Shown piece by piece: positions 1 to 38,986 of a DNA stretch of 38,986 bases. Every line of letters begins with the position of its first letter. Positions within the stretch are counted from its first letter, which is position 1. A model generated the notes under the pieces. The model did not search any database. It worked only from the letters and a program-made list of their open reading frames with translations, and was not told the DNA's origin. Both the position numbers and the translations under genes were made by a program. The DNA comes from Muribaculaceae bacterium (GTDB taxonomy: Bacteria > Cyanobacteriota > Vampirovibrionia > Gastranaerophilales > Gastranaerophilaceae): contig JAMPCZ010000005.1 in the NCBI GenBank assembly GCA_023665935.1, positions 1 through 38,986 of the forward strand, read 5' to 3'.

Positions 1-361
1 AGTATGCTGATTTTGCGATGTCTGCAAGGTTATTTGCCGCAAGTTTATACATATCTTCAAGCATATTTGATGCAATAAAATCATCTGATTCGACAATGCA
101 AATATATTCTCCGCGTGCCAGTTTCAGCCCGATATTACATGCAGAGCCGTATCCTGAGTTCGTTTTATCAATAATTATAATTCTTTCATCCAATGTTTTA
201 TACTTTTCAAGTATTTGGTATGAAGAATCTGTTGAGCCATCGTTAATACAAATTATTTCAATCTCTTGTAAACTTTGGCTGAGTATGCTTTCTAAACATT
301 GGCTTAAATATTTTTCCACGTTATAAACCGGTACAATTACCGATATTTTTATATTTTGCAT
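1..361 (-). CDS. Glycosyltransferase family 2, N-terminal part (runs off window)
   Basis: Translating the minus strand from the ATG at 361 gives about 120 residues beginning MQNIKISVIVPVYNVEKYL, the classic start of a GT-A fold family 2 glycosyltransferase. The nucleotide-binding stretch INDGSTDSS and a downstream ESDDF (the DxD-like metal site) are both present. It would transfer a sugar from a nucleotide-sugar donor during polysaccharide or glycan assembly at the inner membrane face. The start codon shares its A with the stop codon of the upstream UDP-galactopyranose mutase gene (TAATG), so the two are translationally coupled in one minus-strand operon. The acceptor-binding C-terminal half lies outside the window, so the sugar specificity cannot be judged. 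Galactofuranose transfer is suggested only by the neighbour. Confidence 0.9.
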   Translation of the reverse strand, partial: MQNIKISVIVPVYNVEKYLSQCLESILSQSLQEIEIICINDGSTDSSYQILEKYKTLDERIIIIDKTNSGYGSACNIGLKLARGEYICIVESDDFIASNMLEDMYKLAANNLADIAKSAY

Positions 362-1503
362 TAGTCCTCCTTATTTGATGTATAAATTTTTTTGAATACG
401 TTTTCAAAACATTCCATTGCTCTAGCTGCGGCTTTATCCATATCGTAGTATTTGTAGTCGCCCAATCTGCCTAAAAAATACAGATTCTGACAATTTTTTG
501 AAAGCTTTTTGTAATTGTTATAAAGCTCAATATTTTCAGGTTTTATAATAGGATAATATCTTTCATTTTCTCCTATTTGAAAATCTGTTGAAAATTCTTT
601 GGCGATAACGGTTTTGTCGGAATTTTCGTTCAGATAATGTTTGTATTCATGTATTCTTGTAAAATCGTAATTGTTTGGATAATTTATTACGCTATTGTTT
701 TGGTAATAAGATAAGTCTAACTCATTAGTTTTGAACGCGACACTTCTATACGGCAGGATTCCCAATTTGTAGTCAAAGAATTCATCTATGGAACCTGTGT
801 AGAAAATTCTTTTAAATGTGATATGCTTTAACTCTTGATATTTTGTAGAAAGCATAATCTCAATGTTCGGGTGGTTTATTATTTTTTCAATCATTTGGGT
901 GTAACCGCCTATAGGAATTCCTTGAAATTTATCTTGAAAATATCTGTCATCTTTACTGATAAAAACCGGCACTCTTGCAGTGATTGAAGAATCAATGTCT
1001 TCAGGTTTTACGCCCCATTGTTTTATTGTATAGTTTATAAAAACTTTTTCGTAGATATAATTAGCGAGAAAATTCAATTCTTTATCCTTGGTGTTTTTTA
1101 GCTCCAAAATCGGGATTTTCGTGTTATATTCAAAATTTGCAAAAAGCTTCTTTTCAAAATTCTGCGCCATTGATTTTGGAAATACGTCATATAAGGTATT
1201 GAGATTAAACGGTATTGTTGTCTTGATTCCGTCAATGATGACGTAAACCTTATGCATATATGTGTTGAAGTTTGCAAATCTGTTGAAAAATTCCCATACT
1301 TTTTTATCGTTTGTATGAAAAATATGTGAACCGTACTTGTGGATGGTTATCCCGTTTTTGTCTTTGTAATCATAGCAATTTCCGCCTATGTGGCTCTTGC
1401 TGTCGATTAATAAAACTTTTTCATTTGCTTCTTCTGCTATTTTTCTGGCAAGTACAGTTCCGCTTATCCCCGTCCCTACTATAAGATTGATGTTTTTTGA
1501 CAT
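361..1503 (-). CDS. glf: UDP-galactopyranose mutase
   Basis: This 380-residue protein converts UDP-galactopyranose to UDP-galactofuranose, the donor for galactofuranose in surface polysaccharides. The N-terminus holds the FAD-binding Rossmann motif (VGTGISG, residues 10-16) and the GGNCYD segment. The family motif KYGSHIFHT follows near residue 60, and the C-terminus has the conserved FLGRLGDYKYYDMD flavin-contact block. The length matches bacterial Glf. The start is preceded by AAGGAT at a good distance. It is the first gene of a minus-strand unit and overlaps the following GT2 gene by one base, which supports a role in glycan or capsule building. No residue looks abnormal. Confidence 0.96.
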   Translation of the reverse strand: MSKNINLIVGTGISGTVLARKIAEEANEKVLLIDSKSHIGGNCYDYKDKNGITIHKYGSHIFHTNDKKVWEFFNRFANFNTYMHKVYVIIDGIKTTIPFNLNTLYDVFPKSMAQNFEKKLFANFEYNTKIPILELKNTKDKELNFLANYIYEKVFINYTIKQWGVKPEDIDSSITARVPVFISKDDRYFQDKFQGIPIGGYTQMIEKIINHPNIEIMLSTKYQELKHITFKRIFYTGSIDEFFDYKLGILPYRSVAFKTNELDLSYYQNNSVINYPNNYDFTRIHEYKHYLNENSDKTVIAKEFSTDFQIGENERYYPIIKPENIELYNNYKKLSKNCQNLYFLGRLGDYKYYDMDKAAARAMECFENVFKKIYTSNKED

Positions 1504-1633
1504 TATTATATCCTTTTTATGTGATGCGTTATAAAAAGAATAATTTGTAGTGAAAAAATATTTAATAAACCAAGTGTACAGATTTTAGTATAAAATTTAG
1601 CAAAATTTTATATGTCTGGGTTTTATTACGAAT

Positions 1634-3079
1634 ATGATTACATCAATTTACTTATCAAATTATCAACCAAATAAAAATAAATTACAGCCTTCGTTTGGAA
1701 GTAAAACTGCTGCAATTACAACTGAATATTTGATGCAGTTGATAAACAGCGGAAAAACAGTAAAAGAAATTAAATCTGAACTTGGAATTGCAACTGATAC
1801 CTATTATAAGCTGCTTAGAGAACGAGGAATTTCATACAAAAAAATAAAAACCTCTCCGACTCCTGATATTACAAAAGAACAGCTGGCTGATTTATTGAGT
1901 CAAGGTATAACCGTTCCAAAGATATGTGAAATGCTGAAAATTACGGCTCATAAATATTATAGATTGGTTGAAAAGTTGGGCGTGAAAAATTCAAGGACTG
2001 CCAAAAGTGAAAATCGTGCAAAAGTCACGGCGGAAGCTTTGGCGCAATGTGTTAAAAAGGGAATGGCTGTAGATGATATTTGTAAATTTTTCGGGATTTC
2101 AGGCAAAGCTTATTATGATTTCTTGAAAAAATTTGGGATTAAAACTCCTGCAATGTTGAGTACTCAGCGTAATGCTTCTATTACAAAAGAACAAATAGTT
2201 AAACTGATTGATGCCGGAAAGTCTGTCAAAGAGATATCAGCAGAATTAGGTATCACTGAGAGTGCGTACACTTCTTTGGTTTCAAAGTTCGGGATTCAAA
2301 CGGAAGCAAAGCTCGCAAAACAAAGACTTTCAGGTGTTACGGAGGAGTGCTTGAGAACTCTTGTCACTTCGGGTAAGTTCGTCGACGAAATTTGTGAAAA
2401 GTTAAATATTCCGGTTCGTACCTATTCAAGATTGCTTGATAAATTTGGTATTATAACGGATAGAAAAGCTGCAAAGGCTCGGGTAGCTTCTATAAAAAAA
2501 GAAGAACTCCAAGCATTGGTGGATGAGGGGTTAACTCCGAAAGAAATTTCCCGTAGGTTGAATATTCCGACTGCTTCTTTTTATAAACTATTAAAACGGT
2601 TGAAAATAGATTATACTTACGCGCACCATCAGAGAGAAATAGTTATTCCAAAAGCAAAACTTGAGGAGGCTGCAGCTTCAGGAAAGTCTGTTGATGAGAT
2701 AGCAAAAGATTTGGGAATTGCTACAACTACATATCATGAAAAAGCAAAGCTGGCTCAAGTAAAAACAGTGTTTCGGGATTCTATTGATAATCTTAATGCG
2801 ATACCAAAGGAAACAATACAAAAACTGTTGGACTCAGGAGAAAGTGTTGAGCAAATCTGCGAAAAATTAAATATCACTAAAGCAAATTATGTTGCACTTC
2901 TTAGAAAATATAATCTTGATACTGCGCAAAGACGTTCGCTTGAAAATATTGCCAATATTAGCAAGTCACAGGTTTTAGAGTTACGTGCCGACGGTAAAAC
3001 CAATAAAGAAATCTGTACCGAATTAAATATAAGTATGCACACTCTTAGACGGATTCTGAACGCTAATTCCGGAATGTAA
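1634..3079 (+). CDS. Protein of nine tandem helix-turn-helix repeats
   Basis: I do not recognise this 481-residue protein as a named family. After a short leader ending LQPSFGSK (residues 17-24), it is built entirely from nine homologous units of about 40 residues starting at residues 28, 79, 131, 183, 235, 287, 338, 390 and 442, a period of 51-52. Each unit reads approximately [IV]-[TPSK]-x-E-x-[LIV]-x(3)-[LIV]-x(2)-G-x-[ST]-x(2)-[EDK]-I-x(3)-L-x-I-x(3)-[TAS]-[YF]-x(2)-L, ending in a short helix such as KFGI. This resembles a resolvase/sigma-type HTH (…GKSVKEISAELGIT…). Linkers are 10-14 residues and basic. There is no enzymatic domain, signal peptide or membrane segment. It would be expected to wrap DNA over many contacts, but that is inference. 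There is no clear Shine-Dalgarno upstream of the ATG. It is divergent from glf, with 130 bases between. Confidence 0.85.
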   Translation: MITSIYLSNYQPNKNKLQPSFGSKTAAITTEYLMQLINSGKTVKEIKSELGIATDTYYKLLRERGISYKKIKTSPTPDITKEQLADLLSQGITVPKICEMLKITAHKYYRLVEKLGVKNSRTAKSENRAKVTAEALAQCVKKGMAVDDICKFFGISGKAYYDFLKKFGIKTPAMLSTQRNASITKEQIVKLIDAGKSVKEISAELGITESAYTSLVSKFGIQTEAKLAKQRLSGVTEECLRTLVTSGKFVDEICEKLNIPVRTYSRLLDKFGIITDRKAAKARVASIKKEELQALVDEGLTPKEISRRLNIPTASFYKLLKRLKIDYTYAHHQREIVIPKAKLEEAAASGKSVDEIAKDLGIATTTYHEKAKLAQVKTVFRDSIDNLNAIPKETIQKLLDSGESVEQICEKLNITKANYVALLRKYNLDTAQRRSLENIANISKSQVLELRADGKTNKEICTELNISMHTLRRILNANSGM

Positions 3080-3123
3080 AAATTTTTATATAATGTCACT
3101 CTGAATTTCACAATGTAAATAAA

Positions 3124-3330
3124 AAATGTCATTCTGAGGGCGAAGCCCGAAAGAATCCAGCTGATAAGTTTATATCAAAAGCTGGATTGCTTCGCTTTCA
3201 CTCGCAATGACAAAATGAGCTCATCCTAAGGCTTTAGGCGAAGGAGCTCATAATAAAAAGAGATTCTTCGCTCAGAATGACGAGAATTTTGTAAGGAAGT
3301 CGTCATTGCGAGTGAAAGCGAAGCAATCCA
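3124..3330. repeat. Cluster of dispersed GTCATT-type inverted repeats
   Basis: This intergenic stretch holds several repeat copies of the GTCATTCTGAG…AAGAATCC type. A perfect 29-base inverted repeat pairs 3183-3211 with 3302-3330 (core GCTTCGCTTTCACTCGCAAT). Between them an 8-bp stem ATGAGCTC (3215-3222) pairs with 3244-3251 and encloses CCTAA/TTAGG (3225-3229/3234-3238). A second pair of arms, GTCATTCTGAG at 3128-3138 and CTCAGAATGAC at 3271-3281, is interleaved. Such elements are common non-coding repeats in many bacteria. Here they follow the nine-HTH gene and may also stop its transcription. Confidence 0.75.
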
Positions 3331-3482
3331 GTCTTTTGGTAAAATTCTATCAGTTGGACTCTTTCGGTCTGCACCTCGCCGTAAATGCTACCGCTCACAC
3401 TTGGCGTCAAGACTCAACGTCTAGCCGATGAGTGTTCTACTCTCGCTTCGCTCGTTATGTTATTTCATGTTGTTAGAATTTA
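3331..3482. other. Non-coding, locally GC-richer spacer
   Basis: Together with the repeat cluster, this makes a 418-base gap without a convincing gene. From about 3355 to 3460 the base composition is visibly richer in G and C than the surroundings and contains CTCTCGCTTCGCTCG, similar to the neighbouring repeats. Short open frames through it have no start signal and no recognisable protein. I see nothing functional beyond repeat-derived DNA. Confidence 0.4.
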
Positions 3483-3497
3483 TGATAGAATACTTGT
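3483..3497 (+). promoter_or_regulatory. Extended -10 promoter placed for a leaderless transcript
   Basis: TG-A-TAGAAT (3483-3491) is an extended -10 element, followed by six bases (ACTTGT) and then the ATG of the peptide transporter. Transcription would begin at or within a base or two of the start codon, and there is no Shine-Dalgarno sequence. No good -35 hexamer is visible, as is usual for extended -10 promoters. The same geometry occurs before ispG at 34749-34766. Confidence 0.5.
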
Positions 3498-4769
3498 ATG
3501 CAAAAACATCCAAAAGGTTTATATCTGTTATTTTTTGTAGAGATGTGGGAGAGGTTCTCCTACTATGGTATGCGGGCTTTAGTCGTATTATATATGGTTC
3601 AGAGTCTTATGTTTTCAACACAAAAAGCCGGAAATATATATGGACTTTATACTGGGTTAGTTTATTTGACACCTTTAATCGGAGGTTATTTGGCTGACAG
3701 GTATTTTGGACAGCGCAGATGTATCACAACAGGGGCTATTCTTATGTCAATTGGTTTATTCCTGCTTGCTTTTGCGCCTAAGAGTTTGTTCTTGCTTTCG
3801 TTATTTTTAATGATTAGTGCAAACGGATTCTTTAAATCCAATATCAGTTCTGTATTAGGTCTTCTTTATGGCGATAATAACGATAGAAAAGATGCAGCTT
3901 ATACGATATTTTATATGGGTATCAATTTAGGTGCGTTTTTGTCACCTTTAGTCTGTGGAACTTTAGCTGTTAAATACGGATTTGAATACGGGTTTGTAAC
4001 CGCCGGATGCGGTATGCTTATAGGGTTGTTTGTGTATAAACTGTTTGAAAATAAATTGCTCGGGAATTGCGGTTTGGAGCCGGTTCTAAGAAATACAAAT
4101 ACTGATTCTGCGAAAACAGATTTAGATATAGAGCAGAAAAACAGGTTTGCCGCACTAATAGTTTTAATGCTTTTCACAATTCCGTTTTGGATATGTTTTG
4201 AGCAGGCGGGATCTTCGCTGACGTTGTTTGCGCAATATCAAACCAATAGGAATGTCTTAGGCTTTGAAATTCCGACAGGTTATTTCCAGTCTTTAAATCC
4301 TCTGTTTATAATAACTTTGGCTCCGTTGATGTCCTTGCTTTGGGGAAGATTACGGGATAAATCCAGGGAGCCCGGTTCGGTTGAGAAGTTTGTAATATCG
4401 TTATTTTTAATTTCAATATCTTATATCGTGCTGGCAATTGCGGGATATTTGGCGGAAAGTTCTTTAGTTTCTCCATTGTGGCTTGTTGCTGCTTATTTTA
4501 TTATGACGGTTTCTGAACTGTGTTTGTCCCCGATAGGTCTATCTTTAGTGTCAAAACTTGCGCCAAAACAGTTCTTGTCTTTGGCTATGGGATGTTGGTT
4601 TTTAACAAGTTTTGCGGGAAATTTAATTGCGGGATTTTTAGGCGGCAAGTATGACATTGTTACACCGTGTCAGTTGTTTACTTTTTTAGCGGTGTTTGCA
4701 ATGGTCGTATGCGTTTTGTTGAGAATATGTCTACCGGCTCTTAAAAAACGTATTGGCGGCGATGTATAA
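3498..4769 (+). CDS. dtpT: POT/PTR2-family proton-dependent peptide transporter
   Basis: This inner-membrane symporter takes up di- and tripeptides with protons. The N-terminus MQKHPKGLYLLFFVEMWERFSYYG carries the ExxERFxYYG proton-coupling motif in helix 1. GGYLADRYFGQRR is the MFS loop 2-3 motif, and FYMGINLGAFLSPLVCG matches the PTR2 family signature. FEQAGSSLTLF corresponds to the conserved helix-7 substrate segment. At 423 residues it is somewhat shorter than the usual 460-500, consistent with a 12-helix form lacking the two extra bacterial helices. The ATG at 3498 is fixed by family alignment and sits directly downstream of an extended -10, so the mRNA may be leaderless. It ends one base before the convergent hydrogenase-related operon. 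Peptide uptake suits a host-associated fermenter. Confidence 0.92.
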   Translation: MQKHPKGLYLLFFVEMWERFSYYGMRALVVLYMVQSLMFSTQKAGNIYGLYTGLVYLTPLIGGYLADRYFGQRRCITTGAILMSIGLFLLAFAPKSLFLLSLFLMISANGFFKSNISSVLGLLYGDNNDRKDAAYTIFYMGINLGAFLSPLVCGTLAVKYGFEYGFVTAGCGMLIGLFVYKLFENKLLGNCGLEPVLRNTNTDSAKTDLDIEQKNRFAALIVLMLFTIPFWICFEQAGSSLTLFAQYQTNRNVLGFEIPTGYFQSLNPLFIITLAPLMSLLWGRLRDKSREPGSVEKFVISLFLISISYIVLAIAGYLAESSLVSPLWLVAAYFIMTVSELCLSPIGLSLVSKLAPKQFLSLAMGCWFLTSFAGNLIAGFLGGKYDIVTPCQLFTFLAVFAMVVCVLLRICLPALKKRIGGDV

Positions 4770-4770
4770 A

Positions 4771-5508
4771 TTATTTTCCTTGAATATATGTCAGAACTCC
4801 GTTTATAAATGTCAACGGATGTACAGGGCAGCCCGGGATGTATAAATCTATCGGGTATTTAGATAAAAATTCCCGGTTTAGAGTTTGACTGTTTTGGAAA
4901 ACCCCGCCAGAGATTGCGCATGTTCCGCACAAGATTACAAGTTTTGGTGAAGGTACTGAGTGGTAACAGTTTTCCAGTGCATATGCCATATTTTCTGTAA
5001 TAGGACCTGTAATTACTATACCGTCTGCGTGCCTTGGAGATGCGACAAAATCAATTCCAAATCTTCCCATATCAAAATTTACGTTTGAACAGGCGTTCAA
5101 TTCCATTTCACATCCGTTGCAGCCTCCTGCCGAAACTTGTCGAAGCTTTAACGAATGACCGAAAATTTTTATAATTTCTTTTTTTACTTCAATAGCTGTT
5201 TTTTGATAATCTTCCCCGGTTTTATTTGGTGAAATTATCAGTTTTTCCCTGTCGGTACTTGAAAGCTTGTATTCATTAGTGAAGGTTATATTTTTGCAGG
5301 CTCTTTCGCATGCCCCGCAAAAAGTACATTTCCCCATATCAATTGTTATAGGGTTTGATGTAAGTGCTCCTGTTGGACAAATCGAGGTATCGCATTCTCC
5401 GTCAATAATCTTCGGTAAGCCTCTGAATTCTTCTTTTATTGGAGCGTTTTTAATGTCTTTTATATATTGTTTTCCTTGATAAATTTTTGATTTTAGAGTA
5501 TCAAACAT
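4771..5508 (-). CDS. hyfI: Ehr/hydrogenase-4-like small subunit fused to a ferredoxin domain (HyfH-HyfI fusion)
   Basis: Two domains are joined in 245 residues. Residues 1-90 resemble HycF/HyfH (MFxxxK…FRGxP…ALT…CxFCGxCExxC…EY). C61, C64 and C67 plus C44-P form one complete [4Fe-4S] site. The first CxxCxxC motif of the usual two-cluster ferredoxin is deleted, leaving only C39, so the second cluster is probably absent. Residues 105-245 are a NuoB/HycG-like small subunit with the N2-type ligands C130 and C133 (GGCNGCEME), C197 (CGTCAISGG) and C227 (PGCP) all kept. It is the last gene of the six-gene minus-strand operon, 10 bases after the large subunit gene, with AAGGA before the ATG. It should pass electrons within the peripheral arm of the membrane complex. 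Confidence 0.9.
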   Translation of the reverse strand: MFDTLKSKIYQGKQYIKDIKNAPIKEEFRGLPKIIDGECDTSICPTGALTSNPITIDMGKCTFCGACERACKNITFTNEYKLSSTDREKLIISPNKTGEDYQKTAIEVKKEIIKIFGHSLKLRQVSAGGCNGCEMELNACSNVNFDMGRFGIDFVASPRHADGIVITGPITENMAYALENCYHSVPSPKLVILCGTCAISGGVFQNSQTLNREFLSKYPIDLYIPGCPVHPLTFINGVLTYIQGK

Positions 5509-5518
5509 ATTTTATTCC

Positions 5519-6976
5519 TTATAAATCGTTGCCTGAGTAAGAAAGGTTAAAGCTTTTATTGCACAGCGGAAAATCTGAAACCCCGTTGTTTCTTACAGCC
5601 AACGCCAGTCCGTACCAGTTGTTAAATGAAGCATCTTTTATTTTGTAGCGCGCAAGTTTTCCTTCGGTATCCGTTATTGCGATATGTACAATTTCTCCGC
5701 GCCAGCCTTCTACAATTGAAATTGTAAGTGTATCAGGGCTCATTTTATTCTCGGATTTTGTTATGATTTCGCCGTCTTGCAAGCTAAGTAGTTTTGCAAA
5801 TACTTTTTTAATAATAGAATAAGATTGCAGGATTTCCTTGTATCTGAGTTTAAATCTTGCGTTTACATCTCCTGTTGCTTTAAATTTTTTCTTTTCAATA
5901 TTGAGTTCAGAAATCCAATTGTCAGGGAAGTCAAACCTTGAGTCTAAATTCACACCGGCGGCTCTTGCAGCCATTCCGACCAATCCGATTTCTTCTGCCC
6001 GTTCCATACTGATAGTGCCTGTTTTTTCCAATCTTGACATTACAGTAGAATTTTTCAACATAGTATTTGTCATTCGTTCTACATCTTTTATAACTTTTTC
6101 AAATGTAGTCAACGCGTTTTTTATTTTTTCGGTGGTGAAATCATAATTCACACCGCCTACGCTGATTAACCCTCTGCCAAAACGGCTTCCGCAGAATTCT
6201 AACATTGTATTTATAACAAGAGTTCTTGTTGCTCCAAATACTGATGCGCCCATAAGGTATGCTATATCACCCGCAATAGCTCCCAAATCGCCGATATGAA
6301 TTGCCATACGTTCCATTTCAAGGGCTGCAATTCGTATAAGTTCTGCTTTTTGTGGGATTGAAATCTGCCTAAGTTGTTCCATAACTTTTGAATATGCAAG
6401 ATTGTGGGCTATTACGCTATCTCCGCAGATTGATTCCGCAAGTTGATTTGATGGTGACTTTAACATCAAATCTTCGATTCCGCGATGTTGATATCCAAGC
6501 ATAATTTCTAAATGGTAAACGGTTTCGCCGTTACACATAAATCTAAAATGCCCCGGCTCAATTACTCCGGCATGAATCGGTCCGACCGCAACTTGGTGTA
6601 CATCTTCCCCCTGCATTTCAAAGAATTCATATTTATCCTGATTGTTCCTGACCGGTTTCAACCACGGATGACCAAGCGGCTCAATCCCGAATTGTTCATA
6701 AAATTCCCGTTCAAAAATATGAAATGCAGGAATTTCTTTGGTCAGGCTCTCGTAACTTTTTTCATCCTCTGAAAATATCGCAGATGAAATATAGATAGCT
6801 CCTTCTTGGTCATCTGCAAGAGCTGCAAATAATTGAACGCCATTGTCTTCTGTCGGTTTGCCAAAAAATCCTATCGGGCGTTTTTTAAATTCAAGGATTT
6901 CGTTACGCAATTCCTGTATCGAAACTTTCGGAATATTATCTAAATTTATTTTTGAGTTGTTTTTTATTTTAATCAT
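5519..6976 (-). CDS. hyfG: Ehr-type large subunit (NuoC-NuoD/HycE-like) lacking Ni-Fe ligands
   Basis: This 485-residue protein is the catalytic-type subunit of a group-4 hydrogenase-like complex. Residues 1-110 form a short NuoC-like domain ending FEREFYEQFGIEPLGHP. The rest is NuoD/HycE-like (PGHFRFMCNGETVYHLEIMLGYQHRGIEDL). In true [NiFe] hydrogenases the metal is held by two CxxC motifs. Here the first reads C184-G-D-S187…H191, with the second cysteine replaced. The C-terminal DPCxxC is replaced by N477-L-S479-Y-S-G482, with both cysteines lost. The protein also ends at GNDL, without the usual maturation tail. It therefore very likely does not bind Ni-Fe. This fits the Ehr (energy-converting hydrogenase-related) group, whose substrate is not established. 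No hyp maturation genes are present in the window. Confidence 0.9.
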   Translation of the reverse strand: MIKIKNNSKINLDNIPKVSIQELRNEILEFKKRPIGFFGKPTEDNGVQLFAALADDQEGAIYISSAIFSEDEKSYESLTKEIPAFHIFEREFYEQFGIEPLGHPWLKPVRNNQDKYEFFEMQGEDVHQVAVGPIHAGVIEPGHFRFMCNGETVYHLEIMLGYQHRGIEDLMLKSPSNQLAESICGDSVIAHNLAYSKVMEQLRQISIPQKAELIRIAALEMERMAIHIGDLGAIAGDIAYLMGASVFGATRTLVINTMLEFCGSRFGRGLISVGGVNYDFTTEKIKNALTTFEKVIKDVERMTNTMLKNSTVMSRLEKTGTISMERAEEIGLVGMAARAAGVNLDSRFDFPDNWISELNIEKKKFKATGDVNARFKLRYKEILQSYSIIKKVFAKLLSLQDGEIITKSENKMSPDTLTISIVEGWRGEIVHIAITDTEGKLARYKIKDASFNNWYGLALAVRNNGVSDFPLCNKSFNLSYSGNDL

Positions 6977-6987
6977 ACTGAATCCTT

Positions 6988-8418
6988 TTAAAAGCTTGAA
7001 GCTGCAAGTTTTATAATATTATTTATACACGGCGGAATATATATTCCCAATACAAATACTGCAATCAGCAGTACAATTTGCGGGATATACATCCAGGCTG
7101 AAAGTTTAGTTTTTGTTTCTGTGATTAATTTAGCTTTATCTTCACTTATTTTTCCAAATGTTGTTTTTATCACGGCAGAACCTATACCGTAAAGAATTAT
7201 AGTCAGCAGTAATAGGAATAATATGCATAATGCATAGTGTTTTTGTTCAATCATAGATTTTACGATTACAAATTCACTTATAAATAAAATTGATGTCGGG
7301 AATGCGCAAATTGCCAAAAATGACAAAATCCACAGCCATCCGTTTTTTTTATCCGCATTATAAAGTCCGTTGACTGATTTTATTCTTTTGGTTTGGAAAA
7401 GTTCAAGAACATTTCCGGATGTCAGGAAGAACGAAGCTTTTGCCAAAGAGTGTCCAATCAAGTGCAATATTACCGCATAATGAGCTATGCCGCCCAATGC
7501 AAGTCCGATTGCCAAAATCCCCATATTCTCAATGGAAGAATATGCAAGCATTCTTTTATAATTTTTTATGTGGTATACAAAAACAGAGGTTATAAACAGG
7601 GACATAAATCCCATCAGTAATAACAGAAATTTTGTAAAATCTGTGCAGCCTGCAATGTTCAAAATTTTTGTAACTTTAAGAATTATCAAAAATGCAGAAT
7701 TTAATAACGCTGCTGATAGTAATGCCGAAATAGGTGATGGAGCTTCCGAGTGAGCGTCCGGCAGCCAAAAGTGAACCGGAGCAAGACCCATTTTTGCACC
7801 AAATCCAAACAACATAAAGATATATGCCATTTTTAACCAATTCGTATTGAATGATTTTGCGCTCAGATATAATTCATTAAAATTTAGCGAATTTATACTT
7901 TCCGATGAAATATTTAATAATATGATTCCGACAAAGGCAAGTGCAATCCCGATAGAACAAATGAATACGTATTTCCAGGCTGCTTCAATTGAATGTTTTG
8001 TCTTATTAAAATATATCAAATATGCGCTTGACAGGGTTGTTGCTTCAATTAAAATCCATGCAAGTCCTAAATCTGTACTTAATAGAGTTCCGGTCATAGA
8101 CAACACAAATATTATTATCATAAATGAATATCTGCTTATCCGCTTTGCAGGCGTTTCAAAGTTTTTTGCATATCCGGTGTTGTATATTGCAACTGCAAGG
8201 AATACAACCGAAAGTACTGCTAAAAATACGGAATTTGTATTATCAACTGCAAAGTATGTTGTGCTTTTGCTGCCAATATTAAATAACGTCATCAATACAG
8301 TTATGATAAAGTGCAATACCGCATAAATGTTTATCATAGTTATATTAAATGTCTTGTTTTTTATCAGTAATGTTAAAACTGCTGCTATTATCGGAAATAT
8401 TAAAAGTACATTAATCAT
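6988..8418 (-). CDS. hyfF: Antiporter-like membrane subunit (NuoN/HyfF-like) of the Ehr complex
   Basis: This 476-residue protein has about 14 predicted membrane helices and belongs to the Mrp/NuoL-M-N proton-translocating subunit family. The ion-channel core is visible as WILIEATTLSSAYLI (helix 5 glutamate), FGFGAKMGLAPVHFWLPDAHSEAPSPISALLSA (conserved lysine and loop), and AYSSIENMGILAIG, with HLIGHSLAKASFFLTSG downstream. These are the charged residues used for proton or sodium movement. The start overlaps the end of the preceding HyfE-like gene by 8 bases, so translation is coupled, and AAAGGA precedes it. It is the second of only two antiporter-like subunits in the operon; the HyfD-like one known from E. 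coli hyf is absent. Confidence 0.9.
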   Translation of the reverse strand: MINVLLIFPIIAAVLTLLIKNKTFNITMINIYAVLHFIITVLMTLFNIGSKSTTYFAVDNTNSVFLAVLSVVFLAVAIYNTGYAKNFETPAKRISRYSFMIIIFVLSMTGTLLSTDLGLAWILIEATTLSSAYLIYFNKTKHSIEAAWKYVFICSIGIALAFVGIILLNISSESINSLNFNELYLSAKSFNTNWLKMAYIFMLFGFGAKMGLAPVHFWLPDAHSEAPSPISALLSAALLNSAFLIILKVTKILNIAGCTDFTKFLLLLMGFMSLFITSVFVYHIKNYKRMLAYSSIENMGILAIGLALGGIAHYAVILHLIGHSLAKASFFLTSGNVLELFQTKRIKSVNGLYNADKKNGWLWILSFLAICAFPTSILFISEFVIVKSMIEQKHYALCILFLLLLTIILYGIGSAVIKTTFGKISEDKAKLITETKTKLSAWMYIPQIVLLIAVFVLGIYIPPCINNIIKLAASSF

Positions 8419-9055
8419 TGTATTCGTAATCCTTTAAGTCTGATAAATTTGAAACTTCCAAATCTTTAAATTCTTTATTGATTTCATTTACAAATAAGCC
8501 TAAGATGTAAACCGCAATAAAGACATCCAGTAATACACCCATATTAACCAATATCGGCATTTCTTTGGCGACAGACAGTGACAAAAGAAATATTCCGTTT
8601 TCCATCGTAATAAATTCAATTACGTTTGAAATAATTTTGTGTTTTATCGTAATCAGCCATAAGCTTATTATTATTGTCGAGATAGATACCCCGAAAAACA
8701 TCGGAGAGATAAGTTTGACACTTGAGATGTAATAATTGGAAAGCAATACGCTCCCAAGTAAAATCACACTTGAAATTACCAGGCAGTAAAAATGCGGAAT
8801 ATTCGCTGCGGCATCTCGGTTTGAATGAGTTTTCTTCAATACTCTGTATAAAAACCAAGGTATAACAATTGATTTTACAATCAATGTTTCAACAATCATA
8901 AAAATGAAATTTATACCTGTAGAATGTTCGCCGCAGCATATGAGGAATAGAAGTATCCCTTGAATTATCAGCAGTCTTATATGTGCGATAATTCTGCTTG
9001 TTGCTGCAAGATATAGCATTGTTAATCCAAAAAGTATTATAAAACCGTCTGTCAT
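8411..9055 (-). CDS. hyfE: HyfE-like membrane subunit of the Ehr complex
   Basis: A 214-residue hydrophobic protein with about seven transmembrane helices, corresponding in length and operon position to HyfE, whose C-terminal part is related to NuoK. Typical features are a conserved glutamate in VETLIVKSIVIPWFLYRVL and another in VIEFITMENGIFLLSL. These lie within helices and form part of the proton path in complex I-like machines. The ATG follows the HyfC-like stop codon directly (TAAATG), and GGAGG lies inside the end of that gene. The acidic C-terminal tail (NEINKEFKDLEVSNLSDLKDYEYND) is cytoplasmic. Identification rests mainly on length, hydrophobicity and gene order. Confidence 0.85.
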   Translation of the reverse strand: MTDGFIILFGLTMLYLAATSRIIAHIRLLIIQGILLFLICCGEHSTGINFIFMIVETLIVKSIVIPWFLYRVLKKTHSNRDAAANIPHFYCLVISSVILLGSVLLSNYYISSVKLISPMFFGVSISTIIISLWLITIKHKIISNVIEFITMENGIFLLSLSVAKEMPILVNMGVLLDVFIAVYILGLFVNEINKEFKDLEVSNLSDLKDYEYND

Positions 9056-9970
9056 TTAGCCTCCAAATATCCTTGCTGCAACAAGTGCAAATACTACCAA
9101 TGCCAAAGAACTCATTACAAATATGAATTCAAATACGTGGGACATTCTTATTCTTGCCATACCAGATTCTATTGTCCCGATGATTATTGAAATCAATACT
9201 ATTGTTGCAAGATATAATAATATGTTTATACATTCGTTCAATCCCTGCGGAATAATCATGAAAGCAATGAGCGAAGATATTAATAACATTTTTATTCCGT
9301 TTGCCCAGGTGTATAGAGCTAAATCGCTTCCCGAATTGTCCAAAATCATTACTTCGTGTATCATTGTTAATTCCAAGTGTGTAGCCGGGTCATCAACTGG
9401 AACCCTTGAGCCTTCAATCAGAATCATTAAAAACAGTACGACAACTGCGAATATCGTAATTAATATTCCGTAGTGTCCAGCATGCGTTATTATTTGTTTT
9501 AAGCTATCAAATGTTAAATTACCGCTAAGAGCCATAATTGAACCGATTGTTATAAAAAATGCAGGTTCAACTATTGAAGTAAAACAAGCTTCTCTTGAGG
9601 CTCCCATTCCTTCAAAGCTGCTGCCGGTATCCATTGCAGAAATAAGTGCAAAGAATTTTCCAAGACTCAGCGTATATGCAAAAATCAACAATCCTCCGCC
9701 GATATTTATCAAGGATTCTCCGGAAGCTAACGGTATAAACATTGACGCAAACAAAACTGATATTATCATTACAAGCGGAGCAAGCCTAAAAACCTGCGAA
9801 GTCGTGCTGCTTATTACAAATTCTTTTTTAAGTAATTTTATAAAGTCATAGAGCGGCTGTAAAATTGACGGTCCTTTTCTTCCGCCCCAAAATGCTTTTG
9901 TCTTTTTTATTATTCCTGCCATTATAAAGGGCATAAATAGCAGAAGTATTATGTTAATTATTAAAATCAT
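9056..9970 (-). CDS. hyfC: HyfC/NuoH-like membrane subunit of the Ehr complex
   Basis: This 304-residue membrane protein corresponds to NuoH/HycD/HyfC, the subunit that links the peripheral redox arm to the ion-pumping arm. The diagnostic loop is intact: GRKGPSILQPLYDFIKLLKK near residue 30, and EGSRVPVDDPATHLELTMIHE, holding the acidic cluster thought to start proton transfer. About eight helices are predicted. It overlaps the end of the upstream NuoL-like gene by 4 bases (ATGA). Presence of this subunit with intact acidic residues suggests that the complex still couples to ion pumping, even though the large subunit has lost its metal site. Confidence 0.92.
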   Translation of the reverse strand: MILIINIILLLFMPFIMAGIIKKTKAFWGGRKGPSILQPLYDFIKLLKKEFVISSTTSQVFRLAPLVMIISVLFASMFIPLASGESLINIGGGLLIFAYTLSLGKFFALISAMDTGSSFEGMGASREACFTSIVEPAFFITIGSIMALSGNLTFDSLKQIITHAGHYGILITIFAVVVLFLMILIEGSRVPVDDPATHLELTMIHEVMILDNSGSDLALYTWANGIKMLLISSLIAFMIIPQGLNECINILLYLATIVLISIIIGTIESGMARIRMSHVFEFIFVMSSLALVVFALVAARIFGG

Positions 9971-11940
9971 TTTATAAACAGGCTCCCAATTATAATTATG
10001 ATAAGGAATATTAATCCGTATTTTATATACGATTGAATGTTTCCGCTTTGCAGTGATTCAAATTTTGACAGAAACCACTCGTCATATTTAACCAGCGGAT
10101 TTATAATATAAGCTTTCTCAATATCTTCAATCTGCAAATTAAAATGCGAACTTACAGGGAAAAGTTTACGAGGTTTTTCAATATCAAATACTTTTTTAAA
10201 CAGTGGAGTTAACATTGATAACAATGGACCGGAATAAGATGAGGCGGTATATTGCATTGAGTTATTAGGCTTGTTATAACCGCATCCCCAGGTTTCCAGA
10301 TTCTCAACTTTACCTTTTGAATGTTTTACTTTTATTAAAATCGCAGCTCCAAGCACGACAAAAAATGCCAGTGCGTAAAGCGTAATAAAGATTAGCAGTG
10401 ATATGGTTGAAAGTATATTATACCGGTTAACGTCAATGAAGAGGCTGACCGGTTTTAATACAACAGACAATGCTGCAAATGAAAATACCCCTATAAGTAT
10501 AATCAGTACAGCTAAAAATGCCATCGGAATTATCATTGATTTGCTGTTGACGCTTGTTACATCGGCAGCTTTATCACTTCTTGGATTGCCTAAGAATATT
10601 GTGCTGAAAGCCTTTGTAAAACAAAGTACAGCCAAAGTTCCGACAAGAGCAAGGCTTGCTATCCCGATTGTCATTATAACCAGTGCAAAGAAATTATGTA
10701 TTGATAAGCCTCTGAACATTCCCATATAAATTAAAATTTCGCTGATAAAACCGTTTAGCGGCGGAAGAGCACAAATTGCAAGAGAGGCGATTAAAAATAA
10801 TGTTCCTGTATATGGCATATTTTTAATAAGTCCGCCGAGTTTTTCTATATCCCGGGTGTGGGTTTTTGTGTAAACGCTGCCGGCTGAGAGGAAAAGAAGT
10901 TCTTTAAATATTGAGTGATTCAGAATGTGTAAAATTCCGCCTGAATATCCCAAAAGTTCAACTATCGGCTGATGATATGATGCCCCGAGCATTCCAACTC
11001 CGATTCCAATCCCGATTATTCCGATATTTTCGATACTGCTATAAGCAAGAAGTTTTTTGATATCATTTTGGGTTATCGCGTATAAAATCCCGTACAGTGC
11101 TGTGATTGCCGAGATTGCAAACACAAAAAATGAAATTGTCAGTGACGGAGTTCCGATAAAGGTCAAGGCTCTTAAAATTCCGTAGATTCCGGTTTTAATC
11201 ATTACACCGGACATAATTCCGCTGACATGGCTTGGGGCTGCGGGGTGAGCTTCGGGCAGCCAGTTGTGGAACGGTACAAATCCTGCTTTGGTTCCAAAAC
11301 CGATAAAAAACAGTCCGAAGATAATGTTTGCAAGGTGTTTATGTCCATTCAAAATGCTTATGTAATCACTGAAATTAAAACTGTGTGATTTTACTGAAAG
11401 AATTGCGAATGCCAGCATAATGAATATTACGGAAATGTGCATAAATACCAAATATGAAATTCCCGCTTTTAATACTTCTTTTTTTTCGTGTTCAAAAATA
11501 ACAAGGAAAAATGAACTTAATGACATTATTTCCCAGCAAATTATAAATCCGATTGCATTTTGACAAGTTACGACGGCTAACATTGAAGCAAGCAGGGTTT
11601 GGAAAAATATAATGTGTGCGTTCGGGTTTTTGTCAGGGTAATTTTTTAAATACCCGTTAGCGTAAAACGCTGAAACAACTCCCATTGCGCATATTATCAA
11701 TATAAAAAATGCGGACAGATAATCAATTTGGAAAATAACTTTTCCGAATATTTCGTTAAAATAAAAATCCTTTATTAAGTTTTGTCCGTTTGTTAAGACT
11801 TTAAGTGCCGGAGTTGAGCAAAAGAATGCTGCAACAATATTTAAAAATCCGAGGCACAAAAGTTTATATTTTTCAGCGATAAACCTTACTGTAAACGCGC
11901 TCAAAATTATAATTAATATCCCTATAAAAAAATAACTCAT
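9967..11940 (-). CDS. hyfB: NuoL/HyfB-like antiporter subunit, first gene of the Ehr operon
   Basis: This 657-residue polytopic protein is related to HyfB/HycC and NuoL. Core motifs include CWEIMSLSSFFLVIFEHEKKE (helix 5 glutamate), GFGTKAGFVPFHNWLPEAHPAAPSHVSGIMSG, and LLAYSSIENIGIIGIG with HILNHSIFKELLFLSAG. The C-terminal extension with ENLETWGCGY is typical of HyfB. An upstream TTG at 12003 is in frame, but I place the start at the ATG at 11940 for two reasons: GGAAG lies 7 bases before it, and the intervening DNA is a near-perfect promoter. It heads the order B-C-E-F-G-I with overlaps throughout, so the six genes should be one transcript. Confidence 0.93.
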   Translation of the reverse strand: MSYFFIGILIIILSAFTVRFIAEKYKLLCLGFLNIVAAFFCSTPALKVLTNGQNLIKDFYFNEIFGKVIFQIDYLSAFFILIICAMGVVSAFYANGYLKNYPDKNPNAHIIFFQTLLASMLAVVTCQNAIGFIICWEIMSLSSFFLVIFEHEKKEVLKAGISYLVFMHISVIFIMLAFAILSVKSHSFNFSDYISILNGHKHLANIIFGLFFIGFGTKAGFVPFHNWLPEAHPAAPSHVSGIMSGVMIKTGIYGILRALTFIGTPSLTISFFVFAISAITALYGILYAITQNDIKKLLAYSSIENIGIIGIGIGVGMLGASYHQPIVELLGYSGGILHILNHSIFKELLFLSAGSVYTKTHTRDIEKLGGLIKNMPYTGTLFLIASLAICALPPLNGFISEILIYMGMFRGLSIHNFFALVIMTIGIASLALVGTLAVLCFTKAFSTIFLGNPRSDKAADVTSVNSKSMIIPMAFLAVLIILIGVFSFAALSVVLKPVSLFIDVNRYNILSTISLLIFITLYALAFFVVLGAAILIKVKHSKGKVENLETWGCGYNKPNNSMQYTASSYSGPLLSMLTPLFKKVFDIEKPRKLFPVSSHFNLQIEDIEKAYIINPLVKYDEWFLSKFESLQSGNIQSYIKYGLIFLIIIIIGSLFIK

Positions 11941-11974
11941 TGTTCTTCCGTAGATAAATGTATTCCTGATTAAA

Positions 11975-12003
11975 ATTTTAATTCTAACAGGAATGCTTGT
12001 CAA
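11975..12003 (-). promoter_or_regulatory. Sigma70-type promoter of the Ehr operon
   Basis: On the minus strand TTGACA (12003-11998) is followed by a 17-base spacer and TAAAAT (11980-11975). This is a perfect -35, ideal spacing and a strong -10. Transcription should start near 11968, giving a leader of about 28 bases with the GGAAG ribosome site before the ATG at 11940. The -35 coincides with an in-frame TTG, which would mislead automatic start calling. Confidence 0.8.
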
Positions 12004-12042
12004 CCGAGTTGTTTCATTTAGTAAAGTGACAAAATTAATACT

Positions 12043-12093
12043 GCAAAAATTTCTAAGATTCTGAATTAAGTTCAGAATAACAGAATTTTTTGC
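12043..12093. repeat. Nested inverted repeat, TTCTGAA family, possible terminator of the AbiH-like gene
   Basis: The inner stem ATTCTGAA (12058-12065) pairs with TTCAGAAT (12071-12078) over a five-base loop. Outer arms GCAAAAATTTCT (12043-12054) and AGAATTTTTTGC (12082-12093) pair with one mismatch. The same two-tier plan occurs at 16762-16840 and 20612-20674. It lies just past the stop of the AbiH-like gene and upstream of the Ehr promoter, so it could end transcription between them. Confidence 0.6.
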
Positions 12094-12103
12094 CGTATGG
12101 TTA

Positions 12104-13345
12104 TTAAATTTTCACAGCTTTTATATTTTCAATTGCTGCATCAATGCTGTCAAACAATTCGTAATCTTTGCATTTTAACGTATTTAACATTGCAAGTGCT
12201 CGGTTTTTGTCTTCTTTACTGTGGTACGAAATATGCCATTTTGCATCTTTGGTTCTCTGCTTCGGGGGTAAGCTTTCATTTCCTGAATCAAATTTGCTGT
12301 GTTTTAAATTGTTTAAAACAAGTTTAGAAAATTCTTCATCCATTGCATAATCTATTCCTGCTTGTTCTGCCAGCAGCATTTTTCGGACTGCATTTTCTTC
12401 TTCCGGCAAAATCGGTTCTGTTATTGTCGGATCATTTCCGTATTTTTTTATTGCATATTGAATTCTGTTATGCAAGGCTTCGTCAGAAAATAGTTCTTCT
12501 AAATTTTCGACTCCGACAGGTTCTTCTTCCGGCTCTTTGTGGATACTTGTTGCAGATTTTATGTGTTTAAAATATTCCATATCCGTGTTGCTTAGTGAAT
12601 GACCGAGTACGTAAATATCCTTGATGTCTTCGGCAAAAATTCCTCTCATTGCCAAGGATTGGCACATAAACCTGATATTTTCGTGGATGTGTTTGTCTGT
12701 ATCGTAGAGGAATTTTTCAACATAATAAAGCCCTTCAAATCTTCTGCCGCAGGTTTTCAAAAACTCTTCAGGTTCGTGCGGATGGTGAGAATGTCCGACA
12801 ATAATTGATTTTTTATCGGCGGCTTCTCCGTGTATATGAATAATATTTTGTTCTGGAACTTTGAAGTTTTTAGTAAGAGTGTCTGTATAATTGAAGTTTA
12901 TAAAAATACAATTATCACCGAACTCAAAATCATTTTTGGCGGTTTCTGTATTGATAGTTCTAATCCATTGGGAAAATGCTTCTTTTAGTATTCTTTTGGC
13001 ATTGTTTATGCTTTTTGACATAGCTTTTATGGCTTTTGGTTCTTTTCCGTAGAAAAGGTTTAATTTAAACGAATCTATTTTTGCCAAAGATTCTTCAAAG
13101 GTATACCAAAAAATATTATCCAAATCTTCGGGATTAAACGGATCACTATAAACCAACTCAACGTCACTTATATATTGCCGTTCGCCGTTTTCGTTTTTTA
13201 TTCTTTTCTTTTTTATCCATAGTTTTCTAAGGATATCATCTCGGTGTTCAAGGTAATATTTTTGAAATCCTTTATAACTTGTATCCAGTCCCTGCCAAAT
13301 ATCAAAACCGTTTCCTATGATTACTAAAGTATCAATTTTATTCAT
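12104..13345 (-). CDS. abiH: AbiH-like protein (phage abortive-infection family)
   Basis: The N-terminus TLVIIGNGFDIWQGLDTSYKGF (residues 6-27) matches the AbiH signature IIGNGFDxxxGLxTSYxxF. The family's later blocks are also present: FINFNYTDTL in the middle, IIHIHGEA shortly after, and IYVLGHSLSNTDMEYF towards residue 255. At 413 residues it has the typical size; the last 130 residues look lineage-specific. AbiH was first found in lactococci as a phage-resistance determinant; its biochemical activity is not well established. It stands alone, flanked by a G-rich repeat upstream and a nested hairpin downstream, and faces no partner gene, consistent with a one-gene defence module. GGGGA precedes the ATG. 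Confidence 0.8.
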   Translation of the reverse strand: MNKIDTLVIIGNGFDIWQGLDTSYKGFQKYYLEHRDDILRKLWIKKKRIKNENGERQYISDVELVYSDPFNPEDLDNIFWYTFEESLAKIDSFKLNLFYGKEPKAIKAMSKSINNAKRILKEAFSQWIRTINTETAKNDFEFGDNCIFINFNYTDTLTKNFKVPEQNIIHIHGEAADKKSIIVGHSHHPHEPEEFLKTCGRRFEGLYYVEKFLYDTDKHIHENIRFMCQSLAMRGIFAEDIKDIYVLGHSLSNTDMEYFKHIKSATSIHKEPEEEPVGVENLEELFSDEALHNRIQYAIKKYGNDPTITEPILPEEENAVRKMLLAEQAGIDYAMDEEFSKLVLNNLKHSKFDSGNESLPPKQRTKDAKWHISYHSKEDKNRALAMLNTLKCKDYELFDSIDAAIENIKAVKI

Positions 13346-13431
13346 AATTTCCCCAGGTTTAGTTGTTATTAGATAATAGTACAGATGTGGAAATTTGTCA
13401 TTAAGAAATTTTCGGGACTAATGCAGGTGTT

Positions 13432-13463
13432 GCCCTCCCAGGATGGGGCGGGTTAGGGCGGGG
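13432..13463 (+). repeat. G-rich element with a canonical G-quadruplex motif
   Basis: GCCCTCCCAGGATGGGGCGGG opens this element and resembles GCCCGCCCAGACTGGGGCGGG at 20573-20593. Positions 13445-13463 read GGGGCGGGTTAGGGCGGGG: four runs of at least three G with loops of 1, 3 and 1. This is striking in AT-rich DNA. It lies about 90 bases upstream of the AbiH-like start, with the G-rich strand opposite to that gene's coding strand. Confidence 0.6.
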
Positions 13464-13487
13464 TGATGAACGATAATTTATTGATAT

Positions 13488-13980
13488 TTACATAATATCC
13501 TCAATAAATCGCATTGCTTCTTCGTGAATGGATTTGTTTGCGAGTTTCAAAACATTTATTCTGTTTTCACTCATATCAGGAAGTTTTTGGATTTTTCTTG
13601 TTAATTTTGCAAGAAAAGAGAATAACGGCAGCACTTCTCTGCAATTTGGTTCGATGGTTATTCCGTTGAGTTTAAAGTTAGAAAATGAAACATCTCCGGT
13701 TTTGTCATTTACGTCAACTCTTGTTATTTGCAATTCAGGATTATGCAAATCAGTATTCGCAACGGCTTTTGCTTGAAAAGTAATTTAATGCATTACGGAT
13801 TTCCGAGTAATCACATCCATTGATGTCATCAGTCAGATTACATTTTATTTTTGTGACGGTAAAGTTCTTTGTGCCATTTTGTAATTTATCGTTGTTATCT
13901 ATATATGGTCCAAATACACTCTTTGTTCCTTTATCTATACGTAAATTGTTTATTCCGGTGAAGGATATTGCGTTTTTCAT
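13488..13980 (-). pseudogene. Orphan small protein gene interrupted by a frameshift
   Basis: The first part starts at the ATG at 13980 (GGAG upstream) and reads MKNAISFTGINNLRIDKG…SEIRNALNYF before stopping at a TGA (13755-13753) after 76 residues. In another frame, a reading immediately follows a TAA near 13787 and continues ITFQAKAVANTDLHNPELQITRVDV… to 13488. The second half has no ribosome site, and its only early start (TTG, 13748) lies inside apparently coding sequence. One inserted or deleted base near 13785-13795 would join them into one protein of about 160 residues. The leader MKNAISFTG resembles leaders of other orphan proteins here. The gene begins 13 bases after the AAA+ ATPase stop, so it belongs to that operon. 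I do not know its function. A sequencing error is as likely as true decay. Confidence 0.6.
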
Positions 13981-13993
13981 ATATTATCTCCAA

Positions 13994-15355
13994 TTAATGT
14001 TTACCTGTTGTGAAACCGACTCCAGGTCTTGTCTGCTTGTCTTTGTAGTCGGACTCTTTGACTTTCATATTTTGGTTTTCTTTTACCGGAATAATGAAGT
14101 CATCGGCAATCAAGTCTCGGCGATTATCTTTTCTTGCGATAAGAGAAGCTTTATCTGTAAGGATTGCGATATCTCTGTTTGAAAATCCTTCTGTCAGTGC
14201 GATAACTTTTGTAAGCTCATCAGTATCAGAGGCTAATTTTTGTCCCTTCGTTCTTTTGTTGAGGTGGATTTTCAAAACCTCTCCTCGGGTCAGTGCATCC
14301 GGCAGTCCGACGTAAATTTTATCATCAAGTCTACTTCTTACAGCTTCGTCAACCATATCATACTTGTTTGTTGCACCTAAAACTACAACGTTCTTACCCC
14401 TGGCTTCTTCAATTATTTGAAGTAATGTTCCGACCATTTTAACGTCTTCTTTTGATTCGTCGCCTCTTTTTGGTGCAATTGATTCAAACTCATCTATTAC
14501 TAAAAATACAGGTTTTCCAGTTTCTTCCGCAACTTTGCAGACATATTCGTATGCTTTTTGTATATTTGTTGAGCTTTCGTTGATATATTTTGAACCGGCT
14601 TTTGAAATCTTAAGTTTATACATCGGTAGCTTTGATTCTGCAACTAATGCTTCAATTGTTGTCGTTTTACCACAGCCCGGAGGTCCGTAGAACATTGTTC
14701 CGCGCGGATACTTCTTGCCGTATTCTATTTCATCAAGTTTTGCTTCTTCCGGGTTTTGAAGAGGATACAAAATCTTATCTCTAAGTAATTCTTTCACTTT
14801 TTTCATTCCGCCTACGGATTCAAGCCCGGTTGGCGAAATCGGAGTTGGGACAAATTCTTCCAAATATTTCGGGCACTTATTGCTTTTCGTTTTTGCAGGT
14901 GTATCTGTATCTTCTCCGGTTTCGATTATTTCGACAACATCTTTGTCATCAGTCGGACCGCTGTTCCAGTCTGCGTAATCGTTCAATTCGTCAGTAATTT
15001 CATCAATCCAGTGATATTCTTCTTTTGAGATTCCTCGTTTTTCACGTTCTTTTTTATAGGTTTCCAGTTCTATATCTTTGTATTTTAGCAGGGGAAATCT
15101 GTCATTTAATTCTTCAGCAAGAGCCGGTTTGATGTTTACAAGCATGGTTGCGTATATTTCCATTGCTCGGTAATTCTTTTCGGTTTCGGCTTTTCTTAAT
15201 AAATCTTCTGTTTTATTACAAAGCTGATTCATCTCTAATAAATGATTGGCAACTTCTTTATTTCTTTTTGCTTTCTTTAATTTATTGTTAACCGTATCAT
15301 TCAATTCTTTGTTGTAACCGAATTGTATCGGGGTATTGATTGCGTTAATTTTCAT
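13994..15355 (-). CDS. AAA+ ATPase with N-terminal helical region
   Basis: This 453-residue protein has one classical AAA+ module. Walker A is GPPGCGKT (residues 224-231), Walker B is FLVIDE (284-289), sensor 1 is GATNK with N330, and arginine-finger candidates are R340 and R342 in AVRSRLDD. Residues 15-130 are charged and helical and may be an adaptor or substrate-recognition region. The segment before the ATPase (TGLESVGGMKKVKELL) is like the entry to FtsH/Cdc48-type modules, but there is no protease or membrane domain. The first residues MKINAINTPIQFGYNK form a short leader resembling those of other orphan proteins in the window. AAGGAG precedes the ATG. The substrate is unknown; remodelling of a partner protein is the general expectation. 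Confidence 0.88.
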   Translation of the reverse strand: MKINAINTPIQFGYNKELNDTVNNKLKKAKRNKEVANHLLEMNQLCNKTEDLLRKAETEKNYRAMEIYATMLVNIKPALAEELNDRFPLLKYKDIELETYKKEREKRGISKEEYHWIDEITDELNDYADWNSGPTDDKDVVEIIETGEDTDTPAKTKSNKCPKYLEEFVPTPISPTGLESVGGMKKVKELLRDKILYPLQNPEEAKLDEIEYGKKYPRGTMFYGPPGCGKTTTIEALVAESKLPMYKLKISKAGSKYINESSTNIQKAYEYVCKVAEETGKPVFLVIDEFESIAPKRGDESKEDVKMVGTLLQIIEEARGKNVVVLGATNKYDMVDEAVRSRLDDKIYVGLPDALTRGEVLKIHLNKRTKGQKLASDTDELTKVIALTEGFSNRDIAILTDKASLIARKDNRRDLIADDFIIPVKENQNMKVKESDYKDKQTRPGVGFTTGKH

Positions 15356-15468
15356 TAATATATTACTCCTTGTTACGTTTTTAAACCTTGTAAAAAATTA
15401 ATTTGCTAGATGAGTTTAACTAAATTTACTTTTTGTTATAAAATATTATTGAGTTGAAGGAGAGATAT

Positions 15469-16134
15469 ATGAAAAAACTAATTTTATCTTGTGCTTTGAT
15501 GCTTTCTATTGTTGGGAATGCAGGTGTTTGTTTTGCAAATTCTCATGAGAATTTATCTGCGCAGGATGCAATGAAAAAGCTTGTTGAAGGAAACGAAAGA
15601 TTTGTTGAGCTAAAGGAAAAACATCCTGATGATACAAAGGCTCGTCGAAAAGAAATGATGAAAGGACAGCATCCTTTTGTTGTGATTCTGTCTTGTTCGG
15701 ATTCAAGAGTTCCGCCTGAACTTATTTTTGACCAGGGTTTAGGCGATATATTTGAAATCCGTAATGCCGGTAATGTTTTGGATGAACACGTTATCGGCAG
15801 TATTGAATATGCCGTTATGCACTGCGGAGTGAAGCTTATCGTAATTATGGGACACCAGGATTGCGGTGCTATTGCTGCAACATTATCAGGTAAATCCGAA
15901 ACAAAATATATTAAGTCCTTGGAAGATTCAATTCAACCTGCGGTTGAAGAGTGTAAACATCACGGCATTGAAGTTAATTCAGATAATGTGGTCAGAGCGC
16001 ATGTTATGCAGGATATTGAAGAATTAATGTCACAAGATACAGACTTGGTTAAATATATGAAAGAAAATGATGTACAGCTTGTTCCGGCGTATTATCATTT
16101 GGATTCGGGCAGAGTCGAATTTTTGGCTAAGTAG
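15469..16134 (+). CDS. Exported beta-class carbonic anhydrase
   Basis: This 221-residue enzyme interconverts CO2 and bicarbonate. Residues 1-23 (MKKLILSCALMLSIVGNAGVCFA) form a signal peptide with probable cleavage before NSHEN, so it acts in the periplasm. The zinc site is complete: C76 and D78 with R80 in SCSDSRVPPE, and H129 and C132 in MGHQDCGA. The start is the ATG at 15469: GGAG lies just before it, inside what an upstream in-frame TTG would translate. A possible -10, TATAAA, lies at 15437-15442. It is followed 9 bases later by a YkgJ-like gene, probably cotranscribed. Most bacterial beta enzymes are cytoplasmic, so export is a minor peculiarity. Confidence 0.93.
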   Translation: MKKLILSCALMLSIVGNAGVCFANSHENLSAQDAMKKLVEGNERFVELKEKHPDDTKARRKEMMKGQHPFVVILSCSDSRVPPELIFDQGLGDIFEIRNAGNVLDEHVIGSIEYAVMHCGVKLIVIMGHQDCGAIAATLSGKSETKYIKSLEDSIQPAVEECKHHGIEVNSDNVVRAHVMQDIEELMSQDTDLVKYMKENDVQLVPAYYHLDSGRVEFLAK

Positions 16135-16143
16135 GATTTTTTG

Positions 16144-16722
16144 ATGATTGAGTATGTTGGATATTTGAAATATTTAGACAGTAGGCTTGCAAAATATTTT
16201 CAGGCTCAAGCTCCATATATTTGCTGTAAAAAAGGGTGTGCAAAATGTTGCAAATACGGTGATTATCCGTATTCTCAAACTGAAGTCGAATATTTATTGA
16301 CCGGGTTTGAAAAATTACCGGAGGAATCTAAGTTATTAATCATAGATAAAATTAAGACACTCAAATCGAAAAAGCTCAAAAATCAAGATGAGAATTTTCA
16401 GTTTGAGTGTCCTTTTTTAATAAATGATGAATGCAGTGTATACGATTACCGCGGAATAATATGCAGAACCTTTGGATTAATCTCGTATCGGGAGAATGCA
16501 AATTCTAAGGTTCCGTTCTGTGCATTCGAGGGGTTAAATTATTCATCTGTTGTGGATGAAGAGAAGAAAATAATTTCAGATGAAAAATTTAGGGCTTTGA
16601 ATATTGATGTAGAACCGTTAGCTTATGATATCGGGTATAAATATTTGACAAGCGAAAAATACGAAAAGGCACTTGGTTTTAAGTTCGGTGAAGTCCGCTC
16701 GTTAATTGACTGGCTGGAGTAA
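16144..16722 (+). CDS. YkgJ-family cysteine-cluster protein
   Basis: This 192-residue protein has the CxxCxxCC-type domain: CCKKGCAKCCK near residue 27, then CPFLINDECSVYDYRGIICRTFG around residues 97-120. That pattern binds zinc or an iron-sulphur centre in the YkgJ/PF03692 family. Its exact function is unknown; some relatives are tied to protein modification or metal handling. I prefer the ATG at 16144 over the TTG one codon earlier, since AGGA sits upstream. It follows the carbonic anhydrase gene closely. A second family member is encoded at 35524-36156, with only the cysteine motifs in common. Confidence 0.85.
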   Translation: MIEYVGYLKYLDSRLAKYFQAQAPYICCKKGCAKCCKYGDYPYSQTEVEYLLTGFEKLPEESKLLIIDKIKTLKSKKLKNQDENFQFECPFLINDECSVYDYRGIICRTFGLISYRENANSKVPFCAFEGLNYSSVVDEEKKIISDEKFRALNIDVEPLAYDIGYKYLTSEKYEKALGFKFGEVRSLIDWLE

Positions 16723-16761
16723 TAAAATAAGACAGTAATATACGGGATTACAAAAACTGCA

Positions 16762-16840
16762 AAAATTTTGTTATTAAAACTGACACCTTAAGTGTCATCC
16801 TGAACTTGTTTCAGGATCTTATTCAAAATGACAAAATTTT
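16762..16840. repeat. Nested inverted repeat between convergent genes, likely bidirectional terminator
   Basis: Outer arms AAAATTTTGT (16762-16771) and ACAAAATTTT (16831-16840) pair perfectly. Inside, TGACAC (16781-16786) pairs with GTGTCA (16792-16797), and ATCCTGAA (16797-16804) pairs with TTCAGGAT (16810-16817). The inner core is the same GTCATyCTGAACTTGTTTCAG sequence seen at 20630-20650. It separates the YkgJ gene (plus) from the ferritin-like gene (minus). Confidence 0.65.
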
Positions 16841-16866
16841 AGTTTTTGTTATTACCTTTCTAAATT

Positions 16867-17172
16867 TTATTCGGATTTTCCTTTTATAATTTCTTCAGCT
16901 TCGGCAACTCCTTCACCGTAAGCATCAGATTCTTCCGGAGCAAGCTGTTTTAGCAGATAAAGAAAATTCCCGACGTGGACTTTTTCGTCTTCTGCAATTT
17001 CTTCTAATAATTTTTTTGAGTTTTCGTCGTCTATAGATTCTTGGATTTCTTCATACAGTTGTATCGCTTCAAATTCTGATGCGATACTGAATCTTATTGT
17101 TCTGATGAGTTCTTCTTTTGTAAGTTTTCGGTCGCTTTTTTTAGCACTGAATGGTGTTGAAAATTCCGGCAT
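16867..17172 (-). CDS. Encapsulated-ferritin-like (EncFtn) protein
   Basis: This 101-residue protein is a two-helix ferritin-like chain. Its putative iron ligands E33 (ASEFEAIQLY) and E63 with H66 (EDEKVH) have the exact spacing of encapsulated ferritins, whose Rhodospirillum rubrum member uses Glu32, Glu62 and His65; Y40 also matches. Such chains form a ferroxidase site only when two subunits meet, and normally work inside an encapsulin shell. No shell gene is in the window, and the C-terminus (AEEIIKGKSE) shows no obvious shell-targeting tail. AAGGAG precedes the ATG. It is divergent from a larger ferritin-like gene with 142 bases between, suggesting shared control by iron or oxidative stress. 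A rubrerythrin relative is the alternative. Confidence 0.8.
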   Translation of the reverse strand: MPEFSTPFSAKKSDRKLTKEELIRTIRFSIASEFEAIQLYEEIQESIDDENSKKLLEEIAEDEKVHVGNFLYLLKQLAPEESDAYGEGVAEAEEIIKGKSE

Positions 17173-17314
17173 ATTTATTCTCCTTATTTTTTATCACATA
17201 CAGGATAAATTAACTTTTTAGGAAATAAATTCAACAGGCGGGGATAGCTTTTTGTCTGATTATAAATTTTTCAGATTAGTTTATGGTCTTGTTTGAAAAA
17301 AGAAAGGAGAAATT

Positions 17315-18610
17315 ATGAGTTTTAATCCACTGAAAGAAAAAGGTATAAGTCTTGATAGGCAGCTTAGAACCTGGCATGAGATTGCGCATCGCCATTTTAA
17401 TAAATATGATATAGATTGTTATTCCAGAACCAGACAAATTCTTATGAACGGTATTGAGGTAGAGGGCTGGAATTTTAAACATAATTTTGCAAGAAATACG
17501 GACGATGAGGAAACTCAAAGATTTCTTGCTATGACAAAAAAACTTGAAGATACCCAGCAAACAACAGTAAATTGGTTAATGCCGGCGGATCAATCCGTTT
17601 TAGAAACAACTCTTGGGTATGAGCAGGTTGCGGTAGATTTGACAGCTTGGCTTGCTCAAAATGAACCGGATGAATATGTTAAAGAAACTTTTAATTTTGG
17701 TTTATTAGAAGATTTTGACCATTTATATCGTTACAGTCAATGGGCGTACATGGAGCACGGAATTTCTCCTAATGAAATATTGCAGGGGCAAACGGATGTT
17801 ATTTTTGGTCGTCCTACACAAAACCATCATAATTGTAACATGATGAGGCTGCGTAAACCTTATGATAAAACAACGGCTTCCCCGCAAACAAAGGTTAATA
17901 TTTTGACACTTGTTTCCGGTGAACAACAAACGCATAATTATTATGCAGAACACGGAATGCAGTACGGAAACGAATGTTTGCGTGAAACTTATGCAGAAAT
18001 TAAAGACGTAGAAGAAGAACACGTTACTATGTATGAATCCCTAATCGACCCTACCGAATCTTGGTATGAAAAACTTTTATTACATGAATTTACCGAAGTT
18101 TGTACATATTACAACTGTATGGAAGATGAAGAGGATGAAATGCTGAAGGGTGTTTGGGAACAGTTTGTAGATTACGAAATCGGACATTTGCAGGCTGCAG
18201 TTGAATTATTCAAGAAACACGAAAAACGTGATCCTGAAGAAGTTATCGGTACTGAAATTGTTTATCCGTGCAGATTTATGTCGCAGAAAGATTACGTAGC
18301 AAAGGTACTTAAAACTGAAATAGATAAACGTATTGCGCCTGAAGGTGAATATACCAAGATTAAAAACCTTCCGGATGATTGGGCAAGTTACACAATACAG
18401 GAGGAATGCAATGAAGACGGTTCTCCAACCGAAGCTACAATCCGTGCAATTGCAGCGCAAAAGGATAGAGATTTGGTCATAGCACTCTCTGAACTTGAAG
18501 AAAACAGTGTTTCACTTTTGAAAAAAGGTCTTCAACCTGATCCGCAGGCTCCGGATACGGTTACCCCGGAAGAATACGAAGAAATGGTTGAAGAAGAATT
18601 TGAATTATAA
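17315..18610 (+). CDS. Large ferritin-like di-iron protein
   Basis: I do not know a named family for this 431-residue soluble protein, but it is helical and repeats one metal-site pattern three times. These are E103 with D133-x-x-H136, E203 with E233-x-x-H236, and E258 with E288-x-x-H291, always 30 residues apart, as in the helix pairs of ferritin-like proteins. The last two pairs would make a complete four-helix di-iron centre (residues about 200-300); the first pair is degenerate, with Asp for Glu. The C-terminal third is acidic (EEYEEMVEEEFEL). AGGAG precedes the ATG, and TATAAA at about 17261 may be its -10. A strong terminator follows. Together with the divergent EncFtn-like gene, it suggests iron oxidation or peroxide defence. 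Confidence 0.75.
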   Translation: MSFNPLKEKGISLDRQLRTWHEIAHRHFNKYDIDCYSRTRQILMNGIEVEGWNFKHNFARNTDDEETQRFLAMTKKLEDTQQTTVNWLMPADQSVLETTLGYEQVAVDLTAWLAQNEPDEYVKETFNFGLLEDFDHLYRYSQWAYMEHGISPNEILQGQTDVIFGRPTQNHHNCNMMRLRKPYDKTTASPQTKVNILTLVSGEQQTHNYYAEHGMQYGNECLRETYAEIKDVEEEHVTMYESLIDPTESWYEKLLLHEFTEVCTYYNCMEDEEDEMLKGVWEQFVDYEIGHLQAAVELFKKHEKRDPEEVIGTEIVYPCRFMSQKDYVAKVLKTEIDKRIAPEGEYTKIKNLPDDWASYTIQEECNEDGSPTEATIRAIAAQKDRDLVIALSELEENSVSLLKKGLQPDPQAPDTVTPEEYEEMVEEEFEL

Positions 18611-18622
18611 ATTATATTACAT

Positions 18623-18650
18623 AAGGAGCTTCTAATGGAGCTCCTTTTTT
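18623..18650 (+). terminator. Rho-independent terminator of the ferritin-like gene
   Basis: AAGGAGCT (18623-18630) pairs perfectly with AGCTCCTT (18639-18646) across an eight-base loop and runs into a T tract (18645-18650, continuing ATTTTT). It lies 12 bases after the stop codon. Confidence 0.9.
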
Positions 18651-18725
18651 ATTTTTCTTAATAAAATAGCAAGAAATTTGAAAATTTGTTTTTATTAATA
18701 CTATAGGGAATTAGAAGGAAATTAT

Positions 18726-20564
18726 ATGGAAGTCCAAAATGTTAATCGCGTATAGGGAAGTAATGTTCGTTTAAGTAATGCTAAAAATAACCGTTTACTT
18801 GCGTTCTGTGCTAACAATGATTCTGATAGTTTCAGTAAGAAGACTGAAGGTTCAAATGATAATAAATTTACCCTAAAAGAAGCTTTAAAAAATTTTGGAA
18901 AAGGTGTTATAAGCCCTATAACAGCGTTAGTTAAACATCCGTTTATTTCTCTTGGGATGATTGCCGGGATATCGGCTGCTTGTTTTGCTGTACCTGTATT
19001 AGGACCGTTGATGACTTTAGGTTTTGGAGCTTTGAGCTTGTATGAAGTCGGAAAAGGTATGTATAATGCTATTAAAGAATATAAACATGGAAACTACGAT
19101 AATTCAGAACGTGCTTTTGAAAAAATCGGTACAGGTGTTGTTGGAACTGTTCTTACTGCACTTGGGCTAAAATCCTCAGCAAAAGCAACAGTTAATATGG
19201 TAGAAACTCATAAAGCCGGAAGACCTTTATCTGCCTTTGAACAGTTAAAAATTAAAGAACGTATTGATAATAACGGATTTTTGTCTGCTCTGAAAGATAA
19301 TTTAAGATTATTTAGTAAAGACGGTTTCGGGGCTATTGTTGATAGTTTTAATCCGCAAAATATAATCGCTCGATTTAAAAATACTTATAGTGTTATAAAA
19401 AATAAATCTACCGTTAATCCTGAAGAATTGCAGCGTCGTGCAAATTTATCAATCACTGAGATTGAGCAGGAAGCTTCACAAGTTTTAGATAGTGCGTTTG
19501 ATAAATTTGGCATACCAAAAGATGTTCGTCCAAAACTTGAAATTATTGATGATGCCGAGCATATAAATCACTGTGGACATTATGTGGCAAAAAATCATAC
19601 CATCACTTTAAATGCAGCCCCATACAAAAAAGGATTGATTGTATCGTTAGAAGATACTATTCCTCATGAAGCATTGCACGCAAAAATGTCAATTTACAGG
19701 GCATCTTTGTCTGATAAAGAAGTTCAAACAGCAATAAAAGAACTCTTACGCGACAGAATTATAAACGGAGAGCCGGAACAAATTATCAAAGAAGGATCTA
19801 TAATTGGCAATCTTATGATGGAGGCACCTAAAATGTCTCCGCAAATGCGTCAGGACTTTTTACGCTATGCTGATGAATTTATCTTTGCAAACGGTGATTC
19901 TTCTGAAGCTTCTACAAAACTTGTACAGTTGCTTGATAGAAATCCGGAATTTATTGCAGCAAACGGAGGGACTAAAGATGCTGCATTAGGAGTTTTGAAT
20001 AATTATGTAACTTCGCATAAAAATAGACTTACAGCTTTTCCAAAGATTGGCAGGTGTAATGTTACTCCAATTAAGCTTACTCCTGAACAGCATAAAATTG
20101 CCATAGATTCATTAAAAGAATATGTTGCAACTATTGAAGGAAATTCAAGAACTAATGGCTTTTTAAGTGACGTTTTGGGAGTATCTGAAGCTAGTTTTAA
20201 CCAATACCAATTCTCTCCTGAAGAAATTTTGGCAAGAAATACAGCCGCAGAATTTGAAAAATCTAAATTGATGACATTACTTGAAGACTCATCTTTGCCT
20301 GCAGCTAAACGCAGTGAATATTTACAACGAATTCAGGATTTGGATTTCGTTTTTGAATACAATCAGGTAGGTAAAGAGTATTATGAGCTTTATACCAAAC
20401 TTCTAAATAATCCTCAGGATGCGAAACTGGTAAAAGAATTGAAGGTTTTGGAAAATAGATTTAGAGAATTCGAGCTGATTAAAAATTCCGGAAATCTTGT
20501 ATTAAAAACCTCAACAACTTTTCCTATAAATGCCGGTCCTTATTTCTTGCACGATAATGGCTAG
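18726..20564 (+). CDS. Putative HExxH metallopeptidase-like protein with an in-frame amber codon
   Basis: The likely original start is the ATG at 18726, preceded by AGAAGGA, but the tenth codon is TAG (18753-18755). Beyond it the frame stays open for over 600 codons and reads GSNVRLSNAKNNRLLAF… The only later early ATG is at 18957, which has no ribosome site and falls within a hydrophobic stretch. In full-length numbering a zincin-like motif IPHEALH places H314, E315 and H318 after a strand-like NHTITLN, as in many zinc peptidases. Residues 60-150 contain two hydrophobic, glycine-rich segments. The 77-residue pre-18957 part is polar, then VISPITALVKHPF. TAG is used as a normal stop by other genes here (16134, 35531), so recoding is unlikely; a point mutation or sequence error is more probable. 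The function is unproven. Confidence 0.65.
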
Positions 20565-20572
20565 ATTATTGC

Positions 20573-20593
20573 GCCCGCCCAGACTGGGGCGGG
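20573..20593 (+). repeat. GC-rich hairpin related to the element at 13432
   Basis: CCCGCCC (20574-20580) pairs with GGGCGGG (20587-20593) over the loop AGACTG. It follows the metallopeptidase-like gene by 9 bases. There is no T tract directly after it, so it is not a textbook terminator. It shares the CCCxCCCAGx(2)TGGGGCGGG plan with the G-rich element near the AbiH-like gene. Confidence 0.55.
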
Positions 20594-20611
20594 GTTGGAA
20601 GATTTTATATT

Positions 20612-20674
20612 AAAAGGTCAAAAAATTCTGTCATTCTGAACTTGTTTCAGAATTTTAGAATTTTTTGACCTTTT
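20612..20674. terminator. Nested inverted repeat acting as bidirectional terminator
   Basis: A perfect 18-base inverted repeat pairs 20612-20629 (AAAAGGTCAAAAAATTCT) with 20657-20674. Nested inside, ATTCTGAA (20633-20640) pairs with TTCAGAAT (20646-20653). T tracts are present in both directions. It sits between the plus-strand metallopeptidase-like gene and the convergent gdhA, only 6 bases from the gdhA stop. Confidence 0.8.
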
Positions 20675-20680
20675 TTTAAA

Positions 20681-22030
20681 TTATACAATACCTTGAGCAA
20701 CCATAGCTTGAGCAAGTTTTGTGAATGCTGCGATATTTGCGCCGGCAACATAATTATTGCCCAAATTGTATTTTTCAGCAGATTCTTTGCAAGAGTTGAA
20801 GATGTTAACCATAATCCTGTCAAGTTTTGAGTCAACTTCTTCAAATGTCATATAGTATCTCATACTGTTTTGACTCATTTCAATTGCAGATGTTGCAACA
20901 CCGCCTGCATTTGCTGCTTTAGCCGGAGCCACAAGCACTCCTTGAGAAAGGAAGTATTCTGTCGCTTCTTTTGTACAAGGCATATTCGCACCTTCTCCTA
21001 TTGCAATAACACCGTTTTCTACAAGTTTTTTAGCTGAATTTAGGGTTAATTCGTTTTGTGTTGCACAAGGTAATGCTATATCCGTCTTGATATTCCAAAT
21101 CGGCGAATCGTCGTTTGTTCTTTCAATAAACTGTGCTTGAGAACGGTATTTTACATATTCGGAAATCCTGCCGCGTTCAACTTCTTTGATTTGTTTTACG
21201 ATATTCAAATCAATTCCTTCCGGGTCATAAACGCAGCCTTTAGAATCACTCATAGCAACTACAAATGCTCCGTAGTTTTGAGCTTTTTGGCATGCATATA
21301 TCGCAACATTGCCGGAGCCTGAAATTGTGACAGTTTTACCTTGGAGTGATTGGTTATTTGCGGCAAGCATTTCTCTCATAAAGTAAATTAACCCGAATCC
21401 TGTGGCTTCTGTTCTGGCAAGCGATCCTCCGTAAGATAACCCTTTTCCTGTCAGCACTCCGCCTTCGTAAGCATCTCTTATTCTTTTATATTGACCGAAT
21501 AAATATCCGATTTCTCTTGCTCCGACACCGATATCTCCAGCCGGAACATCAACATCTTGACCTATGTGTCTTTGCAGTTCAGTCATAAAACTTTGACAGA
21601 ATCTCATTATTTCGTTGTCGGATTTACCTTTCGGGTCAAAATCAGCCCCGCCTTTTCCGCCGCCAATCGGTAGCCCTGTGAGTGCGTTTTTGAAGATTTG
21701 TTCAAATCCTAAAAATTTCATAATGCTTAAGTTTACACTCGGGTGAAATCTCAATCCGCCTTTGTATGGACCTATCAAGCTGCTGAATTGGACTCTGTAA
21801 CCTCTGTGAACAATTGTTTTTCCTTCATCGTTAACATATGGAACTCTAAAAGTTATAATCCTTTCAGGTTCGGTCATTCTTTCTAACAATGCAAGGTTTT
21901 CAAATTCAGGATGCTGTTCAATAACTCCTTCCAATGATGATAAAACTTCCTCTACAGCTTGGATATATTCGTTTTCATAGCAATTTTTTGTTTTAATTCC
22001 GTCTAAAACTTTTTCAATATAATTATTCAT
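20681..22030 (-). CDS. gdhA: NADP-type glutamate dehydrogenase
   Basis: This 449-residue enzyme makes glutamate from 2-oxoglutarate and ammonium (or the reverse). The signature region PIGGGKGGADFDPKGKSDNEIMRFCQ carries the catalytic lysine. Upstream, YKGGLRFHPSVNLS holds substrate-binding residues, and PAGDIGVGAREIGYLFGQYK follows. The nucleotide-binding domain contains SGSGNVAIY, and a serine/aspartate-rich SDSKGCVYD follows. The length of about 450 is that of the hexameric class whose members are mostly NADP-dependent. AAAGGG precedes the ATG. It stands alone between a strong terminator and the divergent mscL. It is a main ammonium-assimilation point, or a route to oxidise peptide-derived glutamate. 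Confidence 0.96.
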   Translation of the reverse strand: MNNYIEKVLDGIKTKNCYENEYIQAVEEVLSSLEGVIEQHPEFENLALLERMTEPERIITFRVPYVNDEGKTIVHRGYRVQFSSLIGPYKGGLRFHPSVNLSIMKFLGFEQIFKNALTGLPIGGGKGGADFDPKGKSDNEIMRFCQSFMTELQRHIGQDVDVPAGDIGVGAREIGYLFGQYKRIRDAYEGGVLTGKGLSYGGSLARTEATGFGLIYFMREMLAANNQSLQGKTVTISGSGNVAIYACQKAQNYGAFVVAMSDSKGCVYDPEGIDLNIVKQIKEVERGRISEYVKYRSQAQFIERTNDDSPIWNIKTDIALPCATQNELTLNSAKKLVENGVIAIGEGANMPCTKEATEYFLSQGVLVAPAKAANAGGVATSAIEMSQNSMRYYMTFEEVDSKLDRIMVNIFNSCKESAEKYNLGNNYVAGANIAAFTKLAQAMVAQGIV

Positions 22031-22155
22031 AATTCAAATACCCTTTATAATTTTGCTCTCTGTTTTTACTCTACTTCTTAATTGTCGAAATATCAAGACT
22101 TAATACTTCGTTTGTAGTATAATTCATTTACGATTAGTAAAATAAGGGGTCAATT

Positions 22156-22641
22156 ATGTTGCAAAGATTCAAAAGATACGGTGAAGAGTTTAAAACTTTT
22201 GCGATGAGAGGGAATGTCATTGATATGGCGGTCGGTATAATTATCGGTGCTGCATTTGGAAAAGTTGTTGATTCTTTGGTTAAGGATGTTATTATGCCGC
22301 CTTTGGGATGGCTGCTTGGCAGGGTTGATTTTTCTAATTTGTATCTTGTTCTGCCAAATTATGACGGAAAATTTATCAGCTATCCGTCATTGGAATCCGC
22401 TCAGGCTGCAGGAGCTGTGACTATCAATTACGGCTTGTTCATAAATACGTTGATAAGCTTCACTATTGTATCTTTTGCGGTTTTTATCCTGATAAAAGGG
22501 ATAAACAAATTAAGGGCAACAAAGACTGAAGAGTGTGAAAAGAGCGAAGTTGACACAACAAAGGAGTGTCCATATTGTTTCACGAAGATAGATGTAAGGG
22601 CGACAAAATGTCCAAATTGTACTGCCGCTTTGGATAGTTAA
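22156..22641 (+). CDS. mscL: Large-conductance mechanosensitive channel with a C-terminal zinc ribbon
   Basis: This 161-residue inner-membrane channel opens under membrane tension to release solutes during osmotic downshock. The MscL signature [28 protein letters not shown] forms helix 1, and the second helix is [21 protein letters not shown]. Instead of the usual C-terminal helical bundle alone, the last 25 residues carry CPYC (138-141) and CPNC (152-155), a small zinc-ribbon motif. That makes it slightly longer than the typical 130-150. AAGGGG precedes the ATG. A perfect -10 TATAAT lies at 22118-22123, without a convincing -35. The stop overlaps the convergent small gene by 4 bases. Confidence 0.95.
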
Positions 22642-22970
22642 TCTTGTTTAATATTTTGGGAGGCAAGTTTTATTGCTTTTTTAATTGAGATTGCTCTGTT
22701 TCTTATGGGCTGCATTTTTATTCGGTTAACTATTGCCGAACCAAGGTTTTTAAAATATAATCCCCATAACCCGATATTTACAGTCAAGTTTGCAGGGTGA
22801 ATGTGTGATAGGGGTACAATTCCCGGGATTGTTGCCGTGGCTATTCCGTGTCCGGCTGCTGCTAATCCGCTGACTAACGCTGCATCCATGCTGCGGTTGT
22901 ATTTTGCCCGTACAGTGTTTTTGTTTATGTACCTTGACATGTTTTGTCTGAGTTTTGGAAGTATTTTCAT
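22638..22970 (-). CDS. Small hydrophobic protein of unknown function
   Basis: I do not recognise this 110-residue protein. It has a basic N-terminus ([17 protein letters not shown]), a central glycine/alanine-rich hydrophobic part ([25 protein letters not shown]), a second short hydrophobic segment ([13 protein letters not shown]) and a basic C-terminus. This suggests one or two weak membrane segments. AAAGGAC precedes the ATG. It overlaps the end of mscL tail to tail by 4 bases. It lies downstream of the methyltransferase-like gene, separated by a hairpin. Confidence 0.65.
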
Positions 22971-23003
22971 TTCTTGTCCTTTATATTTTTAGTATTAAAA
23001 CCC

Positions 23004-23023
23004 GCGCAAATTTATTTTTGCGC
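23004..23023 (-). terminator. Hairpin after the methyltransferase-like gene
   Basis: GCGCAAA (23004-23010) pairs with TTTGCGC (23017-23023) over a six-base loop. Read on the minus strand, it is followed by GGGTTTT. It lies about 35 bases past the stop at 23058 and could weakly terminate that gene. Confidence 0.4.
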
Positions 23024-23057
23024 CTTGCCTTAAACCTTCGAGTAACAAGAAGATTTT

Positions 23058-24155
23058 TTAGAACACCTTTGGTATAAATCTGTATTTAACTTTTTCCAGA
23101 TAAGTTTGATATTTTTCATCTTTCATCAAGTGGCGTTCTTCCGTAATCGCTCTAAGATAATATATGTACATCCAAATCAAAACGCAAAGACAAAGTGATG
23201 CTTTTTCCTCAAATGAATAACTCGGGAAGAAACATATCGGAATCGCGCTTAAAATTATGTATAGAACCTGCATTGTATAAGACGGATGTCTTACGATATT
23301 ATATGGGAATCCTGTCACTATCCCTCTGTTTGTAAGGTTTCCGGATTTTCCAAACAGTCGGGCAGTTGCAATCAGATTAATCAGATTAACAATAATTATC
23401 AGTAAGTTTAAGATTGCAAGTGTTACGGTATTGCCTACCGGTGTTCCTGTTTCGGGTGGTAATGATATAAATTTAGTAGTTAATATTGTTATAGGGTAAT
23501 AACATATCAGGCAGGATAATACGCCTAAAGGTGTCGTATCTACAGACTTGATTTTGTTTTTGAATATTTTTAAATCTGTAAGATAACTGAATGCAAGTAT
23601 CAGTGTTATAGCAGTCATTATCAGTTTTATCCAAACATCACCCGTGTCAACCATAAATTGACACATACTTTGCCAAAATCCTGAGCCGTCTTTTATGTAT
23701 TGAATGCAGGTTATCCAAAATGTTCCGACAAATTCAAGATTATATTCTAAAGACGGCAACAATGTATTGCAAAGTAGGTTTACACTGATTACTGAGAAAA
23801 AGGTTTTCACAAATAATCCCATCATTGCTTGTTTTTCATTTTCTTTAGGCTCAATATTGTTAAGAAAATCTTTTGTGGATTCGTGTTTTTTGAATTGCCT
23901 TATAATGTATTCAAATATCGCAATATTTCCTGATTCAAGAACTGATTTTGGTTTGAGGGTAAATAGTATAATCGGGGCGATTATTACATAACACACATAA
24001 TAGAATATAAAAAAGTATATGTAGTTAAATATTTCGTGCTCAATTGTTTCATAGTAGACAGGGCAATTGATTATCACTGCCAGTATAATTCCATATATAA
24101 CAACAGATGACAGATAGTGTTTAAATATATCCGAAATTTTAACTTCTTGCTCCAT
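23058..24155 (-). CDS. Integral membrane protein with ICMT/PEMT-like methyltransferase C-terminus
   Basis: This 365-residue protein has about eight hydrophobic helices. The C-terminal third carries the pattern of the isoprenylcysteine/phospholipid methyltransferase group: NRGIVTGFPYNIVRHPSYTMQ (the RHPxY S-adenosylmethionine-binding block), then TEERHLMKDEKYQTYLEKVKYRFIP. These families use S-adenosylmethionine to methylate membrane-embedded substrates, so a lipid is plausible here, but the substrate cannot be read from sequence. Residues 1-230 are an additional membrane region of no known kind. AAGGAG precedes the ATG, which lies 9 bases after the prfB stop, so both are probably cotranscribed. 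Confidence 0.75.
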   Translation of the reverse strand: MEQEVKISDIFKHYLSSVVIYGIILAVIINCPVYYETIEHEIFNYIYFFIFYYVCYVIIAPIILFTLKPKSVLESGNIAIFEYIIRQFKKHESTKDFLNNIEPKENEKQAMMGLFVKTFFSVISVNLLCNTLLPSLEYNLEFVGTFWITCIQYIKDGSGFWQSMCQFMVDTGDVWIKLIMTAITLILAFSYLTDLKIFKNKIKSVDTTPLGVLSCLICYYPITILTTKFISLPPETGTPVGNTVTLAILNLLIIIVNLINLIATARLFGKSGNLTNRGIVTGFPYNIVRHPSYTMQVLYIILSAIPICFFPSYSFEEKASLCLCVLIWMYIYYLRAITEERHLMKDEKYQTYLEKVKYRFIPKVF

Positions 24156-24164
24156 ATTCTCTCC

Positions 24165-25251
24165 TTATGTGTTTTTTCTTAAATAACTTTCTATAAATTC
24201 ATCCAAATTACCGTCCATAACGGATTCTACATTGCCTGCTTCGCAGCCTGTTCTGTGGTCTTTTACCATTTTATACGGGTGGAAGACGTATGAGCGAATT
24301 TGTGAACCAAAGTTTATGTCAACGTTTTCACCTTTTAGCTGAGCCATTTTTTCTTCGTATTCGGCTTGTTTTATTGCGAGTAATTTCGAAACCAAAATCT
24401 GCATTGCATATTCTTTGTTTTGAAGCTGTGAACGTTCCTGCTGGCATTTTACAACAATCCCTGAGGGTTTATGAAGTATTCTTACTGCGGTTTCGACTTT
24501 GTTAACGTTCTGTCCGCCCGCACCACCGGAGCGCATTGTGCTAATCTCTAAATCATCAGGCGGAATTGTAATAGTTTTTTCAAAATCTTCAATAATAGGA
24601 GAAACTTCAACGGAGGCAAAACTCGTCTGTCTTTTTCCGTTTGCATTGAATGGTGAAATCCTGACAAGTCTGTGTACACCTTTTTCAGCTTTTGAATATC
24701 CAAAAGCGTTTCGTCCGCAAATTTTTATGGTAGCAGATTTTACACCCGCTTCTTCCCCGTCAAGTTTGTCCAGCAGTTCGGATTTCCAGCCACGCTTTTC
24801 AATCCATCTGACATACATTCGAAGCAGCATACTTGCCCAGTCTTGTGCATCTGTGCCACCTGCGCCCGCGTTAATTGTAAGTATTGCATCCGCGCTGTCA
24901 TATTCGCCTGAAAGCATTTGCTCCAGTTCAAATTTTTCTATTTCTTTGCGAGTGTTTATTACCAGCTCAAAACTGTCTTTTATTAAGTCCTCATCTGATA
25001 ATTCGAGCGCGGCATTTGAATCTTCAATTACGTTTTGCCAACTGTTAATCTTGCTTAAAACCTCTTTTTTATCCCTTATTTCCTGCCCGATTTTAGAAAC
25101 CTTTTGTGTATCGGACCAAATTTCAGGATTTTGCATTTCGGTTTCAAGCTCGTTTAGCTCTCTTTTCAAGCCTTCCAGGTCAAAGACACTCCTTTAATTT
25201 TTCAAATTTAAGTTTTATTATCCCGAGTTCTTGTTTTAATTCTGTTTCCAT
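24165..25251 (-). CDS. prfB: Peptide chain release factor 2, with programmed +1 frameshift
   Basis: RF2 recognises UAA and UGA stop codons and releases the finished chain. The body contains the anticodon-like SPF motif (RISPFN) and the catalytic GGQ loop ([12 protein letters not shown]). The gene starts at the ATG at 25251 and reads [23 protein letters not shown] before an in-frame TGA at 25182-25180. Slipping +1 at CTT-TGA-C continues [13 protein letters not shown]…, giving about 361 residues in total, close to E. coli RF2 (365). The TTG at 25169 is thus not a true start. Low RF2 activity favours the slip, so the protein controls its own level. It is followed 9 bases later by the methyltransferase-like gene. 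Confidence 0.96.
25180..25194 (-). promoter_or_regulatory. Programmed frameshift signal in prfB
   Basis: On the minus strand AAGGAG (25194-25189), TGT, CTT (25185-25183), TGA (25182-25180), C. The internal Shine-Dalgarno-like sequence three bases before the slippery CTT and a UGA followed by C are the same arrangement as in E. coli prfB. Confidence 0.93.
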
Positions 25252-25326
25252 ATGAATATTGTATAATAAAAATCCTTGCTTGCAATTAGTGTTTCTGTTG
25301 CTATAATTAAATTCGAGAGATATTTT

Positions 25327-26100
25327 ATGGAAGTTTTAAATTATTTCAGACAACTTTTTAAAGATAAAACTGCTATTGCGACCCAAATTTCGTTGTTTTC
25401 GTTAGCGGGAATTTTTGTGTTGTTGTTTATAAAATACACGGCATCTTGGGGGAATCTTTTTTATTCTGAAGATTTTTATATTGTGCCCCCTGAAAGTAAT
25501 TTTGAGCTTTGGGTATATTTGTTTGTAGGAACGGTTTTGTCGATATATTTTACCGGTTTCTGTGTTAATTTAATCCGTAATGTATTAACCTCAAAATCTC
25601 CGGAGTTTCCTGAGATAACGCTGCGGCCTTTTGTTTATTTTATCAAGTCACTGCCTTACGGTTTATACTTGTGTGTCTGCTACTTTGTCCTATTTGTCGG
25701 CGGAGTTTTATTGCTGGTTAAGACAGGGATTGCGGGTCTATATTACACATTTGCTGCAATTATGGTCTGTCTTATACCGTTTGTTATGATGATGTTTATT
25801 CAATTTGTGCAAACTATGACTTTTACAAAGAAAAATCTTAATATTTTTAATGTGTTTAAAATCCTTGAGTTTACGCTTGGGGAGGTTATATTTTTCTCTT
25901 TGCGGCTTTTTGTCCGCCTGCTTATTCCGCTGATAGTTTCTTGCGCTCTTTTATTGTGGAAGATTCCAAAAGATTTCTTTATCCCGGTTTTACCATTTAA
26001 ATTGGGTGTACTGACAGTTCTGATTTACCTTTTATTAGTATATGTATTTGTTTATTTGATTGGGCTTGCTAATATCTTTAAGGATAAAGTAAAGTTGTAA
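25327..26100 (+). CDS. Multi-pass membrane protein, DUF4013-like
   Basis: A 257-residue protein starting MEVLNYFRQLFKDK with five to six long hydrophobic helices, including GIFVLLFIKYTAS, LSIYFTGFCVNLI, LYLCVCYFVLFVGGVLLL and LGVLTVLIYLLLVYVFVYLIG. The general layout, with a short amphipathic start and GYxxxxxRN-like turns, resembles DUF4013 membrane proteins, but I cannot prove it. There are no catalytic motifs. The ATG at 25327 is preferred, with GAGAG upstream; an in-frame TTG at 25276 lies in the prfB promoter area. It is divergent from prfB with 75 bases between them and ends in a terminator. Confidence 0.7.
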   Translation: MEVLNYFRQLFKDKTAIATQISLFSLAGIFVLLFIKYTASWGNLFYSEDFYIVPPESNFELWVYLFVGTVLSIYFTGFCVNLIRNVLTSKSPEFPEITLRPFVYFIKSLPYGLYLCVCYFVLFVGGVLLLVKTGIAGLYYTFAAIMVCLIPFVMMMFIQFVQTMTFTKKNLNIFNVFKILEFTLGEVIFFSLRLFVRLLIPLIVSCALLLWKIPKDFFIPVLPFKLGVLTVLIYLLLVYVFVYLIGLANIFKDKVKL

Positions 26101-26102
26101 CG

Positions 26103-26122
26103 AAGGCTTCGCCGCCTTTTTT
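26103..26122 (+). terminator. Rho-independent terminator after the membrane protein gene
   Basis: AAGGC (26103-26107) pairs with GCCTT (26114-26118), followed by TTTT. It starts 3 bases after the stop codon and touches the end of the convergent nucleotidase gene. Confidence 0.75.
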
Positions 26123-27608
26123 ATTCTTTTATAACTTCTATTCTTCCATCATCAACAATATCAATTGGTTTGTCTGTTTTACTCAGAATATTTTTTATAC
26201 ATTGGGTTGCATCAAACGGGTATTTTTTCAGGATTCGTTCAGGGTGGTTCAGAATTTGGAACCCGTCGTTGCCTTGTGCGCAATAATCGTTCAATACTGT
26301 CACATAGAATTTATCGTTGCGTGGATTGTTTATATTTATCGGGGTTTTCTTTCCTGAGCGATCAACGTATGACATTGATTTTATTTGACCGTTTGTGGTA
26401 ACAGAATACTCAAGCCCTGATACGTAGAAAATTCCCGGTTTGTTTGCAACATTTGTGAAAGATTTTGCAGCTAATTTTATCGCATCAACGATTTCTTTTT
26501 CGCTGTATTTAACTTTGTAGAGTTTGTTTTGGAATGGTAAGATATCGGCTAGGATTCTGGAATCGATTTTCCCGTGTTCAAAATAACCGCGAACATTTGG
26601 TGATGGTAATATTGCCAAATCGCAATCCAAATCTTTTCTTATACAGTCTGCGATAAAGTATGCGTGCGGGTTAGGTTCTATTAAATCTTTTTTTAGTGGA
26701 GGAGGGGCGGAGTTTATGTGTCCGTAGGTTTCTCTGGCACCAAAAATCTTGTCAAATACGTATTTTATGGGTGCATATCTGCGGAAATCCCTTGTATCTC
26801 CCACATTATTTTGAACTTTTTTGATAATTCCGTTTTGGTCAAATTCCAGGTTCAGAATCCCGAAATTTTTACCATCTCTGCCGGCTTGAGTTATTACTAC
26901 GGGTTCACCGGTTTGGGAGTAAAACAGGTTTTTACCTTCTTTAACGTCTTTGATTAAATCGTGAGAGTGACCGCCGAGGATTACGTCAATTCCTTGGGTT
27001 TGGTTTGCGACGATTTTGTCCATTGTGTAGCCGAGGTGAGAAAGAAGAATAATTTTATCAATCCCTTTTTGCTGGAGTTTGTTTACTTCGTGCTGGATGT
27101 CTTCTATTGTTTCTTTTGATTTACTTACGTTGATGTCACGTTGGATAATCCCCTGTTTTGAACGAGTGAATAAATCAATAGGCGACGTCCCTATGATTCC
27201 GTATTTGTGACCGTTTCGCTCCTCAATGACAGACGGATGGATTTTATTACTCCAGTGGTTTCTTGGGTTTATTTTTACGTTACTTGCAAGAAGTTTGTAA
27301 TTTATTAGCGGCAAAATCATGTTAGCTTTATCCTGCATATCGTACTCGTGGTTTCCGACAGCAGAAGCCGTTATCCCCATGACTTTTTGGAACATTACAG
27401 CAAGCTGATTGGTTTTGAAGTCTTCCCCAATCATAATATCGCCGGATGATAGCTTAAATGTATCAACATCTTTTTTATTTTTATTTTGAGCATCAAATGC
27501 GTTTGATGCAGTGATGGTACGTTCCATGTTAATGGATTTACCATGATAATCGTTTATGTAAAAAATGCTGGTTTTTATGTTGTTCGCTTGGCTGCTTGGA
27601 TTTATCAT
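26121..27608 (-). CDS. 5'-nucleotidase/UshA-like metallophosphoesterase without signal peptide
   Basis: This 495-residue enzyme has the two-domain layout of UshA-type nucleotidases. The metal-binding calcineurin-like motifs are all present: NDYHGK (residues 18-23), SSGDIMIG, GNHEYD, LLSHLGY and GGHSHD. The C-terminal domain begins around residue 300 and includes LAILPSPNVRGYF, DILPFQNKLYKV and NDYCAQGNDGF, typical of substrate binding. It would remove phosphate from nucleotides or related compounds. Family members are normally exported, yet this one starts MINPSSQANNIKTSIFYIND with no signal peptide, so it may be cytoplasmic or use another route. AAAGGG precedes the ATG. The gene is monocistronic. 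Confidence 0.88.
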   Translation of the reverse strand: MINPSSQANNIKTSIFYINDYHGKSINMERTITASNAFDAQNKNKKDVDTFKLSSGDIMIGEDFKTNQLAVMFQKVMGITASAVGNHEYDMQDKANMILPLINYKLLASNVKINPRNHWSNKIHPSVIEERNGHKYGIIGTSPIDLFTRSKQGIIQRDINVSKSKETIEDIQHEVNKLQQKGIDKIILLSHLGYTMDKIVANQTQGIDVILGGHSHDLIKDVKEGKNLFYSQTGEPVVITQAGRDGKNFGILNLEFDQNGIIKKVQNNVGDTRDFRRYAPIKYVFDKIFGARETYGHINSAPPPLKKDLIEPNPHAYFIADCIRKDLDCDLAILPSPNVRGYFEHGKIDSRILADILPFQNKLYKVKYSEKEIVDAIKLAAKSFTNVANKPGIFYVSGLEYSVTTNGQIKSMSYVDRSGKKTPININNPRNDKFYVTVLNDYCAQGNDGFQILNHPERILKKYPFDATQCIKNILSKTDKPIDIVDDGRIEVIKE

Positions 27609-27752
27609 CAGAAATAAGTCCCTTTAGCATGAAACCACATCAAGATTTTTTTTGAGTATTGTTATATACTTTTATTTACAAAAGTTTAAAATATAGAATG
27701 ATATTTTTTGTTCGCTTTGTAAAATTCAGGGTTACAGATTAATATGAGTAAC

Positions 27753-27983
27753 CTAAAATCTCATAATCTGAATTTGCCAATGTTTTGATAATGTGTCGTA
27801 AATCTCGTTTACTTTGTCTATGACTTCAATCAGCACGATTCCGTAATTAAGACATTTGTATTCCCCCATCGGATGCAGCCCTATTCGTGTTCTTATCGCA
27901 CAACCGTATTCTGTCAAAATTTCTTGCAGTTTTCCCGCTTCTTCACTCCTGTTTTCTACTGATATCCCAATTATTGCACTCAT
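27753..27983 (-). CDS. Small ACT/TM1266-like regulator-type protein
   Basis: This 76-residue protein (MSAIIGISVENRSEEAGKLQ…EILTEYGCAIRTRIGLHPM) resembles the TM1266 group, called iron-only hydrogenase system regulators: a ferredoxin-like ACT fold with VENRxxxAxKLQEILxEYGxxIxxRxGL and a later GIVLIEV strand. Members are often found near [FeFe] hydrogenase maturation genes, but none is in this window. It has no DNA-binding domain of its own. GGGGAG precedes the ATG. It lies alone between the nucleotidase gene and a terminator. A NikR-C-like metal-responsive fold is an alternative. Confidence 0.6.
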   Translation of the reverse strand: MSAIIGISVENRSEEAGKLQEILTEYGCAIRTRIGLHPMGEYKCLNYGIVLIEVIDKVNEIYDTLSKHWQIQIMRF

Positions 27984-28041
27984 ATTGTTCTCCCCTTGTT
28001 AAGTTTATTTCTGTATAAATGATATTTACCTCCATAAAAAA

Positions 28042-28064
28042 ATAATACCCTCAACAGGTATTAT
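28042..28064 (-). terminator. Rho-independent terminator of the 28090-28407 gene
   Basis: ATAATACC (28042-28049) pairs perfectly with GGTATTAT (28057-28064) over a seven-base loop. Read on the minus strand, it runs into TTTTTT. The other strand also has CTTTTT after the stem. Confidence 0.85.
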
Positions 28065-28089
28065 CTTTTTGTTTAATTTTGGCGATAAT

Positions 28090-28407
28090 CTACTCAATAT
28101 CAAGATTATCTTCGGCTTGAAGCTGTTTTTTTCTCATTGTGTGCATTACTGCATCTACTAACATCTCATAAGACTTCGCATTTTCAATATTAGGGAATTC
28201 TTCTTTGAGTTGTGCTCTGACCATTGCTTCCAGCTCATATTCGTCAGAAAGACTTTGCAGATTATCAACACCGCTGATTTCTTCTAAGTACGCAGTGGTG
28301 CTTTTATCTAATGTATTTTTATGTGAGAAAGAAAGCCAGCGTAATTTAGGGCTAACACTTTCCTTCAATTTTTGCACTAATTTAAGATTCTTAATACGAT
28401 CGAACAT
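28090..28407 (-). CDS. Small conserved-looking protein of unknown function
   Basis: A 105-residue, mostly helical soluble protein beginning MFDRIKNLKLVQKLKESVSPKLRWLSF and ending in an acidic tail (AEDNLDIE). I recognise no domain. Spaced acidic and hydrophobic residues suggest two or three helices (LQSLSDEYELEAMVRAQLKEEF and YEMLVDAVMHTMRKKQ). There is no signal peptide or transmembrane segment. GAGG precedes the ATG. A clear terminator follows. It lies downstream of glyS with a 112-base gap. Confidence 0.7.
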   Translation of the reverse strand: MFDRIKNLKLVQKLKESVSPKLRWLSFSHKNTLDKSTTAYLEEISGVDNLQSLSDEYELEAMVRAQLKEEFPNIENAKSYEMLVDAVMHTMRKKQLQAEDNLDIE

Positions 28408-28519
28408 TTTTCTCTACCTCGATAACTTCTACTAGATACATTTTAAAGTATCCTGAAGAAAATTAATTGCTTTTTTATATTTGGAATGTTACAAAAATTA
28501 ACAAAGTCTAAAACCTTGA

Positions 28520-30508
28520 TTATACCTTGCTAAAGTCTGTTAAATATTCGTATTTGGATTTTAACAATGTTAACAAAGCGATTCTGTTGTTTTTAACATT
28601 TTCATCTTTGTCCATAACCAATACATCTTCAAAGAATTTTGAAACAGCAGGGTTAAGTTTTTCTAAGGCTTCCAAATATTTTTGATAATCGTTAGTTTCG
28701 CTTACTTCCAAAACTTCTTTATATAATACTGATTCAACCGGCTCTTTGAAAAATGCTTCATTAACTGCGGCATTGTTGGTTTCTTTCAGAATTCTTATTA
28801 CTCTGTTAGCGTTTTCAACCAGCTCAGGTGAATTCAGTTTTTGTACTGTATCAACGCGTTTTACATAATCTGCGATATCAATCAGAGGATTTTTTGCAGA
28901 GCATGCTTCTAAGGTTTGTTTGTTGTATTTGTCAGTCAAGAATATAATCATTCTTTGGACAAAAAATTCATTGACTTCATCTGCGCAATCTCTTTGCACC
29001 GGTAACAGTTTCAGCGATTCTTTGATGTATTTGTCAACATTAATTTTTAACCCTGAATCAAGAATTGTTCTGATAACCCCGAGTGCTGCACGGCGAACAC
29101 CCAATGGATCAGATGAGCCTGTAGGTTTTTTACCTGCTGCAAATACAGCGCATACGGTGTCTATTTTATCTGCTATACCGACGATTTGTCCTTCTATATT
29201 TTTTGCGGTATCACCTTCTGCGTTTAGCGGGAAATAGTGTTCTTTTATCCCTTGAGATACTTTTTCATTTTCTCCTGAAACTCTTGCATAGTCAGCACCG
29301 ATAAACCCTTGAAGTTCGGTAAATTCAAATACAAGGTTTGTTGTCAAATCGGCTTTGCAAAGCTGAGCGGTTCTTTCTATATCTTTAGTTTCAACATTTA
29401 AGTCTTTTGCAATAGAGTTTGATAAGGTGATGAGTCTTTGGGTTTTATCAAACATTGTTCCCATACCTTTTTGGAAGGTTACACCTTTCAATGATTCAAC
29501 GTAATCAGCTAAAGGTTTTTTCGTATCTTCATTGAAGAAGAATACGGCATCATCAAGTCTGGCTTTGATTACTCTGACATTACCTGCTTTGATGTTTTCA
29601 AATTCATCACCAAGGTAATTTGTCATTGTAATAAATTTGTTTGTTAATTTACCATCTTTATAAAGCGCGAAATATCTTTGATGTACCGCCATAACCGTTA
29701 CTGTCACCTCTTCCGGGATATCCAAGTATCTTGGGTCAAATTCGCACATCGCAGGAACAGGGTATTCGGTGATGAAAGTTACCTCTTCCAGTAAATCCTC
29801 AGTGTAATAAGGTTTTGCACCGATTTTTGAGGCTTCTTCCTGAGCTCGTTTTACAATAATTTCTTTACGCTCGTTTTGGTCTGCAATAACCTTCACACTT
29901 TTCATTATTTCAAGATAATTTTCGGGTTTGTCGATTAGCACTTCTTGTTTATCAAATCTATGACCGCGGGAATATCTTGAGGATTCCTTATCAATAATTT
30001 TTATTTTAACTTCTTCATTATCCAAAATTGAAACAATCCATTTTATAGGACGAGAGAATTTTGTTTCGTTATATCCCCATCTCATAAAGTGTGCGCCTTG
30101 AAGTTTTAAAAATACGGACGCTACGTTTTCTTGTAATAATTCAGTAATAGATTTACCTTTGATAACGATTTTTGCGTGAACATAGTTGTCTTGAATATAT
30201 AAATCATCATTGGTTAAATTATTTTTTCTTGCAAAACCTTCGCCGGCTTTTGTAAGGTTTCCGTTTTCGTCGAACGCAACATTCTTAATCGGACCTTTTA
30301 CGATTTTTTCTTCATCAGCTGTTTTTGATTCCAATCCATCTATAATTAGAGCCAAACGTCTTGGGGTTGCATAAACTTTTATCTCTGAAAATTTAACTTT
30401 ATTATCATTTAAAAAATTTGTAAAATTGCTGTTTAGTTGTTCAATTGCCTGCGGAATAAACTTATATGGCAATTCTTCTGTTCCGACTTCTAATAAATAT
30501 ATGCTCAT
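28520..30508 (-). CDS. glyS: Glycyl-tRNA synthetase beta subunit
   Basis: This 662-residue protein is the tRNA-binding beta chain of the bacterial alpha2beta2 glycyl-tRNA synthetase. The N-terminus MSIYLLEVGTEELPYKFIPQA is the family signature. Other blocks are GPIKNVAFDENGNLTKAGEGFARKN, KFSRPIKWIVS, VHQRYFALYKDGKL, KKPTGSSDPLGVRRAA and a C-terminal DALR-like part ending VMDKDENVKNNRIALLTLL. Slightly shorter than E. coli GlyS (689). The alpha subunit gene glyQ, commonly adjacent, is not in the window: the next gene upstream is the unrelated glycosidase operon end. AAGGATG precedes the ATG. Confidence 0.96.
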   Translation of the reverse strand: MSIYLLEVGTEELPYKFIPQAIEQLNSNFTNFLNDNKVKFSEIKVYATPRRLALIIDGLESKTADEEKIVKGPIKNVAFDENGNLTKAGEGFARKNNLTNDDLYIQDNYVHAKIVIKGKSITELLQENVASVFLKLQGAHFMRWGYNETKFSRPIKWIVSILDNEEVKIKIIDKESSRYSRGHRFDKQEVLIDKPENYLEIMKSVKVIADQNERKEIIVKRAQEEASKIGAKPYYTEDLLEEVTFITEYPVPAMCEFDPRYLDIPEEVTVTVMAVHQRYFALYKDGKLTNKFITMTNYLGDEFENIKAGNVRVIKARLDDAVFFFNEDTKKPLADYVESLKGVTFQKGMGTMFDKTQRLITLSNSIAKDLNVETKDIERTAQLCKADLTTNLVFEFTELQGFIGADYARVSGENEKVSQGIKEHYFPLNAEGDTAKNIEGQIVGIADKIDTVCAVFAAGKKPTGSSDPLGVRRAALGVIRTILDSGLKINVDKYIKESLKLLPVQRDCADEVNEFFVQRMIIFLTDKYNKQTLEACSAKNPLIDIADYVKRVDTVQKLNSPELVENANRVIRILKETNNAAVNEAFFKEPVESVLYKEVLEVSETNDYQKYLEALEKLNPAVSKFFEDVLVMDKDENVKNNRIALLTLLKSKYEYLTDFSKV

Positions 30509-30703
30509 CTTTCATCCTTTTCTTATGTGTTTTACTGTTAAAATTATAGTAAAAGCAAAGCGCATTGTAAACCTTTTGTATTAACAAAATATATTATTTC
30601 CCACATTTTTGTACCAACAAGAAACTTGGAGCAAAGAAACTCTCTTTCAATGCTTCATTATTTATTGCTTATTACGCAGAGGTCGAAAACTTAAAGTATT
30701 ATT

Positions 30704-32626
30704 TTATTTTGTAAAGACCCAAAATCCTTTAGAGTTTGTGGTTTGGATTACTTTTCTGTTTTGCTTTTGGACAACTTCTTGATTTTTTTCTTGTTTTTTC
30801 TTTTGAAGTTTTGTTGAAGCCACGACAGTTTTATCTCTTTTTCCTTCGTTGAACGCGCCAGCCATCAATGTTGAGGTGTAAACAGGCGTGGTATGTGCGT
30901 AATCAAAAAGTATTATGCCGTTGGCAAACATCCTTCTTGTCTGATAGATTTGTCGGATTAAGTCTTCGGATGAACCGCCCATAAATGTTACAAAAAGTCC
31001 TGCAAATAAGTCGGTGGACGGAGCTTTCACTCTCATAACATCGTTCATCATTGAACCAAGCATTGAGGAATCATACGTTAAGAACAGCGGCGTAAACCCG
31101 TTTATGTAGCCTTCAGCAGACCAGGTTCTCCAATCCTGCTGCTTTGTTGCCAATGCAGAAGCCAAATCCGGAAATATTACCGTACTAATATAAACTTTTT
31201 TTTCTTTTCCTAACTGTCCGACTTGTTTTACAAAATTTGTAATTTTATTTCTTCTGTACTGGTTCCAGTCATACCACTGAACATCAGAAACTGTAAGATC
31301 CATCGGATCAATCCCTGATTGTTCTTTAAATTCGTTTCTTGCGTATTCGGTAAATCCCCAAGAATTTTGTTCGTTGGCGGAGGTTGTGTTCGGGTATCTT
31401 ATGTAATCCAGGTTTATTCCGTCAGGATGGTATGTGTCGACAATTTCAGTTAATAATTCCATCAAAAATCCTTGTACTTCGGGGTTTGCAGGGTCGATGA
31501 AGTATCCGTTATGCTCTGATGTTGATTTTGTTGCAGTTGGCGAATCTGCATATTTTTTTATTTTATTCCCCCAATCCGGACGTACTGACAAAATGCTTGA
31601 TTGGCAGTATTCCGGCGGTTTATTGCCTACATAGAATGATTGGAACCATATGTGAACTTTAATATCTCGTTTGTGAGCTTCTTTTATCCATGTTTTAAGC
31701 GGATCAAATCCTTCAAACTGTTCGTTTTGGATGGTGAATCCGTAGCGGTTCATTGTTTGGCTGGGGAAAATTGTTTTTCCGTGAAAATATGTTTCTAAAA
31801 ATATACTGTTAAATCCGTTGGCTTTTATTTTATCAAGAGTCGAAATTATTTGTTCTTCGGTTGTTTCTGTCGGTCTTATCCACATTCCTTTCAGCTCATT
31901 TTTTATATAAGGCAATGCGGTGCGGATAGCCAGGTTCGCTGCGTCAATTGCGTCTTTGCTGTACTGCTGCAAAGTTAGTCGATTTTTTTCGTTTTCCGCC
32001 ATTTTTAAGTAATTTTGTGCGGTCTGAATATGGCTTTGCGGTAGTTGATAGTTGTAATTCGGATATGAGTTTTTATAATAATCTATAATAGAATTTGCTT
32101 CGTTAATTTTTGCTTTTGCTTCGTATGTAAAACTTTCTGATGTAGTGTAAACCGTAATCGTATTGTTATCTTTATTGATATATATTTTTGAACCGACTGA
32201 GATGTTTTGTGTAATCCAGTTTTTTGCAATTCCGTGACCGCTGATTACTATGCCATTAGCCGGTATGGTTGAATCTGCACCGCTCAAAGCCGTGACAGTA
32301 TTACCCTCAACAATTGCTTCTGTTCCGAATTCGTTTGTTCCGGTATGCAGCCCAAAACTCGGAGTGTATATTACAAGTTTGTTTGCGCCTCTTCCGCCCG
32401 GGAAATAAGTTGCACTGATTTTTGGGTCAAGGCTGTTATATTTTGTCGAATTTTGTTTGAATATGATTTCATTTTGACTTAGGGATATTGGGGTGAACGC
32501 AGGTAAACTTATGCTTACTTCATCTTTTGGGGTAAACGAAGTAAAATCAGGTTCTGCTGCAAATGTGTATGCTGCGCTTGCCAAAAGTATTATTGTTGTA
32601 ATTATCAGTAATTTTTTTAGTGTCAT
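30704..32626 (-). CDS. Secreted GHL10/DUF187-family glycoside hydrolase-like protein
   Basis: This 640-residue protein starts with a signal peptide (MTLKKLLIITTIILLASAAYTFA). Residues 25-180 are beta-rich (KLVIYTPSFGLHTG… and NGIVISGHGIAKNWI). The catalytic-type TIM barrel runs from about 240 to 590, with the GHL10 blocks LKGMWIRPTETT, GFNSIFLETYFHGKT, VHIWFQSFYVG, YFIDPANPEVQGFLMELLTEIVDTYHPDGINLDYIRYPN and INGFTPLFLTYD. The DYIRYP aspartate is the typical active-site residue. The C-terminal tail is a lysine/glutamine-rich linker. It is expected to cleave a cell-wall or envelope polysaccharide in the periplasm or outside. It is the last gene of a three-gene operon starting at 33597, and its ATG follows the preceding TAA by one base. 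Confidence 0.88.
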   Translation of the reverse strand: MTLKKLLIITTIILLASAAYTFAAEPDFTSFTPKDEVSISLPAFTPISLSQNEIIFKQNSTKYNSLDPKISATYFPGGRGANKLVIYTPSFGLHTGTNEFGTEAIVEGNTVTALSGADSTIPANGIVISGHGIAKNWITQNISVGSKIYINKDNNTITVYTTSESFTYEAKAKINEANSIIDYYKNSYPNYNYQLPQSHIQTAQNYLKMAENEKNRLTLQQYSKDAIDAANLAIRTALPYIKNELKGMWIRPTETTEEQIISTLDKIKANGFNSIFLETYFHGKTIFPSQTMNRYGFTIQNEQFEGFDPLKTWIKEAHKRDIKVHIWFQSFYVGNKPPEYCQSSILSVRPDWGNKIKKYADSPTATKSTSEHNGYFIDPANPEVQGFLMELLTEIVDTYHPDGINLDYIRYPNTTSANEQNSWGFTEYARNEFKEQSGIDPMDLTVSDVQWYDWNQYRRNKITNFVKQVGQLGKEKKVYISTVIFPDLASALATKQQDWRTWSAEGYINGFTPLFLTYDSSMLGSMMNDVMRVKAPSTDLFAGLFVTFMGGSSEDLIRQIYQTRRMFANGIILFDYAHTTPVYTSTLMAGAFNEGKRDKTVVASTKLQKKKQEKNQEVVQKQNRKVIQTTNSKGFWVFTK

Positions 32627-32627
32627 T

Positions 32628-33314
32628 TTATTTTTGCTTTGTCTTATTGTAATATCCCGTGTCTTTATAATTTATTCCTTCGATTTCAAGGATTTTTTCA
32701 GGTATTGCCTGACTGTTTGGGTGAACCAGGAACGCTTTTTTGAAATATTGGTTTGCTCTTAACAAATCTCCGAGTTTTTCGTACATTATAGCCATTCTAA
32801 TCAGAACATTGAAGTTTTCCTTGTAACCGTTTTCGAATGCCGTATTGTAGAAATATATCGCTCTTTTATAATCATTTCTTGCGTAATAGTACTCACCAAA
32901 GTAATAGTTTGTCTGCGCATTGGTTTTGTCAATTTTCAGAGCTCTAAAAAAATAGGCTTTGGCATAGCTGTTTTTGTCCTCATAATCGTAAACCCTTGCC
33001 AATTGAACTATCGGATATAAATCTTTTGGATTTATTTGGTTGAGAATAAAGTACTGTGCGCTTGCTTTTTGCAGATTTTGCTTTCTAAGCTCTTTGTCGT
33101 TTGTCTTCAATGCGTTATCAAAATAAAAATCAGCTAATTCTCTTGTTGATTGCGGATTTAACTTTGAGTAATCAATATAAGCATTGTTGTATTTTACCTG
33201 TCCGAATTCAACTGCAAAGACTGTATTATTCATAAAAATACAGCCAAGAATTGCAATTAATATGATTAGAATTTTTTTATAAATCCTGATATGTAGGTGT
33301 TGTTGATACATCAT
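32628..33314 (-). CDS. Secreted or membrane-anchored TPR protein
   Basis: A 228-residue protein with an N-terminal hydrophobic segment (YKKILIILIAILGCIFMNNTVFA), likely a signal peptide. About four tetratricopeptide-like repeats follow from residue 75 on (for example AYFFRALKIDKTNAQTNYYFGEYYYA and AIYFYNTAFENGYKENFNVLIRMAIMYEKLGDLLRANQYFKKAFLVHP). TPRs act as protein-binding scaffolds. No better start than the ATG at 33314 (or 33311) keeps the signal. It overlaps the preceding gene by 38 bases in a different frame and has no ribosome site, so translation should be coupled. Its neighbour is a secreted hydrolase, so both probably act in the envelope. Confidence 0.8.
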   Translation of the reverse strand: MMYQQHLHIRIYKKILIILIAILGCIFMNNTVFAVEFGQVKYNNAYIDYSKLNPQSTRELADFYFDNALKTNDKELRKQNLQKASAQYFILNQINPKDLYPIVQLARVYDYEDKNSYAKAYFFRALKIDKTNAQTNYYFGEYYYARNDYKRAIYFYNTAFENGYKENFNVLIRMAIMYEKLGDLLRANQYFKKAFLVHPNSQAIPEKILEIEGINYKDTGYYNKTKQK

Positions 33315-33597
33315 GATGGTAGAAAGAATAATCTTCTGCGGCAGGATCTGTGTACATATAGAATTTTCTTACAAATTTTACGAATTTGTTTGAACTTCTA
33401 AATTGAGCTTCATCTTTGGTGTAAGCTTCTTGTCCTGTAGCTCTTGCTTTTGAGATATTGACTATATCGGTTGTTTGAGTCGAAAATCCTTGATTTCTCA
33501 TGTATTCCGCACTTGAAGTCTGTTCTACTGAAACCGCAGCAAAACAGCCTGCTTGAGCAGCAACTGCAATTATTGTAAATAATAAAAGTTTTTTCAT
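33277..33597 (-). CDS. Small exported protein of unknown function
   Basis: A 106-residue protein starting MKKLLLFTIIAVAAQAGCFAAVS, a signal peptide most likely cut after CFA. I recognise no domain in the rest: polar with aromatic residues (KFVKFVRKFYMYTDPAAEDYSFYHHD). The ATG at 33597 is chosen because GAGGTG lies 7 bases before it; an in-frame upstream codon at 33645 lies within the promoter -35. It is the first gene of an operon with the TPR and glycosidase genes and overlaps the TPR gene by 38 bases. Confidence 0.75.
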   Translation of the reverse strand: MKKLLLFTIIAVAAQAGCFAAVSVEQTSSAEYMRNQGFSTQTTDIVNISKARATGQEAYTKDEAQFRSSNKFVKFVRKFYMYTDPAAEDYSFYHHDVSTTPTYQDL

Positions 33598-33616
33598 ATT
33601 CACCTCTTTTTTATAA

Positions 33617-33645
33617 ATTATAATATTTTTTTTTAATTCTATCAA
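33617..33645 (-). promoter_or_regulatory. Strong sigma70-type promoter of the exported-protein operon
   Basis: On the minus strand TTGATA (33645-33640), a 17-base A/T-rich spacer and TATAAT (33622-33617). It lies about 20 bases from the GAGGTG ribosome site and the ATG at 33597. Confidence 0.8.
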
Positions 33646-33695
33646 TTATATTATAATTTGTTTACAAAAAAAGGTCATGGATTGTTTGGATGAGA

Positions 33696-34751
33696 TTAAT
33701 CCAAATCCGAATTTATAACTTCTGCTAATTTATCTAAAAGTTCTTCTTCCGGGACTCTTGCAATAATTTCACCTTTTTTGAACACGTAGCCTTCGTTAAT
33801 TCCGCCGGCTATGCCAAAATCGGCGTGGCGAGCTTCCCCGGGTCCGTTTACGGCACATCCCATTGTTGCAATGGTTATATTTCTATCAAGATTTTTGAAT
33901 CTTTCTTCAACTTTTTTCGCTAAATTAATTAAATCAATTTGGGTTCTGCCGCAAGTCGGACAAGATACAAAGTTGATCCCTTTTGTTCTGAGTTTCAAGC
34001 TTTTTAGAATCTCAAAGCCCGCATAAACTTCTTCTATCGGGTTTTCTGTTAACGAAACTCTTATTGTATCTCCGATACCTTCAGAAAGCAGGGTGCCAAG
34101 CCCGACAGAGGATTTTATTAATCCGTTTTTAAGTGTTCCTGCTTCGGTTACGCCCAAGTGCAGCGGGTAATCTACTAATTGAGCCATGTGTCTGTATGCT
34201 TCAATTGTTGTGAGTACGTCGGAGGATTTTAGTGAAACCTTTATCAAATCAAAATCAAGGTCTTCAAGTATTTTGATGTGTTTCATCGCACTTTGAGCCA
34301 TTTTTTCTGCAAGAGGTATATCTTTTTCAAGTAATTCTTTTTCTAATGACCCTGCGTTAACTCCAATTCTTATTGGTACATTTTGTTGTTTTGCCAAGGT
34401 TACGACTTTTTCCACGTTTTCACGTTTGCCGATATTTCCCGGGTTTAGGCGGAGCGCGGAAATCCCGTTATTTATACATTGAATTGCCAGTCTGTAATCA
34501 AAATGGATATCCGCAATCAGAGGAACCGGGGATTGCTTCACCAGTTCTTTAATTGCTTCAGCTGCATCTTTATTCAAAACGGCAAGTCTAACCAGTTCAC
34601 AGCCTGCATCTGATAGGTCTTTAATCTGTCGTATTGTTTGGTCTACATTTCGTGTGTCCGTGTTACACATTGATTGGACGCTAATCGGATTATTATTACC
34701 GATTTTTACATTTCCTATTGTAATTTCTTTTGATTTTCTTCTTTTTATCAT
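33696..34751 (-). CDS. ispG: 4-hydroxy-3-methylbut-2-enyl diphosphate synthase
   Basis: This 351-residue [4Fe-4S] enzyme performs the penultimate step of the non-mevalonate isoprenoid route, turning methylerythritol cyclodiphosphate into HMBPP. Family blocks present: VQSMCNTDTRN, PLIADIHFDYRLA, LRLNPGNIG, VRIGVNAGSLE-type (here PIRIGVNAGSLE), SCPTCGR (two cluster cysteines) and MGCAVNGPGEA (the third). The length is normal for bacteria. The ATG at 34751 has no Shine-Dalgarno; an extended -10 ends six bases before it. It is divergent from the phosphoesterase gene, 42 bases away. Confidence 0.97.
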   Translation of the reverse strand: MIKRRKSKEITIGNVKIGNNNPISVQSMCNTDTRNVDQTIRQIKDLSDAGCELVRLAVLNKDAAEAIKELVKQSPVPLIADIHFDYRLAIQCINNGISALRLNPGNIGKRENVEKVVTLAKQQNVPIRIGVNAGSLEKELLEKDIPLAEKMAQSAMKHIKILEDLDFDLIKVSLKSSDVLTTIEAYRHMAQLVDYPLHLGVTEAGTLKNGLIKSSVGLGTLLSEGIGDTIRVSLTENPIEEVYAGFEILKSLKLRTKGINFVSCPTCGRTQIDLINLAKKVEERFKNLDRNITIATMGCAVNGPGEARHADFGIAGGINEGYVFKKGEIIARVPEEELLDKLAEVINSDLD

Positions 34752-34766
34752 ACAATAATTGTATCA
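34749..34766. promoter_or_regulatory. Extended -10 and palindrome at the ispG start (leaderless layout)
   Basis: On the minus strand TG-A-TACAAT (34766-34758), six bases (TATTGT), then the ispG ATG at 34751. The region is also a perfect 7+1+7 palindrome, ATACAAT-A-ATTGTAT (34750-34764), so it presents TACAAT on both strands; the plus-strand copy (34751-34756) could serve the divergent phosphoesterase gene. It could also be an operator. Confidence 0.5.
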
Positions 34767-34793
34767 CAAATCATTAAAGGAGAGGGTAAATAT

Positions 34794-35531
34794 ATGAGAA
34801 TTGCGGTACTATCTGATTTACATGCTAATGCACAGGCTTTGGAGGCTGTTGTAACCGATTTAATTACACAGGGTTGTGAGCATGTTTTTTGTCTTGGTGA
34901 TTTAGCTTTAGCAGGACCTCAGCCAAAAGATGTTGTGGATTATGTAATGTCGCAGGATGGTACTTGGACAGTGATTCAAGGTAATACCGATAAAATGATT
35001 GCTCAGTACGGTCCTGAAGTTATGGCGTTTTTAGAAGCTCAATATCCTGTGATGGCGAACGCTTTGGCTGATGATGTTCAGCAGTTGGATGATTCACAAA
35101 GAGCATATTTGTCTAATCTTCCGCCAATGTTGAGTTTGGATGTTGACGGTTGTTCTGTTCTTCTTGTGCACGGTTCTCCACGTGCTAACAATGAAGATAT
35201 TTTGCCGGAAATGCCATTAGAGGTTATTGAAGAAATTATTGAAAGCACCCAGGAAAAGCTTATTCTTTGCGGACATACGCATGTTCCTTGCGGATATCAG
35301 ACAAATTCGGGACAGACGGTAGTAAATGTCGGCAGCGTAGGAAGACCTATGACCGCAGACCCTAAGGCTTGTTATGCGATTATTGATTTTTCTCAAGGGT
35401 CGTTTGAAGTACGTCACCGATTTGTTACTTATAATAATCAGCTTGCTGCACAATTGATGTCTGAACGCGGGTTTGTCGGAGCGGACAGATTGGCGGATTT
35501 GCTTTTGACTCCTGTCGAAAGACATGTCTAG
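34794..35531 (+). CDS. Calcineurin-like metallophosphoesterase (MJ0936/YfcE type)
   Basis: This 245-residue cytoplasmic enzyme has the full set of phosphoesterase motifs: SDLHAN (residues 7-12), LGDLALAGP, QGNTDKM (where NHD/E is classical), LVHGSP and CGHTHVP, followed by NVGSVGRP. These residues hold two metal ions. The subgroup includes enzymes acting on cyclic or other phosphodiesters and simple monoesters; the substrate cannot be told. AAAGGAG precedes the ATG. It is the first of three overlapping or closely spaced genes with a YkgJ-like protein and rlmN. The 3' end overlaps the next gene by 8 bases. Confidence 0.88.
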   Translation: MRIAVLSDLHANAQALEAVVTDLITQGCEHVFCLGDLALAGPQPKDVVDYVMSQDGTWTVIQGNTDKMIAQYGPEVMAFLEAQYPVMANALADDVQQLDDSQRAYLSNLPPMLSLDVDGCSVLLVHGSPRANNEDILPEMPLEVIEEIIESTQEKLILCGHTHVPCGYQTNSGQTVVNVGSVGRPMTADPKACYAIIDFSQGSFEVRHRFVTYNNQLAAQLMSERGFVGADRLADLLLTPVERHV

Positions 35532-36156
35532 GGGTAAATGGGGTAGATATATATCCGTGAACTTTGATAAAGATTTACAAGATTTGAAAGATTCTTATCG
35601 TAAGATTTTCACTGTTATTGCAGATGATATTGATTCGCGCCTGAATAACGGTGAAACCTTAGAACAAGTGGAAACTTTTTATAGACTCGAATGTTTTGAT
35701 ATTTTAAAGCAAATCAGTGCGGATAGAGAACATTCCAAATGTAGCGGCTGTGGTGACTGCTGTCGTTTTGCTGTTAGTGAATTTTCACCATCTGAATTAA
35801 AACAAAAAGCAAAATCCGGGGATAATTATGCCGCTCAATTTGTAGAAACTTTCGTTCCGTATGAATCACTTGAGGATGCGAAAACCGTATATCCCGAGTA
35901 TGTGGAATTTCTTGAGCAAAATTCTGACGAAGAGTTTTATATTTATCATTGTCCAAAGGTTACTGAAGATAACAGGTGTCCTGATTACGAAAATCGGCCG
36001 CAGATTTGTCGTGATTTTCCGGAGATGTCAAATCTGTTTTTACCAAAAACTTGCGCTTTTCATTCCTGGAATTTGAAATCGCAGCCTGTTTGGCTTAAAC
36101 TTAATGTTATGATGGAAATAATGGATTTCTATAAGAACGTTAAAAAGGATTTATAA
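35524..36156 (+). CDS. YkgJ-family cysteine-cluster protein (second copy)
   Basis: A 210-residue protein with the zinc/iron-binding pattern C-x-x-C-x-x-CC (CSGCGDCC, near residue 73) and a later CPKVTEDNRCPDYENRPQICRDFP. The N-terminal 65 residues are an extra helical part not shared with the copy at 16144. The ATG at 35524 lies within the end of the phosphoesterase gene, whose last codons supply no clear ribosome site, so coupling is likely. rlmN starts 3 bases after its stop. The function is unknown; placement beside a radical-SAM methyltransferase could be chance. Confidence 0.83.
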   Translation: MSRGKWGRYISVNFDKDLQDLKDSYRKIFTVIADDIDSRLNNGETLEQVETFYRLECFDILKQISADREHSKCSGCGDCCRFAVSEFSPSELKQKAKSGDNYAAQFVETFVPYESLEDAKTVYPEYVEFLEQNSDEEFYIYHCPKVTEDNRCPDYENRPQICRDFPEMSNLFLPKTCAFHSWNLKSQPVWLKLNVMMEIMDFYKNVKKDL

Positions 36157-36159
36157 ATT

Positions 36160-37176
36160 ATGAAAACTTTATCAGGATTGAGTCTTGCTGAAATTGAAGA
36201 AATTACGGATTCGCTTGGGGCTACAAAATTCAGGGCACGCCAGGTTCATAATTGGATTTATTTGAAATCTGTCAGTGAAATTGATGAGATGACGGATTTA
36301 TCGTTGAAGTTTCGTGAGGAATTTAAGAAAGTCGCTAAGGTTTCTGATACGAAGATTAAAGTAAAACAAGTCAGCTCGGACGGTACGATTAAGTATTTGC
36401 TTGAATTTCCTGATGGAGAGTGCGTTGAAACCGTGTTGATGAGGTTTGATAACCGCGCAAATTTAACAGCATGCGTTAGTTCTCAGGTTGGATGTGCTGT
36501 GAATTGCTCGTTTTGTGCAACCGGAAAACGCGGATTTATAAGAAATCTTACTTATGTAGAAATTATAGAGCAGGTTTTGACCATACAGCGTGATACCGGC
36601 TTGAAAGTTACAAATGTTGTGTTTATGGGGCAGGGCGAGCCGTTGTTGAATTTGAAAAACGTATTGAAAGCTATGGAGATTTTTAATGACAATTTCCAAA
36701 TCGGAGCAAGAAGATTGACTGTTTCAACCTCCGGTATTGTACCTAAAATTCGAGAACTTGCCGATCTTGATATGCAATCAACACTGGCTTTATCTTTGCA
36801 TGCACCAAATTCTAAAGTCCGCAGGCAATTAATGCCGATTGAAGATAAATATAATATGGATGAACTTCATAGCGCGCTAAAATATTATGTTGAAAAAACA
36901 GGTCGCAGAATTACTATTGAATACCTCTTGATTAAGGATTTGAATGATGCCGTAGAAGCTGCAAAACAGCTTGCTGTGTATTTGAAAGATATCAAGTGTA
37001 ATATAAACTTGATTCCGTATAACCCTACTGAAAAGAACGATTATAAACGACCGTCAAATAATTCAATTATGCGGTTTAAATCATTGATGGAACATTCAGG
37101 GAAAAAGGTTACAGTAAGGCTTGAGCGTGGGGCAGATATTGATGCGGCGTGCGGACAGTTGCGCGGTAAGGTTTAA
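36160..37176 (+). CDS. rlmN: 23S rRNA/tRNA adenine-C2 methyltransferase (radical SAM)
   Basis: This 338-residue enzyme adds a C2 methyl to adenosine 2503 of 23S rRNA and to A37 of certain tRNAs. The radical-SAM CxxxCxxC motif is in SQVGCAVNCSFCATGKRGF. GQGEPLLNLKNV and LSLHAPNSKVRRQLMPI are family blocks, and the C-terminal methyl-accepting cysteine is in RGADIDAACGQLRGK. The N-terminal KFRARQVHNWIY helix is typical. The length is normal. It closes a three-gene operon, and its stop overlaps the convergent small gene by 4 bases. Confidence 0.97.
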   Translation: MKTLSGLSLAEIEEITDSLGATKFRARQVHNWIYLKSVSEIDEMTDLSLKFREEFKKVAKVSDTKIKVKQVSSDGTIKYLLEFPDGECVETVLMRFDNRANLTACVSSQVGCAVNCSFCATGKRGFIRNLTYVEIIEQVLTIQRDTGLKVTNVVFMGQGEPLLNLKNVLKAMEIFNDNFQIGARRLTVSTSGIVPKIRELADLDMQSTLALSLHAPNSKVRRQLMPIEDKYNMDELHSALKYYVEKTGRRITIEYLLIKDLNDAVEAAKQLAVYLKDIKCNINLIPYNPTEKNDYKRPSNNSIMRFKSLMEHSGKKVTVRLERGADIDAACGQLRGKV

Positions 37177-37547
37177 TAATCGGACATCTTTGGCAGATCG
37201 GTGTCAAAATTGATGGTATCTGATATTTGGTAAGCTTTTTCGTAGTCTTCGTATGCTTTTTTGTACTCTTGGTAAGATTTTTCAATGCTTCTTTGAAGTT
37301 CAATCATTTCTTGTTCGTGTCTGTCTAAAATTTCGTTCATTCTATCGCGGTGTTGCTCAAGCATTATTTTACCGCCTCCGTAGGCTATTGCCAAGCATGC
37401 CATAGAGGCTGCAGCTGAAATTCTCAATGCTCTTTTGTAACCGTCTGAAGGGTTTTCATTTCTTTTATCAGCTTGGGTAAAATGCAGGTTATTTTTGTTT
37501 TTAATTGGCGCGTTATAATAATTTGTTGTAATTTGTGATATTTTCAT
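37173..37547 (-). CDS. Small membrane protein with coiled coil, unknown function
   Basis: A 124-residue protein. A leader (MKISQITTNYYNAPIKNKNN, then LHFTQ) precedes one transmembrane segment (RALRISAAASMACLAIAYGGG, about 40-60). A long charged coiled coil follows (EQHRDRMNEILDRHEQEMIELQRSIEKSYQEYKKAYEDYEKAY). I know no function. The leader resembles those of the nine-HTH protein, the AAA+ ATPase and the frameshifted gene. The start has no strong Shine-Dalgarno; GGAAAA lies upstream. Convergent with rlmN, with a 4-base overlap. Confidence 0.75.
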   Translation of the reverse strand: MKISQITTNYYNAPIKNKNNLHFTQADKRNENPSDGYKRALRISAAASMACLAIAYGGGKIMLEQHRDRMNEILDRHEQEMIELQRSIEKSYQEYKKAYEDYEKAYQISDTINFDTDLPKMSDY

Positions 37548-37599
37548 TAGTTTTCCTTTTTTTTTATTATTAAACCCGAGGAAAATAAATTTTGCGGGG

Positions 37600-37809
37600 T
37601 TAGTTTTTCTTTTTGTAAGAAATTTCGTAGTCTAATATCTCAAGGATGGTTTGGAATTCTTCGTATTTGAGTGTTTTTCGCGCTAATTTGTCGGATATAA
37701 CTTTAAGGTTATACGGGTAGCCGGTTTTGTCTTTCATTAATTCAGCAAGCCGTTTCATTGTCATCGCTTCTTTTGCCAGCAGTAATTTTACCTCTTCTTT
37801 TACGCTCAT
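37600..37809 (-). CDS. Small XRE-like helix-turn-helix protein
   Basis: A 69-residue protein starting MSVKEEVKLLLAKEAMTMKRLAELMKDKTG. The pattern, with a helix ending MTMKRLAELM, a turn, a recognition helix around NLKVISDKLARKTLKYEEF and a terminal ILDYEISYKKK strand, resembles short XRE-type HTH proteins. I prefer the ATG at 37809 since GGAGG lies 7 bases upstream; a start at 37836 would translate the ribosome site. It probably binds DNA near its own promoter, where a 9-base inverted repeat lies. It is divergent from the pilin-like gene. Confidence 0.7.
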   Translation of the reverse strand: MSVKEEVKLLLAKEAMTMKRLAELMKDKTGYPYNLKVISDKLARKTLKYEEFQTILEILDYEISYKKKN

Positions 37810-37826
37810 TTTATCCTCCATCTGTA

Positions 37827-37868
37827 TATTACACATTTATCTTGATTTTAGGTAAGTAGTGTGTAATA
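37827..37868. promoter_or_regulatory. 9-base inverted repeat in the divergent HTH/pilin region
   Basis: TATTACACA (37827-37835) and TGTGTAATA (37860-37868) are perfect inverted copies with 24 bases between, about three helical turns centre to centre (33 bases). They lie between the HTH gene and the pilin-like gene, suitable for binding a dimeric regulator such as that HTH protein. Confidence 0.5.
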
Positions 37869-37908
37869 ATAGGTATATATGTATAATTACGAGGAGAATA
37901 ATGTCAGA

Positions 37909-38622
37909 ATGTTAAGGAAGTTTATTGCATTTACATTAGCTGAGGTCTTAATCACCCTGGGTATAATTGGTGTAGTTGCGGCAATAACTATTCCTGCTTT
38001 GATTTCAGATTATCAAAAAAGATCTACTGTCACGCAGCTTAAAAAGACATATTCTACGATATCTCAAGCTGTAAGAATGTCCGAGGCTGAGAATGGTGAA
38101 CTTGCGGGATGGCATGTTGAAAGTTGTAATTATGTTGATTTTTTTGATGTGTATATCGCGCCTTTTTTAAAGGTTTCAAAATCAACTGCTTCGGCTGGTG
38201 CTTTAGTTTATTATTCGCCTGGTGGAATCAGGGACACCCGTTATGCCATTTTTCAGCGTGGAGCTGCTGTTTATACTCTGCTTTCAGGTGCGCAAATTAT
38301 GATTGTCAGGAGTGGTGTTGTTAGTACTCAACAAACTGATACAAGATCAAGACTTGGACTATTGATAGATCTGAATGGTTATAAAACTCCCCCTAACAGA
38401 TTTGGTCGAGATACTTTTTGGATGTCTGTTGAATCTAAGAAAGGGCTTGCACTTTCTTACCTTAGTGACGGAGAAGATATTACAAAGGTGAAAACTCGAG
38501 AACAATTGAAAAATGGTCCGTCTGCAGATGGTTACCAATGCAATAAAACAGGTCGCGGCGGCTGGTGCGGAGCTCTTATTGAAAAGGACGGGTGGACTAT
38601 TGCGCCGGATTATCCTTGGTAA
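37909..38622 (+). CDS. Type IV pilin-like (prepilin N-terminal) secreted protein
   Basis: A 237-residue protein beginning MLRKFIAFTLAEVLITLGIIGVVAAITIP, a class III/prepilin-like signal: the peptidase would cut before FTLAE, with the conserved glutamate at the fifth position of the mature protein, and the hydrophobic helix follows. The remainder is a globular pseudopilin-like head with paired cysteines (ESCNYV; YQCNKTGRGGWCGALI), typical of lineage-specific pilin-like proteins. GAGGAG is 13 bases before the ATG at 37909 but only 5 bases before another ATG at 37901, which opens a tiny MSEC reading frame. An in-frame ATG at 37879 would add ten residues. The 3' end overlaps the convergent histidine kinase by 13 bases. 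Confidence 0.85.
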   Translation: MLRKFIAFTLAEVLITLGIIGVVAAITIPALISDYQKRSTVTQLKKTYSTISQAVRMSEAENGELAGWHVESCNYVDFFDVYIAPFLKVSKSTASAGALVYYSPGGIRDTRYAIFQRGAAVYTLLSGAQIMIVRSGVVSTQQTDTRSRLGLLIDLNGYKTPPNRFGRDTFWMSVESKKGLALSYLSDGEDITKVKTREQLKNGPSADGYQCNKTGRGGWCGALIEKDGWTIAPDYPW

Positions 38623-38986
38623 ATTGGGACAGTGATTTCAAACACGGTTTGTGTTTTTGTTGATTTTGTCAGTTTAATGTCAGCGTTTTGTGCATTCAGA
38701 TGTTTTTTGCAGATTGCGAGTCCTAATCCGCAGCCTGTTTTTTTTGTGGTGTATCCTTGTGTAAATATCTGTTCTTGTTTGTCTTTTGGGATAGGTTTTC
38801 CGTTGTTGATTATTTTGATTATTCCGATGTCTCCTTTTATTTCTGCAAGAATTTCAATTTTTCCGGCTGTATCAATTGCTTCTATTGCATTTTTTAGTAT
38901 GTTAACAAGGCAGGCTGGGAATTTATTTTCATCTATTTTGATATTTGCACTGTTTTTTATAAAGATTTCAAATTCAATATCTTTAT
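38610..38986 (-). CDS. Sensor histidine kinase, C-terminal ATPase part (runs off window)
   Basis: The minus strand reads about 125 residues with the histidine-kinase ATPase boxes: N box FPACLVNILKNAIEAI, a G1-like region around IINNGKPIPKDKQEQIF, F box QGYTTKK and G2 GCGLGLAICKKHL, ending TVFEITVPIYQG. It is the catalytic ATP-binding end of a two-component sensor kinase; the sensory and phospho-accepting parts lie beyond the window edge. The G1 box has NNG in place of the usual DNG. The stop codon (TAA, 38612-38610) lies inside the 3' end of the convergent pilin-like gene. Confidence 0.9.
   Translation of the reverse strand, partial: KDIEFEIFIKNSANIKIDENKFPACLVNILKNAIEAIDTAGKIEILAEIKGDIGIIKIINNGKPIPKDKQEQIFTQGYTTKKTGCGLGLAICKKHLNAQNADIKLTKSTKTQTVFEITVPIYQG

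Follow-up and report, generated by a model that had tools for sequence, protein, structure and literature searches.

A fixed-order array of nine helix-turn-helix units

What might a protein do that consists, apart from a short leader, of nine tandem helix-turn-helix (HTH) units? The question is raised by a gene in a 38,986-nucleotide stretch of DNA (the window) from a member of the Gastranaerophilaceae. The initial annotation had reported nine units with a period of 51 to 52 residues, starting at residues 28, 79, 131, 183, 235, 287, 338, 390, and 442, and filling the whole protein. A unit profile hidden Markov model (HMM) and autocorrelation returned the same units: the unit HMM found nine with start-to-start spacings of 51, 52, 52, 52, 52, 51, 52, and 52, and the repeat signal peaked at lag 52 with a value of 0.71 (BLOSUM62 autocorrelation; maximum over all lags in 500 shuffles, -0.22). 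The units occupy residues 28 to 481, which bears out the annotated absence of any further domain, but residues 1 to 27 are a separate disordered leader, and to that extent the units do not fill the protein. The gene and its parts are as follows.

1634..3079, + strand: nine-unit HTH array protein gene (open reading frame with ATG start, 481 amino acids)
1634..1714, + strand: N-terminal leader, residues 1-27, with PSFGSK motif; low complexity, predicted disordered (pLDDT about 30 over residues 1-20)
1715..1867, + strand: HTH unit 1, residues 28-78 (unit HMM, autocorrelation; AlphaFold helices 30-38, 43-50, and 54-63)
1868..2023, + strand: HTH unit 2, residues 79-130 (unit HMM, autocorrelation, AlphaFold)
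2024..2179, + strand: HTH unit 3, residues 131-182 (unit HMM, autocorrelation, AlphaFold)
2180..2335, + strand: HTH unit 4, residues 183-234 (unit HMM, autocorrelation, AlphaFold)
2336..2491, + strand: HTH unit 5, residues 235-286; the best-conserved unit across the whole alignment
2492..2644, + strand: HTH unit 6, residues 287-337; conserved Y-x-Y-x-H-H/N linker
2645..2800, + strand: HTH unit 7, residues 338-389 (unit HMM, AlphaFold)
2801..2956, + strand: HTH unit 8, residues 390-441 (unit HMM, AlphaFold)
2957..3076, + strand: HTH unit 9, residues 442-481; short (40 amino acids), with no linker helix

That the units adopt HTH folds, as first proposed, is upheld by a match to Pfam HTH_23 (PF13384; 2.9e-40, 135.5 bits against a gathering cutoff of 24.6, in six stretches) and by an AlphaFold model (13 related sequences; mean pLDDT, 78.4), in which nine three-helix units follow a disordered leader and a linker helix succeeds units 2 to 5, 7, and 8. 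The model and the HTH structures matched both agree with the three-helix HTH fold of the homeodomain-like/HTH_23 superfamily. With a pTM of 0.32, the placement of units relative to each other is unreliable; thus, the superhelix geometry cannot be judged. As modeled, the array is nine tandem, tri-helical, homeodomain-like (HTH_23 type) units.

Comparison with known repeat proteins

The initial annotation regarded tandem HTH arrays of this number and regularity as a nonstandard architecture; HTH-only arrays as such do have precedents, in Cbp1 (three units), in actinobacterial plasmid proteins (five to six units), and in the designed protein 8vd6. HTH-only arrays are thus already known; what is new here is the presence of nine or more units, their collinear conservation, and integer unit loss.

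Cbp1 of the Sulfolobales (NF040595, PDB entry 2lvs) is the best natural analogue. Both proteins are HTH-only, with tandem duplication and short linkers, while Cbp1 has three units rather than nine, is archaeal, and is tied to CRISPR arrays. On the CRISPR repeat, the three HTHs of Cbp1 are arranged in 5'-to-3' order, and recruitment of the chromatin protein Cren7 is the role of the third (PMC10883916). The NCBIfam model HTH_Cbp1 matched our protein in four stretches, with model positions 6 to 134 of 135 over units 1 to 3. It is nevertheless scarcely credible that the array protein is itself a Cbp1-type CRISPR-repeat binding factor: although the match covers the whole model (E value, 4.6e-24), its 84.9 bits fall below the curated family cutoff of 140, nine units take the place of the three HTHs that make up a whole Cbp1, and Cas1 is missing from 13 of the 14 genomes with arrays of this family. 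CRISPR-repeat binding was rejected on account of the missing Cas1.

The actinobacterial plasmid arrays (Euzebya pacifica WP_216826637.1 and Streptomyces WP_329204021.1) likewise consist of a single domain type, with five to six tandem HTH_23/38-type units at a spacing of approximately 48 to 50 residues; they differ in having fewer units, in their identity of about 20%, in lacking the F-x-G leader, and in being plasmid-borne. These loci, on Streptomyces and Euzebya plasmids, were retrieved by tblastn and then the unit HMM (L099:2462-3289, + strand, five units; L100:2306-3205, + strand, six units). The designed CAP repeat protein (PDB entry 8vd6) was the top match by sequence and in the first fold search, and second in the second fold search. 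It shares short helical HTH-like tandem repeats with the array but is a de novo design, not a natural protein, and has a period of about 33 residues.

Myb/SANT repeats (e.g., Reb1, PDB entry 5eyb) resemble the array as three-helix HTH-related tandem repeats of about 52 residues that lie on DNA. However, they have a tryptophan core, with three regularly spaced tryptophans per repeat, and usually number two to four, whereas the array protein contains no tryptophan at all. TALE-type repeats share with it the idea of an ordered modular reader, but they are two-helix repeats of about 34 residues in which a variable pair of residues specifies the base. The array instead has three-helix HTH units with a period of 51 to 52 residues, varies over helix 3 and the linker, and is free of repeat homogenization. 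Nor does the protein resemble a homing endonuclease with tandem HTH/NUMOD domains, as no nuclease family is present among the 25 Pfam matches listed. The D5 protein of phage T5 was rejected as a relative because the unit model found only one clear HTH in it.

Relatives within Gastranaerophilales

Full-length relatives of the window's protein (P0001) share 37 to 56% identity with it and come from six genera of one Gastranaerophilaceae-like family. Several are collinear over all nine units, which implies that each unit is separately maintained. Three others (L053, L051, and L059) have seven units and keep the leader, as if the first two units had been lost. A profile of three consecutive units gave matches in 39/286 genomes of the order, all within one family and covering 11/50 genera; the array family is patchily distributed within Gastranaerophilales. 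These genomes are metagenome-assembled (MAGs), and genes were called mechanically, from the first ATG that follows a stop.

Nine loci were retrieved when 84,980 GTDB r220 species were scanned; those with a lineage label are Gastranaerophilus, Melainabacteria, or Gastranaerophilales, apart from one MAG labeled Fusobacterium. The exceptional MAG is genome G160, from the same family as the other carriers, and the species scan retrieved no array relative outside Gastranaerophilales. The initial annotation's pointer to this order thus proved correct. A search of the phylum gave two further matches in other families (L094 and L095); one protein carries leucine-rich repeats after approximately five HTHs, and the other has several HTHs within a longer protein that looks nuclease-like at its ends. 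A phage or plasmid origin was rejected, as phage records and viral contigs held no match and the only plasmid arrays were the remote ones on two actinobacterial plasmids. Our literature search on HTH arrays or promoters of Gastranaerophilales found nothing relevant.

Other arrays were seen in the same lineage. In several species of the same genus, a diverged group with five to seven units (L003 to L006, in genomes G033, G005, G002, and G015) adjoins a ribonucleotide reductase gene. One species encodes a 1,128-amino-acid protein (L008:394-3777, + strand) with 13 HTH units at a spacing of 43 to 49 residues and extra helical-looking regions at both ends. The window genome itself has a second array gene with longer unit spacing (contig C103).

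Indirect evidence for DNA binding

Among the closest structures, DNA-binding HTH proteins predominate (Mos1, Tc3, KorB, DesR, Cbp1, and Reb1), with middling Z scores for the single-HTH matches. Across 13 orthologues, mean charge by unit position is positive at positions 3, 14, 32, 35, 36, 44, and 47; it is negative at positions 4 and 18 as well as on the outward sides of helices 1 and 2. In P0001, the charge difference between the DNA face (positions 14, 32, 35, 36, and 44) and positions 4 and 18 was reached in 0/5,000 within-unit permutations, an optimistic figure since these sets came from general HTH knowledge and were picked after the columns had been seen, with position 3 left outside. 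The pattern is as expected for DNA binding, positive on the DNA side and negative away from it. The protein as a whole is basic (pI, 9.6).

Variation between units proved to be concentrated in the second half of each unit, as initially annotated (mean pairwise identity, 0.195 at positions 27 to 52 versus 0.39 at positions 1 to 26). It is not, however, centered on the recognition helix (identity, 0.24), as the linker is the most variable part (0.10). Across orthologues, the DNA-facing helix-3 positions of units 4 to 9 showed no significant excess conservation over other exposed positions (0.48 versus 0.39; P = 0.25), which speaks against a strict reading of bases unit by unit. Several third helices are weakly charged or neutral (net 0 in unit 4); certain units may therefore serve as spacers. 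The comparison of orthologues singles out units 1 and 5. Most sequences like P0001 have the motif P-E/V-R-T-Y-S-R in unit 5, and, by eye, its recognition-helix residues R28 and R32 are retained in most orthologues; these two arginines presumably match base-contacting residues of the Hin recombinase HTH. The proposal of a modular DNA reader thus has a precedent in Cbp1, while its further claim of a few bases read per unit is unproven, the base-contact positions not being conserved as a block. For the same reason, and because variation is not centered on the recognition helix, a TALE-like code was rejected.

These data bear on two readings. In the first, which we favor and consider somewhat probable from the combined analyses, the array is an intracellular double-stranded-DNA-binding protein, an ordered binder of a long site or of clustered sites that would act as a regulator or local organizer. 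The chief rival, which we regard as doubtful, is a largely nonspecific nucleoid-associated protein whose many weak HTHs coat or bend DNA through phosphate contacts with little sequence preference. The array protein's high net charge (81 K+R versus 54 D+E), the poor conservation of base-contact positions, and the absence of a fixed gene neighborhood would all suit this rival, as would a single-copy, patchy distribution, which fits an accessory architectural protein. A purely nonspecific binder would, however, tolerate unit exchange, and the units are instead conserved individually and in order, with unit-specific residues: between P0001 and L002, position 35 is identical in 7/9 units and position 41 in 7/8. 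This unit-specific conservation counts against nonspecific binding.

The array is most likely a long-site DNA-binding or architectural protein. In the mechanism that we propose for the ordered reading, the units would dock, one after another and in fixed order, into consecutive major grooves of a single long DNA site, like the Cbp1 HTHs; an ordered lie is suggested because the whole Cbp1 model fits units 1 to 3 and the HTHs of Cbp1 align along its repeat. The protein would then probably wrap along a long stretch of DNA as an extended Cbp1, and rough scaling from Cbp1 (three units on an approximately 24-bp repeat) gives a span of up to about 60 to 70 bp for nine units. Each unit may contribute modest affinity, with most of the specificity supplied by a few units (unit 5, together with unit 1 in proteins that have it). 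The outcome would be a high-affinity binder of a long site or clustered sites, serving as a regulator or a local chromatin-like organizer.

Locus and upstream element

The array is a single-gene locus with no fixed neighbor, and neighborhoods differ across the P0001 family. The window and genome G071, from another genus, nonetheless have the order glycosyltransferase, glf, array in common, with the array divergent from glf and 68% identity both for glf and for the glycosyltransferase fragment. This shared order points to an old locus that was partly inherited vertically. Just downstream of the array gene, an interspersed repeat forms an inverted pair (3177-3211 and 3302-3336) with the palindromic sequences GTCATTGCGAGTGAAAGCGAAGCAATCC / GTCATTGCGAGTGAAAGCGAAGCAATCCAG. 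It has 17 copies in the window genome (at most two mismatches) and few or none in relatives; absent from the 13 remaining carriers of P0001-family arrays, it was rejected as a common array target.

Upstream of the gene lies a second feature.

1599..1625, + strand: upstream element AGCAAA-n13-GGGTTTTA, putative promoter, 35 nucleotides before the array ATG

In the form AGCAAA-n12-14-GGGTTTTA, the element precedes most array genes as well as several genes that encode a leader; the window has another copy near position 15407 (- strand). Written as [AG]GCAAA-n10-15-G-n0-2-TTT, it is found upstream of most array genes, in many exactly 34 to 36 nucleotides before the ATG. A Shine-Dalgarno motif is missing from 15/16 genes in which the element is close to the ATG, against a background presence of 33%, which fits a leaderless mRNA. 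From these sequence features, we tentatively class the element as a putative dedicated promoter, possibly a leaderless one; given the spacing and the missing Shine-Dalgarno motif, the array mRNA may itself be leaderless.

One might instead see in the array an orthodox regulator, either of the adjoining cell-surface genes (the divergent glf and the glycosyltransferase) or of its own gene via the element. The gene order common to the window and G071 and the conservation of the element upstream of most array genes speak for such roles. We consider them highly improbable, as other relatives adjoin unrelated genes (tuf, atpD, and a PHP-domain gene) and the element also lies upstream of nonarray genes and in G006, a genome that gave no hit in the array searches. 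On the latter evidence, we rejected the element as a private operator of the arrays.

An N-terminal leader shared with orphan proteins

Most array proteins of the lineage start with an N/Q/T-rich leader that ends in F-x-[GA]-[K/R]. By a strict definition, the leader was found at 20/664 N termini (9 of them from array proteins), compared with 8/2,200 internal windows and 2/664 C termini. A lenient pattern is noisy, and in the order's other families its matches mostly resemble signal peptides. Similar N/Q/S/T-rich leaders occur on unrelated, lineage-specific orphan proteins, two of them in the window (leaders at 15275-15355 and 37458-37547, both - strand) and others at L027, L028, L031, L042, L114, L115, L136, and elsewhere. 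When 20 leader-bearing or leader-like proteins were scanned, most had no Pfam family, the exceptions being an AAA+ ATPase in the window, CheR, GH77, and DHH proteins. The window's ATPase gene (13997-15355, - strand; PF00004) encodes an F-x-G-like leader (MKINAINTPIQFGYNKE) and has the upstream element.

Element and leader co-occur (odds ratio, 14.6; P = 4e-10) in a set of 677 genes from loci partly chosen for holding arrays, the same loci from which the element was derived. After removal of array genes, by a simple pattern flag that misses at least one array, the odds ratio was 7.5 (P = 7e-4). On fresh sequence with fixed definitions, it was 4.9 (P = 0.047) in G138, 11.6 (P = 0.14) in the window genome, and 5.7 (P = 0.014) when pooled; apart from this fresh-sequence comparison, our tests were chosen while the data were in view. 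The array gene seems to share its promoter type with other leader-bearing, lineage-specific genes.

The shared leader invites the reading that the main role of the protein lies outside DNA binding: the HTH units would serve as a scaffold or in protein interaction, or the leader would target the protein to a particular place, even out of the cell. Both the disordered F-x-[GA] leader on unrelated proteins and the weak conservation of base-contact positions lend this reading something, but both the charge pattern and the similarity of fold favor DNA, and the leader is also present on usually cytoplasmic enzymes (GH77 4-alpha-glucanotransferase and DHH phosphoesterase). We consider it improbable. 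The presence of the leader on such enzymes makes a simple export signal unlikely, and this candidate function was set aside as weakened.

Significance

Little work has been devoted to natural arrays in which many HTHs follow a fixed order, and the three-unit Cbp1 is the best-characterized example that we found. A family with 3 to 13 units, collinear orthologues, and integer unit loss offers material for testing how far HTH arrays can be lengthened for the reading of long DNA, and it could show whether the order of units encodes the order of sites, a goal of protein designers. A bolder proposal, which we hold to be possible but rather unlikely, combines both strands of the analysis: the array would be a natural reader, in order, of a DNA site of exceptional length and, at the same time, a member of a hitherto unrecognized, lineage-specific Gastranaerophilaceae gene set, marked by the disordered F-x-[GA]-[K/R] leader and a dedicated AGCAAA-n12-14-GGGTTTTA promoter from which transcription would often start at or close to the ATG. 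For the many orphan genes of this uncultured gut lineage, the leader and the promoter-like element that they share provide a handle.
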